From positions 186,001 through 250,000 of the forward strand of contig NZ_QGDO01000002.1 in assembly GCF_003149185.1 (NCBI RefSeq): DNA of 64,000 bases, written 5' to 3'. How positions within the stretch are numbered: the stretch's first letter is position 1; every line of letters starts with the position of its first letter. This DNA comes from Sediminitomix flava. GTDB taxonomy: Bacteria > Bacteroidota > Bacteroidia > Cytophagales > Flammeovirgaceae. This document shows positions 1 through 64,000 of the stretch, one piece after another. The position numbers and the translations under genes were made by a program. Under the pieces are notes generated by a model, which saw nothing but the letters and a program-made list of their open reading frames with translations, was not told the DNA's origin and ran no database searches.

Positions 1-1
1 T

Positions 2-1480
2 TATTTTCAGCTAGATTTTTCCCCTGTAGATTCACTTATCAAAATAGGGACAGAACAGACCGAGAGCTACATTGATGAAATTCTAGAAAAAGTAGGTCCA
101 CTTCCCGAAGACCGATCACGTTATCGAGAGTCTTTAGTAGATTATGACCATGATAAGGAAATCGTACAAAAAGTTGTCACAGACTTAAGAATGACAAAAA
201 GACAACAACGTTTTGTTCGAAGAATCATTAAAGATAAAAATGAAGACCTGATTTCTCTTCAACAAACAAATGACAGATATAATAAACTGATTTCAACAAC
301 ATACTTTAAGGACATAAATCCATATTTCATAACGGATATAAGTACAGGACTACCAAAATTTTATTTAGACTTTAATCCCGAAAGCAAACTGAACTTAAAC
401 CTTGGTGGTAATGTGGCTACTTTTGCCAATAGTCAGGTTTACTTTGATATCAATATGGATTTCCTAAGCCAAAACCTCTATAATCTAGGTCTTAACCTTT
501 TTGCAGGCATTTTCTACAAATCGAGTAAGTTTGAAGGCTCTGCTCTTTTTCCCGATAAAAAGAGTCTAAAACTCACACTTGATTTCACCCATATCGAAAG
601 AGATTACACCCGAACCGATAACTTATTAACAAGTAATATTAGCCAAAGCACGTTGGTTGAAAGAAGTGAAAACTTTATAAATGCTAGCATAGACAAAGAA
701 TTAGAAAAAAGAGATATTCTTTATTTTAGAGTTAGTAGCTACAATGCCAAGAATACATTTTTCAGAGATAATACACAGCCTTCTGAAAACTTTGCTTTAG
801 ATATCAGTGGAAATGTAAGATACAATGCCGGCTTATTTGCAGTCGGCTATCTATATGATAAACTCAACGACCCCAACTACCCTACAAATGGTGCTAAATA
901 TTTAGCAGAAGGTAAACTGATCATTGGTCACGAAGATTCAAAAGTCACTGATGATAGCGTACAAATAGACACTGATGCTAGTAGGAATTGGTTTCAAGTA
1001 AAAGGTCGAGCAGAAAAGTATTATGAAAAGGTAAAATGGGGATGGGGATTTTCAGCAGAAGCGCTATTCTCTACAGTACCCGAATTTGGTACTTACTCTG
1101 CGACACTTTTACACACACCTGTTTACTACCCCTTGAAAAACAGCTTCTTCAACTTTTCTAAAGCATTTAGAGCTTCCTCGTATTTAGCAGGATCACTTAC
1201 TCTTTATTACAAATTATCAAAGACGACCCAATTAAGAGCATCTGTCCATTCTTTTACAGGTTGGGGAAGAGTGGAAGAAGATGGAGAATTCAGTGAAATT
1301 CCAATTATAGAATACAACAACAATAACTCCGATACTGCTATAGACTTTTCTTTTGTTGCACAAACCCCTGTGGGACCTTTGTCACTGAGTACAAACTACT
1401 CAAGTGACCCTCAGATGGAATGGTCTTTCTACATTAATTTTGGATACCTGCTCTACAACCCTAATCGTTTTGAAGATTAA
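2..1480 (+). CDS. Probable patatin-like phospholipase/outer-membrane protein, C-terminal part (5' truncated)
   Basis: The reading frame is open from the left edge through an internal ATG at 191, so this is the C-terminal 492 residues of a longer protein and 191 is not a real start. The visible N-terminal stretch contains VDSLIKIGTEQT, which resembles the segment closing the patatin domain in Bacteroidota NTE/RssA-type proteins. The rest alternates short hydrophobic and polar strands with aromatic residues, as expected for a BamA-like outer-membrane beta-barrel. The catalytic GxSxG part would lie outside the window. By family knowledge such proteins are surface or secreted lipolytic autotransporter-like proteins. 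The patatin assignment is inferred from the junction only; a barrel protein of another kind is possible. Confidence 0.55.
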   Translation, partial: YFQLDFSPVDSLIKIGTEQTESYIDEILEKVGPLPEDRSRYRESLVDYDHDKEIVQKVVTDLRMTKRQQRFVRRIIKDKNEDLISLQQTNDRYNKLISTTYFKDINPYFITDISTGLPKFYLDFNPESKLNLNLGGNVATFANSQVYFDINMDFLSQNLYNLGLNLFAGIFYKSSKFEGSALFPDKKSLKLTLDFTHIERDYTRTDNLLTSNISQSTLVERSENFINASIDKELEKRDILYFRVSSYNAKNTFFRDNTQPSENFALDISGNVRYNAGLFAVGYLYDKLNDPNYPTNGAKYLAEGKLIIGHEDSKVTDDSVQIDTDASRNWFQVKGRAEKYYEKVKWGWGFSAEALFSTVPEFGTYSATLLHTPVYYPLKNSFFNFSKAFRASSYLAGSLTLYYKLSKTTQLRASVHSFTGWGRVEEDGEFSEIPIIEYNNNNSDTAIDFSFVAQTPVGPLSLSTNYSSDPQMEWSFYINFGYLLYNPNRFED

Positions 1481-1561
1481 AATATGAAACCTGAATTCAT
1501 CATTAAGCGTTAAACCATATTGTAATTCTTATTCAAAGAAAATCAAAATACGAAACAAAAG

Positions 1562-1918
1562 ATGATTGCAAAATATTTAGCCTCAGGTTTAGCCGTTTAT
1601 GCTGGAGCATGGCTTATGGACTATTTTAACTGGGGTGTATCAATTGATAACTACTGGACGGCTCTAATCGCTGCCATTATTATAGGCTTCCTTAATGCCA
1701 TTGTAAAACCAATCTTAACAATACTTACCATCCCTGTCACAATCTTGACATTTGGTCTGTTTCTAATTTTCATCAACACCTTGATGTTTTATTGGACAGG
1801 CTCATTGGTAGATGGTTTTGATGTTCAAAGTATGTGGGCTGCACTTGGGTTTAGTATTTTCTACAGCATTGCCCAAGGTTTTATCTTTGATGCTTTCGGA
1901 ATTAAAGAAAACAACTAA
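1562..1918 (+). CDS. Phage holin family IV-like / YvlD-type small membrane protein
   Basis: This 118-residue protein has four predicted membrane segments (about residues 5-22, 32-50, 55-78 and 88-110). The central LNAIVKPILTILTIPVTIL is the signature of the 'mycobacterial 4TMS phage holin, superfamily IV' (PF04020) group. The name is historical: most members, including YvlD-type proteins, are chromosomal membrane proteins of unknown role, and nothing phage-like lies nearby. It sits 81 bases after the upstream gene on the same strand and is followed by a hairpin terminator. Confidence 0.8.
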   Translation: MIAKYLASGLAVYAGAWLMDYFNWGVSIDNYWTALIAAIIIGFLNAIVKPILTILTIPVTILTFGLFLIFINTLMFYWTGSLVDGFDVQSMWAALGFSIFYSIAQGFIFDAFGIKENN

Positions 1919-1933
1919 TAAAACATTTAGTCT

Positions 1934-1973
1934 AATCCTCTATTTAAGTTAAATCTTTCCTAGAGGATTTTTT
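1934..1973 (+). terminator. Rho-independent terminator after the holin-like gene
   Basis: Nine-base arms AATCCTCTA and TAGAGGATT are separated by 18 bases and followed by a run of T. Confidence 0.65.
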
Positions 1974-2005
1974 ATGTCCGTATCAATCATCTTCTGTTCA
2001 TTTCA

Positions 2006-2974
2006 ATGAGAGCCGCCAAACTATTCTTCAAAAAGACATTTATTCTCCTTTTCATCCTTACAATCTCCTTTACGCTAGGCTTATTCTACTTTTTCAAATC
2101 AAAAGATGCTCCAATTCTAAAAGGCGAGGTCATTCATCATATCAAATACAAAAAAGATTTAACCTTAGATTTATACCTCCCAACAAATAAAGTTTACTCC
2201 AAAAGTCCTGTTATTTTATTTATACATGGTGGTGCTTGGATGGTTGGGAGAAAAGAAACCATAAACCTTAACAGATTTCATGGTGCGATCAATAAGTTAA
2301 GAGATAAAGGATATGCGGTTGTAAGCCCTGAATACACACTCGCTCAAAATGGGCATTCACCTTTTCCAAATTGTATTAACGATGGGATTGATGCTCTACA
2401 ATGGATAAAAAATAATGCAGAAAACTACACCTTTGACCTAAACAATATTGGTGTATTTGGTGAATCTGCTGGAGCACAGATTGCAATGATGACTGCTCTT
2501 GCGCAAGGGAAAGGTTTTCACGATACAAAATTGAAAGCTCAGTACATTGTAGATATTTACGGCCCGAACAACCTTGATGCTTTATACCATATGCCACTTG
2601 TTGATTCTGCCTACAAAATGCTTGAAAGTGTTCCTGCATCATTTCGCTCTAACTTCGATATCACAAAGCATTTATTTGGATTTGACCCAAAAGTAGATCC
2701 AGAGAAAACAAAACTCTTTATGGAGAAATATTCTCCGATCAGATATACTGATGAAAACTGTCCTCCTGTACTCATTATTCATGGAAAAAATGACCAAGTG
2801 GTACCCGTTTCTCAAAGTCTAGATTTTCAACATTTACTTGATAGCATTGGTATACAAAATGAAATTCATTTGCTTGATAGTGTTGATCATACTTTTAGAG
2901 GGATTACCGAAACACAACGATCCGAAGTTCAAGATTGGGTCATTGACTTTATTGAAAGGAATTATCAGAAATAA
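2006..2974 (+). CDS. Membrane-anchored alpha/beta hydrolase (carboxylesterase/lipase-like)
   Basis: A 322-residue esterase of the BD-FAE/HSL-like alpha/beta hydrolase group. An N-terminal hydrophobic segment (about residues 12-30) anchors or exports it. The oxyanion motif HGGAW begins at residue 74, the nucleophile elbow GESAG places Ser at 154, Asp263 lies in GKNDQVVP, and His295 in SVDHTF completes the triad. Substrate cannot be read from sequence; ester hydrolysis is the expected chemistry, probably in the periplasm. It is a single-gene unit closed by a strong terminator. Confidence 0.85.
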   Translation: MRAAKLFFKKTFILLFILTISFTLGLFYFFKSKDAPILKGEVIHHIKYKKDLTLDLYLPTNKVYSKSPVILFIHGGAWMVGRKETINLNRFHGAINKLRDKGYAVVSPEYTLAQNGHSPFPNCINDGIDALQWIKNNAENYTFDLNNIGVFGESAGAQIAMMTALAQGKGFHDTKLKAQYIVDIYGPNNLDALYHMPLVDSAYKMLESVPASFRSNFDITKHLFGFDPKVDPEKTKLFMEKYSPIRYTDENCPPVLIIHGKNDQVVPVSQSLDFQHLLDSIGIQNEIHLLDSVDHTFRGITETQRSEVQDWVIDFIERNYQK

Positions 2975-2980
2975 AAAAAA

Positions 2981-3017
2981 GCCTCAAACAGTTAGCTCTG
3001 TCTGAGACTTTTTTTTA
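2981..3017 (+). terminator. Bidirectional terminator between esterase and sugar permease
   Basis: GCCTCAAACAG pairs with CTGTCTGAGAC around a six-base loop. It is flanked by A8 on the left and T8 on the right, so it can serve both convergent genes. Confidence 0.8.
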
Positions 3018-3031
3018 TGTATAAATTATGC

Positions 3032-4435
3032 TTAGTGCATCATACCGACAGCTTGCTCCTCCTGTTCCTCTTCACTTGTTTCTTCTTCTTTTCTAGAATT
3101 ATAAAAGCCGTAGAAAAGAATATAAAGATAACAAACTACAGGAATGATAAAGGACATTTGCACACCAATTATATCAGCCAAATAACCTTGAACCAAAGGA
3201 ATAAGTGCTCCACCCAAGATTGCCATTACCAAAAGTGAAGATGCCTGACCTGTATATTTCCCGAGTCCTTTAATAGCCAATGTAAAAATATTTGGCCACA
3301 TGATACTATTAAAAATCCCAACTCCAATTAATGCCCACATTGCAATATTTCCATTTGTAAACATCGCTACAAGAATAAGAATCACACTTACCGATGCAAA
3401 AATCCCAAGTGTTCTACCTGCCACACTTTTACCCAAAATAAAAGCAACAAAGTTTATTCCTATAATAAATAAATACGGAATAACAGTTTCGAAGCTAACA
3501 TCTGCAATTGCAAAGATTAACCCAAATGATAAGCTAGAAGCCAAAACCATATAAAGGTATTTCTTACTTTGTGGCATATCACTCAAAGATATTGCACCCG
3601 AAAAACGACCAATCATTGCACCACCCCAATAATAAGCAAGAAAGTTCTTAGCTGTAGCTTCTTCTAATCCCATGATATTTTCAAGGCCAATGAAATTGAT
3701 TAGAAAACTACCAATCGCAACTTCACCGCCTACATAAGTGAAAATAGCAATTGTACCCAACGAAAGATTTGGGAATTTCAAAGCTCCAATTCCTTTTACA
3801 ATCTCAGAGTCATTCACAAAATTAGGTAGCTTAATCAATTTGAAAACAATAGCCATCAGAAGAAATAACGCTCCAAAAACCAAGTAAGGGACTTTTACCG
3901 CATCACCTGACATTGCTTCCGAAAAAAAGAGGTCAAAAATCAAATATCCACCAAGAATAGGAGCAATAGTAGTTCCTAACGAATTGAATGCTTGTGACAT
4001 ATTTAATCTTGATGAAGCCGTTTCAGCAGGGCCAAGAATAGAAACATAAGGGTTTGCCGCAATTTGTAGCATCGTGAACCCAAGTCCTAAAATAAATAGT
4101 GCAGAAAGAAAGAATCCATACATGGCATATTGAGCTGCAGGATAAAATAAGAAACAGCCTACACTAGAAATCACTAAACCGATTACAATTCCATTCTGGT
4201 AACCAATTTTATTGATTGGGTCTCCAAATTTGAGTGACAATAAAAAGTAAATAAGAGAACCAATAAAATAAGCCCCAAAAAATGCGAACTGTACTAGCAT
4301 CGCTTGCCAGTACTTCAAATCGAATAAATCTTTTAAGTATGGAATGAGAATATCATTCATACAAGTCAAGAAACCCCACATAAAAAATAGGGCTGTAATA
4401 ATCATTAAGATTGATTTGTTGCTGTCTTTGTTCAT
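3032..4435 (-). CDS. FHS-family sugar MFS transporter (L-fucose/glucose permease type)
   Basis: A 467-residue, twelve-TM major facilitator of the fucose-galactose-glucose:H+ symporter family. The N-terminal FFMWGFLTCMNDILIPYLK is the family signature, and later segments (GFTMLQIAANPYVSILGP; FNSLGTTIAPILGGY) also match. The C-terminus is Glu-rich and cytoplasmic. The expected role is proton-coupled import of a hexose or deoxyhexose; substrate is not decidable, as no sugar kinase or isomerase is adjacent. Transcribed alone. Confidence 0.88.
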   Translation of the reverse strand: MNKDSNKSILMIITALFFMWGFLTCMNDILIPYLKDLFDLKYWQAMLVQFAFFGAYFIGSLIYFLLSLKFGDPINKIGYQNGIVIGLVISSVGCFLFYPAAQYAMYGFFLSALFILGLGFTMLQIAANPYVSILGPAETASSRLNMSQAFNSLGTTIAPILGGYLIFDLFFSEAMSGDAVKVPYLVFGALFLLMAIVFKLIKLPNFVNDSEIVKGIGALKFPNLSLGTIAIFTYVGGEVAIGSFLINFIGLENIMGLEEATAKNFLAYYWGGAMIGRFSGAISLSDMPQSKKYLYMVLASSLSFGLIFAIADVSFETVIPYLFIIGINFVAFILGKSVAGRTLGIFASVSVILILVAMFTNGNIAMWALIGVGIFNSIMWPNIFTLAIKGLGKYTGQASSLLVMAILGGALIPLVQGYLADIIGVQMSFIIPVVCYLYILFYGFYNSRKEEETSEEEQEEQAVGMMH

Positions 4436-4929
4436 AGTTAAAAATGGTAATAAAGGAATTCATCTTAGACAGAGATATTTCCTTTTATATATGAGTATGT
4501 TATTGTTTTCAGTTTTATAGTGCTATATCCATTTTCAATACCAAATAGAATTTATAAGTAAACAAGTTTGAATTAGGATAATGAATAAAGTTAGGAAGTT
4601 CGCTGAATAAGCTAGATGAATATTATTTCAATTGAGAAGGTCTAATGTTTCTTTTAGGTCATTTCAATCATTTAAGGACATATTCGTTAAGTCTATGAAA
4701 TAAGATCTAGTGATTTGAGCGAACCCTTGACTTGAAATTTAAAAAGTTTTTTAGGTACTGAAAAAAATCTATAGAAGCTGAAAAAGATTGCCTATCAGAT
4801 AAAAAGCAAAAAAATACAACTGTTATTCAAACACTTAATAAAACATTGAGTCTTAAAGGGATTCAAGTAATTGCACTTAAAAACAATATTTTTTTTCTAC
4901 ATCAACTCCTTCTACTCTTATTAAGAGCA
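4436..4929. other. AT-rich intergenic region, no gene seen
   Basis: About 490 bases upstream of the permease start. No convincing ORF, RNA or repeat was found. It presumably holds the permease promoter. Confidence 0.5.
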
Positions 4930-4964
4930 AAAAAAATCACTTCAGAATAATATTCTGAAGTGAT
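4930..4964 (-). terminator. Terminator of the LVIVD lipoprotein pair
   Basis: A perfect 14-base inverted repeat (ATCACTTCAGAATA with TATTCTGAAGTGAT) around one base is followed on the minus strand by T7. Confidence 0.85.
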
Positions 4965-4986
4965 ACAATTTCCCATCATTTAACTA

Positions 4987-5733
4987 TTAGTAGATGGCGC
5001 TGAGTTTCTCAAAACTCTCACCATTTAACCTATACTGGAATAAGCCTTCTGGTGAAGAAACTATCCAGTTACCATTATTAGGTATTACATCATTTGCCAC
5101 CAAATCAATGGTAAATTTATGCTTTGGCTGTTTTCTATTTTCTACATCCAAAACTCTAATAAAACTTTGATCGCAAACCATGAGTGTATTCCCACTTACG
5201 CCCAAACCTTTGGGGCCATCCATATTTACTTCAGAAACTAACTGAATATTGGTTGGGTCAGAAACATTCACTATATCTAGTTGATTAAGCCCTCTATTAC
5301 ACCACGTTTCACTACTTCTTAGCGTCACATAAGCATAGACACCATCAGAAACTACAGGATCACAGCTTACAATATGATGATAGACACCTAAGAAAGATGG
5401 AATTTCTCGATTAGAAATATCATAGATATACATCCCTGACTGAGAGCCAATATAAAGTTGATCTCCTAATGGAAAAATAGTTTCGATATCATTTCCGATA
5501 TAAATCGAATTGGTCAGTACTGGTTTTGCAGGATCTTCTAGGCTGTATACCTGCATATCGTATTGATCAACAGTATACAGATGATTTCCAGTGATTGCAA
5601 AACGAGCTAAAGAACCGCCTTTTCCGCTTGAGACTAAATCTCCTGAAGGAGACAGTGAAGCATCTTCAGAACCTTCACAAGAAATAAGTGTAGCTAACAA
5701 AAAAGCTGAAAAGTATAAAATGTATTTTTTCAT
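4987..5733 (-). CDS. LVIVD-repeat lipoprotein (C-terminal propeller half)
   Basis: 248 residues with a lipoprotein signal (lipobox LISC, Cys19). The mature part is made of LVIVD-type blades, such as YTVDQYDMQVYSLEDPAKP, MYIYDISNREIPSFLG and LDIVNVSDPTNIQLV, spaced about 40-45 residues apart, as in beta-propeller surface lipoproteins of Bacteroidota. Function in the family is unknown. It lies 11 bases downstream of a second lipoprotein carrying the preceding blades, so the two are co-transcribed and may assemble into one structure; related proteins in other Bacteroidota appear to carry both parts in one chain (from memory). A strong terminator follows. Confidence 0.75.
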   Translation of the reverse strand: MKKYILYFSAFLLATLISCEGSEDASLSPSGDLVSSGKGGSLARFAITGNHLYTVDQYDMQVYSLEDPAKPVLTNSIYIGNDIETIFPLGDQLYIGSQSGMYIYDISNREIPSFLGVYHHIVSCDPVVSDGVYAYVTLRSSETWCNRGLNQLDIVNVSDPTNIQLVSEVNMDGPKGLGVSGNTLMVCDQSFIRVLDVENRKQPKHKFTIDLVANDVIPNNGNWIVSSPEGLFQYRLNGESFEKLSAIY

Positions 5734-5744
5734 GATGTTAGTTT

Positions 5745-6299
5745 TTAACTGGCAGGATTATTACTAGCCCAAGCAACAATATATTCAGGCTCTTTTGATT
5801 GAGATCGGTCATAATTGTAAGGGACATAATCCAAGTCTGGAGGAGTTAGCCCAGGAAAAATATTTCTGACCCTATTTATTTCAGCAATTGAACCATCTAT
5901 ATTCAGACTTACACTAACCATATCCACCGCATTATCTGCATAGATTACATTTCCTTTTACAGCTATATCAACATTTCCAGGGATTTTGAGGAAGCCTGTT
6001 CTTTGAGGGTTAATTGGGTCGGTATTGTTGATAATATGGATTCCTTTATACTTTTCATTTAGAAAAATATAATCTCCAAAAATATACAGCTTACCAGGTT
6101 GAATAATTTCTTGAGGGCCCATCTTCTTGACTGAACTTTCCAATTCCGTTCTTGTCATGTAAATAGGTTCGTATTCTGAGTAATCTCCACCCCATTGGTC
6201 AACTACTACATCATCTTCCTCCTCACCCATATCGATGTAGCAGGAAGTAAGTGTTGAACTAAAAAAAAGTAAGTAGAGTAGTTTTTTATAAAGTTTCAT
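5745..6299 (-). CDS. LVIVD-like lipoprotein (N-terminal partner)
   Basis: 184 residues with a lipoprotein signal (lipobox LTSC, Cys20) and an acidic linker (EEEDDVVVD). A segment reading IIQPGKLYIFGDYIFLNEK and GIHIINNTDPINPQ is typical of the first blades of LVIVD proteins. It ends in YIVAWASNNPAS, close to where one-chain homologues have a short linker before the remaining blades. It is the first gene of a two-gene operon, reading toward the second LVIVD lipoprotein 11 bases away. Outer-membrane location is inferred; function unknown. Confidence 0.6.
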   Translation of the reverse strand: MKLYKKLLYLLFFSSTLTSCYIDMGEEEDDVVVDQWGGDYSEYEPIYMTRTELESSVKKMGPQEIIQPGKLYIFGDYIFLNEKYKGIHIINNTDPINPQRTGFLKIPGNVDIAVKGNVIYADNAVDMVSVSLNIDGSIAEINRVRNIFPGLTPPDLDYVPYNYDRSQSKEPEYIVAWASNNPAS

Positions 6300-6423
6300 A
6301 GCACATCATCATTAGATTCTTCTATACGACAAGCACTCCTAATGATTTGACATTCAATCAAACTAACTTCTTAGAATATTATAAAAACACATAAAAATAA
6401 GTCAAAGGGATTTTTAGTTTAAT

Positions 6424-6524
6424 GCAAAAAAAAAGCCCACCAAAGGTGAACTTCTTTTGTAACCCAAAAACTAACTATTACTCATTGCTACTTTCTACTA
6501 TAATCTTATATATCTTGTGGGCTT
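6424..6524 (-). ncRNA. Possible small structured RNA (low confidence)
   Basis: Read on the minus strand, AAGCCCAC (6524-6517) pairs with GTGGGCTT (6440-6433) around about 76 bases, and the closing arm runs straight into T9. This is how many small RNAs end. A nested CACC-TTT-GGTG hairpin abuts the same T-run. The length, near 100 nt, and the end-to-end pairing are compatible with a 6S-like RNA, but no family motif was recognised. It could equally be a stray terminator. Confidence 0.25.
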
Positions 6525-6544
6525 AAAGCCTCTTTATATCTTTG
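6515..6544 (+). promoter_or_regulatory. Candidate promoter for the ccm operon
   Basis: TTG, 19 bases, then TATCTTTG fits the Bacteroidota -33/-7 pattern (TTTG...TAnnTTTG). Transcription would start near 6551 and leave a leader of about 200 bases before ccmB. Confidence 0.4.
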
Positions 6545-6757
6545 TTTTTTTTCGATACTCAAAAGTAGTAATCTTCTAAGACAAGGTAGAATTTATATTG
6601 CTAATAAAAATTAATATGTCTGTTAACGATATTATATTAAAATCTGCCCTGTCATTAGAATAACACAAATCACTCTCTTTTTAATTCAAAATTTTCTTAT
6701 TTACTTCACAGCAAAATAGAGCATTATTCTAAAGGAAGTTCGTTTCCAAATTCACCT

Positions 6758-7432
6758 ATGAATCACTTATTAAAAGAAGTACGAGTATTAGTTCAAAAAG
6801 AAATGACCTTAGAGTGGAGAGATCGCTCATCGCTCAATGGTATTTTACTCTATACTTTCAGTACTGTATTTGTGTGTTACCTAAGTTTTAACCAACAAAA
6901 AGTACATCTTCATCAGATTACTTGGAATACATTATTCTGGATCATACAACTCTTCACGGTCACAAATGCCATTGCAAAATGCTTTGACCAAGAAAAAGGA
7001 GGACGCTATTTCTTTTATTATAGTTTGGTAAGTCCACAAGCACTCATCTTGTCAAAGATCATTTATAATGCATTCTTAAGTTCCATCATTGCATTGGTTG
7101 GTTTTGTACTTTACTCATTTGTGATGGATAACCCTGTGCAGGATCTGACACTCTTTAGCTTTGTATTACTACTAGGGGCCATTGGCTTTTCAACAAGTTT
7201 AACTTTGATTGCTGGTATTGCATCAAAAGCCAGTAACAGCAGTAGTTTAATGGCTGTACTCGGATTCCCTGTAATTCTCCCAATGATCTTATTATTGGTA
7301 AAAGCCTCAAAAAATGCCATTGATGGTTTGGCTTGGAGTGCGAGTCAAGATGAAGTAGTCACGCTAATTGGGGTTGATTTTATAGTAGTAGCCATATCAA
7401 TACTACTTTTTCCCTACTTATGGAGAAGTTAA
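6758..7432 (+). CDS. ccmB: Heme exporter protein CcmB
   Basis: A 224-residue integral membrane protein with six hydrophobic segments and the CcmB opening (a lysine-rich start followed by EMTLEWRDRSSLNGILLYTF). CcmB is the permease subunit of the CcmAB ABC complex, which releases holo-CcmE from CcmC in System I cytochrome c maturation. It starts a ccmB-ccmC-ccmD-ccmE cluster. The ATPase CcmA is not adjacent and is not in the window. Confidence 0.9.
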   Translation: MNHLLKEVRVLVQKEMTLEWRDRSSLNGILLYTFSTVFVCYLSFNQQKVHLHQITWNTLFWIIQLFTVTNAIAKCFDQEKGGRYFFYYSLVSPQALILSKIIYNAFLSSIIALVGFVLYSFVMDNPVQDLTLFSFVLLLGAIGFSTSLTLIAGIASKASNSSSLMAVLGFPVILPMILLLVKASKNAIDGLAWSASQDEVVTLIGVDFIVVAISILLFPYLWRS

Positions 7433-7544
7433 TAGGCTACAAAAAATAACTATTCTCCCTTTGATTTGTTAAATTTATGTCGATTAATAAATAGTTCCCA
7501 ATTTGAGGGAAGTTACAGCACTTTGTTTTTATAATCTTCTGATA

Positions 7545-8216
7545 ATGATAAAAAAAGGTTGGAAACTACTTACAGTCTTTATTCTTCTGTATGTAGTGGT
7601 TGGAGGACTAATTTTTGAAGTCCCTAGATTGAATATTCTAAACGAAACAATTAGGAACTTATTTTTCCATGTTCCAATGTGGTTTGGAATGGTCATTCTA
7701 TTGCTTGTAGGAGTAATCCATTCAATTAAATACCTCAGACATCAACGTCCTGAAAATGATATTAAAGCCGTTGAGTTTGTAAACGCTGGAGTTTTCTTTG
7801 GTATTCTAGGATTACTTACTGGAATGATTTGGGCAAATTATACTTGGGGAACACCATGGACAGGTGATCCAAAATTGAACTCTACAGCTATCGGTATGAT
7901 GATTTATTTCGCATATCTTTTACTTAGAGGGGCTTTCCAAGACGAAAACCGAAGAGCTAGAATCAGTGCGATTTATAATATCTTTGCCTTTGTCAATTTC
8001 CTTGTTCTCATCTTTGTTTTACCAAGATTGACCGATTCTCTTCACCCAGGAAATGGTGGAAACCCAGGCTTTAACGCCTACGAACTTGACGTATCTTTAC
8101 GTAAAGTATTTTATCCTGCTGTTATTGGTTGGACTTTATTAGGGGTTTGGATGGCCAATGCTCGTATTCGCCTACGCCTACTAGAATTAAAACTATTGGA
8201 GAACTCAAGCAATTAA
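7545..8216 (+). CDS. ccmC: Heme handling protein CcmC
   Basis: 223 residues from the ATG at 7545; a TTG at 7503 would add 14 residues lacking family character, so 7545 is preferred. It has six TM segments, the periplasmic tryptophan-rich loop (NYTWGTPWTGDPK) that presents heme, and the two flanking heme-ligand histidines in FFHVPMWFG and SLHPGNGG. CcmC loads heme onto CcmE. The gene lies 112 bases after ccmB and 9 bases before the ccmD-like gene. Confidence 0.9.
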   Translation: MIKKGWKLLTVFILLYVVVGGLIFEVPRLNILNETIRNLFFHVPMWFGMVILLLVGVIHSIKYLRHQRPENDIKAVEFVNAGVFFGILGLLTGMIWANYTWGTPWTGDPKLNSTAIGMMIYFAYLLLRGAFQDENRRARISAIYNIFAFVNFLVLIFVLPRLTDSLHPGNGGNPGFNAYELDVSLRKVFYPAVIGWTLLGVWMANARIRLRLLELKLLENSSN

Positions 8217-8225
8217 TCTGAAGTC

Positions 8226-8489
8226 ATGAAAAAATTACTAATTATATTACAATTCGTTTTTACCTTTTTAGTTACATTACCTGTATTTTCGCAAGATAAA
8301 ATTGCGATTACTGAAGAAGATTATTCCAACCAATCTGTTGAAATGGCCGATCAAATGCGTGACAACGGAAAAATCTATGTGGTTGTAGCTGTTGTAGCAA
8401 CTATTTTGGGAGGAATGTTTGTCTATCTTTATGCAATCGACAAAAAAGTTGCAAAGTTAGAAGAAATGGTGAACGAACAAGAGGCTTAA
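8226..8489 (+). CDS. ccmD: CcmD-like small membrane protein
   Basis: 87 residues: a cleavable signal-like N-terminus (ends VFSQ), a short acidic periplasmic stretch, then one TM helix (IYVVVAVVATILGGMFVYLY) and a charged cytoplasmic tail. This matches the CcmD-family proteins found between ccmC and ccmE in Bacteroidota. In System I, CcmD helps release holo-CcmE from CcmC. The assignment rests mostly on topology and position. The stop is 4 bases before the ccmE start. Confidence 0.75.
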   Translation: MKKLLIILQFVFTFLVTLPVFSQDKIAITEEDYSNQSVEMADQMRDNGKIYVVVAVVATILGGMFVYLYAIDKKVAKLEEMVNEQEA

Positions 8490-8493
8490 TATC

Positions 8494-8904
8494 ATGAAAA
8501 AATTACACATATTTTTCTTAGCAATTATTGCTATTGGTATCGGATTGATTGTTTCGACAGCGGGAAATGCAAGTCAGTATGTAACATTCTCGAAAGCAGA
8601 AGCACTTGCTGCCGATGGTGACAATGCAAAAATTCACGTAATTGGAGAACTTACAAAAGAAGGTGGAGTTGTTACAGGAATTGAGTACAACCCAGCAAAA
8701 GATCCTAACTTCTTGGCATTTATGCTGGAAGATGAAGATAAGATTGTAAGAAGAGTGGTATGTTACAACCCTCCTCCATCAATGAGAGATTTTGAAAAAT
8801 CAGAGAAAGTAGTTGTTATCGGACGAGCTGGAGATAAAGGTGATTTTGTTGCTAGCGAAATTCTGATGAAATGTCCTTCTAAATATGAAGAGAAACAACT
8901 ATAA
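8494..8904 (+). CDS. ccmE: Heme chaperone CcmE, CxxxY type
   Basis: 136 residues: an N-terminal TM anchor and a periplasmic OB-fold (YVTFSKAEALAADGDNAKIHV; GELTKEGGVV). Near the C-terminus it reads KCPSKYEE, so the heme-binding site is Cys127-xxx-Tyr131 rather than the HxxxY (HDENY) of classical CcmE. CxxxY CcmE proteins are known from sulfate reducers and archaea, where they occur in a reduced pathway without CcmH. It is the last gene of the cluster and is followed by a strong terminator. Confidence 0.9.
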   Translation: MKKLHIFFLAIIAIGIGLIVSTAGNASQYVTFSKAEALAADGDNAKIHVIGELTKEGGVVTGIEYNPAKDPNFLAFMLEDEDKIVRRVVCYNPPPSMRDFEKSEKVVVIGRAGDKGDFVASEILMKCPSKYEEKQL

Positions 8905-8924
8905 TTTATTTCTCTAACAATATA

Positions 8925-8965
8925 AAAAGCGGAACTTAGGCCAAAACCTATGTTCCGCTTTTTTA
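8925..8965 (+). terminator. Terminator of the ccm operon
   Basis: AAGCGGAACTTAGG pairs with CCTATGTTCCGCTT (one mismatch) and is followed by T6. Confidence 0.85.
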
Positions 8966-8986
8966 TTTACCTATACACTATTCGCA

Positions 8987-9017
8987 CAAAAAAAATCCTC
9001 AGCTATTGCCGAGGATT
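8987..9017 (-). terminator. Terminator of the lipocalin-like lipoprotein gene
   Basis: The seven-base arms AATCCTC/GAGGATT are followed on the minus strand by T7-8. It sits tail-to-tail with the ccm terminator. Confidence 0.65.
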
Positions 9018-9053
9018 TATAAGTAAGTGATAAGGGAAAATGAATATATATGC

Positions 9054-9476
9054 TTATTTAGGTAATTTGTTCGTAAAGTATACTTTGTTAGAAATCACAT
9101 CTAGAGGTGAGATTGCTGAAAGGTCAGTATAGATTAGAGAGTTTCCTTCAAACTCGAATACCAATTCTACAGACTCATTTACATCTCTTGGCTCTTTGAT
9201 ACCTTTGAAGTCAGCGATAACTTGCTCACCTGCTCTTTCCCAAGTACCAAAAGCGATTCCGTTTCTTTCGTCATCAAAATTGGCAGTTACACTACCATCA
9301 GCATTAAATCTTAATTCAACTTTTGCCTCCTCTTCAGCTGGTGAAACTTCTAGTTCTGTTTGAACCCAAAGTCCTACTACTGGATCTGGTCCTACTTCGT
9401 CATTGTCGTCTTTGTCACATGAAGAAAATGCTACCAATGCTGAAAGTGCGATGATTAATTTGAATACCTTTTTCAT
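9054..9476 (-). CDS. Lipocalin-like lipoprotein
   Basis: 140 residues with a lipobox (FSSC, Cys20), an acidic linker (DKDDNDEVGPDP) and a small beta-rich domain opening with VVGLWVQTE, then ELRFNADGSVTANF and GTWERAGEQV. This is the pattern of lipocalin-like/DUF5004-type Bacteroidota lipoproteins. Ligand and role are unknown. Monocistronic. Confidence 0.6.
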   Translation of the reverse strand: MKKVFKLIIALSALVAFSSCDKDDNDEVGPDPVVGLWVQTELEVSPAEEEAKVELRFNADGSVTANFDDERNGIAFGTWERAGEQVIADFKGIKEPRDVNESVELVFEFEGNSLIYTDLSAISPLDVISNKVYFTNKLPK

Positions 9477-9835
9477 ATCTCTTAGTTTATTTGATTATTA
9501 AAGTTTTTTACTTGCTTTCGATATATAAGAGGGCATTCTGTTGAAAAAGGTTGGAGCGTTTTTTTAGACTTAACTTATTTTACCATTGAAACACTTATTT
9601 TAAAAATATCTATAATTCAGTCATTTATGTAAATATTCACAAACTAAAGAGAGGTAGCAAACTGTATCAAACTAAACTTAAAGAGCATTTTACTTTAAAA
9701 ATCAAAAGAGCGAATTGCGATGCGAATATTTTAAAGTTAAATTGAAGATAGAGCTATTAAAGCTTCAGATCACTTTTACATTTTATACATATAAAGCCTA
9801 TTTCTGTAAAGGCATTCATTTTTAAATTCATCCAA
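9477..9835. other. AT-rich divergent intergenic region, nothing recognised
   Basis: About 360 bases between the divergent lipoprotein and cytochrome genes. No ORF, RNA or strong repeat was seen. Confidence 0.5.
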
Positions 9836-11956
9836 ATGAAACGTAACTTTTTAGTTTTTCTTTCAGTCTGCTGCATGTATTTAGGCGTAAGCATTTTTCT
9901 TCTCAGATGCGAAAAACCAGAAGAGCAAACTGAAACAACCTACGTTCATTCTTCAGAAACACTTTCTCAACACGGATATATAGGTAGTAAAAACTGTATC
10001 GATTGCCATAAAGAACAGCATGATGAATGGATGAATTCTCATCATGATTTAGCAATGAAAGAAGCAAATAGCCAATTTATAAGAGGAGATTTCAATGATG
10101 TACAGTGGGAAGAAGATAGTATGAAATATCTCTTTTATAAAAAAGACTCAACTTACTTTGTACAGATTACGGAAGAAAACTCAACGAACAACTACCCTAT
10201 CAAATACACATTTGGATGGGAACCTCTTCAACAATACCTTATTGAATTCCCTAATGGAAAATACCAAACTTTAAGAGCTTCATGGGATACAGAGGAGAAA
10301 AAGTGGTTTCATCAGTACCCAGACACAATCATTCCACAAGGAGATTGGCTACACTGGACCGAAAATGCTCAGAATTGGAATAACATGTGTGCTTCTTGTC
10401 ACAGTACTAATCTAGAAAAAAATTTCAATGAAGATCAGTTTGCCTATAACACTACATTTTCTGAAATTAATGTAGCTTGTGAAGCTTGCCATGGCCCAGG
10501 AGAAAAGCATGCTAATGCAATGAAAAACGGAGAAAAGTACGATGAAAAGCTATGGAATTTATCTGCTCAACAAACTCAAGTAAGCGTCTGTGGCTCATGC
10601 CATGCTAGAAGAACAATGCTAACCAATGACAATAACCCTCACCCAGAATATTTAAGTCGCTTCTTCCCTGCACTTATTACAAAAGACAATTACCATCCTG
10701 ATGGGCAAATTGACAATGAAGACTATGTGCTTAGTTCATTTCTGTCTAGTAAAATGTCCCAAAACAATGTGAGATGTACAAGTTGTCATAACCCTCATAC
10801 CACAAAACTAAAATTCAATGACAATCGACTTTGTACGCAATGCCATGAACAGTCATATGCACTAGAAGAGCATCACTTTCACCCTATGGATAGTGAAGGG
10901 GCGCAATGTATAAACTGTCATATGGATGGGAAAAAATATATGGGAAATGACTACAGAAGAGATCATAGTTTTAGAATCCCGAGACCAGACCAAAGTATAA
11001 CATACGGTACACCTAACGCATGTACGAGTTGTCATGAAGATAAAAGTGACAAATGGGCTAAGGAAGCCATCGAAAAGCATTTTGGGAAAGAAAGAAAATA
11101 TCACTTTTCAGATGACTTACTTCCGGGAAGTAAACTTGATGAAAAATCAGCTCCACATTTGGTCAAGTTAATTGCTGATTCCACTCAAACTGATTTGGTA
11201 AGGGCTACAGCATTGCAATACCTTTCATACATAATGACAGAAGCGCATTTACCAATCTTTATTGAGGCTATGACCAAGCCCAACACACCTTTACTCAGAC
11301 AAGCTGCGTATACGCATTCGCTTCAAGTACCACAACTCAGACAAACAGAAACAGCTTGGCAAGGTCTTAAAGATTCTATTCGAGCCGTACGTATTGCAAG
11401 TTTCCGCCTTATTGCTGATTTAAATATTCCTACTTCTTATCAAGAAGACTATAACAAAGTACAAAAAGAATATGAAGAAATGCTGTTTGCTAATGCAGAC
11501 ATGGTAAATGGTCAAGTTCAGAAAGGAGATTATCACCAAAGAATGGGAGAACCACAAAAAGCTATTAAAGCTTATCAGTACTCATTGAAAATGGATAGCC
11601 TACAAATTCCTGTCAGATTGAATCTTGCGATCATTCTTAGTAATCAAGGTCGTTCATATGATGCATTGGAAGTACTCAAACCAGCAGTAGAAATTCAAGA
11701 AAACAATGAAACGGCACATTATTACTTAGGACTCCTATACGGTGAACTTAATGACTTTCCAATGTCTATCAAGCATCTAAAAAAAGCTGCTATAATAGCT
11801 CCTCAAAATGAAACCTATACCTACAATTTGATTGTCACCCTCATGAAGAATAATCAGAGAATTGATGCTAAAAAAATCCTTGATTCTGCCTTACGTACTT
11901 TACCTAATTCTCAACGAATTCAGAGTCTTATTCCATACTTCCAATCTACTCAATAG
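9836..11956 (+). CDS. Octaheme cytochrome c lipoprotein with HEAT/TPR-like C-terminus
   Basis: 706 residues. The N-terminus has a hydrophobic segment ending FLLRC (possible lipobox, Cys25). Eight CxxCH heme sites follow: CIDCH (from Cys54), CASCH (about 185), CEACH, CGSCH, CTSCH, CTQCH, CINCH and CTSCH (about 398), with many extra His residues as distal ligands. The heme region is cytochrome c554-like. Residues about 430-530 look like helical repeats, and 570-700 contain TPR units (MGEPQKAIKAYQYSLKMDS; NETAHYYLGLLYGELNDFP). Family members pass electrons in the periplasm or at the outer membrane; donor and acceptor are unknown. It lies just after the heme-attachment genes it would depend on. 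Confidence 0.85.
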   Translation: MKRNFLVFLSVCCMYLGVSIFLLRCEKPEEQTETTYVHSSETLSQHGYIGSKNCIDCHKEQHDEWMNSHHDLAMKEANSQFIRGDFNDVQWEEDSMKYLFYKKDSTYFVQITEENSTNNYPIKYTFGWEPLQQYLIEFPNGKYQTLRASWDTEEKKWFHQYPDTIIPQGDWLHWTENAQNWNNMCASCHSTNLEKNFNEDQFAYNTTFSEINVACEACHGPGEKHANAMKNGEKYDEKLWNLSAQQTQVSVCGSCHARRTMLTNDNNPHPEYLSRFFPALITKDNYHPDGQIDNEDYVLSSFLSSKMSQNNVRCTSCHNPHTTKLKFNDNRLCTQCHEQSYALEEHHFHPMDSEGAQCINCHMDGKKYMGNDYRRDHSFRIPRPDQSITYGTPNACTSCHEDKSDKWAKEAIEKHFGKERKYHFSDDLLPGSKLDEKSAPHLVKLIADSTQTDLVRATALQYLSYIMTEAHLPIFIEAMTKPNTPLLRQAAYTHSLQVPQLRQTETAWQGLKDSIRAVRIASFRLIADLNIPTSYQEDYNKVQKEYEEMLFANADMVNGQVQKGDYHQRMGEPQKAIKAYQYSLKMDSLQIPVRLNLAIILSNQGRSYDALEVLKPAVEIQENNETAHYYLGLLYGELNDFPMSIKHLKKAAIIAPQNETYTYNLIVTLMKNNQRIDAKKILDSALRTLPNSQRIQSLIPYFQSTQ

Positions 11957-12038
11957 TCTTATGGAAAAGTCCTAGAATCACTGTTAAACTGTATAACATT
12001 CGTTAATCAACTATTAAATCAATTGAGAACTAAACGAT

Positions 12039-12046
12039 TACTTTTG
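12039..12046 (+). promoter_or_regulatory. Candidate -7 box for the yjgN-like gene
   Basis: TACTTTTG matches TAnnTTTG, 70 bases before the start codon. The nearest upstream TTG is only 13 bases away, so the -33 box is uncertain. Confidence 0.3.
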
Positions 12047-12115
12047 TATTTACTATAATTAACTCTATTTTACATTTCATTCTTTAATTAGTAATTTTTT
12101 TAATCATCATTTTTT

Positions 12116-13066
12116 ATGGAAAATACAGATCAAAAATTCCGATTTGTTGGTAAAAAAGGAGAGTTTTTCGGGATTGAAATTCTAAACATTGTATTCACAT
12201 TCATCACTTTGGGGCTTTACTACCCTTGGGCTAAAGCTAACCGACTAAAGTATATTTATGGGAATACTGAATTTGCAGGTTCTTCATTTGCTTTTCTTGG
12301 TACAGGTAAAGAAATGTTCAAAGGATTTATCAAAGCTGTTCTTATCATCGGAGCTTTGTATGCAGTCTATATTGCAGGAATCTTTTCTCAAGAACCATCT
12401 CTTATTTTAGCTGGGGCATTAATCATGTTATTAGGAGTAATTTTCCTTGTTCCTGTAGCCATTCACGGAGGTCTAAAATATCGTTTGTCTCGTACAACAT
12501 GGAGAACTGTTCACATGGGCTACAGAGGAAAACTATCTGACCTTATGAAGATATATGTAAAAGGTATACTTCTTTCAATAGTTACACTAGGTATCTACTC
12601 TTTCTGGTTTGAGGTTGAATTGAGAAAATACATTCTCAAAAATGTAAGACTTGGTAATCTTGAGATGGAATTCAAAGGTGATGGTTCTACTTACTTTGGA
12701 ACCTTCTTCCTCGGATATATCCTATCAACAGTTACTTTAGGTATTTACTCTTTCTGGTGGATGAGAGACTTGTACCGTTTCTTCTGGGATAACACTTATG
12801 TTATTCAAGATGGTCGTGAAATCAAGATGGAATTTACAGGTACAGCAGGTGGTTTCTTCAAAACGCTTATCGGTAACTTCTTAATCGTTGTTTTCACTTT
12901 TGGTCTAGGTACTCCAATTGCGATTATTCGTATGCTTTCATTTGTAATCGAAAACACGGGTATTAGAGGAACTCTAAACCTAGATGCAATTGAGCAAACA
13001 GAAGAGCAATACAAAGATGCTACAGGCGAAGACCTTGCAGACATGTTAGAAATTGATGCATTCTAA
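12116..13066 (+). CDS. YjgN family (DUF898) membrane protein
   Basis: 316 residues with an internally repeated architecture. The unit 'TLGxYxxW...LRKYI' recurs at about residues 34-50 (TLGLYYPWAKANRLKYI), 155-175 (TLGIYSFWFEVELRKYI) and 205-225 (TLGIYSFWWMRDLYRFF), each next to a TM helix. This is the DUF898/YjgN signature; function is unknown in the family. The next gene on the same strand is an M48 peptidase, a pairing that recurs in other bacteria, which suggests a shared envelope role. A terminator sits between them, so they may be separate or attenuated transcripts. Confidence 0.9.
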   Translation: MENTDQKFRFVGKKGEFFGIEILNIVFTFITLGLYYPWAKANRLKYIYGNTEFAGSSFAFLGTGKEMFKGFIKAVLIIGALYAVYIAGIFSQEPSLILAGALIMLLGVIFLVPVAIHGGLKYRLSRTTWRTVHMGYRGKLSDLMKIYVKGILLSIVTLGIYSFWFEVELRKYILKNVRLGNLEMEFKGDGSTYFGTFFLGYILSTVTLGIYSFWWMRDLYRFFWDNTYVIQDGREIKMEFTGTAGGFFKTLIGNFLIVVFTFGLGTPIAIIRMLSFVIENTGIRGTLNLDAIEQTEEQYKDATGEDLADMLEIDAF

Positions 13067-13088
13067 TCGTGTAGCTTAATATGATTTT

Positions 13089-13127
13089 AAATACTACCTT
13101 AAAGGAAATTTGGGGTAGTATTTTTTT
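13089..13127 (+). terminator. Terminator between yjgN-like and M48 genes
   Basis: AAATACTACC pairs with GGTAGTATTT and is followed by T7. It ends only about 18 bases before the M48 start, so downstream expression needs read-through or an internal promoter. Confidence 0.7.
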
Positions 13128-13144
13128 ATATCTAAAAACTAATC

Positions 13145-14452
13145 ATGTATTCTGGAATTTTTTACACAGGTAAATCAAGCAAGCAATACAAGGCAAAAAT
13201 CCAACTTAACCGAAATCAGCTTGTTTTTTCTTACGAAGATTTAGACGATGATGGAGAACTTGTATTAGTCCCATTTGAGTATGAAGGTATCTACGAAATT
13301 GAAAGAGTAACCACTACTAAAGTACAAGTCAAATTTAATGATTTTCCACACCCAACTCTTGAAGTAGATGACGCCCATTTTGTAGAACAACTCAAGTATT
13401 CTGACCTAGACATAAAAGGAGATCATCCTGGCTATAAATTTAGTTCGTTATGGAAATCAATTTCGCTCGGAGTTATTTTCATGGGAGTGATGGCACTTGC
13501 CTACTTTAAAGGCATTCCATTTCTCGTTGATAAAGTGGTAAATGTACTTCCGACCAACTACGATGTCATGTGGGGTAATTCGATCTATGTGAGCTATATT
13601 AAAAACATGAATGTAGATGAGGAAGCCTCTGAACTGCTCAATAGATATATAAAAACACTAGATGTTGAATCTGAATACCCAATCAATATTACAGTCGTAA
13701 AATCTCCTATCAAAAATGCTTTTGCTGTTCCTGGAGGAAACATGGTCTTTTTTACTGGGCTGCTAAACGAAATGGAGTCGAAAGAAGAACTCACTGCTTT
13801 ATTTGGTCATGAGTTGGCTCATATAGAATTAAGACATTCAACAAAATCTACCCTTGAGAGCCTTGCAGGATATATCATTATTTCGCTTGTTTTCAATGAC
13901 ATCAATGGTATCACATCAGTAATTACAGAACAAGGACAGCAGCTTAAAAGACTTTCTTATAGTAGAAAATTAGAAGAAGAAGCGGACCTATTTGGATTAA
14001 GTTTATTGAATGAAAAAGGAATTGATCCTCAAGGAATGACAGATCTCTTTCAAACACTTCAATCAGTAGATCATTCAGATATCGAAGAAATTAGTTCTAC
14101 AGACTCACTTTATCAAGAAAATGTAGAGCTCGAAGACAACGATACCACAACTACTATATTTGAAGATTTGATGGAAGAGGTTGAAGGAAATGATATCCTT
14201 GAATACTTAAGTTCTCATCCAGATTTAGAAAGTCGTATCCGAATGGCCTCCAATTTTGAAAGAACCAACTTTGAACTTCACCCAAAAAGTGACTCTTTAG
14301 AACTGATATGGAATGATATTGATTCACTCAAATCAGATTGGAATAGTTGGTCTAGCCTTTCTGATATCAAGGAGGAGATAGAAGAAACTTTTGATGATAT
14401 TTTCACAAATACCGATTCAATTGCCTCTGACAGTCTTAAAGTAAAGAACTAA
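13145..14452 (+). CDS. M48 family metallopeptidase, membrane anchored
   Basis: 435 residues. The N-terminal about 100 residues form a small beta domain (YTGKSSKQYKAKIQLNRNQL). One TM helix (about 105-120) leads to the M48 peptidase domain with the zinc motif HELAH at residues 222-226 and the downstream Glu in SRKLEEEADLFGL. The C-terminal about 100 residues are acidic and Ser/Asp-rich. The layout resembles the M48 peptidases encoded beside yjgN in other Gram-negatives; M48 members of the LoiP/BepA type act on misfolded envelope proteins. Substrate here is unknown. Confidence 0.88.
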   Translation: MYSGIFYTGKSSKQYKAKIQLNRNQLVFSYEDLDDDGELVLVPFEYEGIYEIERVTTTKVQVKFNDFPHPTLEVDDAHFVEQLKYSDLDIKGDHPGYKFSSLWKSISLGVIFMGVMALAYFKGIPFLVDKVVNVLPTNYDVMWGNSIYVSYIKNMNVDEEASELLNRYIKTLDVESEYPINITVVKSPIKNAFAVPGGNMVFFTGLLNEMESKEELTALFGHELAHIELRHSTKSTLESLAGYIIISLVFNDINGITSVITEQGQQLKRLSYSRKLEEEADLFGLSLLNEKGIDPQGMTDLFQTLQSVDHSDIEEISSTDSLYQENVELEDNDTTTTIFEDLMEEVEGNDILEYLSSHPDLESRIRMASNFERTNFELHPKSDSLELIWNDIDSLKSDWNSWSSLSDIKEEIEETFDDIFTNTDSIASDSLKVKN

Positions 14453-14479
14453 ATCAGTATCTGATTATTCAATAAATGA

Positions 14480-14522
14480 CAAAGCCACTTGACTTAGTTG
14501 ATCAAGTGGCTTTGTCTTTTTT
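14480..14522 (+). terminator. Terminator after the M48 gene
   Basis: A perfect 13-base arm pair CAAAGCCACTTGA / TCAAGTGGCTTTG is followed by TCTTTTTT. Confidence 0.9.
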
Positions 14523-14689
14523 CATCATAGCTAAATAGTTTTTTGACTTCAACAGATAGTATTTTTTCTACTTTAGAAATCGTCTCTACAATGTTATTTT
14601 CTGAAAATCATTGCAGATCATTCAAGATGATTAATTTGAATACAGATTAAAATTCTACAATAAACCCATTATAACAAGCTCATTAACCT

Positions 14690-14917
14690 GTGAAATTAGC
14701 AATCCATATTGTATACACTCTGTGTATTTGTACTAGCGTCTTCATTTTACTCATTTTTATATACGCTCAACTCATGATAGGTAGTCTGAATGGAAATATA
14801 TCTCCTGAACTATTTCTTAAACTCGATAACCTAAACATTGCAAAAGTGATCATTCCAGTCACTATTTGTTTACACATAGCCTACAAAAGTACAACCCATT
14901 TAATAGTTAAGAAATGA
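14690..14917 (+). CDS. Small two-TM membrane protein, unknown
   Basis: 75 residues from a GTG start (14690). Two hydrophobic helices (about residues 5-30 and 50-66) flank a short polar loop, and the C-terminus is basic. The stop codon overlaps the next start in an ATGA arrangement, so the two genes are translationally coupled. No family recognised. Its reality rests on the coupling and clean topology. Confidence 0.5.
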   Translation: MKLAIHIVYTLCICTSVFILLIFIYAQLMIGSLNGNISPELFLKLDNLNIAKVIIPVTICLHIAYKSTTHLIVKK

Positions 14918-15444
14918 AATCACACTTGAAGTACATCACGCTTTTTCAAGTCAGTCTGCTTTCCATTTCATGTATTGCAATCCTCGTTTTATACAACCAA
15001 ATCAGACCGTCTATCATAAGTATGAATGCTGCTAAGGAAAAACATAATTCATTACGAGACTCTCTTAGTCGATTAGAGTCTGAATTGAATAATAAAAATA
15101 GATTACTTGACAAGCTTGCAAGTAAAGTCAATAATTTCAGAAACTTAGAAATCACACCTCATGCCAATTTTAGGGTAATAGATGCAGAAAAGGAATTGTA
15201 CTTATTTTCAATTTGGGTTTCTTCAGACCCAGATGTTATGGAAGAGATTGAGAGTGTACATTATGTGTTCAATCACGGCTCTTTTGAAATTAAAGGACGT
15301 ACGGGTACAGATTTATCCGATGGCTTTAAAGTCAGCTATCAAGGTTGGGGCTGTCTTACGCTAGTAGAAATTATTATTAGGTATAAAAATAATGCGGAAG
15401 AGGATCTATTTTTTAATATGTGTGAAAGTATAGGTTGGGAATGA
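14914..15444 (+). CDS. Membrane-anchored coiled-coil protein, unknown
   Basis: 176 residues: one N-terminal TM helix (about 6-27), then a coiled-coil (about 40-75, with SRLESELNNKNRLLDKLASK), then an approximately 100-residue beta-rich domain (LYLFSIWVSSDPDVMEEIE; GSFEIKGRTGTDLSDGFKVS). The C-terminal domain resembles the pYEATS-type region only loosely, so no function is assigned. Translationally coupled to the preceding small membrane protein, so a membrane complex of the two is a fair inference. Confidence 0.6.
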   Translation: MKSHLKYITLFQVSLLSISCIAILVLYNQIRPSIISMNAAKEKHNSLRDSLSRLESELNNKNRLLDKLASKVNNFRNLEITPHANFRVIDAEKELYLFSIWVSSDPDVMEEIESVHYVFNHGSFEIKGRTGTDLSDGFKVSYQGWGCLTLVEIIIRYKNNAEEDLFFNMCESIGWE

Positions 15445-15462
15445 GAACTATCTATAGTTTTG
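15435..15462 (+). promoter_or_regulatory. Candidate promoter for the HAD lipoprotein gene
   Basis: TTG, 17 bases, then TAGTTTTG, ending 31 bases before the ATG. It overlaps the end of the upstream gene. Confidence 0.45.
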
Positions 15463-15493
15463 TAGAATCAACCTATATTAACCTACTTAATCC

Positions 15494-16519
15494 ATGAAAA
15501 ATCAAATTAAAACCCCTCATTTATTAATCATTTTGGCCATTTTCATTTTCTCTTGCCAAAAAGAAAATACTTCCGAAAGGAATGAAATATTTGATCCTCT
15601 GCCATCTTGGGAAGATGGAAAAGCAAAAAGCGACATCATTAATTTTGTAACAGAAGCCATTGATCCTAATAACATCAACTTTATCCCTGTAAAAGAACGG
15701 ATCGCTACATTTGACAATGATGGTACACTTTGGACAGAGCAACCACTTTACTTTCAATTGTTCTTCACTATTGACCGTATCAAAGAATTAGCAAAGGACA
15801 ATCCCGAATGGAAAAATGAAGAACCTTATAAAACCATTTTGGAAAATGACCATGAAAAACTTACCAAACTGAGTAAAAAAGAGCTTTTACAGCTTGTCAT
15901 GACCACTCATGCAAATGTGACAACAAAAGAGTTTAATAAAATCATCAGAGATTGGTTAGAAAACAGCTTGCATCCTAAATTTCAAAAACCTTACAATCAA
16001 TTGGTTTATCAACCGATGTTAGAACTTCTAGATTACCTCAGAGATAATGAATTTCAAACTTTTATTGTGTCTGGAGGAGGTATTGATTTTATCAGAGTTT
16101 GGGGTGAAGATACTTACGACATTCCTAAACATCAGATTATAGGCAGCAGCATTAAGTCTGAGTTCTTTTATGATAAAGGAAAAGCATACATTCAAAAGAT
16201 TCCTGAAATTGACTTTATTGATGATCATGAAGGGAAACCTCTTGCCATCCATAAACACATTGGTAGAAAACCTGTGATAGCAGTAGGTAATTCTGATGGC
16301 GATTTAGAAATGCTACAATGGGCGGCCTCAAATAGTAATCCTCATTTAGCCATTTACCTACACCACACAGATAAAGAAAGAGAATATGCTTACGATCGCA
16401 ACTCTCCTATTGGTAGACTTGATAAAGGTTTAGATGAGGCTTTAAAAAGAAATTGGACAGTCATCGATATGCAGAAGGACTGGAATACGATCTACCCTTT
16501 TGAACTAGATAAAAAGTAA
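15494..16519 (+). CDS. HAD-superfamily phosphatase lipoprotein
   Basis: 341 residues with a lipobox (FIFSC, Cys21). HAD motif I is FDNDGTLW, giving nucleophile Asp74 and acid/base Asp76. Motif II is in IVSGGGIDFIR and motif IV is GNSDGDLEML. The cap region between motifs I and II is helical. It belongs with the phosphoserine-phosphatase-like HAD hydrolases exported by Bacteroidota, and probably removes phosphate from small molecules in the periplasm. Substrate cannot be read from sequence. Confidence 0.85.
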   Translation: MKNQIKTPHLLIILAIFIFSCQKENTSERNEIFDPLPSWEDGKAKSDIINFVTEAIDPNNINFIPVKERIATFDNDGTLWTEQPLYFQLFFTIDRIKELAKDNPEWKNEEPYKTILENDHEKLTKLSKKELLQLVMTTHANVTTKEFNKIIRDWLENSLHPKFQKPYNQLVYQPMLELLDYLRDNEFQTFIVSGGGIDFIRVWGEDTYDIPKHQIIGSSIKSEFFYDKGKAYIQKIPEIDFIDDHEGKPLAIHKHIGRKPVIAVGNSDGDLEMLQWAASNSNPHLAIYLHHTDKEREYAYDRNSPIGRLDKGLDEALKRNWTVIDMQKDWNTIYPFELDKK

Positions 16520-16532
16520 AACGATACAATAC

Positions 16533-16554
16533 AATCCCGTAGAAATACGGGATT
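16533..16554 (+). terminator. Weak hairpin after the HAD gene
   Basis: AATCCCGT pairs with ACGGGATT around a six-base loop. There is no long T-run, so termination here is uncertain. Confidence 0.4.
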
Positions 16555-16657
16555 ACTCCTACCTTAACACATGTTTGAATAAAACATTTATTCTTTTCAT
16601 TCTTATTCCTTCTTCTTATTTTGCCCAAGTCTAAAAAGGAATATTTTTTCATTTACT

Positions 16658-17302
16658 ATGAATGCTGAAATTACCGCAATTCAACCATTGACATTCAGAA
16701 CTGCTACGCCAGAAGACTACAAAAAGACGGTTTGTCTTATTTATAGCTCTGGACCAAAGTCTTTTGAATATGTTTTTGGTCGAAAAGAAATCAGTGCACT
16801 CGACTTCTTACGATTTGCATTTAAATCTGAAAAGAGCAATTTCTCACATAAAAATCATCTTATCGGAGAAATAGATGGTGAAGTTGTAGCCACAGGAACT
16901 GTTTTAAAAGCAGAAAATCTCGTAAAAAACACCCTCGATGCCGTTCAGCTTATCTTTTCCTTTTATGGTTTTTGGAATGGTTTCGGAGTACTGTTAAGAG
17001 GACTTCGTACTGAAAATATCATCAAACCACCGAAAGGAAAAGAGCAACTTTTAGCTCATTTAGGTGTTACTCCAGATTTTAGAGGAAAAGGAATTGGGTC
17101 TAAACTCATAGATCAACTGATTGAAGAAAGTGATTCTTCTGCGCCTATAGGCCTTGATGTTTCGGTTAAAAACCCAAAAGCAGAATCACTATACCTTCGA
17201 AAAGGCTTTAAGTCAATCAAGACTATTTCTTCCAAACTCAAAAATGAGTATGGTTACGTTGCTTCTCACAAAAGAATGATTTTAAAAAAAGATACCGTAT
17301 AA
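16658..17302 (+). CDS. GNAT family N-acetyltransferase
   Basis: 214 residues with the acetyl-CoA-binding motif A at LGVTPDFRGKGIGSKLIDQL (Arg/Gln-x-x-Gly-x-Gly/Ala type) and the downstream VKNPKAESLYLRKGF, typical of GNAT motif B. The middle part contains an unusual hydrophobic stretch (about residues 85-110) that would form the substrate-side helices. Acceptor substrate unknown. It ends in a bidirectional terminator shared with the convergent lipoprotein operon. Confidence 0.8.
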   Translation: MNAEITAIQPLTFRTATPEDYKKTVCLIYSSGPKSFEYVFGRKEISALDFLRFAFKSEKSNFSHKNHLIGEIDGEVVATGTVLKAENLVKNTLDAVQLIFSFYGFWNGFGVLLRGLRTENIIKPPKGKEQLLAHLGVTPDFRGKGIGSKLIDQLIEESDSSAPIGLDVSVKNPKAESLYLRKGFKSIKTISSKLKNEYGYVASHKRMILKKDTV

Positions 17303-17304
17303 AA

Positions 17305-17333
17305 AAAGGCCATCCACTAATTGGATGGCCTTT
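17305..17333 (+). terminator. Bidirectional terminator
   Basis: AAAGGCCATCCA pairs with TGGATGGCCTTT. A-run before and T-run after let it serve both the GNAT gene and the TonB-receptor operon. Confidence 0.8.
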
Positions 17334-17358
17334 ATATTTGCCTTCAAACACGAAATAC

Positions 17359-18039
17359 TTAAAGTGTTACTTCAAAGTATAGTGGAGAAGAAATCTTATC
17401 TGATGGACTAGGATATGTTGCAAAGTTCACTTTGTAAATTTGTCCTTCTTCCATTTCTAATAAGAAATTAATCTTCAATGCTTCAACAATCTTTTGAACA
17501 GCACTCTCACGGCTGTTGTCATACATATTGAAGTTGTTATAACCAGTACCTTCTACTGCTGCATAATCAGCAGGAGTAAGCGTGTACTCAATTGCAAGAT
17601 CAGATGCTTCAGTTTCTACAATAACGAAGTTTGGTACAATTGTCCAAGTTCTATTATCTAGGTCATAAACTGCTAAAGAAGTATCTTGAACTGTAGCACT
17701 TCCTGTGTAGAAGTCATACTCAACCCACATTCCTGCACTTTGAGAACCATAGAAGTTACCTAGTGTATTTGGCAAATGTTCATCTACAGGTACTGATGCT
17801 GAAAAATTATTATACTTAGATGCAAGAGAGTCTAATGCATAATCATCTTCAGTTAATGTATAAGGAGCATCTTCTGTATATTCTGAACCAGAAATTGCTG
17901 TTTTACCTTCAATAAATAGATACCAATCTGCTTCTTCCTCTTTGATTTTATCTACTGCATCAGAATACTCTGATAAAGGATCACATGCAAAAAGTCCTAC
18001 CAAAAGAGCTAACAGCGTATATAAACTTAGATTTTTCAT
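17359..18039 (-). CDS. Lipoprotein partner of TonB receptor, with duplicated motif
   Basis: 226 residues with a lipobox (LFAC, Cys19). Two copies of a motif are visible: YTLTEDDYALDSLASKYNNF (about residues 60-80) and YTLTPADYAAVEGTGYNNF (about 150-170), each followed by a short helical run. Similar YTLTxxDY units occur in Bacteroidota surface lipoproteins of the DUF5017-like kind. It sits 32 bases after the TonB-dependent receptor gene on the same strand, so it probably captures or delivers that receptor's ligand at the cell surface. Ligand unknown. Confidence 0.7.
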   Translation of the reverse strand: MKNLSLYTLLALLVGLFACDPLSEYSDAVDKIKEEEADWYLFIEGKTAISGSEYTEDAPYTLTEDDYALDSLASKYNNFSASVPVDEHLPNTLGNFYGSQSAGMWVEYDFYTGSATVQDTSLAVYDLDNRTWTIVPNFVIVETEASDLAIEYTLTPADYAAVEGTGYNNFNMYDNSRESAVQKIVEALKINFLLEMEEGQIYKVNFATYPSPSDKISSPLYFEVTL

Positions 18040-18071
18040 TTCTTGATTAATGTTATAGGTGCTAAACTAGA

Positions 18072-20594
18072 TTAGAATTTAACTTTCAAACCTCCTGACC
18101 AAGTTCTACCAATTGCATAGTAAACTTGAGCGCCTTGCCAAGTACCATTGAAGTCAGTAGCATCAGCGATGTAAGAAGTATTTCCTACGTTGTTGATTTT
18201 ACCGAACAAAGAAGCATCTAGCTTACCCATTTTGAAGTTGTAGTTCGCGTAAATATCAACAAGACCAAAGTTTGGTAATTTGTATGACTGTACTCCTTCT
18301 GTAGCTGAGTCAGTTCTCTTTGTAGGATCATAATCAGAGTAGTTATTTCCTGCAAATACGTAGTCAACACCAATTTTAAAGTCTTTCAACACTTCGTAGT
18401 TTGTACCCAATGCTGCAGTTGTTTGCGCTGAGTTACCTACTTTCAAGTCTTTGATATAAAGTGTTTCTTCATCTCCAATTTGGTTTTGGTCTTGGTCAAA
18501 GAATGTTGCATCTACATTGTTTGCCCATCTCCAGTCACCAACTGAGATCATACCTGTGATTGTCCATCTTAGTGTAGGACGGTATTCAAAGTCAACTTCA
18601 ATACCTTTGTGGACTGCATCAATACCCAAAATGTTAGCATACAAATCATCAGAACCATCAGGGTTTCCATCTTCAGGACGGTGAGATTTTGTCATTGATT
18701 TGTCCATCCACTTTGTGTAGTAGATGTTTGCATTAGCTGCAAATTTTGCTGATCTATAACCATAACCAAGTTCAAAACTCATAATACTTTCATTCACTGC
18801 GTCAGTATTAATGTTGTTTGTGTGGTTTTGATAAACGGCATTGAACATTGGAGGACGTTGGAAGTAACCTGCGTTAGCAAATACGTTGTGTTTTTCAGTA
18901 AGTCTGTAATTTGCTCCCCCTTTCAAACTATAAGTTAGTGCATTTACATGCTCTGAATAAGGGTTTGCTGCAGAATAATCAATACGTTGGTAGTTTACAT
19001 TTGAAACTGCTGCATTAAGGAAAGCTGAAAGATCATTCTTGTCATATTCCACCTGACCGAAAGCAGAAGCCCAAATTACTTGACCATCATTGTCATAACC
19101 TACTTTGTCTCCTTCTCTTGCTACAACTCTTTGCTTCTCACCACCAATCGTTCTTTCAGTAATAAAATACTGACCACCAATTAGGTTATCCACTTCTTGA
19201 TAGTGCTCACCATAGTAGTAACGTCCGTCAATACCTCCAGTCAACGTGAAATCACTATTCAACTCATGAGTTAAAGTTGAAATAACACCATACCAGTCAT
19301 GGTTATTTACACCTGCTCTCATAATTGTTGATGACTGTCCTTGTTGTGCATTTCGCTCATAAACAGCATCAAAATCTAAAGGCGCATATTTGTCTCCACC
19401 AATTCTATCAACATCACCATAAACTGATGATCCGCCACCTCTACCAAATGACGCATAAGCAGAAGTATTCAAACTAGTTCTGTCATTGATTGTCCAGTAG
19501 TGATTCAATGAGAATAAAGGCTTAGAGTAGTAGTTTTCATTGGCATGAAACTCTTCACCTTGTAAGTAACCCCAGTCATAGTTATGTCTGTTCCCTACTT
19601 TCTCAGCATCTTCAATTGTATGTCTTGTTCTTCTCTGTCCGTGAGTCTGTGAAGCACCAAAAGCATTCAATGAAAGTGTGTGATTTGAGTTAATCACTTT
19701 TGTAATGTTCGCAAAGTATGAGTACCCCTCGAAAGATGTTCCATCTACGAAACCATTACCTGATGTCTGAGAGGCTGCGATTGTCAAAGCCCATCCTTTA
19801 TCATTCAAACCTGTAGACACATCAAATGCAAATTTTGCGTATCCGTCGTTACCAATTGTAGATGAAATACTTCCTCCTTTCTCGGCATCAGAAGAACGAG
19901 TAAGGATGTTCATTGTACCACCAGCAGTTGGTAGAGCCAATTTAGATGCTCCCATACCTCTCTGAATCTGAATGTTACGAGTAACATCTGAAAGACCAGC
20001 CCAGTTTGACCAATAAACTCTAGAGTTTTCCATGTCGTTTACAGGAATACCATTAATCATAACCGCAGTGTTATCGTCTCCAAAACCACGAATAGTGATA
20101 CGAGAGTCACCCCATCCACCACCTTGTTTGGTAGTATATACACCAGGAGTAGATTTCATGATTTCTGGGAATTCTTGGTTACCCAGCTTTGTCTCAATGA
20201 TTTCTGGAGTAACTGTAGATACCGCAACAGGCGTTTTACGGTCAATGGCAACGTCTGCAAGTACTTGAATCTCTTTCAAGTTCATTACATCACTTGCTAA
20301 AGCGATAGTACCTGCGTTTACTTTTTCTCCTTCCAATACCACTTCAACTTCTTTTGTTTTCATTCCGATGAATGAAACAACCAAAGTAGTAGGCCCTTCA
20401 TTATTGGTTTGGATTGCAAATTCACCTGCAATATCCGTAGAAGAACCAATAGTGGTACCCTTTAGAATAACGGCAGCACCAATAATTTCTTCTTGAGAAT
20501 CTTCATCGATCACCTTACCAGTAATGGTCGTTTGCGCATATGAAAATGACATTGCTGCAAACATCCATGCTGTGAACAAGAGAAACTTTTTCAT
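18072..20594 (-). CDS. TonB-dependent outer-membrane receptor
   Basis: 840 residues: a signal peptide (ends SYAQ), a carboxypeptidase-D regulatory-like domain (about 22-105, TTITGKVIDEDSQEEIIGAA), a plug domain (about 120-235, with RITIRGFGDDNTAVMINGIP), and a long beta-barrel ending in Phe (GGLKVKF), the usual signal for barrel insertion. It imports a ligand using TonB energy. It lacks the SusC length and has no SusD neighbour, but has a dedicated lipoprotein downstream. Ligand is not decidable; siderophore, metal chelate or peptide are all possible. Confidence 0.92.
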   Translation of the reverse strand: MKKFLLFTAWMFAAMSFSYAQTTITGKVIDEDSQEEIIGAAVILKGTTIGSSTDIAGEFAIQTNNEGPTTLVVSFIGMKTKEVEVVLEGEKVNAGTIALASDVMNLKEIQVLADVAIDRKTPVAVSTVTPEIIETKLGNQEFPEIMKSTPGVYTTKQGGGWGDSRITIRGFGDDNTAVMINGIPVNDMENSRVYWSNWAGLSDVTRNIQIQRGMGASKLALPTAGGTMNILTRSSDAEKGGSISSTIGNDGYAKFAFDVSTGLNDKGWALTIAASQTSGNGFVDGTSFEGYSYFANITKVINSNHTLSLNAFGASQTHGQRRTRHTIEDAEKVGNRHNYDWGYLQGEEFHANENYYSKPLFSLNHYWTINDRTSLNTSAYASFGRGGGSSVYGDVDRIGGDKYAPLDFDAVYERNAQQGQSSTIMRAGVNNHDWYGVISTLTHELNSDFTLTGGIDGRYYYGEHYQEVDNLIGGQYFITERTIGGEKQRVVAREGDKVGYDNDGQVIWASAFGQVEYDKNDLSAFLNAAVSNVNYQRIDYSAANPYSEHVNALTYSLKGGANYRLTEKHNVFANAGYFQRPPMFNAVYQNHTNNINTDAVNESIMSFELGYGYRSAKFAANANIYYTKWMDKSMTKSHRPEDGNPDGSDDLYANILGIDAVHKGIEVDFEYRPTLRWTITGMISVGDWRWANNVDATFFDQDQNQIGDEETLYIKDLKVGNSAQTTAALGTNYEVLKDFKIGVDYVFAGNNYSDYDPTKRTDSATEGVQSYKLPNFGLVDIYANYNFKMGKLDASLFGKINNVGNTSYIADATDFNGTWQGAQVYYAIGRTWSGGLKVKF

Positions 20595-21223
20595 TAGTAG
20601 ATTAATTAAGTTTGTTTGTTGATAGTTTGAATGATACTAATTCACAACCACACCTTTGTGGGGCATAATTTTCTACAAAACAAAAAGTTTCAATGTTACG
20701 AAAACAGTCTTTTATTTGAATTTTACGATAAAAACCATAACAATTTTAAATGAAGGAAAATGAAGATTAATACAATTGAAGATTATCCAGAAGCGCTATA
20801 TAATATTCACTCACAACCCAACGTAAAATACACACTTATAAGTAGTTAGTAGATAAAAAAACGAAACATAATTTATGATTATATCGGAGTTTTTGAGAGA
20901 GAAATGTTAAATCGGTCTTAAAATAGACCTTTTCCATTCTAATGTTTCCTAAATATGAACTTTCCTAATAATTATTGATGGATTTGGTGCTTTTAAATGA
21001 TCGATTATCTTTCTCTATTTTTTTCAACTAAAACCATACAATAAAGGCGCTAAACGATCATTTTATCTTTTAACGAAAAAAATCTTGAAGAAGAACTAAA
21101 CTATTCACAAGTATTAACCGCACAAAGACCTAGATAACCCAAAAGGGAAATTATTATTCATGGATACATCTTTCTTGGGAAAGGAAAGATAGCTCTCATT
21201 GTTACTAACAATTATGACCAAAT
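20595..21223. other. Long AT-rich intergenic region upstream of the TonB receptor
   Basis: About 630 bases without a supportable ORF or RNA gene. Only short imperfect repeats (for example GGTCTTAAAATAGACC near 20915) were seen. It is large enough for regulatory sites of the receptor operon. Confidence 0.45.
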
Positions 21224-21256
21224 AAAAAAGGAAAAAACTAGCTTAGTTTTTTCCTT
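21224..21256 (-). terminator. Terminator of ctlX-like gene
   Basis: AAGGAAAAAACTA pairs with TAGTTTTTTCCTT with a tiny loop, followed on the minus strand by T6. Confidence 0.7.
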
Positions 21257-21282
21257 TTCTTGTCTATAATCAGATTGATATT

Positions 21283-22206
21283 CTACTTTTTTGGTAAGAA
21301 TATTTCAGCCATCATACAGCGAGCACCGCCACCACCAATAGACTCGATTGTTGCTAAAGGTGCATGAATAATCTCAGCACTTTGATTAATTACTGCTTTT
21401 TGCTCCTCAGTAAAAGCATTGAATGCTGTATCGGACATAGCTACAAATAGCTCGTCCTTCTCATTTCGTACCTCAAGGATATTACAACAGAAGCTATTCA
21501 TTTGCTCAAAGTTTACACAGATCAAAGTACGACCTGTTTTCTCAAATGAAGCTTTTAGCGTTGCCAATTCCTCTGCATCAGTTACAGATTGATCACAGAG
21601 AACTGCAAATTTACTTCCGACAGAAAGCATCACATTGGTGTGATAAATCGAACCTCCATTTTGGTCAAATGAAGAAAAGAAAACCGTTTCATATCCTAAT
21701 GATGCTGTTATTTCTTCAAGTACTCCTTTATCTGTACGTTCTGATTTTGCCGCATAACAGATCTTATTATCATGATCAAAAATCATACTTCCAGTCCCTT
21801 CCATGAAGCGGTTCTCAGCTTCGTACTTACTGAAATCTTGAACTTCGTCCAACTTTAAAGACTCCGCCAATTGATCTAGAATATCTGTTCTACGTTCTAA
21901 TCGTCTGTTTTCAGCCTTCATTGGATACAAAACTACCTTACCTTCTGGATGAGTGGTAAACCAGTTGTTAGGAAAAACGGCATCTGGTGTTAGTGGTTCT
22001 GGTGTATCTTCAATTACCGTAATCTGAATGCCTTTTGCTCTCAATCGGCTTACAAATTCATCAAATTCGGCTACAGCTTTTGAGGTAATTTCATTTTGGG
22101 TCATTGAAGGCTCAGACTGAAAAGCATTGTCTTTCGCAGTTTCAGCATTAAATGCAAAAAAGTTAGGACGCACCATCAAAATGTGCGATGAAGAATGTTT
22201 TCTCAT
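21283..22206 (-). CDS. ctlX: CtlX-type amidinohydrolase (arginine deiminase superfamily)
   Basis: 307 residues in the guanidino-group-modifying fold. Typical elements are MVRPNFFAFN at the start, PDAVFPNNWFTTHPEGKVVL (substrate-binding Asp and Asn), MEGTGSMIFD, GGSIYHTNVMLSVG (catalytic His) and GGGGARCMMAEIF (nucleophile Cys near the C-terminus). This pattern matches the family named citrulline utilization hydrolase CtlX. The likely chemistry is hydrolysis of citrulline, arginine or a related guanidino/ureido compound in the cytoplasm. The exact substrate is inferred from the family name only. Monocistronic with a good promoter. Confidence 0.85.
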   Translation of the reverse strand: MRKHSSSHILMVRPNFFAFNAETAKDNAFQSEPSMTQNEITSKAVAEFDEFVSRLRAKGIQITVIEDTPEPLTPDAVFPNNWFTTHPEGKVVLYPMKAENRRLERRTDILDQLAESLKLDEVQDFSKYEAENRFMEGTGSMIFDHDNKICYAAKSERTDKGVLEEITASLGYETVFFSSFDQNGGSIYHTNVMLSVGSKFAVLCDQSVTDAEELATLKASFEKTGRTLICVNFEQMNSFCCNILEVRNEKDELFVAMSDTAFNAFTEEQKAVINQSAEIIHAPLATIESIGGGGARCMMAEIFLPKK

Positions 22207-22254
22207 AATAGTGAGTAATTAGACAACAAAAATCTGCTAATAAAATTTAATTCA

Positions 22255-22284
22255 CAAAGATATTCTGATCATCTAAAAATCAAA
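22255..22284 (-). promoter_or_regulatory. Candidate promoter for ctlX-like gene
   Basis: On the minus strand TTTG, 18 bases, TATCTTTG. This is close to the Bacteroidota consensus and ends 48 bases before the ATG. It lies just beyond the stop codon of the upstream OmpA gene. Confidence 0.55.
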
Positions 22285-22304
22285 GAGTAGGAAAAAAGAA
22301 TTCT

Positions 22305-24236
22305 TTATAAAACCCTAAATTCAATTCTTCTATTCTGCGCCCTATTTTGGTTGTTATCGTTAGGAACAATTGGTTTTTCTTCTCCATAGCCTTTATGTTC
22401 CATTCTTGCCCTTGCGATACCCAATTCCTCCAAATAATCAACAACTGCTTTCGCTCTATTATTTGAAAGTGCCACATTAGCATCATGACTCCCGACATCA
22501 TCGGTATGTCCGCTTATCTCAATTTTAAGCTTCTGATAGCGTTTTAAGTAATTTGCAATGCCAATAAGTTCAGTTCTTGACTTAGACTGAAGTTCATAAG
22601 AACCACTCTCAAAGAAGATATTATTGAGCTGTGTATAAACGCCCTTTTTAATTGGGTCTAGATATACATCGATATAAATCTGCTTCCCTGCCGATACATT
22701 ACGATAATCAAAAGAAAGAGTATGGAAAAGATAGTCTGGTTTAGAAACAAAAAGACCATATTCATGCCCTTGAGAAAGTACAATTAGGTACTTCCCGTTT
22801 ACAGGATCAGAATCTACAACTGAAATAGAGTTCCCTGTAGTTAATTCCTTCAATTCTATATGTGCACTGATTCTTTCTTTCGTTACTGCATCATAGACCG
22901 TTCCTGTGACAAAGCCACTGCGTTCTTCAATGAAATCACTCGGTAAACTAAAAGTCATCAGTTTATTGAATTGGCTCTCCTCTCCTTTTTCATTGATATT
23001 ACTAGCAAAATAAGCCTTCTTCCCATCTGCAGTGACAAATAACGATACTTGGTCTGAATAGTTATTGATAGGATACCCAAGATTTTCTGCTGTCGTCCAC
23101 CCCTTACCATCTTCTGTTCTATGTGACACAAACAAATCTAAACCACCAAAACCTAAGTGACCTTCAGATGCAAAAAACAAGTCTCTGCCGTTTACATGCA
23201 AGTGAGGAGAAATATCATCATATGAAGTATTGATCTCTGCTCCTAAATTTTGTGCAGGAGCCCAAACATCGCCTTCCAATTTAGTCACCCAAATATCTTT
23301 TTTCCCAACTCCACCCTGTCGATCTGAAACAAAGTAAAGTGTTCTACCGTCTGCCGATAATGAAGGTTGAGACTCCCATGCTTTAGTATTCACATTAGGG
23401 CCTAGATTTACTGCTGGAGTCCATTTATCACCAACTTTTTTAGACATAAAAAGATCACATCCACCTAAAGTTTGTCGTCCTTCAAAAGACTCACAGGCAG
23501 TAAAAATCATGATTCTACCATCTGCCGAAATTGTACAAGTTCCTTCATTAAAAGGAGTATTCAACTCTTCTACAGCTTCGGGCTTTTGCCATTTCCCCTC
23601 TTCAAAACGACTCACATAGATTTCTTCCCCATAACCATCTGGTCTGCCTGTAAAATACATTTCTCGCTGATCTGCGGTAATCACAGGAAAGTATTGTTGT
23701 GGCATAAAGTTGACCTCACCCTCCAATGGCTCAGGTTTTATCTCCAAAGGATTTTCCATATGAGATTTAGCAAACTCACAAATTTCAATAATATGCTTTG
23801 CTGATTTACGATCTCTGTGATCTAACTTTTCATCTGTTGCTACACTTAGAAAACTATTGGCATATTTTACGGCTTGATTGTAATTCCCTGTTGACAGCTC
23901 ATATTTGGCTAAAAAGATGTGTGCCAATTTGAACTTTGGATTTTCAGACGCATACTGTACCGTTTTTTGGAAATGAAAAGCAGTCTTCGGTTTATTCCTT
24001 TTGATATAATTGAGCTTCCCCAAAAAGTAATTGGCATCGGGAAGATTAGGGTCTAGTTGAATAGATTGTGATAGGTACTTTTCCGTAGAAGCCATATCTC
24101 TTTCATTAAACGCTTCTTCTGCCTTTTTCACCAACTTCTCTGCCTTCTTAGATTGTCCGAAAGACGGGGTAAACAGCCATAAAAAACTGATACTAAAAAA
24201 AAGAAGGGCTCTAGAGGTAAATGTCTTCATCCGCAA
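22305..24236 (-). CDS. OmpA-family protein with TPR and PD40 repeats
   Basis: 643 residues: a signal peptide (SFGQ about 28), TPR-like helices (about 30-150, EKYLSQSIQLDPNLPDANY), a PD40/WD40-like propeller (about 180-410; repeated AXGRXXXFXS units such as SADGRTLYFVSDRQGG), a carboxypeptidase-regulatory-like domain (about 440-520), and a C-terminal OmpA domain (about 535-643; ISGHTDDVGSHDANVALSNN, LSNNRAKAVVDYL) that binds peptidoglycan. Similar proteins work in envelope organisation, and some act in gliding or type IX secretion (PorE-like). No such partner genes are next to it here. Confidence 0.9.
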   Translation of the reverse strand: MRMKTFTSRALLFFSISFLWLFTPSFGQSKKAEKLVKKAEEAFNERDMASTEKYLSQSIQLDPNLPDANYFLGKLNYIKRNKPKTAFHFQKTVQYASENPKFKLAHIFLAKYELSTGNYNQAVKYANSFLSVATDEKLDHRDRKSAKHIIEICEFAKSHMENPLEIKPEPLEGEVNFMPQQYFPVITADQREMYFTGRPDGYGEEIYVSRFEEGKWQKPEAVEELNTPFNEGTCTISADGRIMIFTACESFEGRQTLGGCDLFMSKKVGDKWTPAVNLGPNVNTKAWESQPSLSADGRTLYFVSDRQGGVGKKDIWVTKLEGDVWAPAQNLGAEINTSYDDISPHLHVNGRDLFFASEGHLGFGGLDLFVSHRTEDGKGWTTAENLGYPINNYSDQVSLFVTADGKKAYFASNINEKGEESQFNKLMTFSLPSDFIEERSGFVTGTVYDAVTKERISAHIELKELTTGNSISVVDSDPVNGKYLIVLSQGHEYGLFVSKPDYLFHTLSFDYRNVSAGKQIYIDVYLDPIKKGVYTQLNNIFFESGSYELQSKSRTELIGIANYLKRYQKLKIEISGHTDDVGSHDANVALSNNRAKAVVDYLEELGIARARMEHKGYGEEKPIVPNDNNQNRAQNRRIEFRVL

Positions 24237-24476
24237 GTTATATGTAGTCTTTAATACGCTAATCTAATCCGAAGAGTATGTCAGAAAATTCTGTACCAAA
24301 AGCACAAACTGCGCAATGGACAGATTCATAAATTAAGATAAATTAAAGAGAAGGAAGGGCTATCATTCATAGCCGAATCTTACACATGTAAGGATATTCT
24401 CAGCCTACATCAGATAGAACAGCAATCATAGACCAAACTTCTTGCCCAATCAAATTCCTTTTCTGAAGTTTGCAGT

Positions 24477-24965
24477 ATGAAAGAAAGTATGGATACATGC
24501 CCTTGTGGTTCGGGTAAAGCATTCTCAGAATGTTGTGAACCTTTTATTCGTAGAACTTCTAAACCACATACGGCAGAACAATTGATGCGTTCTCGTTTCA
24601 GCGCATATACACTAAATGAGGTTGATTACTTATGGGAAACACATCACCCCAATTATAGAGCTGGACTTACGAAAGAAGCAATTAGCCATTCCGCTAAAAA
24701 TACAGACTGGACTAGACTTGACGTTTTAGACCATCAATGGACAGAAAATAGTACAACTGCCATTGTTGAATTCAAGGCTTTCTTTAATGAAAATGGTAAA
24801 GAACAAAACTTACATGAGCGTTCTAACTTTGTAAAAGAAGGCGATCAATGGCTTTATACTGATGGCGATTTCAATCCTCAGAGAGCATCTAATAAAACCA
24901 TAGGTAGAAACGATCCATGTCCTTGCGGCAGTGGTAAGAAATACAAGAAATGTTGCGGAAGATAA
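24477..24965 (+). CDS. YchJ family protein with two SEC-C zinc motifs
   Basis: 162 residues. A SEC-C motif lies at each end: [13 protein letters not shown] (about residues 8-20) and [13 protein letters not shown] (about 148-160). Between them is the YchJ domain ([30 protein letters not shown]), an NTF2-like fold. The SEC-C motif is the zinc-binding module of the SecA tail. The family's role is unknown; protein or nucleic-acid binding is inferred. Confidence 0.9.
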
Positions 24966-24969
24966 AATC

Positions 24970-25006
24970 AAAGTATGGGTGGTTTAATCCCCTCATACTT
25001 TTTCCT
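24970..25006 (+). terminator. Hairpin terminator overlapping the end of the convergent SDR gene
   Basis: AAAGTATG pairs with CATACTTT and is followed by T-rich DNA. The right arm contains the stop codon of the minus-strand gene. Confidence 0.5.
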
Positions 25007-26468
25007 TCTTCACTTCAGGTTGATTCTTTTCAAAATCAATTAACCCTCTAACCATTCCAGGGAAAATAAAACCATGAAATGGTAATACGATATACCAATA
25101 CAATCTTCCCCAAATCCCCAATGGTCTGAAAGTCGCATTTTGAGTAAGCTTGTGTGTACCTTGTTTTGATGGCGTGATTTTAAACTCAAGCCACGCTTCT
25201 CCCGGTAACTTCATCTCAGCAAATAAAAGTAATCGTCCATTCTCTTTATCTGCTACCAAGACTCTCCAAAAATCCAAGGCATCCCCTGCCTGTAAATCAT
25301 AAGGAGATCGGCGTCCTCTTCTTACCCCAACACCTCCTACCATTTTATCAATCAATCCACGAATTTCCCAAAGAAAATTCCCATAATACCAACCTCGCTC
25401 TCCTCCAATCTGCCATACATTGTCAATCACTTCTTTTACTGGTCGTTTAAAGGCAAATTCCCGATGATCTTTCAAACAGCCATATTCTGGTACTTGGATG
25501 TAATCCATGAAGTTTTTCTCAATTGGTCCTCTTAAAGCTTCAATCCAAGATGATACTACTTCATTCTGACGGATACGCATAAATGCGAGCTCCAAAGATT
25601 CTTCATAGGTCAATAGCTTTTGAGGTACAATCTCTTCAATTCCTTTCTTCTCACAGATCACTTCATTTTTCAGACTATCCACTAAACTGCTTGCTAAGCT
25701 ATACGAGGTAGATGTAATGAAATACAACCAATAAGAAGATAACTTCGGGGTTAACACAGGTACTGAAATGATATATCTTTTTAGCTTTCTAACCTTTGCA
25801 TACTGCATCAACATTTCTCTGTATGTCAAAATATCAGGACCGCCAATATCAAAAATCTGATTGTAAGCTTTTTCATTCCCTAAAACACCTTCCAAATAAC
25901 ATATCACATTCCGAATTCCAATGGGCTGACACTTGGTCTTTAACCATTTAGGAGCTACCATAACTGGTAATTTTTCACACAAATCTCTTATGATTTCAAA
26001 AGAGGCACTTCCCGAACCTATAATAATTGCAGCTCTGAGTACTGTCAACGGCACTCCCGACTCTTTCAAGATACATTCAACGTGCTGACGAGAAGACAAA
26101 TGCTTTGATAATTCTGCTGAATTGGATATCCCGCCTAGATAGATAATTTGTTTGCAGGAAGTATTTTTAATAGCTACCGAAAAATTCTTAGCACACTTTT
26201 CCTCCATTTCACTAAAACCCGTCGGAGAATTAGTCATAGAATGTACAAAGTAATATGCAGCATCTATATCTTTGGGAATAGCTTCAAGGCTTTCTAAATT
26301 CAATAAATCGCCCTTCATTAAAAATACATTCGGATGATGATACATGCTATCATCATATAGACGTCTTGGGTCTCGAACCAAACAGATAATTTCGTGTCCT
26401 TTTTTGATAAGAGTGGGCAAAACTCTTTTTCCAATATAGCCAGTAGCTCCTGTCAACAGAATTTTCAT
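24993..26468 (-). CDS. SDR-family oxidoreductase fused to DUF2867
   Basis: 491 residues. The N-terminal half is an extended NAD(P)-binding Rossmann domain starting ILLTGATGYIGKRVLPTLI (GxxGxxG at residues 7-13), with AAYYFVHSM and QIIYLGGISN as later SDR elements. The C-terminal half (about residues 330-480) is DUF2867, a SRPBCC-like pocket (WYYGNFLWEIRGLIDKMVGG; YDLQAGDALDFWRVL). The same fusion is widespread, often annotated as NAD(P)H-binding protein. A role in modifying a hydrophobic metabolite is inferred, not shown. Confidence 0.85.
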   Translation of the reverse strand: MKILLTGATGYIGKRVLPTLIKKGHEIICLVRDPRRLYDDSMYHHPNVFLMKGDLLNLESLEAIPKDIDAAYYFVHSMTNSPTGFSEMEEKCAKNFSVAIKNTSCKQIIYLGGISNSAELSKHLSSRQHVECILKESGVPLTVLRAAIIIGSGSASFEIIRDLCEKLPVMVAPKWLKTKCQPIGIRNVICYLEGVLGNEKAYNQIFDIGGPDILTYREMLMQYAKVRKLKRYIISVPVLTPKLSSYWLYFITSTSYSLASSLVDSLKNEVICEKKGIEEIVPQKLLTYEESLELAFMRIRQNEVVSSWIEALRGPIEKNFMDYIQVPEYGCLKDHREFAFKRPVKEVIDNVWQIGGERGWYYGNFLWEIRGLIDKMVGGVGVRRGRRSPYDLQAGDALDFWRVLVADKENGRLLLFAEMKLPGEAWLEFKITPSKQGTHKLTQNATFRPLGIWGRLYWYIVLPFHGFIFPGMVRGLIDFEKNQPEVKKEKV

Positions 26469-26530
26469 ATCAATCTGAGTAGCAAGTCATAATATAAAAA
26501 CGATGAAAAAGTGGGTATTGTTAAATACAT

Positions 26531-26572
26531 AAATTAAAAGCTAAGGATGAAGTTTTCCTTAGCTTTTAATTT
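26531..26572 (-). terminator. Terminator of the molybdopterin oxidoreductase gene
   Basis: A 17-base arm pair (AAATTAAAAGCTAAGGA / TCCTTAGCTTTTAATTT) with a short loop. It is AT-rich but perfect. Confidence 0.7.
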
Positions 26573-26592
26573 CAGAGTTGACAGGTGTGCTA

Positions 26593-28851
26593 TTAAGCTT
26601 TTATTTTCACCTTTACTGACTTTGAAGCCGGTGTATGACTTGCTCTTGCTATTTCAGTAATTGGAATTAGAGGATTGCATTCTGGAAAATAAGTTGCCAA
26701 ACACTTTCTCGGAATATCATAAGGTATGATACTAAGGCTATCTACTTCTCTTCTTTTCCCTTCGTATTCGTTGAATAAAGTGATTTTTTGTTCCTTTTTC
26801 AGACCAAGCTCATTCATATCTTCTTTATTCATAAAGATAATTTTACGACTATTGTGTACACCTCTATATCGATCATTAAGACCATAGATCGTGGTATTGA
26901 ATTGGTCATGTGATCGGATAGTCATCATCATAAATTCATCAGCTGATAACTTGACTTCTGACAATGCGTTGATCGTGAATTTTGCTTTTTTGGTATCGGT
27001 ATTGAACACGCCTTCTCTAGCGCCATTTGGTAAGGCAAATCCACTCGATCGTTCGATCTTTTCATTGTATTCCTCAAAGCCTTTGATCGTTTGAGAAATC
27101 AACTTTCGTATATTATTATAGTCCCGAATCAATTCATCCCAATCTAGTTTTTCACTACCAAGCGTTTTCTTAGCAAGCCGAGCAATGATTGCGGGTTCAC
27201 TCATCAAAGTATCAGAAGGTGGATTAATCATCCCTTGAGAAGTATGAACCACACCCATCGAATTCTCAACAGTGACCAACTGTGGTTTTCCTTGCTCTAA
27301 TAATTTATCGGTACGTCCTAGCGTCGGTAGAATGACTCCGATATCGCCATGCACCAAGTGAGAACGATTAAGTTTGTTAGATACATGCACCGTCATTTTA
27401 CAATTTTGGAGAGCTTGAGCTGTAAATGCCGTATCTGGTGCTGCTGGTAAAAAATTCCCTCCCATTGCAAAAAATACTTTTCCTTTCTCTTCGTGCATTG
27501 CTTCAATTGCCTCCACTACATTATAACCTGCTTGTTTAGGAGGTATAAAACCAAAACGCTCAGCTAGTTTATCAAGTAATGCTTTTGAGGGCCTTTCGTG
27601 GATTCCCATTGTCCGATCTCCTTGAACATTACTATGCCCTCTCACCGGACAAGTACCTGCCCCTTTTTTACCCACACTACCTTTCAGAAGTAAAAGGTTA
27701 ACTATTTCCCGAATATTATCTACAGCATTTACATGTTGAGTCAGCCCCATTGCCCAACAAGCAATTATTTTGTTGGAAGAAGAAAGTAAATCCAATAGTT
27801 GTTCTACCATCTCTAACTCTAAACCTGTTCTTTCTATCAATTCATGATAATCATAGTTTGAAAGCTCTTTTTCCAATTCTTCAAAACCACTTGTTTTGGA
27901 ATTGATAAATTCTTGATCGATGACTGAAGGTTCTATTTTTGATTTTTCTAATAAACCAATCAACAATGCTTTCAATAAAGCGACATCTTCATTAATATTA
28001 ATTTGAAGATATAAGTCTGTCAAATCTGTTCCGCCTTGAAGAACACCTTTTACAGTTTGCGGATTTTTAAAGTTGAGAAGACCAACCTCTTTTAAAGGAT
28101 TTATCGTTACTATTTTTGCGCCATTTTTCTTTGCTTTTTCTAATGCAGAAAGCATTCTCGGATGATTAGTTCCTGGGTTTTGTCCAACGATCAAAATAAC
28201 TTCAGCATGGTAAAGGTCATCAAGAGTTACAGAGCCTTTCCCAATCCCAAGCGTTTCTGAAAGTGCTACACCGCTAGATTCGTGACACATATTTGAGCAG
28301 TCTGGCAAATTATTCGTGCCATACATCCTCACAAAAAGCTGATATAAAAAAGCAGCCTCATTACTAGTTCGCCCCGAAGTATAAAATATAGCCTCATCAG
28401 GATTTGGTAAAGATTTCAACTCGGTTGCAATCATTTGAAAAGCCTTTTCCCAACTTATAGGTTGGTAATGCGATTCACCTTTTCTGATGACCATTGGGTG
28501 AGTCAATCGACCTTGATGCCCAAGCCAATAATCACCTTTATCCAACAGTTCGGCTACTGAATATTTCTCAAAAAAGCCCTCATTTGCTTTTTTATCCTGT
28601 GCTTCTTCTGCTATTGCTTTTACACCATTCTCACAATATTCTCCTAGTTTTGAACGGTCTTTAGGATCTGGCCAAGCACAACCTGGACAGTCTACACCAT
28701 CTTTCTGGTTGAGTTTATTTAATATCTTAAATGCTTTAGAAGGAGACATGGCTTTATTCGCCATTTTTAAGGCAATAAAAACCGCGTTCATTCCTGCAGC
28801 CGAATGTGGTACAGGCTTTATTGTTAGTTTTTTGGACTCTTGTGCTGACAT
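26593..28851 (-). CDS. FdhF/YdeP-type molybdopterin oxidoreductase
   Basis: 752 residues. The N-terminal DCPGCAWPDP with a later Cys (GEYCENGVKA) is the YdeP hallmark. Then come FYTSGRTSNEAAFLYQLFVR, SNMCHESSGVALSETLGIG and VGQNPGTNHPRML (bis-MGD binding, cysteine ligand region), and a C-terminal molydopterin dinucleotide-binding domain (MMTIRSHDQFNTTIYGLNDR; HNSRKIIFMNKEDM). It is a soluble, cytoplasmic formate dehydrogenase-like protein whose substrate is not established in the family; E. coli YdeP is linked to acid resistance. Monocistronic here, with no FdhD or cofactor genes alongside. Confidence 0.9.
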   Translation of the reverse strand: MSAQESKKLTIKPVPHSAAGMNAVFIALKMANKAMSPSKAFKILNKLNQKDGVDCPGCAWPDPKDRSKLGEYCENGVKAIAEEAQDKKANEGFFEKYSVAELLDKGDYWLGHQGRLTHPMVIRKGESHYQPISWEKAFQMIATELKSLPNPDEAIFYTSGRTSNEAAFLYQLFVRMYGTNNLPDCSNMCHESSGVALSETLGIGKGSVTLDDLYHAEVILIVGQNPGTNHPRMLSALEKAKKNGAKIVTINPLKEVGLLNFKNPQTVKGVLQGGTDLTDLYLQININEDVALLKALLIGLLEKSKIEPSVIDQEFINSKTSGFEELEKELSNYDYHELIERTGLELEMVEQLLDLLSSSNKIIACWAMGLTQHVNAVDNIREIVNLLLLKGSVGKKGAGTCPVRGHSNVQGDRTMGIHERPSKALLDKLAERFGFIPPKQAGYNVVEAIEAMHEEKGKVFFAMGGNFLPAAPDTAFTAQALQNCKMTVHVSNKLNRSHLVHGDIGVILPTLGRTDKLLEQGKPQLVTVENSMGVVHTSQGMINPPSDTLMSEPAIIARLAKKTLGSEKLDWDELIRDYNNIRKLISQTIKGFEEYNEKIERSSGFALPNGAREGVFNTDTKKAKFTINALSEVKLSADEFMMMTIRSHDQFNTTIYGLNDRYRGVHNSRKIIFMNKEDMNELGLKKEQKITLFNEYEGKRREVDSLSIIPYDIPRKCLATYFPECNPLIPITEIARASHTPASKSVKVKIKA

Positions 28852-29020
28852 AAAAAATTGAGTTAGTTTCTTCTCAAATTAGGAAAAATCGAGGGGAAAG
28901 ACGAATGCTCGATTCGCTGTTTAATCCTCTATTTTAGCAACACAACTTACACTCATTCTTATTTCTTGAATCTAAGCACTTGGATTCATGTTTTTGAGCA
29001 CGAAAACAAATGCTAAGCTC

Positions 29021-29893
29021 ATGACTAAACTTCTAAAACTACTAATCTCAACTTTTCTATTAATTGGCTTTATGGCTTGTGACGATGATGAGAATGTAAA
29101 TGTTACTAATACTCCCACACCCAATACAATAAACGATAGCGGTTGCTTTCTAATCAGTACACAAACCGATTCTATTATTTCTACTTTTGAATATATGGAC
29201 AGTCTGCTTGTCCTAACAATTGTGTCAGATTCCTCAACTTTAGACGATCCTACAGATGATGTCTTTGTAGAATATTTCTATGATGCGGAAAACAGACTCC
29301 AATTACAAAGAATAACCACTACGATAGAAGGTGACACTGTCGGTTTTATAGAAAGAGAGTATATGTATGACAGCTCACGCCTAATTATGTCAACTAGCTT
29401 CATCATTGATAGTCTAGATAATCGATTACTTCTCACAAAACAGAATTACGAGTATACAGAAGATCGTGTCACTCGAATCTCTACTCTTGATTCACTTTTC
29501 ACAGATTCTCTTACTGAAAGTAGTTTTATTGAATTGGAGTGGTTAGATGGAAATGTTATTACAGAAAGAGAGTTTACAAACATCCCCATCATTGGAGGTA
29601 CAAATCTTTCTTCCGAAACTTTCTACACTTATTCGGACTCCTTAAACTTTACCTTTGGTAGCGACTTCGCGGTAGAAGCCCTTTCAACTCCCAACTTGAG
29701 TAAAAACCTATTAATCAGAAGTGAAACAAATAGTATCAATTTTATAGACACCTTAGTGTTCACTACTGATTATGAATATGAATTCAATGATAAAGGACTA
29801 CCTAGTAAAGAGACGGTTCTTGAAAGCAGTATTTTTGACATTGACTCTGTCACTACAATAATCACCACATTTGAATACGAATGTGAAGACTAA
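29021..29893 (+). CDS. Lipoprotein with YD-like repeats, unknown
   Basis: 290 residues from ATG 29021 (an upstream in-frame ATG at 28988 adds 11 residues before a normal signal peptide and is less likely). Lipobox GFMAC. The mature protein is acidic and shows repeated strands of the type YFYDAENRLQLQRITT, YEYTEDRVTRISTLDS and YEYEFNDKGLPSKETV, spaced about 50-90 residues apart, as in DUF4595-like Bacteroidota proteins. Function unknown. Only two non-signal Cys are visible, one near each end of the domain, so a disulfide is possible. Confidence 0.65.
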   Translation: MTKLLKLLISTFLLIGFMACDDDENVNVTNTPTPNTINDSGCFLISTQTDSIISTFEYMDSLLVLTIVSDSSTLDDPTDDVFVEYFYDAENRLQLQRITTTIEGDTVGFIEREYMYDSSRLIMSTSFIIDSLDNRLLLTKQNYEYTEDRVTRISTLDSLFTDSLTESSFIELEWLDGNVITEREFTNIPIIGGTNLSSETFYTYSDSLNFTFGSDFAVEALSTPNLSKNLLIRSETNSINFIDTLVFTTDYEYEFNDKGLPSKETVLESSIFDIDSVTTIITTFEYECED

Positions 29894-29901
29894 ACAACAG
29901 C

Positions 29902-29940
29902 TAAAGCTCTTCGATCAAATTCGGGGAGCTTTACTTTTAA
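29902..29940 (+). terminator. Weak terminator after YD-like lipoprotein
   Basis: TAAAGCTC pairs with GAGCTTTA around a 16-base loop, followed by CTTTTAAT. Confidence 0.45.
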
Positions 29941-30016
29941 TCAAATAGATTTGCTGAATTCCTTTTTTGTGTAAGTTAACTTCTACATAGTAAAAAAATC
30001 TAAGTCTGTTCTACTT

Positions 30017-30024
30017 TAATTTTG
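30017..30024 (+). promoter_or_regulatory. Candidate -7 box for the SpoIIE phosphatase gene
   Basis: TAATTTTG, 25 bases before the ATG. No clear TTTG at the expected -33 distance. Confidence 0.35.
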
Positions 30025-30048
30025 TAGTTAGTAGAAATCGACCTTAGT

Positions 30049-31728
30049 ATGAATAACCTAGTTAATAACCCTAAGAAAAAACTTACTCTCTCTTACGTAG
30101 TCGCACTGAGCTTTGTCGCTATTCTTAGTATTTCCTCTCAACTTATCATAAGAAATGTATTGGGAGATCAGAAAGAAGATAGCCGTGTTATCAATATATC
30201 TGGTAGACAACGAATGTTGAGCCAAAAAATCAGTAAGCTTGTCTTACAACTTCATACTGCCAAAAATGAAGCAGACTATGCAAGCCTTCTCGATACATTT
30301 AATAATATCATTCACCTTTGGAAATCATCTCACTTAGGGCTACTCCATAGAGATTCCTTACTCAATCTGGGTGGAGATAACAGCCCCGTTATCTTGAAAT
30401 ACTTTGAAGAGTTAGAACCACATTACATCGTTTTTGATCAAGCCACTACTCAAATCGCTGAGAGTAAATTTGGCGATGACATTTCGGAAGCTGTACAAAA
30501 TATCTTAGCTCATGAAGATCGCTTCCTAACCATCATGAATACCATTACTTTCCAATATGATAAAGAATCGGCACTCAGAGTAAAAGAAGTAGAGAACCTA
30601 GAACTGATTCTCCTTTCCATAACTATCTTCTGCTTATTTCTTGAAGCCCTTGTAATATTTAGACCAGCTGTAAATGCTATTTCTCGCTACATGACCTTAC
30701 TTCAAGATCAAAATAAAGAACTTGAAGAAGCACATCAGGAAGTGATATTGAGCAATGAGCAAAAGAAAAAAGTACAAGATGACCTTATCAAAACATTAAG
30801 AGAAAACCATAATTTACAACTACACGCCAACCAACGTCTTGAAGAGGAAATTCTAGCTCGAACTGAGCAAATCAGAGAACAACATCATGATATTGTTCAG
30901 AAAAGTGAAGCGCTTGAACAGCAGAATGAAAAAATTACAGAACAGAATCAACAACTCGGAAAACTCTACAAGAAAGTAACTCAGAGTATCAATTATGCCA
31001 AAAAGATTCAGCAGGCTACGGTACTCAACCGAGATCGTGTTATTTCTGAATTTGATGATGGCTTTATTATGAATGAAGCTAGGGATATTATCTCTGGAGA
31101 TTTTTATTGGTTCCATCAAACACCACAATACAAATTCATTATTCTGTCAGATTGTACAGGACATGGTGTACCAGCAGCTTTTATGACGGTTATCGGTAAC
31201 GCAATGCTGAATGAAATCATCATTAGCAATCAAATCCATGAACCTGATCTTATTCTTAAAGCATTGGATCAGAAACTATATGAATTCCTCAATACCAAAA
31301 GTCATGAGAAACTAAGAGACGGAATGGACATTGCGGTTGTGAGGATAGATGAAGAAGCTAAAAAGATACGATTTTCAGGGGCTAAAAGGCCACTTGTTAT
31401 TCGTAATCAAAAAAATGAAATAGAAGTCCATAAAGGAAGTCTTACCACGATTGGTTATATCCCTAAAAAAGAAAATAAGTCTTTCACCAAACAAAACATT
31501 CCATTCCAAAAAGGAGACCAAATCTACCTATTCAGCGATGGATATCAAGACCAGTTTGGAGGCGTAGATGATAGTCGTTTTCAAAAGAGCAAAATGATTA
31601 ATATGCTGAAGGAAATGGAATTTAGAGATATGAAGATGCAAGAAAATGTCATCAGATACCAATTCTTCAGTTGGAAAGGAGGAAAAGCCCAAACAGATGA
31701 TGTACTATTCATTGGCCTCCAATTATAA
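30049..31728 (+). CDS. Membrane sensor PP2C (SpoIIE-type) serine phosphatase
   Basis: 559 residues. TM helices at about 16-34 and 185-205 bracket a periplasmic PilJ/NarX-type sensor domain (SGRQRMLSQKISKLVLQL, the type IV pili MCP N-terminal motif). A long coiled-coil follows (about 220-320, QNEKITEQNQQLGKLYKKV). The C-terminal SpoIIE phosphatase domain has metal-ligand motifs GDFYWF, LSDCTGHGVPAAFM, DGMDIAVVRID and FSDGYQDQFGG. It probably dephosphorylates an anti-sigma-factor antagonist or another partner in response to a periplasmic signal. No STAS or anti-sigma gene is adjacent. Similar C-termini are common in Cytophagales. Confidence 0.9.
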   Translation: MNNLVNNPKKKLTLSYVVALSFVAILSISSQLIIRNVLGDQKEDSRVINISGRQRMLSQKISKLVLQLHTAKNEADYASLLDTFNNIIHLWKSSHLGLLHRDSLLNLGGDNSPVILKYFEELEPHYIVFDQATTQIAESKFGDDISEAVQNILAHEDRFLTIMNTITFQYDKESALRVKEVENLELILLSITIFCLFLEALVIFRPAVNAISRYMTLLQDQNKELEEAHQEVILSNEQKKKVQDDLIKTLRENHNLQLHANQRLEEEILARTEQIREQHHDIVQKSEALEQQNEKITEQNQQLGKLYKKVTQSINYAKKIQQATVLNRDRVISEFDDGFIMNEARDIISGDFYWFHQTPQYKFIILSDCTGHGVPAAFMTVIGNAMLNEIIISNQIHEPDLILKALDQKLYEFLNTKSHEKLRDGMDIAVVRIDEEAKKIRFSGAKRPLVIRNQKNEIEVHKGSLTTIGYIPKKENKSFTKQNIPFQKGDQIYLFSDGYQDQFGGVDDSRFQKSKMINMLKEMEFRDMKMQENVIRYQFFSWKGGKAQTDDVLFIGLQL

Positions 31729-31732
31729 AAAA

Positions 31733-31768
31733 AACAGCCCACTAAAAATGGAATCTATTGGGCTGTTT
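31733..31768 (+). terminator. Bidirectional terminator
   Basis: AACAGCCCA pairs with TGGGCTGTT. A8 precedes it and T-rich DNA follows, serving the two convergent genes. Confidence 0.75.
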
Positions 31769-31772
31769 TATT

Positions 31773-32942
31773 CTAAATAAATTGAGAAACTAGAAATAAG
31801 TAATGTGCAATAACTCCCGCACACAATCCTCCAACAGTATGAGCAATCAATGCTTTTGAGGTCAGTTCTCTATGTCCTAAAGTATCTAACATAGCGGTAT
31901 GTGTACTCAAATAGCCACTCCAGCACATTCCCATCGCAGTAAAGACCGCAATTTCGTTTCCTGTAATCATATTTTGAGCTACAAATGACTTCAGAATAGA
32001 TAATGCAGCACCAACAGCACCCAAACTTGTTATAGGAAAGGCGATTAATTCCCCATGTTCAAAACCAAACAAGAACTTAAATAAGAAGGAAAACTTACCT
32101 GCTATCCAAGGTAAAACAGGAACGCCTTCATAAGCTAACCCTTGATAACCAATGGCACTATCTTGTGGACCATTCGTAAACATCATAACCATTGTACTAA
32201 TCACCAAAACTCCCGGTATGATAGCCAAGCCCAGATCAACACCATTCTTCCCACCGTCTAAGATTGCATTTATGGTTCTCAAAAAAACTCCTCCTTCAGA
32301 CTTGAAAGAAACAGGTAATGCTTTTACATGCTCTGGTGTAGCTCCATTTTCTTGAGTTGTTTCATCTTTGCTAAAAACATCTCTCAATAGATATTGCACT
32401 AACCTCGTTGAAATGATCGAACCAAAAACAGCTCCTACCAAACCAATCATGGCTGCTCCAAAATAACCAAAACCAATCATGTAAGTTATCACGATCAATC
32501 CCATTCCAAACGCAGTACCAAAGTTTGTCAATGAAAGCAACTCAGACTTGGTGAAATACTTGCTAAAACTTTTATCCTTTGCTAGGCTAATAATTGCAGG
32601 ATTATCTGAAAGGAAAGTCATCACCCCAGCCAATGCGGCAACTCCAGGAAGTCCAAATAAAGGACGCATAAGTGGGGCAAGAACTAATTCCAATAATCGT
32701 ATTACTCCAAACTCTACGAACAACTTACCTAAGGCTCCAGACAATACCGTAATCCCCATAATATAGAACACGGTATTGGTAAGTAAATCCCATGCGGAAT
32801 TCATCAAGGTCTGTAAAAGATTGGCGGCTCCCATTTTGTTTGCTAAAAAGCCAAACACACCAAAAAATACAATCAAAAAAATAAACGCCTCATATCTACG
32901 GTTCTTTATGAAATCTTTCTTTACTCTTTCTAAAGCAGTCAT
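31773..32942 (-). CDS. Nucleoside-recognition (Gate) domain membrane protein, CD0519/CD1768-like
   Basis: 389 residues with about nine TM helices. Typical features are the FYIMGITVLSGALGKLF segment, GVMTFLSDNPAIISLAKDK and NFGTAFGMGLIVITYMIGFG, characteristic of the CD0519/CD1768 membrane-protein family, which carries the nucleoside recognition (Gate) domain also found in spore maturation proteins SpmA/B. The transported or sensed compound is not known. The gene is alone, convergent with the phosphatase gene. Confidence 0.8.
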   Translation of the reverse strand: MTALERVKKDFIKNRRYEAFIFLIVFFGVFGFLANKMGAANLLQTLMNSAWDLLTNTVFYIMGITVLSGALGKLFVEFGVIRLLELVLAPLMRPLFGLPGVAALAGVMTFLSDNPAIISLAKDKSFSKYFTKSELLSLTNFGTAFGMGLIVITYMIGFGYFGAAMIGLVGAVFGSIISTRLVQYLLRDVFSKDETTQENGATPEHVKALPVSFKSEGGVFLRTINAILDGGKNGVDLGLAIIPGVLVISTMVMMFTNGPQDSAIGYQGLAYEGVPVLPWIAGKFSFLFKFLFGFEHGELIAFPITSLGAVGAALSILKSFVAQNMITGNEIAVFTAMGMCWSGYLSTHTAMLDTLGHRELTSKALIAHTVGGLCAGVIAHYLFLVSQFI

Positions 32943-33185
32943 CGCAATACTCTCAAACTATAATTCAATATGATTAAAAATTCAGTCCTCTACGCAGGAC
33001 CCTCTACACTGATTTCAAAGCTTATAATCAGCTGCCCAAAAGTTGAATTTTATAGTTAAATGAGTGCAATCTGTTTAATCTTGATAAGGAATATTTAGAT
33101 TCCTTTTGAAACCTCACCTACCCATCATCAAAAGGATATAACCTCAAACGATATATTCTATATGAGTTGTACTTCTCCTCAAGTA

Positions 33186-33225
33186 TAAAAAACCGGATCT
33201 CCTTATTCCAAAGAGAGCCGGCTTT
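33186..33225 (-). terminator. Terminator of the large M48 gene
   Basis: AGCCGGCTCTC (minus strand) pairs imperfectly with GAGATCCGGT and is followed by T6. Confidence 0.6.
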
Positions 33226-33245
33226 TACTTAAATCATATTTCAGG

Positions 33246-35309
33246 TTAGGCATTTACTACCTTATCTTTTTCTAAGCCAATTTGGTAGGTCAATAAATCT
33301 TGCTTCAAAGTAAAAAATGCTCGAGATAGAACATACATATACTGATGCATTGCTGTAAACAAGATTTGTAAATGATCATCTCGATATTGTTCACCGATAA
33401 AATAAATCCAATTTTTGGAAATATACTTTTCAAGATCTGTTTTTACTTCTTCAGTAAGAATTCCCTTAAGACTTTCATCAGCTAACAATTCTTCAATATT
33501 AGCTTTCAAAATTTTCTCTAAAGGCTTGATGCCTCTGAAATTACTTTCTATTTCCTCAAATGGAGTTGTATAATTGATAAACTGAACAGCTTCACTCAAT
33601 CTATTATAAATATCCTCTTTTGCTTCTAACGACTTATCAAACTCAAAATAACGTGTATACTTCTCCTTTAATACTGAAGACGAGTTATCCTCTGCTTCTA
33701 ATGACCTAAAGTAACTATATACATTTTTATCAATTTGCTCGATTTTCGTTTTTAAATCCTCCAATTCTTGAGACAGAATTACGATCAAGGATTCACAATC
33801 CTTCTTGGTATACTTTATTCCATCATAATCAAAAGATTTAATGTCTATACCCCCTAGTGAAATTTGTCTGATACCTTCAAGATCATTTGAAAGTCCAATA
33901 AAGTGATAGACCAAATTACAGTTATCTTGACTAAACAGATCTTCAATAACTTCCTGTCTTTTGGAAATATCATCTAAATCAAAAGCTGTCGGATTTTTAT
34001 CATCATAATAGCCATTATAGCGTTTATCGAATGAACTCTCCAAAAACTCTTTTTCAAAGGAAGTTTTGAACTCGTTAAGATCAAGTACTTTTACACTACC
34101 TTGATATGCTACAGTTTCAAAAATACGTTTTGTCAGTTCTTTCTGTGTCTTTTCGATATCAACAAACAATACTTCAGCGTCACGATCTAAGGCATTATCA
34201 TATTGAATTCCTAAGTGTTGTAAACGCTCCACACGTTCTTCTAAGCTAGGATGTGAAGCCCACTGATCCTTGATAACCAATTTTGATTTATTGTATTTAT
34301 TCATATCAGATAAATGCACTTGTGGTAAGTTCTTCACAAAACTCAGCTGACTCTCTTTTGCATAAAAATGTACAAGTGCCCTTTGTTCCTGATAAATATT
34401 CTGACTCTTGAAATTGTCTTTAAAATGTCGTTCATAATAGTTGAACACTTCAGTATAGGCATGTTCAGCCAAAGACATTCGCATCAAGGAATTTTGCAAA
34501 GGTTCTCCACCACAAACATGTGCTGCAATTTCATCTGCATGAAACTCCATTTCTCTTGAAAGTGCCATGTAATTCAAGTTCACAAAAGTATACATCTTTT
34601 GAAGCACCCACTGAATTCCATTCACAATCTTAACGGCAATGAGCACAAAGATGGAGAAGTAGTTACTAATCTCTGCCCAAGTCTGAATCATACGATCAAA
34701 TGATTCATTTTCATAGAGCATATTATAAATTACTTGATTAACATTAAACACATAGCTCCCCACTTTCATGGTTCTTTGTGAAAAATGTCCAAACTCATGC
34801 GCAAGAATCGCTTTCAACTCTGTTTCCGTTACGGTATTCACTAGCCCTAACCCTATTTGTAAATTCTTTCGGATTGGTAGAAACATACTCCAAAAACTAG
34901 AATCATAAAATACAGAGGCATTTACATCTGAGGATAGATAGACTTTCTTAGGAAAGGTCGTTCCTACTTCGGTCACAATCTCTTGAAGAACCTCAAAAAG
35001 CTTAGGCTCTTGCTTTGCTGTAATTCTGACCAAATGAGACCGGTCTACTTTATGAGATTTAAATATAAATTTTAGGAGAAAAATCAAGACCATCAGACCC
35101 ACACTTGCCAATCCTAATCCTAAAAGTATCGTTAGAAGTCCTGGACGAACCGCTATTAACATGAACCCTCCTGTCACACAAAGCGCAGTAAGACCAACAG
35201 CTAATACGATAAGAAATAAATACACTATAACGAAAAGAGCAATAGAGACAATTGATTTGGAAGCTTGTTTCTTGAAGGTCTCAGAAACTTGCACTTGATC
35301 TTTTAACAT
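33246..35309 (-). CDS. Large M48 family metalloprotease
   Basis: 687 residues. Two N-terminal TM helices (about 22-50 and 52-80) precede a peptidase domain with zinc motif HEFGH at residues 171-175 (AILAHEFGHFSQRTMKVG) and third ligand Glu in ALSREMEFHADEIAAHV. A long C-terminal helical region (about 370-687) has no recognised domain. The layout resembles HtpX/CAAX-protease-like M48 proteins of Bacteroidota, which are integral membrane proteases with likely quality-control roles. It is a second, unrelated-looking M48 gene in the window. Confidence 0.88.
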   Translation of the reverse strand: MLKDQVQVSETFKKQASKSIVSIALFVIVYLFLIVLAVGLTALCVTGGFMLIAVRPGLLTILLGLGLASVGLMVLIFLLKFIFKSHKVDRSHLVRITAKQEPKLFEVLQEIVTEVGTTFPKKVYLSSDVNASVFYDSSFWSMFLPIRKNLQIGLGLVNTVTETELKAILAHEFGHFSQRTMKVGSYVFNVNQVIYNMLYENESFDRMIQTWAEISNYFSIFVLIAVKIVNGIQWVLQKMYTFVNLNYMALSREMEFHADEIAAHVCGGEPLQNSLMRMSLAEHAYTEVFNYYERHFKDNFKSQNIYQEQRALVHFYAKESQLSFVKNLPQVHLSDMNKYNKSKLVIKDQWASHPSLEERVERLQHLGIQYDNALDRDAEVLFVDIEKTQKELTKRIFETVAYQGSVKVLDLNEFKTSFEKEFLESSFDKRYNGYYDDKNPTAFDLDDISKRQEVIEDLFSQDNCNLVYHFIGLSNDLEGIRQISLGGIDIKSFDYDGIKYTKKDCESLIVILSQELEDLKTKIEQIDKNVYSYFRSLEAEDNSSSVLKEKYTRYFEFDKSLEAKEDIYNRLSEAVQFINYTTPFEEIESNFRGIKPLEKILKANIEELLADESLKGILTEEVKTDLEKYISKNWIYFIGEQYRDDHLQILFTAMHQYMYVLSRAFFTLKQDLLTYQIGLEKDKVVNA

Positions 35310-35509
35310 AATCGTAAGAAATGAAAAAATAAATGAGACATTAAAAAGTTAAAGTATAAATATAATTAAATCAAAAATATACTACTCGCCAATAAATTAG
35401 TCTGTTATTTATATATTGAAACTAAACTTTAATCTTAATAAGAAGTAGAATAGTCATTTCATCTTTTTTCTTGCCTAAAGTTCTTATCAAATGCTTAAGT
35501 CTAATCTTT

Positions 35510-36385
35510 ATGAAATTTTTTTTAACTCTAACCTTATCGATTAGTTATTCTTCTTTTTTATTTGCTCAAGAATCAAAATTGATCGATGAAGCTAATCTAG
35601 TCAAAATCAATATTATTGATCAGCAGAACTTTAATTATGAATGGGTTTGTGAATATTCATATGAAATTCTTAAATCAGAGGAAACGTTTGAGTTATTTTT
35701 ACAGGCAAAGAAAAGTTATCCATTCGGGTATGACAGTACTTTCAGTCAATTAGGTTATATTAAATTAGCTAATAGCGTTATTAGTAGACAACGAAAAGAG
35801 TGGTTTGATATAATTGAATTTAAACCATCTGATAAAAGGGTAAAAGTGGATAACATCGATAAGTCTATCATTTATAAATTGATAGATGAAATAAACAACA
35901 ACGACACTAGACATCCATTTATGATCCTAAATCGACTTGGAATGGATTCTGTATGGATTGATAAGAATGCTGAAAGGTTATTTGATACATATAAACCTAA
36001 TCATCAAGATGACGCCATAGACAAAGCTTATTGTATTTCCTGTATTAAAGACAGCTTGAAAGCTGTTCGTTCAAGTCTTGCTTTCATTTCTCTCAAAAAC
36101 ACATATGATTATCCTAATGTGAAACTAGAATTCATCACTTCAAAGGATACCATAAAAGTAGTCACAGATTATCCTTATGATCTTTCATTACCATGGACGA
36201 TCAATGATTCAATCATCTCTTATAATCCTCAAATATCTCTTCTTTTAAGTCGTATATTACCTGCAAATCGATACTCGAATAAAGAACGTCTAGCAGGTAA
36301 TAAAGACCTTAAAGAACGATCTTTTGAAGAAGTTTTCATCAAAAGACTAATCCATAAATACTGTATAAATACAGAAGATCAATAG
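35510..36385 (+). CDS. Secreted protein of unknown function
   Basis: 291 residues from ATG 35510, which begins a good signal peptide (ends SFLFAQ); the longer frame from a TTG at 35471 places 13 extra residues before it and is unlikely. The mature protein is rich in Lys, Asp, Ile and Tyr, with a CISC pair (about residues 185-188) and long helical stretches. No domain recognised. It converges with the HxlR gene four bases away, with no terminator between them. Confidence 0.6.
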   Translation: MKFFLTLTLSISYSSFLFAQESKLIDEANLVKINIIDQQNFNYEWVCEYSYEILKSEETFELFLQAKKSYPFGYDSTFSQLGYIKLANSVISRQRKEWFDIIEFKPSDKRVKVDNIDKSIIYKLIDEINNNDTRHPFMILNRLGMDSVWIDKNAERLFDTYKPNHQDDAIDKAYCISCIKDSLKAVRSSLAFISLKNTYDYPNVKLEFITSKDTIKVVTDYPYDLSLPWTINDSIISYNPQISLLLSRILPANRYSNKERLAGNKDLKERSFEEVFIKRLIHKYCINTEDQ

Positions 36386-36389
36386 AAAA

Positions 36390-36779
36390 CTAACTTTCTA
36401 AATTTGACCTAATAGCAGCTATCACTTTTTCTCTATCCTGATCCACTTTCTCCATAAAACCTTCAGGGATATCTAAGTCTGCTTGATATTTATTTGACCA
36501 AACCATCATTTCCACTATGATTGGAATAAGGTCTAAGCCTTTTTCTGTCAAAGAATATTCTTTCTTGGTTCTAAGTTTCTCATACACTTTTGATGTAATA
36601 ACCCCGTTACTTTCCAATTGCTTTAATCTGTTGGACAGAATATTTGTTGCTATCCCCTCCTTTGAACTCAAGAAATCTTTATAAAATTTTTTGCCTTGTA
36701 TCAGATCCCGAATCACTAATAAAGTCCATTTATCACCGAAAAAATCTAATGCATAACTAATTGGGCAGTCTGATCTCAT
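36390..36779 (-). CDS. HxlR-family transcriptional regulator
   Basis: 129 residues with the HxlR winged helix: CPISYALDFFGDKWTLLVIR, KFYKDFLSSKEGIATNILSNR (recognition helix) and YSLTEKGLDLIPI. Cys5 is at the position used for redox sensing by some HxlR members, such as HypR. It is divergent from an NTF2-like gene, and two matching palindromes between them are likely operators, so it probably represses the neighbour and itself. The inducer is not identifiable. Confidence 0.92.
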   Translation of the reverse strand: MRSDCPISYALDFFGDKWTLLVIRDLIQGKKFYKDFLSSKEGIATNILSNRLKQLESNGVITSKVYEKLRTKKEYSLTEKGLDLIPIIVEMMVWSNKYQADLDIPEGFMEKVDQDREKVIAAIRSNLES

Positions 36780-36795
36780 AACTTTTTTATTTTAC

Positions 36796-36816
36796 TTACT
36801 TGCTTTTTGCAAGTAA
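36796..36816. promoter_or_regulatory. Palindromic operator candidate 1 (HxlR)
   Basis: TTACTTGC-TTTTT-GCAAGTAA is a perfect 8-base inverted repeat about its centre T, 17 bases upstream of the hxlR-type start codon. Confidence 0.6.
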
Positions 36817-36834
36817 ATGAATAATTTTACATTC

Positions 36835-36851
36835 GCTTGCAAAAAGCAAGT
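36835..36851. promoter_or_regulatory. Palindromic operator candidate 2 (HxlR)
   Basis: GCTTGCAAAAAGCAAGT equals the reverse complement of box 1's 17-base core at 16 of 17 positions. The centres of the two boxes are 37 bases apart, about three and a half helical turns. It lies 28 bases before the NTF2-like start. Confidence 0.6.
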
Positions 36852-36879
36852 TAAATAAAAACAATAAAAAACTGAAACA

Positions 36880-37359
36880 ATGGATACACCAAAAATTGAC
36901 TTTGATAAACTCAGAAAAGACAGCTGGTCAACGACAGAAACTCAAAATGTTCAGCTTGTCATCGATTTTATGCAGAAACTCATGAACAACCATGAGTTTG
37001 ATCATGTACTTAAAGAATTTGGAAATTCATACTATACTCAACACAACAGAAGTATTCCTGATGGTATGGAAGCGCTGATTGATTATGTAAAAGGCTTTGT
37101 GAAAAGATTTCCTGATTATTCTTATGATGTGAAACACGTTCATGCCGATGGAGACTATGTCATTTTTCACTCACAAATCACGACTAGCAAAAAAGATAGA
37201 GGAAATGATAAAAAAGGGATTAATGTAAGTGATACTTGGAAGATACAGAACAACCTCATTGTTGAACACTGGGACACTCTTCAACCAATGAATGGTTTCA
37301 TGCGATTTTTCTTTTGGTTGACTGGTGGAAAAGTAGCAAATGCGAATGGGGTTTACTAA
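36880..37359 (+). CDS. SnoaL/NTF2-like polyketide-cyclase-family protein
   Basis: 159 residues with the SnoaL-like NTF2 fold: LVIDFMQKLMNNHEFD, YYTQHNRSIPDGMEALIDYV, RFPDYSYDVKHVHADGDYVIFH and ISDTWKIQNNLIVEHWDTLQP-type strands (VSDTWKIQNNLIVEHWDTL). Close relatives are annotated as nuclear transport factor 2 family. Such proteins bind or isomerise small hydrophobic compounds, but the substrate is unknown. Divergent from and probably controlled by the HxlR regulator. A strong terminator follows. Confidence 0.85.
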   Translation: MDTPKIDFDKLRKDSWSTTETQNVQLVIDFMQKLMNNHEFDHVLKEFGNSYYTQHNRSIPDGMEALIDYVKGFVKRFPDYSYDVKHVHADGDYVIFHSQITTSKKDRGNDKKGINVSDTWKIQNNLIVEHWDTLQPMNGFMRFFFWLTGGKVANANGVY

Positions 37360-37373
37360 ACAAAACAGAATAA

Positions 37374-37420
37374 AAAACTCCCTCACAATTCACTTTTAAA
37401 AGTAATGTGAGGGAGTTTTA
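37374..37420 (+). terminator. Bidirectional terminator
   Basis: A perfect 14-base arm pair AAAACTCCCTCACA / TGTGAGGGAGTTTT. It sits between the convergent NTF2-like gene and glycyl-tRNA synthetase gene. Confidence 0.85.
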
Positions 37421-37441
37421 TAGCTACAAAATTAGAAACAA

Positions 37442-39007
37442 TTAAGCCTCCAACTCTTTCAACAAGTGTCTTAGCGAAGCTTTCTTATCTAAGAAGCTAT
37501 GTAGTTCTGCGATTGGCATACGGAATTGATCCATTGTATCACGCTCACGAACTGTTACTGTGTTATCCTCCAATGTTTGGTGATCAACAGTTATACAGTA
37601 AGGTGTACCGATCAAATCTTGACGTGTATAACGCTTACCAATAGCATCTTTTTCTTCGTAAGAAACATTGAAGTCATACTTCAACTCTTTCATTACTTCA
37701 CGAGCTTTGTCTGGTAAACCATCTTTCTTCGTCAATGGGAAGATCGCTGCTTTTGTAGGTGCTAAAGCAGGATGGATTTTCAAGTATGTACGTTGTTTTT
37801 CTTTGTCTCCGTCTTTTACAGTTTCTTCTGTGTAAGCCGCAGTAAGAACTGACAAGAACATACGATCCAAACCAACTGAAGTTTCTACTACATAAGGAAC
37901 CAAGTTTTTGTTCTCCTCTGTATCGAAGTACTGTAACTTCTTACCAGAAAGGTCTTGGTGAGCCCCTAAATCGTAATCTGTACGTGAGTGAATACCTTCA
38001 AGCTCTTTGATACCAAATGGGAATTTGAACTCGATATCAACTGCCGCATTTGCATAGTGAGCACACTTCAAATGATCGTGGTATCTATAATCCTCATTAT
38101 CATTTGCAATGGCATGGTGCCACTTCATACGTGCATCTTTCCAGTAGTTGTACCATTTCATTTCAGTACCTGGCTTCACGAAGAATTGCATCTCCATTTG
38201 TTCGAATTCCTTCATACGGAAAATGAACTGACGAGCAACAATCTCGTTACGGAATGCCTTACCAATTTGAGCAATACCGAAAGGCACTTTCATACGTGAA
38301 GTCTTCAATACGTTCAAGAAGTTCACGAAGATACCCTGTGCTGTTTCTGGACGAAGGTAAATTCTATTAGAATCGTCTGCCAATGATCCCATTTCTGTAG
38401 AGAACATCAAGTTGAACTGACGAACATCAGTCCAGTTTGCCGTTCCACTGATCGGGCAAACGATATTGTTGTCAAGAATGATTTGCTTAATATCAGCTAA
38501 ATCTTCTGCTTCCAAAGCTTTTTTGAAACGAGTCTCAATTTCCTCGATCTTCGCTTTATTACGAAGCACATTAGGGTTTGTAGCCAAAAATTGCTCTGTG
38601 TCGAAGTCATCTCCGAAACGCTTCTTCCCTTTTGCTACTTCCTTCTCAATTTTAGCCTCGTATTTTGCCATGTGGTCTTCAATCAATACATCGGCTCTGT
38701 ATCTTTTCTTAGAGTCTTTGTTATCGATCAATGGATCGTTGAAGGCGTCAACGTGTCCAGAAGCTTTCCATGTTTTTGAGTCCATGAAAATTGAAGAGTC
38801 AAGCCCTACAATATTTTCATGCATTTGAACCATAGCAGCCCACCAATACTTCTTGATGTTGTTTTTTAGTTCAGCACCGTTTGAACCATAGTCATACACT
38901 GCTTGAAGACCTCCATAAATGTCTGATGAAGGGAAAACAAAGCCATACTCTTTAGCATGAGCTACTACTTTTTGGAAGAGATTTTCCTGATTGTTTTGAT
39001 TTGCCAT
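37442..39007 (-). CDS. glyS: Glycyl-tRNA synthetase (alpha2 type)
   Basis: 521 residues from ATG 39007 (MANQNNQENLFQK); an upstream in-frame ATG at 39040 adds 11 residues that do not fit the family. Class II core features are FVFPSSDIYGGLQAVYDYG, the tetrapeptide-like MGSLADDSNRIYLRPETAQGIFVNF (motif 2 region), FRNEIVARQFIFRMKEFEQ and the C-terminal anticodon-binding domain (LPDKAREVMKEL; RYTRQDLIGTPYC). It is the single-chain homodimeric enzyme, not the alpha2-beta2 type. It charges tRNA-Gly in the cytoplasm. Confidence 0.97.
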   Translation of the reverse strand: MANQNNQENLFQKVVAHAKEYGFVFPSSDIYGGLQAVYDYGSNGAELKNNIKKYWWAAMVQMHENIVGLDSSIFMDSKTWKASGHVDAFNDPLIDNKDSKKRYRADVLIEDHMAKYEAKIEKEVAKGKKRFGDDFDTEQFLATNPNVLRNKAKIEEIETRFKKALEAEDLADIKQIILDNNIVCPISGTANWTDVRQFNLMFSTEMGSLADDSNRIYLRPETAQGIFVNFLNVLKTSRMKVPFGIAQIGKAFRNEIVARQFIFRMKEFEQMEMQFFVKPGTEMKWYNYWKDARMKWHHAIANDNEDYRYHDHLKCAHYANAAVDIEFKFPFGIKELEGIHSRTDYDLGAHQDLSGKKLQYFDTEENKNLVPYVVETSVGLDRMFLSVLTAAYTEETVKDGDKEKQRTYLKIHPALAPTKAAIFPLTKKDGLPDKAREVMKELKYDFNVSYEEKDAIGKRYTRQDLIGTPYCITVDHQTLEDNTVTVRERDTMDQFRMPIAELHSFLDKKASLRHLLKELEA

Positions 39008-39169
39008 TGTTTTTTGTTTTGCGCACTGAGTATTTAACACTCATCAGGGCTTTTCGGAAATGAACAAGAATTTATCATTTGACGAAGAGGACAAGTGGGC
39101 AACTCAATGCCGTTTATTATTTACCAATAAATCTTTGGAAATTGCAAAGTAAGGGGATATTGAAACAAT

Positions 39170-39212
39170 AAAAAGCAAGATCTTTTAAAAAATTGCTAAG
39201 ATCTTGCTTTTT
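39170..39212 (-). terminator. Terminator of mreB
   Basis: A perfect 15-base arm pair AAAAAGCAAGATCTT / AAGATCTTGCTTTTT with a 13-base loop, usable on both strands. Confidence 0.8.
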
Positions 39213-39246
39213 GTATGTTAAATGGTCTGATGACTTACGAAATTGA

Positions 39247-40278
39247 TCAAATCATCAATACCGATTTATAACTATCTAAATTCTTCAATGCTTGTCCTGT
39301 ACCACGAACAACCGCTCTTAATGGGTCTTCTGCAACGTGAACTGGTAGTTTAGTCTTCATCGAAAGACGTCTGTCTAAACCTCTCAACAAGGCTCCTCCA
39401 CCTGTTAAGTGAATACCATTGTCATAAATATCCGCTGAAAGCTCTGGTGGAGCAGTTTCCAATGCTCTTAGTACCGCTTCCTCAATCTTAGAGATCGACT
39501 TATCAATTGCAAAAGCAATTTCAGTATAAGAAATCTTGATTACCTTAGGAATACCAGTCATCAAATCACGACCACGTACTTCCATATCTTCTGGCTCAAG
39601 TTCAGTATCAAGCTCAGAGATTGCCGCACCGACAGAAATTTTGATACGTTCAGCCGTTCTTTCACCAATTAAAAGGTTATGCTGACGTCTCATATAATCT
39701 AAGATATCACGAGTAAATACATCACCTGCCGTTCTTACCGACTGATCACATACAATACCAGAAAGTGCAATTACTGCAATCTCAGTTGTACCACCCCCGA
39801 TATCGACAATCATTGAACCCATTGGTTGTTCAATATCAATACCGATACCAATAGCTGCAGCTAGTGGCTCAGGAATCATATAAACTTCTTTTGCCCCTGC
39901 GTGTTCGGCAGAGTCACGAACCGCTCTTTTTTCTACCTCAGTAATCCCTGAAGGAATACAAATCACCATACGGTGAGAAGGTGTCATAAAACGATTACCT
40001 CCATCTATCATTTTGATCAATCCTCTGATCATATGTTCAGCAGCATGGAAATCGGCAATTACACCATCACGAAGCGGACGAATTGTCTTGATATTTTCGT
40101 GCGTTTTCTCATGCATTTGCATTGCCTTAGCACCTACTGCAATCGTTTTTCCAGTGGCACGATCCAAAGCAATGATTGAAGGCTCATCTACAACAATTTT
40201 CCCTTTTTGAAGGATAAGAGTATTGGCAGTTCCAAGATCGATTGCCAAATCGCTTGATAAAAAGTCAAACAGACCCAT
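39247..40278 (-). CDS. mreB: Rod shape-determining protein MreB
   Basis: 343 residues, full family length. Actin-fold motifs are visible: IDLGTANTLI (phosphate 1), RPLRDGVIADFHAAEHMIRG, EPLAAAIG, IVDIGGGTTEIAVI (phosphate 2) and LTGGGALLRGLD (adenosine). MreB forms membrane filaments that guide lateral cell-wall synthesis. mreC, mreD, pbp2 and rodA, often next to it in Bacteroidota, are absent on both sides: the gene is flanked by a terminator downstream and about 480 bases upstream. Confidence 0.97.
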   Translation of the reverse strand: MGLFDFLSSDLAIDLGTANTLILQKGKIVVDEPSIIALDRATGKTIAVGAKAMQMHEKTHENIKTIRPLRDGVIADFHAAEHMIRGLIKMIDGGNRFMTPSHRMVICIPSGITEVEKRAVRDSAEHAGAKEVYMIPEPLAAAIGIGIDIEQPMGSMIVDIGGGTTEIAVIALSGIVCDQSVRTAGDVFTRDILDYMRRQHNLLIGERTAERIKISVGAAISELDTELEPEDMEVRGRDLMTGIPKVIKISYTEIAFAIDKSISKIEEAVLRALETAPPELSADIYDNGIHLTGGGALLRGLDRRLSMKTKLPVHVAEDPLRAVVRGTGQALKNLDSYKSVLMI

Positions 40279-40703
40279 TACAACAGTTCAGTTTATATGT
40301 TAAATGTCTTATATTCTATCTATATAGGAAGGTTACCAGAGTGAGCCCTTAAAGTTAGTTTTCACAGAACCTTTACCACACCTCTTCAAATTTCTCTATA
40401 ATTAGGGAGATATTAAAGCAACTATTCATAAAATTTTATTTTATAGTACTTTTCTGTTCTCCACAGTTTTCTTCAAGTCAGAAGAAAGGATTTTATATAC
40501 ATTAGTAGATCATTTGCAAAAGAAGTAACATCTCCCCTAACGCAAAAATATCACTAAGCCTCTTGCTAATTGAATTTTATTTAATCAATAAAATTAAATA
40601 CTTGAGCTTGACGGATAAGATTTAGTGAAATTAAGCTTGATGGGAAGTTTACTGTGGCAAGTATAGAAAATAATACCAACTTTATTTCAAAAAATAACCG
40701 AAC
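40279..40703. other. Intergenic region upstream of mreB, no gene seen
   Basis: About 425 AT-rich bases. It presumably holds the mreB promoter. No ORF, RNA or long repeat recognised. Confidence 0.5.
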
Positions 40704-40736
40704 AAAAAATACCCTACAACAATTGAGCTGTAGGGT
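40704..40736 (-). terminator. Terminator of the Gre-like gene
   Basis: ACCCTACA pairs with TGTAGGGT, followed on the minus strand by T6. Confidence 0.7.
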
Positions 40737-40761
40737 TCTGAATCAGAATTCATTTTCTATA

Positions 40762-41214
40762 TCAATAAATACCTAAAATAGCTTCTTGTGTATTTCCTAA
40801 TTGTAAGTTTTCTCCTACACCTTTAGAAAGCAATGTCTCATAAACTGGAGCATCAGGAGCTACACCTACCACTTTCTTTTGTTCGTAATTCAAACTCGGC
40901 AAACTTGTTCCTACTATAAAAATAAAACCATTCGTGTCTACTATTGTACCTTTCCCGATCTTTTCACCCGTATTTTCATACAACACAAGTTCATTCATGG
41001 CATCTAAACAAGAGGCTAAATAATCGAGACTCATGGTTTCTCTCGAAAGGTCTGCTATTTCATTTTCGGTGTTACTTTCAAAATGATTTAAGTTATTATC
41101 ATCATCTTCTACCATATCTTGAATAGACTTTTTATTCAATTCTCTACGTTCTATCAAGTTTTTATCTAGCGTATTGATGATGTATTCAAATACTTCTTTT
41201 CTATTTAATCCCAT
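40762..41214 (-). CDS. Hypothetical protein with Gre-factor-like layout
   Basis: 150 residues, no signal. A helical N-terminal half (FEYIINTLDKNLIERRELNKK; acidic DDDNNLNHFESNTENE; then LSRETMSLDYLASCLD) precedes a beta-rich C-terminal half with GKGTIVDTNGFIFIVGTSLP and a terminal GVGENLQL repeat. This resembles a group of Bacteroidota proteins often misnamed 3-oxoacyl-ACP synthase, whose shape recalls GreA/GreB C-terminal domains. That link is tentative; the function is unknown. Monocistronic. Confidence 0.45.
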   Translation of the reverse strand: MGLNRKEVFEYIINTLDKNLIERRELNKKSIQDMVEDDDNNLNHFESNTENEIADLSRETMSLDYLASCLDAMNELVLYENTGEKIGKGTIVDTNGFIFIVGTSLPSLNYEQKKVVGVAPDAPVYETLLSKGVGENLQLGNTQEAILGIY

Positions 41215-41389
41215 AGAAGTTTCTTTTAATCTGACTTTTACCTATTTCCTTAACCGTAATTCAGATTAAAAGAATTCACATCCATTTAAATACTTCAAGA
41301 ATTAGTCTTCTCAGAAAAGTGAATCTCAAGTTTCAAATACATCATCTATCATAATAGCATTAGCCTTATATTTCGAAGAATCATTGTAT

Positions 41390-41422
41390 AAAAAAACAGA
41401 TAGTAAGAAAATTACTATCTGC
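41390..41422 (-). terminator. Terminator overlapping the stop codon of the S4 gene
   Basis: CAGATAGTAA pairs with TTACTATCTG, followed on the minus strand by T7. The stop codon lies at the tip of the hairpin, so the last codons form part of the stem. Confidence 0.7.
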
Positions 41423-41723
41423 CCAGATAAAACTGTTTTTCATCTATAAAATCTTGAAGCTTTTTCAACTCTTCTTCACTTGTCATTTCCTCATAACATT
41501 CCACAGCTATAGATGCTGCAACACGCTTTTCAACAAGCTCTTTAAGCAAGTACTCTCTCCATATAGGCTTCTTAAAGATTTCTACATGATCACCCTCACT
41601 TACTTTTGCTGAAGGTTTTACAAAAGCACCATTCAGCTTCACTTGTCCATTTTTACAAGCTTCCGTAGCTATTGTTCTTGATTTAAAAAGGCGTAAAGCC
41701 CACAAACATTTATCGATTCTCAT
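41415..41723 (-). CDS. S4-domain RNA-binding protein (Hsp15-like)
   Basis: 102 residues. The S4 fold covers residues 1-60 (MRIDKCLWALRLFKSRTIA; ACKNGQVKLNGAFVKPSAKV), with a basic helix and charged C-terminus. The pattern is that of Hsp15/HslR, which binds stalled 50S subunits carrying peptidyl-tRNA, and of the related RqcP. It lies eight bases after the unknown gene upstream and probably shares its transcript. Confidence 0.85.
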   Translation of the reverse strand: MRIDKCLWALRLFKSRTIATEACKNGQVKLNGAFVKPSAKVSEGDHVEIFKKPIWREYLLKELVEKRVAASIAVECYEEMTSEEELKKLQDFIDEKQFYLGR

Positions 41724-41731
41724 TCGAATTT

Positions 41732-42274
41732 TTAATCTTCTAATCTATTTTTCAATTTACAGATTTCATAACCCGGTAAAAAACAACCTGATTCGAGCCA
41801 CAAACCTTCCAGTGTTTCACGATCTTTCATTTTAAAGATGACAAAACCATCAGCCGATTCTGCTATCGGAGAACTACTAAAGTTCATCGCTATATACTCA
41901 TCAGTCATAAAACCAGAACCATACTGTCCTTGTTCAGAGAATCCTATTTTCCAAGTAGCATCCACCAGATTATGATCATACACTCTAATCGAGATATGCC
42001 CAAAATAACTATTTTCAGCTTCTACAGGGTTATGCCCTTCTACCGCATAATTTCCTTTTACTAATTCTGGCGCTATTTTGATATGAGACTTGAAAATATC
42101 TTTGTTGTAATGATCGTATGCTGAAAGATAGCTTTGCTTTATCAATTCAAAACGTTCGGCTACATTCTCAGCATTCAACCCTTCCTCCCAAACTACTACA
42201 TCTTCCTCTTCACTCTGAAAAATATTCTTTGTCTTATCTATTAAGTTTTTCCACCACATATTGCTTGTTTCCAT
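41732..42274 (-). CDS. Hypothetical cytoplasmic protein
   Basis: 180 residues from ATG 42274; a second ATG at 42259 (MWWKNLIDK) is also possible. No signal or TM segment. The protein is acidic near the N-terminus (QSEEEDVVVWEEG), followed by an alpha/beta-like region (AYDHYNKDIFKSHIKIAPEL; ISIRVYDHNLVDATWKIGFS). No domain recognised. Probably co-transcribed with the S4 gene eight bases downstream. Confidence 0.65.
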   Translation of the reverse strand: METSNMWWKNLIDKTKNIFQSEEEDVVVWEEGLNAENVAERFELIKQSYLSAYDHYNKDIFKSHIKIAPELVKGNYAVEGHNPVEAENSYFGHISIRVYDHNLVDATWKIGFSEQGQYGSGFMTDEYIAMNFSSSPIAESADGFVIFKMKDRETLEGLWLESGCFLPGYEICKLKNRLED

Positions 42275-42291
42275 TTAGTTCTAAATAGTAA

Positions 42292-42319
42292 AGGCTGTTT
42301 TCCCTCAGAAAAACAGCCT
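42292..42319 (-). terminator. Hairpin after the ferredoxin gene
   Basis: AGGCTGTTTT pairs with AAAACAGCCT. The minus-strand tail lacks a clear T-run, so the call is weak. Confidence 0.45.
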
Positions 42320-42349
42320 CCTTAACAATCTTTTGAAAGATAGTTACTA

Positions 42350-42697
42350 TTAAGCCCCGTGTAACCAGTCTTTTTTAGCTACAAGCTCATCTTCTGACTC
42401 TCTGTAATCAGGGTCATCTACACAACAGTCTACTGGACAAACTGCTGCACATTGCGGCTCCTCATGGAAACCTACACACTCTGTACATTTATCAGAAACG
42501 ATATAGTAAAATTCTTCGCTGTATGGTTCTTGTTCTGCCTCACCATCAATTGATGAGCCATCTTCTAATTCTACTGAATTAAGAGACGTACCGCCAGCCC
42601 AAGTCCATTCAACTCCTCCTTCGTAAATTGCAGTATTTGGACATTCTGGTTCGCATGCACCACAGTTGATGCATTCGTCCGTAATCATAATTGCCAT
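42350..42697 (-). CDS. 2[4Fe-4S] ferredoxin (YfhL-like)
   Basis: 115 residues. Cluster motif one is CINCGACEPECP (CxxCxxCxxxCP). The second is CTECVGFHEEPQCAAVCPVDCC, with the extended spacing seen in YfhL/Alvin-type ferredoxins. An insert of about 45 residues separates the two motifs. It is a soluble electron carrier; partners are not identifiable from the context. Followed only by a weak hairpin. Confidence 0.9.
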   Translation of the reverse strand: MAIMITDECINCGACEPECPNTAIYEGGVEWTWAGGTSLNSVELEDGSSIDGEAEQEPYSEEFYYIVSDKCTECVGFHEEPQCAAVCPVDCCVDDPDYRESEDELVAKKDWLHGA

Positions 42698-43039
42698 ATG
42701 TGCTAACGTTTAATTGTTGGTCGTATCCTAAATGAAAACATAAAAAGAAATTCCTTTCACTTAAGAAGTGTCATTTCCTTTACGCTACAAATATCTAACT
42801 GAATTTATTTAAAACAAAAACAAATAAGGACAAAAAACCAATCATTTCACATCAACTTATTTATTTACACTATTTAGTCTACCAATTTAACATACTTTTC
42901 ATTTTTCACCTACAAAAAATATCAATCTAACACTTTTAGTTAGTTAAGCTTTAAAACTTACATGCAGAAGAATCGACAATAATATAGACTATGCAATAGC
43001 TGATAGAAAATGAATAACTTCTTCTAAACCCTAGAACAA
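42698..43039. other. Divergent intergenic region, nothing recognised
   Basis: About 340 AT-rich bases between the ferredoxin gene and the next plus-strand gene. No ORF or RNA seen. Confidence 0.5.
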
Positions 43040-43627
43040 ATGAAACTAATAGCTCTTTCTACCCTATTTACTATTCTATCATTTTATGCCAATGCTCAGT
43101 CTAAAGGCAGTATTCTCCAATGGCGGTTAGAAACACTACACCAATTTGATTTCAAGAAAAACAGCAGAATTCCGATGTTCATTACAGGTGTAAAGTTTCG
43201 CACAACTTTTCATAAAAATTGGGGCGTAAGGACAAGTGTAGAACTTTATGATACTGAAAAGTATAAGGATAAGAAGCGAATACAGACATTGAGTTCTACG
43301 GCTATATCTTTAGGATTAGAAAGAGTCTTATGGAGAAAAAAGCAGTTTATTATGTATTCAGCTTTGCAAGGAAGCTACCTAAATCAAGATCAAATCAACT
43401 ACAGAGATGACCAAGGTTTTACCTTGAAAGAGAAGGTAAACCAAGAATTTATACGAACTTCTCTTCTCACTGGCTTTGATTATTATTTGAGTCAGACTTT
43501 ATATATTGGCTTAGAATATGGTGGCGAGGTCTATGCTAAAATAAAATCCCCATCCGATCCGGAAGGGGAAAACTTAGCTTTTGAAGCTCAGTCATTGAAC
43601 TTGAGGCTTGGAATTTACTTTCAGTAA
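43040..43627 (+). CDS. Small outer-membrane beta-barrel-like protein
   Basis: 195 residues with a signal peptide ending SFYANAQ, then alternating amphipathic strands (GVKFRTTFHKNWGVRTSVELYD; ISLGLERVLWRKKQFIMYSALQG; LYIGLEYGGEVYAKI) and a C-terminal aromatic tail (RLGIYFQ), as in small OmpW/porin-like barrels of Bacteroidota. Function unknown. Its stop is one base from the stop of the convergent ArsC-like gene. Confidence 0.6.
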   Translation: MKLIALSTLFTILSFYANAQSKGSILQWRLETLHQFDFKKNSRIPMFITGVKFRTTFHKNWGVRTSVELYDTEKYKDKKRIQTLSSTAISLGLERVLWRKKQFIMYSALQGSYLNQDQINYRDDQGFTLKEKVNQEFIRTSLLTGFDYYLSQTLYIGLEYGGEVYAKIKSPSDPEGENLAFEAQSLNLRLGIYFQ

Positions 43628-43628
43628 A

Positions 43629-43991
43629 CTATATTTTAAGTAAATCTTGAGGACTGTTCAATAGTTTTACTTTGTTCTTCCAAACCGCGATCGGAGCTTT
43701 TATCAAGAAAGGATGGTGCATTAAAACATCTAACCATCCTTCACTATCAAAATCTTTTCCTCGTATATTTTTCTGATAATAAGGGTTGGCTTTGTTCATC
43801 AACTCTTTGGGGGTAAGATTCAATTTTTTCAGAATGTCTTTCCAAATCGTTTTCGTAAAAGCATCTGTCCCTATATCATGGACATGTACATTTCTTCCCA
43901 AAGACTTTGCTAGAGCTATGGTTTGCTTGTCTTTGTACTCATCTTTTCTTACGTAGAGCTCGATAGTAGAAGGGTCACCAATTTTGTGCAT
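43629..43991 (-). CDS. Cysteine-free ArsC/Spx-like protein
   Basis: 120 residues matching the ArsC/YffB thioredoxin-like fold: IELYVRKDEYKDKQTIALAKS, FTKTIWKDILKKLNLTPKELM, WLDVLMHHPFLIKAPIAVW. The family's catalytic N-terminal Cys (in the normal PxCxxSR loop) is replaced, and the whole protein contains no Cys, so arsenate reduction by the usual mechanism is excluded. A similar cysteine-less paralogue is known to me from other Bacteroidota. Function unknown; a regulatory role like Spx is possible but unproven. Confidence 0.8.
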   Translation of the reverse strand: MHKIGDPSTIELYVRKDEYKDKQTIALAKSLGRNVHVHDIGTDAFTKTIWKDILKKLNLTPKELMNKANPYYQKNIRGKDFDSEGWLDVLMHHPFLIKAPIAVWKNKVKLLNSPQDLLKI

Positions 43992-44308
43992 ATGCGTGTA
44001 TTTTTTAGAGTGAGATTGAGAATAATAGCATACAAATCATCCGAAATTTTCGGCACCTGAAGTACATTCACACTTTATGCTGAACATTAGTACAGTTAAT
44101 AAATGTCACATTTACATTAATATCAACAAAAAAAATCTAAAAAAATACTCATTTTGTAAACTTATATGTGGCTTACTTCCTTATTAATCCATAGTGGAAA
44201 GGTTCGTTTGTGTAAAATTTTCTCTTACTTTTGCAACAAACATTTGTTCAGAATCAAAGTTATGTCAGTTAGCTGACGAATATAACTACCTTTTAAATAC
44301 GCATCTCA
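43992..44308. other. Intergenic region upstream of ribBA
   Basis: About 317 bases. Contains the candidate promoter listed next. No FMN riboswitch consensus was found. Confidence 0.5.
44207..44233 (+). promoter_or_regulatory. Candidate promoter for ribBA
   Basis: TTTG, 15 bases, then TACTTTTG, ending 75 bases before the ATG. The spacer is shorter than usual. Confidence 0.35.
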
Positions 44309-45535
44309 ATGTCTGAAGAAACATTCAAACTCGACAAAATAGAGGACGCAATTGAAGCCATTAGAAATGGCGAAATTATCATTGTAGTAGATGATGAGGA
44401 CCGTGAAAATGAGGGAGACTTCATTTGTGCTGCAGAAAAAGTGACACCAGAAATCATCAACTTCATGTCAAAGGAAGGTCGTGGATTGATCTGTGCAGCC
44501 ATTGTCGAAGACCGTTGTGAAGAACTTGGTCTTGAGCTTATGGTCGGAAAAAACACGGCTACTTATGAGACACCATTTACCGTATCTGTAGACCTTATTG
44601 GACACGGATGTACAACGGGTATTTCTGCTAGTGACCGTTCTAAAACGATCCAAGCATTGGTAAATCCTGATACAAAGCCTTCAGAACTAGGAAAACCTGG
44701 ACATATTTTCCCGCTTAAAGCAAAAAGAGACGGTGTTTTACGTCGTTCGGGACATACTGAAGCAACTATTGACTTCGCTAGACTAGCAGGCTTGAAACCT
44801 GCAGGAGCACTTGTTGAGATCATGAATGATGATGGAACAATGGCTCGTCTTCCAGACTTGGTAAAAGTAGCGAAGAAGTTCAACTTAAAATTAGTTTCAA
44901 TCAAAGATTTAATTGAGTATCGTTTGAATACTGAGACTTTGATTGAGAAAGAAGTTGAAAACGTAGATATGCCTACAGAAGTGGGTAACTTTAAGCTTAC
45001 AGCTTTCAAACAAACAAATACAGGTGAAATTCACTTGGCCCTTACCAAAGGTGAGTGGAGCAAAGACGATGCTGTACCTGTAAGAGTACACTCTTCTTGT
45101 ATGACAGGAGATATCTTTGGTTCTTGTCGTTGTGACTGTGGTGAGCAATTACTAGAAGCTATGCGTATCATCGAGAAAGAAGGCAAAGGTATGATTCTTT
45201 ATATGAATCAGGAAGGACGCGGTATTGGCATTGTCAATAAGCTGAAAGCCTACAAAATTCAAGAGGAAGGATACGACACTGTTGAGGCCAACTTGAAATT
45301 AGGTTTCCGTATGGATGAAAGAGATTATGGTGTTGGTGCCCAAATCATAAGAGCTATGAATATCTCAAAAATGAGATTGATTTCAAACAACCCTAAGAAG
45401 CGTGTAGGTTTAATGGGCTATGGTATTGAAGTCGTAGATAACATTGCTATTGAAATTGAAGCGAATAAGCACAACGAAAATTATCTCAAGACAAAAAGAG
45501 ATAAGATGGGACATGCGATCTTGAAAAAAGATTAA
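44309..45535 (+). CDS. ribBA: Bifunctional DHBP synthase/GTP cyclohydrolase II (RibBA)
   Basis: 408 residues, the common fused length. The N-terminal RibB domain (about 1-205) has [11 protein letters not shown] (metal-binding acidic loop) and [17 protein letters not shown]. The C-terminal RibA domain (about 210-408) has the zinc site [20 protein letters not shown] and GTP-binding [12 protein letters not shown]. It makes dihydroxybutanone phosphate from ribulose-5-phosphate and opens GTP, the two entry reactions of riboflavin synthesis. It is alone here, with no ribE, ribD or ribH beside it. Confidence 0.97.
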
Positions 45536-45568
45536 TTCTTTGAGATAAACATCAAAGTAAAACATAGT

Positions 45569-45605
45569 AAAGCCATTCTAAATCAGATTTAGAATGGCTT
45601 TTTAT
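45569..45605 (+). terminator. Terminator of ribBA
   Basis: AAAGCCATTCTAAAT pairs with ATTTAGAATGGCTTT, followed by T-rich DNA. Confidence 0.85.
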
Positions 45606-45815
45606 TTTCACTCTTATCAATTGAATACAAAAGTACATTGCCCCAAAAAACGCTTAGAAGAAGGCTTAAAATATTTCATCAACCAAACCTTCACCCCTCA
45701 AACTCTTTTGAACCTGTAGCTAAGCACTAGGACTAATGATTACGGATATTCTATGTGAAGAGTTAACGAAGTGAGCGAGTGCAACATCTTCGAATTAAAA
45801 AATGGGAATTAGAGA

Positions 45816-45854
45816 CTTCAGACTCGATTTTATGTACATTTTTCGAGTCTGAAG
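45816..45854. repeat. Inverted repeat 1
   Basis: CTTCAGACTCGA pairs with TCGAGTCTGAAG around a 15-base loop. No T-run follows, so it is not a standard terminator. Confidence 0.7.
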
Positions 45855-45874
45855 ACTCTATCCTTCATTTATGA

Positions 45875-45897
45875 GTTCTTAGAGCAACTCTAAGAAC
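45875..45897. repeat. Inverted repeat 2
   Basis: GTTCTTAGAG pairs with CTCTAAGAAC around three bases, only 20 bases from inverted repeat 1. Confidence 0.7.
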
Positions 45898-45954
45898 AGT
45901 AAAGTTTTATCCCGAAAGCATTTATCCTAGTACTTAAACTTTAAAAATAGATAA

Positions 45955-45985
45955 TAAAAAAGGCCCTACTCTCGTAGGGCCTTTT
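45955..45985 (-). terminator. Terminator of the cytochrome oxidase genes
   Basis: AAAAGGCCCTAC pairs with GTAGGGCCTTTT with a five-base loop, followed on the minus strand by T-rich DNA. Confidence 0.85.
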
Positions 45986-46004
45986 GCAATTCATATATCA
46001 ATTC

Positions 46005-47900
46005 TTAGTGAATCTCATCGTGCTCTGTAGTATTCAAAGCATCTAATTCTTTTTCGATTTCCACTAATGGTTTCTCTTCTTCAGTGTTTGAAGCTGGAGT
46101 TTGAGAATATGGAATATGCTGAGGAATGAAATCACCAAATCCATCTTCATCACTACCTGGCTTAGAGAAGTCGTAAGGCCATCTGTAAACTGTAGGAATT
46201 TTTCCTGGCCAGTTTCCGTGACCAACATTTACTGGAGTAGTCCACTCTAGTGTTGTAGATCCCCAAGGGTTTTGAGGAGATCTTCTACCTTTAAACATTG
46301 AGTAGAAGAAGTTAAATACGAATAACAACTGTGCTCCTACTGTAAGAATTGCTGCAATACTGATGAACTGGTTCAAGTCAGTGAATGTAGAGAATGCATC
46401 AAATCTTGTAAATGTATAGTATCTACGAGGGAAACCTGCAATACCGATGTAGTGCATTGGGAAGAATACCAAGTAAGCACCAACAAATGTCATCCAGAAG
46501 TGAACATAACCCAACTTCTCGTTGATCATTCTACCGAACATTTTAGGGAACCAGTGATATACACCTGCCATCATACCGAAGAATGCCGCAGAACCCATTA
46601 CCAAGTGGAAGTGAGCTACTACAAAGTAAGTATCGTGCAATTGGATATCCAATGCTGAGTTACCCAATACAATACCTGTTACACCACCAGAGATAAACAA
46701 TGATACTAGACCAATTGAGAACAACATAGCTGGCGTAAATACGATATTACCTCTAAACATTGTTGTAATGTAGTTGAAGGCTTTTACCGCTGAAGGTACC
46801 GCAATGATCAAAGTAAGAAGCATAAAGATCGTTCCTAAGAATGGGTTCATACCCGACACGAACATGTGGTGAGCCCATACAATAAATGAAAGGAACGCGA
46901 TACCCAACATAGAACCGATCATGGCTTTATAACCGAAGATAGGCTTACGAGAGTTTGTAGAAATTACTTCTGAAGTAAGACCCAATGCAGGAAGCAATAC
47001 GATATATACCTCTGGGTGACCCAAGAACCAGAACAAGTGTTGGTAAAGAATTGGGCTACCACCTGAGTGGTGTAGTGCTACACCATCAATATAAATATCA
47101 GACAAATAGAAAGACGTACCGAAGCTTCTATCAAATACTAACAACAATGCTGCTGCAAAAAGTACTGGGAATGATAGAATACCGATAATAGCTGTGATAA
47201 AGAAAGCCCAGATTGTCAAGGGTAATTTACCGAATGAAAGACCTGCTGTACGCATGTTCACTACAGTAGCGATATAGTTTACACTACCCAAAAGTGAAGA
47301 AACGATAAACAAAGACATTGAAACCAACCAAAGCGTCATACCCAATCCAGAACCATCAATTGCTTGTGGCAATGCACTCAAAGGAGGATAAACTACCCAT
47401 CCACCTGAAGCAGGACCTGTAGAGACAAACAATGAAACGAACATTACTACCGAAGAAAGGAAGAAGAACCAGTACGATAGCATGTTCATAAATCCTGAAG
47501 CCATATCACGTGCTCCAATCTGCAATGGAATAAGAAGGTTAGAGAAAGTACCACTCAAACCTGCTGTCAATACAAAGAATACCATGATGGTACCGTGCAT
47601 TGTCACTGCAGCCAAATAAAATTGTTTATGTAATTGTCCTTCTGGAGTGATCCAGTCACCCAAGATCGGACGTAAGAATTCTAAACTAGCTTCTGGGAAA
47701 CCCAACTGAAGACGGAAAATCAAAGAAAGACCTCCACCAATTAGTGCCCAAAAAATACCTGAGATCAAGAATTGTTTTGCAATTACTTTATGATCCAGTG
47801 AAAAAACATAATTCGTCCAGAAGTTTCCATGTGACTCATGGTGTTCATGCACATCGTGCATTTCAGCTTCGTTTTGAACATTCAATTCTGCTGTAGCCAT
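46005..47900 (-). CDS. ctaD: Cytochrome c oxidase subunit I
   Basis: 631 residues with twelve or more TM helices. Low-spin and high-spin heme and CuB ligands are visible: HGTIMVFFVLTAG, HPEVYIVLLPALG (His-Tyr cross-link and K-pathway), VWAHHMFVSG (CuB His pair) and HDTYFVVAHFHLVMG (heme ligands). It is an A-family heme-copper oxidase core subunit. The acidic C-terminal tail is typical of Bacteroidota. It lies 30 bases after subunit II on the same strand. Confidence 0.97.
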   Translation of the reverse strand: MATAELNVQNEAEMHDVHEHHESHGNFWTNYVFSLDHKVIAKQFLISGIFWALIGGGLSLIFRLQLGFPEASLEFLRPILGDWITPEGQLHKQFYLAAVTMHGTIMVFFVLTAGLSGTFSNLLIPLQIGARDMASGFMNMLSYWFFFLSSVVMFVSLFVSTGPASGGWVVYPPLSALPQAIDGSGLGMTLWLVSMSLFIVSSLLGSVNYIATVVNMRTAGLSFGKLPLTIWAFFITAIIGILSFPVLFAAALLLVFDRSFGTSFYLSDIYIDGVALHHSGGSPILYQHLFWFLGHPEVYIVLLPALGLTSEVISTNSRKPIFGYKAMIGSMLGIAFLSFIVWAHHMFVSGMNPFLGTIFMLLTLIIAVPSAVKAFNYITTMFRGNIVFTPAMLFSIGLVSLFISGGVTGIVLGNSALDIQLHDTYFVVAHFHLVMGSAAFFGMMAGVYHWFPKMFGRMINEKLGYVHFWMTFVGAYLVFFPMHYIGIAGFPRRYYTFTRFDAFSTFTDLNQFISIAAILTVGAQLLFVFNFFYSMFKGRRSPQNPWGSTTLEWTTPVNVGHGNWPGKIPTVYRWPYDFSKPGSDEDGFGDFIPQHIPYSQTPASNTEEEKPLVEIEKELDALNTTEHDEIH

Positions 47901-47930
47901 TATATCAATAATTTTGGATTCTAACTTTAT

Positions 47931-49007
47931 TTATCGGGTAGCAACTTCACTATTTGCCTCTTCTTTCAACTCTCCAGCAAATTCACCTTTTGCTTTCAAT
48001 GCAGAAACGAAGTCAGGATTCTTCTCAGCAAATGTCTTTTGCTTTGCATACCACTTTTCAAATTCCTCAGGCTCCACAACTCTGATGATTTTACGCATAC
48101 CAAAGTGACCTTCACCACAGATTTCAGTACATGCCAACTCATATTTGAATTTGTCAGCATTCTCTTTACCTTCTTTACGAAGGATATCTCTCATTTCCTC
48201 TGTAGTAAGTGTTGGAGTAAATTGGAATTTAGTTGGCATACCTGGTACGGCATCCATTTTAACACGGAAGTGAGGCATAAATACCGAGTGAATTACATCC
48301 AATGCTCTGATACGCAATTTCACTGGCTTACCTTTTGGCAACCAAATTTCACCCGCTACAAAATCGTCAGTACTCTTGATATCAGTAAAATCGATACCCA
48401 TTGAGTTGATACCATCGCTATCAATTTTACGGATGTTGTAAGCACCAATTTCTTTGTCTTTACCTCCGTAACGGATTTCCCATCCGAACTGTCTACCCAA
48501 AATTTCAACTTCTAAAGCTGCTTCCTCTTCAGGAGATGTGATATCTGTCCAAGTTTTCACACCAAACATAATCAAGGTAGCCATCACCAATGCTGGCACT
48601 ACTGTCCACACGATCTCCAAAGCATTATTATGTGGTTGGTACCACGCTTTTCTGTTTTCTTTATACTGATAAGTAAATGGGAAAACAAATAGAAGAATGT
48701 GTGTTAAGAAAAATGCCAAACCTACAACTGCCATAGTAATCCAGAACAATTGATCTGTTTCTTTACCATGAATAGAAGCTGCTTCTGGCAAGAAGTACTC
48801 CTTGGCAACTCCTGAATACCAGAAGATTGCACCAAACCCTAAAACTAAAAAGATTGGAAATAAAACTGCATTAATCTTGTTGCTCGTGCTCGCTTTATTC
48901 GCATCCTCTCCTTTCGCAATACTCACCAAATTGATGATACGATAAATTAACGCTAGAATAATGAGCAGTAAAATCGATCCAGAAACCAATAACAAAACCG
49001 TCGTCAT
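47931..49007 (-). CDS. ctaC: Cytochrome c oxidase subunit II
   Basis: 358 residues from ATG 49007 (MTTVLLLVSG); an in-frame start at 49058 would add 17 residues of a kind not seen before the first helix. Two to three N-terminal TM segments precede a periplasmic cupredoxin domain with the CuA site ACTEICGEGHFGM (Cys-x3-Cys-x3-His-x2-Met) and DVIHSVFMPHFRVK (first His). It accepts electrons from cytochrome c. No heme c domain is fused, unlike caa3-type subunits. Confidence 0.95.
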   Translation of the reverse strand: MTTVLLLVSGSILLLIILALIYRIINLVSIAKGEDANKASTSNKINAVLFPIFLVLGFGAIFWYSGVAKEYFLPEAASIHGKETDQLFWITMAVVGLAFFLTHILLFVFPFTYQYKENRKAWYQPHNNALEIVWTVVPALVMATLIMFGVKTWTDITSPEEEAALEVEILGRQFGWEIRYGGKDKEIGAYNIRKIDSDGINSMGIDFTDIKSTDDFVAGEIWLPKGKPVKLRIRALDVIHSVFMPHFRVKMDAVPGMPTKFQFTPTLTTEEMRDILRKEGKENADKFKYELACTEICGEGHFGMRKIIRVVEPEEFEKWYAKQKTFAEKNPDFVSALKAKGEFAGELKEEANSEVATR

Positions 49008-49639
49008 ATATGTGTCGTTTTGAATTATGAGATTACACTCGAAATTTTCATTAAACAATAATTGTAAACCTAAAAATCGCCCAAATATACCAAAGATTTT
49101 CTATTTTGAGTGATATTTATCATGTTTTTTAAGTGACAAATATTGAACTTTTTCAATACCCTTTTTCTCTCCAATTCATCTACAGAGAGTTACAAGTAGT
49201 CATGGCAAAAAAGGAATATTCAAAATAATGACATAAGTCATATTTCTAAACTCCAAACCCTTCTCATTGTTTTAATTTCCTAACTACTTTCCTTTTTCGT
49301 CTATGGATAATTAAAATTCGCGTCATTTGAGCGTCATTTCGCGGACTTAGAATGTTAAGAACCTAAGCCTAGAAGATGAGAAAAGTAGTTTAAAAAAATA
49401 CATCATTGAAAATAGCTTTAGAAGATTGCTTGCAGTAGGTTCAAAATAAAATCCATAAGATTCCGCTGAAGTTTTCAGGAAGATTATCGATTTCAAAAAA
49501 ATATTTTAGAACTTTGTAAGTTGTACTCTGTCAAATGAGTATTAAAGCGGGGAACTTTAGTGCTTTCCTAAGTTTTATAAGGTGTTGACCTTCTTAAGGC
49601 TTTAAACACATTAATTTTATTTTATTCATTCTATAGATC
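49008..49639. other. Long AT-rich divergent region, no gene seen
   Basis: About 630 bases between divergent oxidase and YgiQ genes. It holds the -7 candidate listed next. No ORF or RNA recognised. Confidence 0.45.
49082..49089 (-). promoter_or_regulatory. Candidate -7 box for the oxidase operon
   Basis: TATATTTG on the minus strand, 74 bases before the subunit II start. No good -33 partner. Confidence 0.3.
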
Positions 49640-51715
49640 ATGCAAATTCAAGATCGTCCAATTACTGATTGGTTACCTATTACCAAGAAAGAAGTAGAGA
49701 GAAGAGGTTGGGAAGAACTCGATGTAATTTTGATTTCTGGTGATGCCTACGTGGATCACCCTGCGTTTGGACCTGCTGTGATTGGTCGTATTATTGAAAA
49801 CGAAGGCTATAAAATTGCGATCATTCCGCAGCCTAACTGGAAAGATGACCTTCGTGATTTCAAAAAAATGGGCAAACCAAAGTTATTCTTCGGAGTAACT
49901 GCAGGTTGTATGGACTCAATGGTCAACCATTACACCGCCAATAAAAGAAGACGTTCAAATGATTCTTATACCCCTGGTGGTGAGGCTGGTTTCCGTCCTG
50001 ATTATGCGACTATAGAATACACCAAAATCCTAAAAGAATTATATCCAGATGTTCCTGTATTACTTGGAGGAATTGAGGCATCCCTCAGACGTGTTACACA
50101 TTATGACTATTGGTCTGATAGACTAATGCCTTCTATTTTGGAAAGTAGTGGAGCGGATATGCTTGTATATGGTATGGGAGAACAACCTTTGAGAGAAGTG
50201 TTAAAACTTCTATCTAAAGGTGTTCCCTTTAATTCTCTAACAACAATTCCTCAAACTGCTTTCATAAGAAAACAAGAAGAGGAACTCCCTAAAAATAAAA
50301 ATTGGGAAACCATTGAGATCAACTCTCACGAAAAATGTTTGGACGACAAACTTGCATATGCCTCTAACTTTAAGCATATCGAGCAAGAGTCTAACAAACT
50401 GCACGCAAACAGAATCATTCAGAAAATAGGTGAAAACAATCTGATCATCAACCCTCCATTCTATACCATGACGGAGGAAGAAATGGATCAGTCTTTTGAT
50501 TTCCCTTACACTCGTTTACCTCACCCTAAATACAAAAAGAGAGGGGCAATTCCTGCATACGACATGATCAAGTTTTCTGTCAATATGCACAGAGGATGTT
50601 TTGGTGGATGTAGTTTCTGTACGATTTCAGCACACCAAGGTAAATTTATTGCCAGTCGTTCTGAGAAATCGATCATGAAAGAAGTAAACCATGTGACTGC
50701 CATGCCTGACTTTAAAGGCTATATCAGTGACCTTGGAGGACCTTCTGCCAATATGTATAAAATGAAAGGGATTGATGAAAGCATTTGTGAAAAATGTGTC
50801 AGCCCTTCTTGTATTCACCCTGTTGTTTGTCATAACCTAGACACAAGTCATCAACCACTTATCGATATTTACAGAAAAGTGGATGAACACCCAGACATCA
50901 AAAAAGCTTTTGTGGGTAGTGGTATTCGCTATGACCTTTTGGTTAAAGATTATAACAAAAGAGCTGATGATACCATTGACGAATATATGGAACAAGTATT
51001 ACGTCGTCACGTTTCAGGACGTTTGAAGGTTGCTCCAGAGCATACTTCAGATGCTACCTTGAAAATTATGCGTAAGCCTTCGTTCAAGCATTTCCATGCT
51101 TTCAAGAAAAAGTATGATGAGATTGATAAAAAGTACAATCTAAATCAGCAACTGATTCCATACTTTATTTCATCTCACCCAGGTTGTGAAGCTCAAGATA
51201 TGGCACACCTTGCTGCTGAGACCAAAGAAATGGGCTTCAAATTGGAACAGGTTCAAGATTTCACACCTACTCCAATGACTGTGGCTACGGTAATCTACTA
51301 TTCAGGAGTGCACCCGTACACACTTAAACCTTATTATACAGCGAAGTCTAAGGAGGAAAAATTGGAACAGCACCAATTCTTCTTCTGGTACAAATCGGAG
51401 TATCAATCGAAGATCAGAAAGCGTCTAGAAAAATTAGGGCTTAATGATTTGACGATTAAACTACTTTCGAGAGCGCCACAGAAAAAAGAAGATTTCAAAC
51501 CTGCTCATGCCAAATACGGTAGCAACAAAAATGCAAAACCACAACAGGAGCAAAAAGAGGGAAAACGCAACGGTAAATCGAGAAATGATAAAAAGAAAAG
51601 AAACTTCGATAATGATAAGCCGTTCAACCCAAAAAGTAAAAACTTCAGAAGTGGTGGAGGACATCCAAACAGCAACAATAAGAATCGAAAAAATAAGCAA
51701 AAGAGCTATAAATAA
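49640..51715 (+). CDS. YgiQ family radical SAM protein
   Basis: 691 residues. The cobalamin-like N-terminal region (about 20-110, VILISGDAYVDHPAFGPAVI) is followed by the radical SAM core with CFGGCSFC at about residue 318 (CxxxCxxC, ligating a [4Fe-4S] cluster). Extra cysteines follow (SICEKCVSPSCIHPVVC, about 375-395). The last about 75 residues are a highly basic, low-complexity tail (KKRNFDNDKPFNPKSK), unlike the rest. YgiQ proteins are of unknown function. Monocistronic. Confidence 0.93.
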   Translation: MQIQDRPITDWLPITKKEVERRGWEELDVILISGDAYVDHPAFGPAVIGRIIENEGYKIAIIPQPNWKDDLRDFKKMGKPKLFFGVTAGCMDSMVNHYTANKRRRSNDSYTPGGEAGFRPDYATIEYTKILKELYPDVPVLLGGIEASLRRVTHYDYWSDRLMPSILESSGADMLVYGMGEQPLREVLKLLSKGVPFNSLTTIPQTAFIRKQEEELPKNKNWETIEINSHEKCLDDKLAYASNFKHIEQESNKLHANRIIQKIGENNLIINPPFYTMTEEEMDQSFDFPYTRLPHPKYKKRGAIPAYDMIKFSVNMHRGCFGGCSFCTISAHQGKFIASRSEKSIMKEVNHVTAMPDFKGYISDLGGPSANMYKMKGIDESICEKCVSPSCIHPVVCHNLDTSHQPLIDIYRKVDEHPDIKKAFVGSGIRYDLLVKDYNKRADDTIDEYMEQVLRRHVSGRLKVAPEHTSDATLKIMRKPSFKHFHAFKKKYDEIDKKYNLNQQLIPYFISSHPGCEAQDMAHLAAETKEMGFKLEQVQDFTPTPMTVATVIYYSGVHPYTLKPYYTAKSKEEKLEQHQFFFWYKSEYQSKIRKRLEKLGLNDLTIKLLSRAPQKKEDFKPAHAKYGSNKNAKPQQEQKEGKRNGKSRNDKKKRNFDNDKPFNPKSKNFRSGGGHPNSNNKNRKNKQKSYK

Positions 51716-51730
51716 CTCTTGAGCTACGAT

Positions 51731-51765
51731 AAAGGGCTTTATTCAAATGAATAAAGCCCTTTTTT
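51731..51765 (+). terminator. Bidirectional terminator
   Basis: AAAGGGCTTTATT pairs with AATAAAGCCCTTT, followed by T6. It sits between the convergent YgiQ and DUF2237 genes. Confidence 0.8.
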
Positions 51766-51768
51766 ATC

Positions 51769-52143
51769 TTATTTGATATTATAATCTACTGCATATTTTT
51801 GTAAGACTTCTAAAGGGATATGTACCAACACTTCTTTATTAGTTGCTTTCAGATATACCTCAGGAGGACAACCTGCCAACCATGCTTCTTTCCACCTAAA
51901 AGCACACAAACACCAACTATCTCCTGCCTTCAAGCCAGGAAACTGATACTCGGGTCTTGCCGTCATCAAATCATTCCCCATCTTCTTAGAAAATTGGAGG
52001 AATTCATCTGTCATTACCGCACATACAACATGCACTCCCCTATCCTCTTCACAGGTTTCACATGATCCATTCCTAAAAAATCCTGTCATTGGGCTTGTAC
52101 AACATAACTCTAGAGGATCGCCAAATACATTTTCTGATAACAC
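51769..52143 (-). CDS. DUF2237 family protein
   Basis: 124 residues with the DUF2237 pattern NVFGDPLELCCTSPMTGFFR, DRGVHVVCAVMTDEFL and GDSWCLCAFRWKEAWLAGCP. Six conserved Cys in three pairs suggest metal binding or disulfides. Function unknown. It is 30 bases downstream of the DUF4136 gene and may share its transcript. Confidence 0.9.
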   Translation of the reverse strand: MLSENVFGDPLELCCTSPMTGFFRNGSCETCEEDRGVHVVCAVMTDEFLQFSKKMGNDLMTARPEYQFPGLKAGDSWCLCAFRWKEAWLAGCPPEVYLKATNKEVLVHIPLEVLQKYAVDYNIK

Positions 52144-52173
52144 TGTTTTCTATTTAATTTCTAAAGACTCAAA

Positions 52174-52776
52174 TTACTTTACATTCACACGACCATCTTT
52201 CCCTAGTCTATATTCGAATTTTGTAAACAGTTTTGCAATACTTTCCTCTAATTCTCTAGGGTTAAAATCATTACTCAACAAATCGACCTCGGCGATTCCA
52301 TACCAAATCAATCGATTCATCTGTACGTCAACGATGTCAATAATCAGTGTTCCATCTGGAAATTGACTAGGTACATACCAATTTGCCCATCGGTAATCAT
52401 AGCCGTCATACTTCCCAAAAGTAGAAGTAGAACTACGGTAAAAATCTTCCCGATCTACATAGGGTTGTCTAACATCTGTCTTCACGTAGAAATAGACTTC
52501 CAAATCGGCTAAAGTGTCTTCACGAAAACCTCGATAATCCATTTCTAAACGAATATTCCTCATCACTTCCTCTACTCGATCTGGGGGAATACCGTGCATC
52601 GCCATATTTCCGTCACTCACCACAGAGTCGGGAAGCATGATATTATAGTTTCGATACTCATAGAAGTTTGCGTATTTGTATAATTCAGAATAATGATATG
52701 AACTGCTACAAGCCAAACAAAAAATTAGCACGAAAAGAACAGCAATACTCTTTAACTTCATACCCGTAAATTTCAT
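52174..52776 (-). CDS. DUF4136 lipoprotein
   Basis: 200 residues; ATG 52776 or the Met at residue 6 (52761) may be used. Lipobox CLAC in a typical signal. The mature part matches DUF4136: FYEYRNYNIML, VEEVMRNIRLEMDYRGFRE, and TLIIDIVDVQMNRLIWYGIA near the C-terminus. Family members are predicted periplasmic lipoproteins of unknown role in Bacteroidota and Proteobacteria. Confidence 0.85.
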   Translation of the reverse strand: MKFTGMKLKSIAVLFVLIFCLACSSSYHYSELYKYANFYEYRNYNIMLPDSVVSDGNMAMHGIPPDRVEEVMRNIRLEMDYRGFREDTLADLEVYFYVKTDVRQPYVDREDFYRSSTSTFGKYDGYDYRWANWYVPSQFPDGTLIIDIVDVQMNRLIWYGIAEVDLLSNDFNPRELEESIAKLFTKFEYRLGKDGRVNVK

Positions 52777-52851
52777 TATTTAATGATTTTTTTATCCTTT
52801 CTTTTTTACAACACAAAAGCCTCTTATTTAAATCCATTTACATAAAAACAA

Positions 52852-52887
52852 AAAAGAGGCTTTCTCTGTGATGAGAAAGCCTCTTTT
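52852..52887 (-). terminator. Terminator of the AsmA-like gene
   Basis: AAAAGAGGCTTTCTC pairs with GAGAAAGCCTCTTTT around six bases. Confidence 0.85.
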
Positions 52888-52913
52888 CAAATGCTATATT
52901 TTTGACTGTAGAA

Positions 52914-55451
52914 TTACTTTTTCTTCTTCTTAAAAAGGTTGTTCAACAAGTCCTCTCCAGTTTTCTTCAAGTTCTTTTCTAAACTATCTTTATCAATATC
53001 CCCGTCAGCAGCTTGTTTTTGCAAGTCTTTCAAAGCATCCGAAGTTGCTTTTTTCGTTTCATCAGAAATTTGCTTTTTCACTTCACTGGCAATATCACCG
53101 TATTCGGGCTTGATCTTTGGATTGTCATACGTACCAGACACTTTAAACTTCACAGAAGAAACTCCTGGTAAATACTGCGAGTAAGATGTACCTTCTAAAT
53201 TCATTTGAATATTATAGTCGATATCTCCCTCAATCGAATTTGTTCCTGAAATATTGGTTTTAATCCCTGCCACATCTACATCAAATGGATCGACATAAAG
53301 TTTTCCATTCTTAATTTCACCTGTTGCATCAATATCTTTGATACTTGGGTCGTTCAACTCTTTTATATTGGTTAGCTCACTTATTGAGTTCAGCGCTTTT
53401 ACCCCTTTCAGCTGTGCTTGAACTACTTGAAGCCCTCCTTTACCAAACAAGCTTTCATAATTAGGAGAATAGTCTCCGTTTAATAATCCACTAATGTTCA
53501 TATCTGCGGAAAAGTCTCCTTCAATATTTTTGGCAATTGGAGAAAACTTCTGAACTGTCACAAAAGATTCGTAAGACTTTTTGAAAGACAATTGCTTGAT
53601 TTTAAAGCTCGCATCAAACAATGGTTTTTCAGTATTTCTTGGATCATACTTTCCATCCATCTGAAAAGCTCCTCCTAAAAGATTGAAGTAGAGTTTTTTC
53701 ATACTCAACACCCCATCTTTCAGCTCAATTCTTCCTGTGAAATCTTCTAAATCAAGATTGGTATATTTCACAGTCTTTGCCTTTGCTGTTGCTACAAAAG
53801 AAATATTTGAAGGTAAAGCTTCTACTTGCATACTCAAGCTGTCTGGAACTTCTTCCGTTGTAGTTTCTTCTTCTGTAGCTACCGTTTCCTCTTCACTCAT
53901 CCATTCATTCAAATCCAAGACTTGCGATTCTACATTAAGATTACTTTTCAACAGCTCGTCCTTGAGTGCATATCCCATGTAGTTATCAATAAAACCTGTT
54001 ATCGTCAGATCACTCTTCCCTACATTTCCTTTATAATCTTCTAGTTTAATCTGAGAAGGACTCAATGTAATTTTTGCATGTTCAATTCCAAACCCTTGTG
54101 GTAAATCAACACTCTCAAACTTGATTTTACTGGCTTCCATTTTACCAGAAGCCTTCAACTTCTCAAAGCTTTCGTCAGAGACATAACCATCCACTTTCGC
54201 ATCTAAATCTATATTTCCAGAAAAGCTCATGCTATCCATCGGAAAGACGGTCTGAATCACAGCTAGATCAACAGCACCTTGCATCATAGCCGAATAGGCA
54301 TCAAGTTGTTTCAAATGGAAACTTCCTTTGATCGGACTTTTTGCCACCTCAAGGCTAAAGTTATTGACATCTACATCGGTATGTTCTGGTACACCATCCT
54401 TATTATCTACTTTCAGGTCAACAAAAACCTTTTCCACAGAAGAAGGCAAATCAGGGTAATGGAAATATCCATTGTCCACTTTCAGAGCAAAGTTAAATGC
54501 AGGCATATTGTTATCATCCATCACACCTTTAACTTCTCCACCAAACTTCAAATCTCCTGAAGTTTCCAAATCCTTAAAATCAGATTTGTACATCCCCGGA
54601 ACGATAGATAAAAGGCTTTTGAAAGAGTTATCTTTAGAGCCGAACCTTAAGTCCATCTCAAAACCTGTCTCAGGCATTTCGAACCAACCATCTGCTCCGA
54701 TACTAAACTCATTTACTTTCAAATAATTTTCTTTGAAAGTCATATGCATCTTATCCAAATCAATATCTAAATTGATATTTGCATCAACGGAAGATTCATT
54801 AAAATAGCTTACTCCATCAAAAGTAATCGTTGATTTATCAATTGTCGTTTTAGTCAACATCGAAAAGATATTATCGCTAAAACTACCACCCCCACTATGA
54901 TTTAGATCGGTTAAAAGCACCTCTACAGGCATGGTAGGGTCTTCATAACGAACAACGCCTTCAGAAATAGACCACTTTTCAATCTTGATACTCGGCCCAC
55001 TTCCAGTACTCTCTTCTGTTGGCGTCTCTTCTACAGGTACATCTGTAGTTTCTGCCATAATATCATAATTTGCGCTACCGTCTTCGAGTACTTTTACATG
55101 CACAGATGGTTTTTCTAAAATGATATGATCAATGACGATTTCATCTCCACTAACCACAGACATCACATCCATACCCAGTGCAAAAGTTTTTATCTCCAAA
55201 AGGTTTACACCTTCAAATTTATCTTGACCTTCTATCTTAAAATCTTCCAATAAAACGGAAAGTGAAGGGAAGTCGCGTAAAAGACTTAAGGATATATTTT
55301 CTGGCTTCAACTCTATTTTTGCAGTCAGCTGCTTATCTAACTCTTTTTGCAGCATAGCTACAACCTTATCTTTGTACAATAACGGAACAATAAATAAAGT
55401 CAGTAAGACGACACAAAAAAGGCCGAAAACAATAAGGAAAACTTTTTTCAT
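52914..55451 (-). CDS. AsmA-family envelope protein
   Basis: 845 residues with one N-terminal TM helix (about 5-23) and a long periplasmic beta-rich region. AsmA features include KIELKPENISLSLLRDFPSL near the N-terminus and an AsmA-like C-terminal segment (GGLQVVQAQLKGVKALNSIS; NISGTNSIEGDIDYNIQMNL). The C-terminus is a charged, low-complexity helix rich in Lys and Asp (KKQISDETKKATSDALKDLQ). AsmA-like proteins form bridges that move phospholipids between the two membranes. The N-terminal domain carries acidic Thr/Glu-rich linkers (EETPTEESTGSG; TEEETTTEEVPD). Confidence 0.88.
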   Translation of the reverse strand: MKKVFLIVFGLFCVVLLTLFIVPLLYKDKVVAMLQKELDKQLTAKIELKPENISLSLLRDFPSLSVLLEDFKIEGQDKFEGVNLLEIKTFALGMDVMSVVSGDEIVIDHIILEKPSVHVKVLEDGSANYDIMAETTDVPVEETPTEESTGSGPSIKIEKWSISEGVVRYEDPTMPVEVLLTDLNHSGGGSFSDNIFSMLTKTTIDKSTITFDGVSYFNESSVDANINLDIDLDKMHMTFKENYLKVNEFSIGADGWFEMPETGFEMDLRFGSKDNSFKSLLSIVPGMYKSDFKDLETSGDLKFGGEVKGVMDDNNMPAFNFALKVDNGYFHYPDLPSSVEKVFVDLKVDNKDGVPEHTDVDVNNFSLEVAKSPIKGSFHLKQLDAYSAMMQGAVDLAVIQTVFPMDSMSFSGNIDLDAKVDGYVSDESFEKLKASGKMEASKIKFESVDLPQGFGIEHAKITLSPSQIKLEDYKGNVGKSDLTITGFIDNYMGYALKDELLKSNLNVESQVLDLNEWMSEEETVATEEETTTEEVPDSLSMQVEALPSNISFVATAKAKTVKYTNLDLEDFTGRIELKDGVLSMKKLYFNLLGGAFQMDGKYDPRNTEKPLFDASFKIKQLSFKKSYESFVTVQKFSPIAKNIEGDFSADMNISGLLNGDYSPNYESLFGKGGLQVVQAQLKGVKALNSISELTNIKELNDPSIKDIDATGEIKNGKLYVDPFDVDVAGIKTNISGTNSIEGDIDYNIQMNLEGTSYSQYLPGVSSVKFKVSGTYDNPKIKPEYGDIASEVKKQISDETKKATSDALKDLQKQAADGDIDKDSLEKNLKKTGEDLLNNLFKKKKK

Positions 55452-55635
55452 AGGTATGATGATTCTTGATTTTAGTTTTGTTTACAACGCCTTTACAAGA
55501 AACAACTCCCTAGGCATAATAAAAAGAATCTGTATCAAAGATTAGGTGAATTTTACTTCAAATAGCCATTCATTGGAAGAACTTGGAAAAAAGATATTTT
55601 TTTTGAAAAAATTTCTTTCTGTATTTCAATAGGTT

Positions 55636-55670
55636 AAGCCAAAATGGCCAAAAATAGCCATTTTAGGCTT
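55636..55670. repeat. Strong inverted repeat at the tRNA promoter
   Basis: AAGCCAAAATGGC pairs with GCCATTTTAGGCTT with one bulged base. The right arm overlaps the -33 box listed next. No T-run follows. Confidence 0.75.
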
Positions 55671-55699
55671 GGATTAAACTGAAAAGCGTTCTACCTTTG
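55669..55699 (+). promoter_or_regulatory. Promoter of the tRNA gene
   Basis: TTG, 20 bases, TACCTTTG. It fits the Bacteroidota consensus and ends 45 bases before the tRNA. Confidence 0.6.
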
Positions 55700-55743
55700 C
55701 ACAGCAAAACAGAGAGAAACAGCACAGTCTGCTACTGTTTTCC

Positions 55744-55817
55744 GGTCCTATAGCTCAGTTGGTTAGAGCACCTGACTCATAATCAGGTGGTCCCTGGTTC
55801 GAGCCCAGGTGGGACCA
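55744..55817 (+). tRNA. tRNA with anticodon CAT (Met or lysidine-type Ile)
   Basis: Full cloverleaf. Acceptor GGTCCTA pairs with TGGGACC and the discriminator is A. The anticodon stem CCTGA/TCAGG flanks the loop CTCATAA, with the anticodon at 55778-55780. The T-loop is GGTTCGAGCC. 3' CCA is not encoded. The acceptor pairs C4-G69 and C5-G68 match features used by TilS to recognise tRNA-Ile2, so Ile(CAT) is favoured over elongator Met; sequence alone does not settle it. The 3' end borders the accessory region. Confidence 0.9.
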
Positions 55818-55831
55818 CTTTAAAGGTTTTT

Positions 55832-55870
55832 AAAACGCTGTAAATCAAGTATTTACAGCGTTTTTGTTTT
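55832..55870 (+). terminator. Terminator between tRNA and DUF6371 gene
   Basis: AAAACGCTGTAAAT pairs with ATTTACAGCGTTTT, followed by TGTTTT. Usable on both strands. Confidence 0.8.
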
Positions 55871-55908
55871 TATAGGTCGATCTATAGGTCAATCTTTTTA
55901 ATTTGTTT

Positions 55909-56784
55909 TCACCGAAGGTTTTCTAACCTTTGTCTCGCCAAAGGATTCTTCATTAAATGATCATCCACTAATATATCCGCAATATCAATACCTGAATCTT
56001 CCTCTGGATAAGGATCAATGAATACTGCATCACAAAACTTAGAAATTTCTTCACACTTTCTAAACCAAGCGTTTCTTGCATTGTCATGAAAGTCGGGTAT
56101 GACGAAAACTCTTCGGCCTTCTAATACACGACATTTACCAACTGAAAAATTAGATAAACCTCCAGTTGCTAACCAAATCATATTAGGATAGACAATACGT
56201 CCTATAATTGCAGTTTTTTCACTCTCAACAATACAGACATCTTGATCTAGGTTGTTTTTAAGCAGGTGCTCACCAAAAAGACAACTTGTGTATCCATCAC
56301 TATTCTTAAATGGCTGTAGAGGAGGTATAGACTTATTACGATGACCGTTTTTATTATAAAACATCACCTTAGCTTTTCTAACATTATCTTCTACATCAAT
56401 TTGCCAAAATACAGCTCCGCCATCTTTTGATGAACCTAAGCAATACTCTTCTATTGCATCTGTTATTTTAGATAGTCCAAATACGGTTTCTAGGAATGTG
56501 TATAAATTATTCTCTTTTTTTGCTTTACAAATAGGACCAAATTTTTCGTAAGTTATAAACCTAATGGCTACGGGCTTAGCTTCAACTACGGATCTATCAT
56601 AGACTCTTTCATAACTAGTATCCTTATATTCATCGATGAAATTAGTATCACACGCATGGCAAAAACCATAATCCGTTTCGCCTACATATGGAATAAACTT
56701 ACCATCACGATTACTTTTACCGCATGGACATTTTTTAGCGATTGAATATCTATTCCCCTTAAAAAAATTCATTGAAAAAGTCAC
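55909..56784 (-). CDS. DUF6371 / Toprim-like primase of an integrated element
   Basis: 291 residues. An N-terminal zinc-finger-like region (CPCGKSNRDGKFIPY, GFCHACDTNF, about residues 18-48) resembles CHC2-type primase fingers. A Toprim-like domain follows, with VCIVESEKTAIIGR (acidic metal residue, about 195-208) and RVFVIPDFHDNARNAW (about 230-245). This is the DUF6371 pattern frequent in Bacteroidota mobile islands next to DUF3987 genes. Start ambiguous: MTFSMNFF, where Met5 is also possible. Nearest gene to the tRNA. Confidence 0.8.
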   Translation of the reverse strand: MTFSMNFFKGNRYSIAKKCPCGKSNRDGKFIPYVGETDYGFCHACDTNFIDEYKDTSYERVYDRSVVEAKPVAIRFITYEKFGPICKAKKENNLYTFLETVFGLSKITDAIEEYCLGSSKDGGAVFWQIDVEDNVRKAKVMFYNKNGHRNKSIPPLQPFKNSDGYTSCLFGEHLLKNNLDQDVCIVESEKTAIIGRIVYPNMIWLATGGLSNFSVGKCRVLEGRRVFVIPDFHDNARNAWFRKCEEISKFCDAVFIDPYPEEDSGIDIADILVDDHLMKNPLARQRLENLR

Positions 56785-56935
56785 TTAATTACCACTTAAT
56801 GAAAAAAAACAACATAAACAACTGACTATCAATAGATTAAAATTATGGTAATTAAATTCACTACAAATTTAATTACCAGTAAAACTACACACTCATTATC
56901 AGTCACTTACAACACATTATATTAAATATTGGTAA

Positions 56936-58399
56936 TTAAGGACGTGTATAAACACCCCGGGACACTTTTTTTAGTTCCTTACTAGCCCTTTCGCGGATTG
57001 TACTTGATCCTATAGCAGAATTTTGTTTCCAAACAAATTCTATTATTTTCTCCATTTTCATAAATTTTTTATCATGAAAAACTAGGTCCCAATCGATTTC
57101 TTTATGTTGAGGTTTCCGTCCCCTTTTCTTCGAGTTTTTAATTTTGCGAGAAGCTTTCATAGAAGTAGAGATTAAATAACGTGTTATTTCTGCAGCTGAA
57201 CTTACGGTTCCTGCACTTATATTTTCTTGAAAAAAATCTCCATTAACTGAAGCTTGAATAGCATGTAATACTAAACACAATCGACCAAAATGTGATTGAA
57301 ACTTAGAAAACAAAGTTTTAATAAAAGACACATCCTTCCCTTCGTAATTATTATAAATCTGTCTTAAAGTGTCCATAACAGATTTGTATTCTACTTTTGC
57401 ATCTTCTGACAAATAGAATACAAAGGGTTTCTCATGGTTATAATCTTTAGTCTTAATTAGGTCATTAAACTTCAAAATAGTAGTTTCATACCACTCTATT
57501 ACTCCATTTTGATCACCTGTAGAATTCCACTCTTTTTGTTTGAAATCAGATGCATCAACAAATAAGAGCCTAAAAAACATTCCAGACTCCATGTGATCTC
57601 CTTTACCCAAATTATGTAATACACCAGGTTGTATCCCTCCAATTAGGCTCATATATGGTTTATCAATACGAAGATGATCACTTGACTTTCTATTGATTAT
57701 AATAGGGGTATGAGAATGTAATGAAAGTAACTTTTCTACATCATCTCCTTTTCTATATTTATTTAAACCATTAAATAAACTCATCACCTCATCCTGAACA
57801 GCAAATACACCTTTCTTATTATTAATTAAGACTTCAGCTAAACTCTCAAAAGTAAAATCATTAATAATAGATTGAATCAAATGCGGTTTTTCAAAATTAG
57901 AATCTTCTCCAGAGTTCATTTCCAACTCTTTGACTTTCTGTTTATACTCTTCGTATAACCTTCGATCTAGTTCTTGTAAAGGTCTTGTTAGTACTTTGAT
58001 TACAGGTGTCTTGCCAACACCCGAATACCCAACAAAAGTCAACCAGAGAGATGCCGAATGCCTTATACCTGGCTTCTCTTCAAAAACAAAGTGAGTACCC
58101 AATAATGATGAAAAAACTGGAAGTAATCCACTCAATATAAATTGAATAGGAAGCCCCAAAGAATCAGAAACCTTAGTCGAAAAATCTTGATATAACTTAG
58201 GGAAAACCTCTATTGGAAATGGTACACCATCATTCAAGGCTTTTACAAACTCTACAGAGTCTTGAGAACCCATAACAATACTAGCCTTAAAACTAAGGCT
58301 AGTATTAGAATTTTTCTCACTTTGATTTACTTTACTTACCAAAGCTTCATCAAAAGCAGCTTTAGACAACTTGGAGTTAGACTGTTTACGATTACCCAT
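56936..58399 (-). CDS. DUF3987 P-loop protein of an integrated element
   Basis: 487 residues. The Walker A motif is GYSGVGKTPVIKVL (about residue 125). Later features include PYMSLIGGIQPGVLHNL and FFRLLFVDASDF (DUF3987 core), and a basic linker (SRKIKNSKKRGRKPQHKEID) before a C-terminal HTH-like helix. DUF3987 proteins occur with Toprim/primase genes in Bacteroidota and proteobacterial genomic islands and are presumed replication or transfer helicase-like proteins. It overlaps the end of the HTH gene by eight bases, so they are coupled. Confidence 0.85.
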   Translation of the reverse strand: MGNRKQSNSKLSKAAFDEALVSKVNQSEKNSNTSLSFKASIVMGSQDSVEFVKALNDGVPFPIEVFPKLYQDFSTKVSDSLGLPIQFILSGLLPVFSSLLGTHFVFEEKPGIRHSASLWLTFVGYSGVGKTPVIKVLTRPLQELDRRLYEEYKQKVKELEMNSGEDSNFEKPHLIQSIINDFTFESLAEVLINNKKGVFAVQDEVMSLFNGLNKYRKGDDVEKLLSLHSHTPIIINRKSSDHLRIDKPYMSLIGGIQPGVLHNLGKGDHMESGMFFRLLFVDASDFKQKEWNSTGDQNGVIEWYETTILKFNDLIKTKDYNHEKPFVFYLSEDAKVEYKSVMDTLRQIYNNYEGKDVSFIKTLFSKFQSHFGRLCLVLHAIQASVNGDFFQENISAGTVSSAAEITRYLISTSMKASRKIKNSKKRGRKPQHKEIDWDLVFHDKKFMKMEKIIEFVWKQNSAIGSSTIRERASKELKKVSRGVYTRP

Positions 58400-58583
58400 T
58401 ACAACCTCCTTCCTTAATTGCGTTAACTACCTCTTCAAAATCATAAAAAAGGCTACCTCCAATTTTATAAGAAGGTATCAATTCGGCCTTAGTCCAGTTG
58501 TGAATTGTTTGGCGAGTCTTTCTAAGTCTTTTAGCTAACTCGGCTACAGTTATTAATGAATTAGATAATTCATTTTTTTTCAT
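58392..58583 (-). CDS. Excisionase-like HTH protein
   Basis: 63 residues with the winged HTH of excisionase/MerR-type DNA-binding proteins (HTH_17): ITVAELAKRLRKTRQTIHNWT, ELIPSYKIGGSLFYDFEEV. It heads the HTH-DUF3987-DUF6371 operon. By position and fold it could be the recombination directionality factor, but its integrase partner is not in the window. Confidence 0.85.
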   Translation of the reverse strand: MKKNELSNSLITVAELAKRLRKTRQTIHNWTKAELIPSYKIGGSLFYDFEEVVNAIKEGGCNG

Positions 58584-59231
58584 TGTAAATAATATTTAGA
58601 TAAAACATAAAAATCCTTCTCACCTTGAAAAGAATATTTTATGTAGTTCTGCCTCCGACAGAAAGGTCAAAAGGGCGCCATGCAACCGAAGTGTAAATGG
58701 GGATACAACCTTAGAAATTACTTTAATATTTTATATATTATACTCGCATAATACTATTATTACATCATTTTACAATTTTTTTTGCTCAAACACGGCTTAA
58801 ATCCTTTTTACCAACTACCTAAATGAATAACTAGTAGATGGCTAACCCAGCACTATAATTAAGGCTTTGATAGCAATTACATTTCTTAAATAATCCATAT
58901 AACCTATCGAAACTAGATACAAAAATTCATTCTTATAGAAATGTCTAAACAATGCATCATAGACTTAATAATTGATTAGAAACTCACCTCTTTCTACCTC
59001 GAATAGAAAACTAATATTTCTTATAAGTCAAACTCATTTCATCCCAAAAAGTAATATATACTCATACTTTATTTTTAGGCAAATGAAAGCGTTGATCAAT
59101 CTCTAATTCTAACGTTTCGATAAGAAGGCTTGCTTTTAATGCATTTGAACAATGGAGGGACAAGTATATAAATACTATCTTTTTTAAATTTCAAATACAA
59201 ACTATCTATATTTATTTATAACCATTTCTAA
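58584..59231. other. AT-rich region upstream of the island operon, no gene seen
   Basis: About 650 bases. No ORF or RNA recognised. One less AT-rich patch lies at about 58650-58710 (CAAAAGGGCGCCATGC within it). Presumably holds the divergent promoters. Confidence 0.4.
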
Positions 59232-60770
59232 GTGATCATGAAACAGCTACTTTTTACACTACTATTTATTATTGTTAGTATCTATCAGAGCTTGGCACAA
59301 GGACGAACAGTTATTACAGAGGTGAATTATCAAGACAGTGTATTTAAAACTGAGCTAAAACTAGACTCAATAGACTTCAAATGTTTCGTGAATTTCTCAT
59401 GGAAACGGATTGCTTCAATCGCTTACTTCAATGGAAGCAATTTTCTTGAAGGTGCTGATTTTTATAATACTCAATTTGACTCGTTAGTAGACTTCTCGCC
59501 ATCTTATTTTAATATTGTAGATTTTTCCAAAGTGAAATTTAAGAAAGTTAACTTCTATGATGCTAGATTTGATAATAATGCTTACTTCAAGCAGACTCAA
59601 TTTCGTTCATCTACCAATTTCGATAACACTAGGTTTGATTCAACTGTAGATTTCTCAAAGTCTCATTTCCTTGATACAGTCACTTTCTCTAATGCCCAAT
59701 TTTATGATAATGCCACTTTTTTAAACAACCAATTCCACAAAACTTCAAATTACCTTAATAGTCAATTTGGTAAAATCGCCTTATTTAAAGGAACTATTTT
59801 CCTTGAAAAAGTAAATTTCCAAGATGCCAAATTTGGTTTATTCGCTGATTTCTCAGGAGTTAACTTTCATGATAAAGTAGATTTTCAGAAAACTATATTT
59901 GGCTCAACAGCAAATTTCTATAAAGCTGTATTTAAAGGCGAAACTATATTTGAATACTCAATTCTACCTAATATTATATCATTTAAAAAAGCTAGAACCA
60001 GATATATCATTGACCTTAGTCTCACTCGATTAGACAGTGCAAAAACAGAATGTCTAATTGACCTTTCCTATACAAACATTAGTAAATTTAAATTTAACTA
60101 TAGTCACAATTTCAAACTTTACACATCATTAGATACTTCAACATATGAATTAGGTCTCGAAGAATTAGATCTAGAAAAAAGAGCAACAGAAGTTGAGGCT
60201 ATGTATGAACAGCTTATGCAAATGCAAAAAAATTATGGATATAATAAAGGCTATGCTAAAGCAGATAAAGAATTACAAGAATATCTATATACTACAAGTG
60301 CTCAAATTACTTGGGAAAAGTATGCTTGGTACAACCCTTTAAGATACGGATTATGGGCATGGCACATGGGGTGGAACCTTATCAATAAGTTTTGGTGGGA
60401 TTATGGTTATAATAAAACTCAAATATTCCTTTGTAGCTTTGTGATCTTTCTTATGTTCTGTACAATCAATACTCTTCTAGCCTGGTATTCAAAAATTGAT
60501 AGTATTTATCAAGTTGACTCTATAAAACCTCGCTCAAAAAATGATATTACTAATCATAATTACATTTACTACATAAAACAAATCACTCTCTGTTTTTATG
60601 ATGCTTCGATATATACGGGTCTTATTTTCTTTGGGATAAAAGTAGATACAGAAAAAGTCAACTATGACAATCACATAGGAGCCATCTATCTATATATCCA
60701 ATATACCATTGGATTAGTTTGTCTTGCTTACATGACAAATGCAATTATTATTGGCCCGAAGATTCTTTAG
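59232..60770 (+). CDS. Periplasmic pentapeptide-repeat protein with C-terminal membrane domain
   Basis: 512 residues: a signal peptide (ends SLAQ), then about 200 residues of pentapeptide-like repeats with Phe in the central position (ADFYNTQFDSLVDF; VNFYDARFDNNAYF; FSNAQFYDNATF), expected to form a right-handed beta-helix. A hinge with Glu-rich helix (GLEELDLEKRATEVEAMYEQ) follows. The C-terminal about 120 residues have hydrophobic segments at about 395-418, 450-469 and 481-508, resembling TM1-loop-TM2 of small ion channels but without a GYG filter. Function unknown. Signal-peptide placement puts the repeats outside the cytoplasm, unlike most pentapeptide proteins. Confidence 0.75.
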   Translation: MIMKQLLFTLLFIIVSIYQSLAQGRTVITEVNYQDSVFKTELKLDSIDFKCFVNFSWKRIASIAYFNGSNFLEGADFYNTQFDSLVDFSPSYFNIVDFSKVKFKKVNFYDARFDNNAYFKQTQFRSSTNFDNTRFDSTVDFSKSHFLDTVTFSNAQFYDNATFLNNQFHKTSNYLNSQFGKIALFKGTIFLEKVNFQDAKFGLFADFSGVNFHDKVDFQKTIFGSTANFYKAVFKGETIFEYSILPNIISFKKARTRYIIDLSLTRLDSAKTECLIDLSYTNISKFKFNYSHNFKLYTSLDTSTYELGLEELDLEKRATEVEAMYEQLMQMQKNYGYNKGYAKADKELQEYLYTTSAQITWEKYAWYNPLRYGLWAWHMGWNLINKFWWDYGYNKTQIFLCSFVIFLMFCTINTLLAWYSKIDSIYQVDSIKPRSKNDITNHNYIYYIKQITLCFYDASIYTGLIFFGIKVDTEKVNYDNHIGAIYLYIQYTIGLVCLAYMTNAIIIGPKIL

Positions 60771-61177
60771 ACTAAAGGCCTAAACGTAGAACCCCCTTAC
60801 TTATTTTGATTAGATACTCCATTAATAGCTAACGAAATGAATCACACTTTTCTATTATTTAAAACTAAAATGCTAACGAAACTGTAACGTGATCTATTTA
60901 CAAGCAATCAAAATAAACGGAACGAATGTAAACACTCAACCGCCCCTCAGAAGAGGCAAATAGATAGTCCTTTTTAAGTGAGTTTAAATCCAGATATTAT
61001 AGGGACTTTTTTCTTGGAGGTATAGATTCTGTTAATATCAAAAACAATAGTTAACCTGACATAAATACGTGACACAAATAGTCATGCTAAAATAAATTAC
61101 TCGATAAAAAGAGGAAACCAGCCACCTAAAGCCCCCCCTCTTTCTGTACGACTATGGAAGCCCCCCTATTGCTAAAA
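60771..61177. other. Intergenic region with C-tracts, no gene seen
   Basis: About 400 bases. A C7 tract at 61132-61138 and a C6 tract at 61161-61166 stand out in AT-rich DNA. No ORF or RNA recognised. Confidence 0.5.
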
Positions 61178-61456
61178 CTATACTTTATTTTTTGTTCTAG
61201 CTCTTTGCATTATTTCTTCTAAATTAGACTTTTGAAATTCTTCATCTATTTTAGCCATAAATTCTTCTACTCCTTCACTGGAAGGAAAGGTTACAGCTTT
61301 TTCCTTAAGTCGAACTACCACTTTACCTGTTATTTTATCGAAAGTAGTTCTACAATAGTTTGAATAATAGCTTGTCCCCATCAACATTGACTCTCTAAAC
61401 TTCAAATGACTTATCTCTTTTCTGATTTGTTGCAGTTCTTTCTCTTTGTCTTGCAT
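61178..61456 (-). CDS. Small coiled-coil protein, unknown
   Basis: 92 residues from ATG 61456 (MQDKEKELQQIRKEIS); the longer frame from 61501 adds 15 residues of non-coding character. The N-terminal half is a strong coiled-coil (KELQQIRKEISHLKFRES), the rest basic and helical (GKVVVRLKEKAVTF). No domain recognised. The downstream C-tracts end within 12 bases of its stop. Divergent from an HTH gene, with 88 bases between starts. Confidence 0.55.
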   Translation of the reverse strand: MQDKEKELQQIRKEISHLKFRESMLMGTSYYSNYCRTTFDKITGKVVVRLKEKAVTFPSSEGVEEFMAKIDEEFQKSNLEEIMQRARTKNKV

Positions 61457-61544
61457 AATACAGAGATATATGTTGGTTGTATTAATAGAACCTCCAAACA
61501 AGAATTATAATTCATTTATTTAAACTATACTTCAATATTTAAAA

Positions 61545-62099
61545 ATGAAAGAACTCTACAGATATATAGGTAAAGATATTACGCTACAAGATTCTATTGG
61601 ATACAGTTTCACAGACAAGAATTACCACGATTGGGAACTAATTAAAGGAAATGAAATAAATGAATATAAAGACTTTTATTATCAGAAGGCTCTTGGATCA
61701 TTAGAACCAACTCCAAACCTATTCAAAAGCCTCATCTATTATAAAAATACATACTGGCTTAAGACCATAAATATTCAAGACTCATCAGCTATCATCTCCA
61801 TTATCTTTTCTCCATATGCCAAACATTCTCAAAAATATGAGTACTTCGAAAGGATCATTAAACTCAGAGAATATGGAACACTACACTTAGAGTTCAAAAA
61901 ACTTAGACATCAAGCTGGATTAACCCAAGCTGACGTTTGTCGTATAGCAGGTTTAGGCGTCAAGGAAGCTTTAAGTAAATTTGAACATAACGGCTATTCT
62001 AGTGAGAAAGGATATAACCCTAGTTTAAAAATTTTTGAGGGGTGGTGTAATGCTATTGGCTGTTATTTAAAACTTAAGAATCCCTCCCCTCATGAATAA
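61545..62099 (+). CDS. HTH (XRE-like) protein with novel N-terminal domain
   Basis: 184 residues. The C-terminal about 60 residues form an XRE/Cro-type HTH (LRHQAGLTQADVCRIAGLG; ALSKFEHNGYSSEKG). The N-terminal 110 residues (YRYIGKDITLQDSIGYSFTDK; YWLKTINIQDSSAIISIIFS) have no recognised match and look beta-rich. Possibly a regulator of the divergent small coiled-coil gene or an antitoxin-like protein; neither is shown. Start chosen at the only ATG near the frame's opening. Confidence 0.7.
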   Translation: MKELYRYIGKDITLQDSIGYSFTDKNYHDWELIKGNEINEYKDFYYQKALGSLEPTPNLFKSLIYYKNTYWLKTINIQDSSAIISIIFSPYAKHSQKYEYFERIIKLREYGTLHLEFKKLRHQAGLTQADVCRIAGLGVKEALSKFEHNGYSSEKGYNPSLKIFEGWCNAIGCYLKLKNPSPHE

Positions 62100-62160
62100 T
62101 CAAACACTAACCAGAAATGGAAGGCTTTGAATACATTATCAGATGCAAACTATTAATTTG

Positions 62161-63519
62161 TTACTTAAGAGGTACTTGGACCTTTTTACATAATTCTTCA
62201 TATGATGATACAATACCAGAGATGTAGTCATGCGAACTCGTTCCTAAGTAGAACTTAAACAGCTTTTTAGGGCACAAAGTAATATTTAGGATCTTATCTT
62301 CTTTGAAAATGAGAATAGGTAAATCAACCCAACCGATGTATTCCATTTCTTCAGCTTCTGATGCTAGGTTAGGGAAAAGAAAACAGTTGAGTATCTTTTT
62401 ATCATTATACTCTTGTTCAAAATATTTTTGATAGACAATTTGTTTGGTGACATCTGCAATACCCGGTTGCCCTGTCAATGTTTCTTTTCCTTCAGAAGTA
62501 GAGCCTCGTTTTAATGCATAATACTTAGCATCCAGTACCAATAGAAAATCATTCCCTTCATGTAAAATATCGGGTTGATGTTTTCTAGCTTCCTTGATAT
62601 CGTTGCCATGTGTATCATGCCATACAGGTTTCTCGATTTTGTCTTGAAGAATATGTTGATCTTTGAAAGCCGCTTTGCATGCACTTTCCCAAATGCTATC
62701 AAATTTCTTGGTACCAAATAAGCTGAGCAAGTCTTCGCTTTGTTCGGATTGATGGCTGATCAAGAGCTTTATCCGTTTGAGAAGTTGAATACTTCTATCT
62801 TGAAAAACCGAATGCAGTTCTCGGTCGATGATATTGAGTAAATAATCATCTTCCCCAAGACGTTCTTTCTCGACATGGTACTTTTCTTCAACCATAACTC
62901 CAATCCCCAAAAGGTCTGCATACTTGTCGGCACAATAGGAAACTGCCCATTGGTGGAGCTGTTGGATAATGCTATCTTCCAAACGTTCTTTGTAATGGGT
63001 AATAGTATCCACATAATAGGGTTGTCCTTTGTGGAAAATAGGATCAGTTAGTTCAATGGTACGTTCCCAATTGATCTCGCCATCCCCATTATAGACCAAG
63101 GTTTCTCTCTGTTCATCCCAAAGTCCATGCGTGATAAAATCGTCTAACAGCCAAGAAGCCGTAGCCGCTTCATTGTATAAATCATGGTCTTCATGCAAGA
63201 ACTCTTCTCCTTCGAGTTGCAGTAAATAGTTCTTGGCATATTGCTGTAAGGAAGCAATGATAAGTTTTGTGTGTTCAAGCTGTATTTCCTCTTCTGTAGC
63301 CCAATTTTGAGCATACTTGGGAAGTACAGATATGATAATATTCTTTGCAGTGATTAAGCCTACGTACTTGAACTTTAGCTTGCCTTTTTCCTTTGCTTCT
63401 TGCAAGATACCTTTTGCCATCAGCTGTTGGCAGAGAGCTGAGGGCAAAAGATCATTGAGATCGCTTTTTGAAAAGGACTTTAGTTCGTGGAAAAAATGAA
63501 TATGATTATTCTTGGTCAT
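62161..63519 (-). CDS. LlaJI/McrC-type restriction endonuclease subunit
   Basis: 452 residues. The N-terminal part matches LlaJI-family nucleases (FKYVGLITAKNIIISVLPKYAQNW). A PD-(D/E)xK site reads HQPDILHEGN (Asp about 315) and LLVLDAKYYALKRG (Asp about 329, Lys about 331), followed by GQPGIADVTKQIVYQKYF. It is the DNA-cleaving partner of the McrB-like NTPase encoded upstream; their genes overlap by 14 bases. The system likely restricts foreign DNA, perhaps modified or specifically methylated. No methyltransferase lies within the window. Confidence 0.75.
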   Translation of the reverse strand: MTKNNHIHFFHELKSFSKSDLNDLLPSALCQQLMAKGILQEAKEKGKLKFKYVGLITAKNIIISVLPKYAQNWATEEEIQLEHTKLIIASLQQYAKNYLLQLEGEEFLHEDHDLYNEAATASWLLDDFITHGLWDEQRETLVYNGDGEINWERTIELTDPIFHKGQPYYVDTITHYKERLEDSIIQQLHQWAVSYCADKYADLLGIGVMVEEKYHVEKERLGEDDYLLNIIDRELHSVFQDRSIQLLKRIKLLISHQSEQSEDLLSLFGTKKFDSIWESACKAAFKDQHILQDKIEKPVWHDTHGNDIKEARKHQPDILHEGNDFLLVLDAKYYALKRGSTSEGKETLTGQPGIADVTKQIVYQKYFEQEYNDKKILNCFLFPNLASEAEEMEYIGWVDLPILIFKEDKILNITLCPKKLFKFYLGTSSHDYISGIVSSYEELCKKVQVPLK

Positions 63520-64000
63520 TATCCTCCCCCTCTGAATTTGCTTGTGGTGTATCTGTATCTACTTTAGCATCGTTAATGATTTTCTGAATTGGATCTACAA
63601 AGATAGCTTGATTAGCATCATAGGCTTTTTGTATGCTAGAGAAAGTTGTCCCACAAACATTAGTGTTGAAGACCATGCTAGGACGATGCCTTGCTACATC
63701 ATCTTTTAGGTAAAGTAGGAGTTTATATTTGATAGCCTTTTCATCCGATAGCTCTTCTTCTTTGAGAAAGAATGGTCCAATCAATTTGTCTTCTGCGACA
63801 TTGGAAGCCTGTATCTGTTCATTAATTGCTGTTCTTAACTTGTTCCAATTCACTTTTGTGCCTTGGTATTCGATTTGCCAAGCTTCAATAGCATTCACAC
63901 CATCATCAATAGAGACAAACTGAGAACTCCAACGTCTCTTGAATGCTGCATCCAATGGGAAAACACCTTGATCGGCAGAGTTCATGGTTGCCCATATATA
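63506..64000 (-). CDS. McrB/LlaJI-type AAA+ NTPase, C-terminal part (truncated by window edge)
   Basis: The frame stays open to the right edge, so an ATG at 63985 is internal. The visible 164 residues begin with YIWATMNSADQGVFPLDAAF, the sensor I / arginine-finger region of McrB-type AAA+ proteins (compare ATMNTxDRSxxxLDxAxRRRF), followed by a helical lid and an acidic tail (SEGEDNDQE). It powers DNA translocation for the downstream nuclease. Walker A and B lie beyond the window. Confidence 0.85.
   Translation of the reverse strand, partial: YIWATMNSADQGVFPLDAAFKRRWSSQFVSIDDGVNAIEAWQIEYQGTKVNWNKLRTAINEQIQASNVAEDKLIGPFFLKEEELSDEKAIKYKLLLYLKDDVARHRPSMVFNTNVCGTTFSSIQKAYDANQAIFVDPIQKIINDAKVDTDTPQANSEGEDNDQE

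Follow-up and report, generated by a model that had tools for sequence, protein, structure and literature searches.

A probable helper-dependent island of 21.6 kb at a tRNA-Met gene of Sediminitomix flava

In the whole-genome sequence of Sediminitomix flava, the 3' end of one tRNA-Met gene is very probably occupied by a complete integrative island, which measures 21,649 bp from attL core to attR core; it would be excised by its integrase (Int) and a helix-turn-helix (HTH) protein, replicate as a circle and travel between cells on a helper. As integrated islands go it is ordinary, although its genes stand in a slightly unusual order and nothing on it is seen to let it leave the cell unaided. 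Its kind is already known, that of the helper-dependent tRNA islands, and its module has relatives in Tn4555 and the PICMI satellites. Rather than stopping at 58583, the end of the span given in a preliminary description, the element continues about 13.5 kb past the end of the window, that is, the whole 64,000-nucleotide stretch analysed; positions beyond this end are given as window-equivalents. The puzzle of an island operon without an integrase thus becomes a bounded element with defined ends, and because the ends are defined, excision is directly testable by PCR. The analysis also suggests functions for DUF6371 (DnaG-like primase) and DUF3987 (helicase), which recur beside integrases, several with restriction-modification (R-M) genes near, and offers a concrete test case for how defence islands that lack a relaxase move from cell to cell.

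Boundaries of the island

The 3' end of the tRNA, CAGGTGGGACCAC, serves as attL core and recurs as an identical 13-bp attR core at window-equivalent 77455-77467 (Table 1). Both marks of a tRNA-integrated island of a tyrosine recombinase are present: an exact far-boundary repeat of the tRNA 3' end and a complete recombinase inside the boundaries. By our own estimate, which is not a tool result, a 13-bp repeat would be expected by chance about 0.001 times per 40 kb, both strands counted. Only 144 bp separate the repeat of the tRNA end from the start of the integrase, and a 21-bp repeat, AGGTCGATCTATAGGTCAATC, is found only inside both ends, so the sequence argues that the boundary is more than chance. 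In the 6.6-Mb genome this 21-bp repeat occurs in two places only, one inside each element end, with up to 3 mismatches allowed; the search pattern was derived from these two copies, both of which match it without mismatch, and the reversed control gave 3 matches at the 3-mismatch limit. It is probably an arm site of the integrase.

Table 1. Features of the island and its target gene inside the window
Feature	Position	Strand	Basis
tRNA-Met(CAT), target gene	55744..55818	+	ARAGORN
attL core CAGGTGGGACCAC, tRNA 3' end, left boundary	55806..55818	+	exact direct repeat at far end
Terminator-like hairpin inside element, between convergent tRNA and DUF6371 gene	55832..55864	both	fold z -4.3 (+), -6.1 (-)
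Direct repeat AGGTCGATCTATAGGTCAATC, 21 bp	55874..55894	+	partner at window-equivalent 77328-77348
DUF6371 protein, predicted DnaG-like primase	55909..56784	-	PF19898 E 1.5e-45, fold model, PDB matches
DUF3987 protein, predicted AAA+ helicase	56936..58399	-	PF13148 E 5.6e-50, phrog_2373 DNA helicase E 6.9e-34, fold model
HTH_17 protein, AlpA/Xis-like regulator or excisionase	58392..58583	-	PF12728 E 3.4e-9, phrog_66 excisionase and regulator
Pentapeptide-repeat protein, cargo	59232..60770	+	PF13576
Small ORF, weak NNH2 match below curated cut-off	61178..61501	-	ORF list, Pfam
ORF with weak C-terminal HTH matches	61545..62099	+	profile matches
LlaJI-type nuclease subunit	62161..63519	-	RE_LlaJI PF09563 E 6.3e-74
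McrB-like AAA_5 subunit of LlaJI-type enzyme	63506..64000, continuing to window-equivalent 65410	-	Pfam

The terminator next to the tRNA is borne by the element. A second terminator stands just outside attR (fold z -3.8), and its position would fit a native terminator of the tRNA that the element displaced; a hairpin follows soon after the same tRNA in many of the 40 loci of relatives, as read by eye rather than folded.

Integrase and replication genes

The preliminary description had proposed that an integrase might lie outside the window, at the element's far end, to be sought by rightward extension together with a repeat of the tRNA 3' end. Both were found there, the repeat marking the boundary and a tyrosine recombinase of 410 aa lying 12.1-13.3 kb past the window end, reading inward from the attR end. 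It was identified by its recombinase domains and contains the motifs TGLRFGN, HTARR and GHTDIKTMMRYV, which we take to hold the catalytic residues of Int. As the description had also said, no recombinase is found among the main ORFs from the tRNA to the window end. The complete copy rules out an integrase lost or decayed, and the wider suggestion of a decayed element is not supported, given that all 17 ORFs taken as island genes, the integrase and 16 others, are open (ORFs of at least 80 aa were listed past the window end).

The three genes reported beside the tRNA, encoding HTH_17, DUF3987 and DUF6371 proteins, were confirmed by ORFs and by Pfam matches above the curated cut-off; the TIGR01764 match of the HTH_17 protein falls below its cut-off. 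They do not start directly after the tRNA as had been thought. All three are encoded on the minus strand and point at it, the HTH gene first with its start 2.8 kb away and the DUF6371 gene last with its stop 90 bp from the tRNA, and this opposite strand excludes an operon starting there. The fold model of the DUF6371 protein gave 21 hits in the PDB at E <= 1e-3, every one a DnaG, T7 or T4 primase, which suggests a DnaG-like primase; no PHROG or NCBIfam model matched it. The DUF3987 protein matches phage helicases, and its fold matches MCM-type AAA+ proteins from E 1.2e-4, which suggests a DNA helicase. For primase and helicase alike, the rmsd of these fold matches is large and their TM-scores are about 0.3-0.45, which counts against the predicted folds. 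Relatives of DUF3987 with less than 60% identity were also seen in 36 plasmid records and in 3 from phages.

The set examined bears out the view of this module as a core of integrative elements. Among the loci listed, 53 with DUF6371 extend far enough upstream, and 44 of the 53 have a codirectional integrase within 6.5 kb, several of these loci being near-identical copies of one element. The named loci are the best 80 of 550, and counts over them are not independent because one Tn4555-like element recurs among them in many near-identical copies (L173-L176, L179-L183, L186, L187 and L227).

Occupancy of the tRNA-Met locus in relatives

The relatives form a set of 57 with no congener; 40 loci of the tRNA less L111 and L112 (partial or a different tRNA) leave 38 for comparison, from relatives at family or order level that are too distant to show the junction. 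Neither DUF3987 nor DUF6371 lies downstream of the same tRNA in any of these 38 (2.4-19 kb read per relative), which rules out a conserved occupant; the preliminary description had named the presence of these genes beside the tRNA throughout the relatives as the observation that would speak against an island. Another integrase is found within 6 kb of the tRNA in three of the 38 (G003, G011 and G021), and none in the stretch read (2.4-19 kb; ORFs of at least 150 aa) in the remaining 35. In one of the 40 loci the final 12-15 nt of the tRNA recur exactly downstream of it, 108 bp away. The upstream AsmA-like gene was uninformative as a marker of the empty site, its best orthologue (50% identity, in G003) lying 40 kb from the tRNA.

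DUF3987 is present in five of the 57 relatives, and in all five it adjoins DUF6371 with an integrase nearby, among the genes listed; four of these integrases were found by BLAST (one weakly) and the fifth, in G021, by eye, and HTH genes other than that of G008 were likewise recognised by eye. MnmE, again judged by eye, presumably adjoins the islands of G012 and G021. Full-length relatives of the island integrase are at most 36% identical across the 57 relatives searched, and therefore recent movement is not visible in this set. The nearest integrases (loci L138-L141) are without DUF3987, and L139 has a DUF6371 gene.

Proposed excision and carriage between cells

We infer excision and insertion from the structure of the island, as the 57 relatives include no congener. 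Int, aided by the HTH protein, would recombine attL with attR, releasing a circle and restoring the tRNA with its own terminator, so that the empty site would read tRNA, then GGAATAGCC (the right flank, from window-equivalent 77468) and the native terminator. The circle would carry HTH_17, DUF3987, DUF6371, attP and Int in this order, with the HTH-DUF3987-DUF6371 operon facing int across attP and a terminator hairpin in between. The predicted primase and helicase would copy the circle, Int would put it back at tRNA-Met, and the cargo would protect the host from incoming DNA.

Family searches found no relaxase among the island's 17 ORFs, and a local MobV-type profile had no match in the island. 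A profile search for the relaxase PF03432 found none in the genome (1 of 14 control genomes matched), whereas the lack of a genome match for PF01076 and PF13595 carries little weight, as no control genome matched either. Secretion, packaging or capsid genes were likewise not recognised on the island. Something else must therefore move it from cell to cell, in all likelihood a helper, either conjugative or a phage, and since no relaxase was found, it may be mobilised in trans, as had been suggested earlier.

It is quite possible, though somewhat less likely than not, that the island is an integrative mobilisable element without its own relaxase, whose oriT would be recognised by a relaxase supplied by a conjugative element, either resident in the same cell or newly arrived. 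Bacteroidetes elements of this type are known in tRNA 3' ends, such as NBU1 and NBU2 in the available text of PMC5704250, and loci resembling Tn4555, with CfxA, occur among the DUF6371 loci. Relaxases were scored at 13 of the 50 DUF6371 loci with at least 5 kb downstream, among the loci listed, a tentative count that may be too high or too low and in which eight loci are near-identical Tn4555-like copies. The first local profile missed MobV-type proteins, which inspection by eye of a 'Bacteriophage sp.' record brought out, and a second was added from two seeds; the calls are tentative because one seed, the 467-aa ORF of L176, has no Pfam match and resembles the other only weakly (E 0.003). Genes downstream of DUF6371 in these loci may lie outside the element, the island ends there not being delimited. 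Against this reading stand the absence of PF03432 from the genome and of relaxase families from the island ORFs, and of 11 loci of the DUF3987 type only 1 gave a match to the local relaxase profiles, though Pfam found Mob_Pre in 3 of the 51 ORFs of ten such loci.

Carriage as a phage satellite, with excision and replication upon phage infection and packaging by a helper phage as in PICMI or P4/PICI, appears rather unlikely. The island has the integrase, HTH_17 and PF13148 families used in the search for PICMIs, some of which carry R-M systems in the portion of the account available (PMC10803314). In addition, 198 of 212 pattern matches to DUF6371 in viral contigs were confirmed as relatives, and one contig, L257, has the order HTH, DUF3987, DUF6371, Int. 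However, of 80 viral contigs only 6 have DUF3987 beside DUF6371, and a relaxase is present in three of these 6 as well as in one 'Bacteriophage sp.' record, so that occurrence in viral collections is weak evidence. Nor does the island have a recognised packaging or capsid gene, the Fis gene that the PICMI model demands, or a PHROG match for DUF6371, and Terminase_6N, the terminase family searched for, is missing from the genome (6 of 14 controls matched).

A stranded, decayed island that has lost movement would account for the lack of transfer genes and of visible recent movement, but the open state of the 17 ORFs, the complete integrase, the identical att cores and the intact end repeats make it unlikely. 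Quite unlikely, too, is a broader proposal, that of a Bacteroidota phage-satellite family with Int, an AlpA-like HTH, a DUF3987 helicase and a DUF6371 DnaG-like primase, relaxase-less and turning restriction on competing phages, in which the replication operon would be joined to int only in the circle, so that circularisation would change int expression across attP; no description of such a family was found in the literature searched. An old, immobile chromosomal operon with a chance repeat can practically be dismissed, for although GC content shows no contrast between island and flanks, the integrase and att structure, the lack of these genes after the tRNA in each of the 38 relatives compared and the sparse occurrence of DUF3987 in the set all oppose it.

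Likeness to known systems

The island shares its int, HTH/xis, ATPase and DUF6371 module with Tn4555, whose integrase, excisionase, AAA ATPase and DUF6371 gene form one block in the accessible part of its description (PMC13183296). There the integrase is upstream of the ATPase and DUF6371 genes, whereas attP would lie between DUF6371 and Int in the island, and the Tn4555 cargo is a beta-lactamase rather than defence genes. NBU1 and NBU2 resemble the island in their site at a tRNA 3' end, a likeness known from insertion rather than from genes; Tn4555/NBU-type elements have a MobP relaxase in the source excerpts, of which none was found here. With the PICMIs of Vibrionaceae the island shares a core of integrase, HTH_17/AlpA and DUF3987. 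The excerpted PICMI search combined an integrase, AlpA (PF05930/PF12728) and a primase (PF13148, PF19263), which the island matches through HTH_17 and PF13148 with PF19263 unmatched. As described in that excerpt, PICMIs are small and tied to fis, whereas the island is 21.6 kb long, sits at tRNA-Met in a member of the Bacteroidota, has no PF02954 in its scanned ORFs and adds a predicted DnaG-like DUF6371 primase; it has no known helper phage.

Among the cargo beyond the window are one C5 methylase (PF00145), Vsr, an SNF2/GHKL/HNH operon and two proteins without a family, of 322 aa and 831 aa. The McrB-like specificity subunit and RE_LlaJI nuclease subunit, with a C5 methylase adjoining, recall LlaJI (PMC1459862), which has two C5 methylases in the available description, compared with the single PF00145 ORF here. 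Unlike LlaJI, the island joins this pair with the SNF2/GHKL/HNH operon and Vsr. SNF2 helicase, GHKL ATPase, HNH nuclease, cytosine methylase and Vsr are grouped in R-M operons in the consulted portion of Iyer et al. 2008 (PMC2292703), and the island shares all five with those SNF2, HNH and MORC/paraMORC operons. The same five-gene block occurs at locus G324 with an EcoRII-C nuclease, in whose place the island has the LlaJI-type subunits, together with its 322-aa and 831-aa proteins.

Boundaries and integrase of the island

The island is a bounded integrative element, apparently intact, whose integrase lies at the end farthest from the tRNA gene. The preliminary description had placed a tRNA-linked operon here without a visible integrase and had suggested that one might lie past the window. 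This was borne out: among 15 Phage_integrase matches in the genome, one sits 12.1 kb beyond the window end, in an ORF that starts 144 bp inward of a direct repeat of the tRNA 3' end (attR core), which explains the missing gene. The protein combines Arm-DNA-bind_5, SAM_5 and Phage_integrase domains.

The tRNA-Met 3' end, CAGGTGGGACCAC, has a single exact direct copy within positions 241000-280999 of contig C2. A 21-bp repeat, AGGTCRATCTATAGGTCRATC, occurs in only two places in the whole genome when up to 3 mismatches are allowed, both with 0 mismatches and in the same orientation; the pattern was derived from these two copies, and its backwards-read control gave 3 matches at the same limit. Measured inward from the cores, the left copy lies at 55 nt and the right copy at 106 nt; they are probably arm-type integrase sites. 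Hairpins followed by T's are found just inside attL (z -4.3) and just outside attR (z -3.8). Because many relatives have a hairpin closely 3' of the same tRNA (by eye), tRNA-Met plausibly had its original terminator in the hairpin now outside attR.

Features of the island that lie or extend beyond the window. The window is bases 186001-250000 of contig C2 in a 6.6-Mb draft genome; coordinates above 64000 are contig coordinates minus 186000. L232 and L323 are extracted loci.
Feature	Coordinates	Strand	Remarks
McrB-like AAA_5 subunit	63506-65410	minus	
C5 methylase	65483-66637	minus	PF00145, E 3.3e-87
Sigma-70-like small protein	66912-67475	plus	
SNF2 helicase	67414-69621	plus	PF00176, E 1.7e-63
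GHKL ATPase	69638-71260	plus	PF13589
HNH	71217-72032	plus	PF01844
322-aa protein	72013-72981	plus	no family; L232:13014-13982, also L323:7996-8991
831-aa protein	73140-75635	plus	no family
Vsr	75675-76094	minus	PF03852
Integrase	76078-77310	minus	410 aa
Second 21-bp repeat (AGGTCRATCTATAGGTCRATC)	77328-77348		
attR core	77455-77467		

The HTH-DUF3987-DUF6371 module

The tRNA-Met and the three adjacent genes are as first described, except that these are minus-strand genes, which run toward the tRNA and stop there rather than starting from it. The predicted DUF6371 model (30-row alignment, mean pLDDT 82) gave 21 PDB matches at E <= 1e-3, all of them DnaG, T7 or T4 primases (TM 0.36-0.45 by query length). 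The DUF3987 model (16-row alignment, pLDDT 78) resembles AAA+ helicases of the MCM type (TM ~0.4, with E 1.2e-4 for the best match), and its sequence matches phage DNA helicases (E 6.9e-34). PMC5862659 predicts this domain to be a mobile-element helicase, and PMC13183296 names DUF6371 within a Tn4555 gene block. The best family of the HTH protein is excisionase and regulator, with a small terminase subunit family slightly weaker; two further models, one for an excisionase (NCBIfam) and one for a defence-associated HTH, matched below their cut-offs.

DUF3987 is present in 5 of 57 relatives. All five have DUF6371 next to it and, no more than a few kb away, a same-strand integrase (recognised by BLAST in four and by eye in one). 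Among the best 80 of 550 DUF6371 loci in named genomes, about 12 of which represent a single Tn4555-like element in near-identical copies, 53 have upstream sequence of 6.5 kb or more; in 44 of these a codirectional integrase lies upstream, at a median gap of 2,967 bp. Unlike most of these loci, the linear S. flava island has its integrase at the opposite end; in an excised circle, the integrase would come after DUF6371, across attP. The viral contig L257 has the order HTH, DUF3987, DUF6371, Int, with 142 nt separating the last two.

Pfam searches of 51 ORFs of 150 aa or more, located downstream of DUF6371 in ten DUF3987-type loci, matched N6_Mtase (5), Methylase_S (5), HSDR_N (3) and Mob_Pre (3); R-M genes are thus frequent neighbours of the module, and some members carry relaxases. 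When one large ORF per locus was scanned singly, 3 of the 10 (L155, L158, L159) proved to encode a subunit of a type I restriction enzyme.

Transfer between cells

Relaxase families are absent from the island's 17 ORFs. PF03432 is absent from the genome (matched in 1 of 14 controls and 9 of 58 genomes searched), PF01076 and PF13595 matched neither the genome nor any control, and Terminase_6N is absent from the genome (matched in 6 of 14 controls). No helper, whether conjugative or phage, is therefore demonstrated. In the literature searched, no paper combined phage satellite, Bacteroidetes, integrase and tRNA.

Restriction and defence cargo

The cargo includes a LlaJI-type pair, consisting of a PF09563 protein and the McrB-like AAA_5 subunit, with a single C5 methylase; SNF2, GHKL ATPase, HNH and Vsr genes complete it. 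The GHKL ATPase has an MzaB-like match below cut-off. With a threshold of E <= 1e-30, its gene was found in 13 genomes, own genome counted, out of 296 from the phylum. Six related-GHKL neighbourhoods were read. The block of sigma-like, SNF2, GHKL, HNH and 322-aa genes is whole in one, in genome G324 (36-50% identity), next to a methylase, Vsr and an EcoRII-C nuclease; genome G255 has part of it, SNF2, GHKL and HNH, along with a type II nuclease, Vsr and a methylase, and the remaining four have other neighbours. In gene content the S. flava operon agrees with the class described in PMC2292703. The 322-aa protein, which ends the SNF2/GHKL/HNH operon and is 37% identical to its G324 counterpart, matches nothing in Pfam, NCBIfam, PHROGs or PADLOC and is the fifth, unnamed member of that operon. 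In addition, the island encodes a pentapeptide-repeat protein (59232-60770) with a hydrophobic C-terminal part (by eye); its gene separates the replication module from the restriction genes.

Further matches to the tRNA

A tandem run of five similar partial matches to the query tRNA, ~103 bp apart, was seen at G000:C1:1851078-1851550, and runs like it also occur in relatives (e.g. G003:C9:1266753-1267795). At G003:C9:607671-648066, 40 kb separates an AsmA-like gene from tRNA-Met, with an integrase-like ORF near each; the interval is ~0.3 kb in G000. In genome G055, two 51-bp matches to the tRNA 3' part (C8:258284-258334 and 295913-295963), each with an integrase match nearby, are possible att remnants of other elements.
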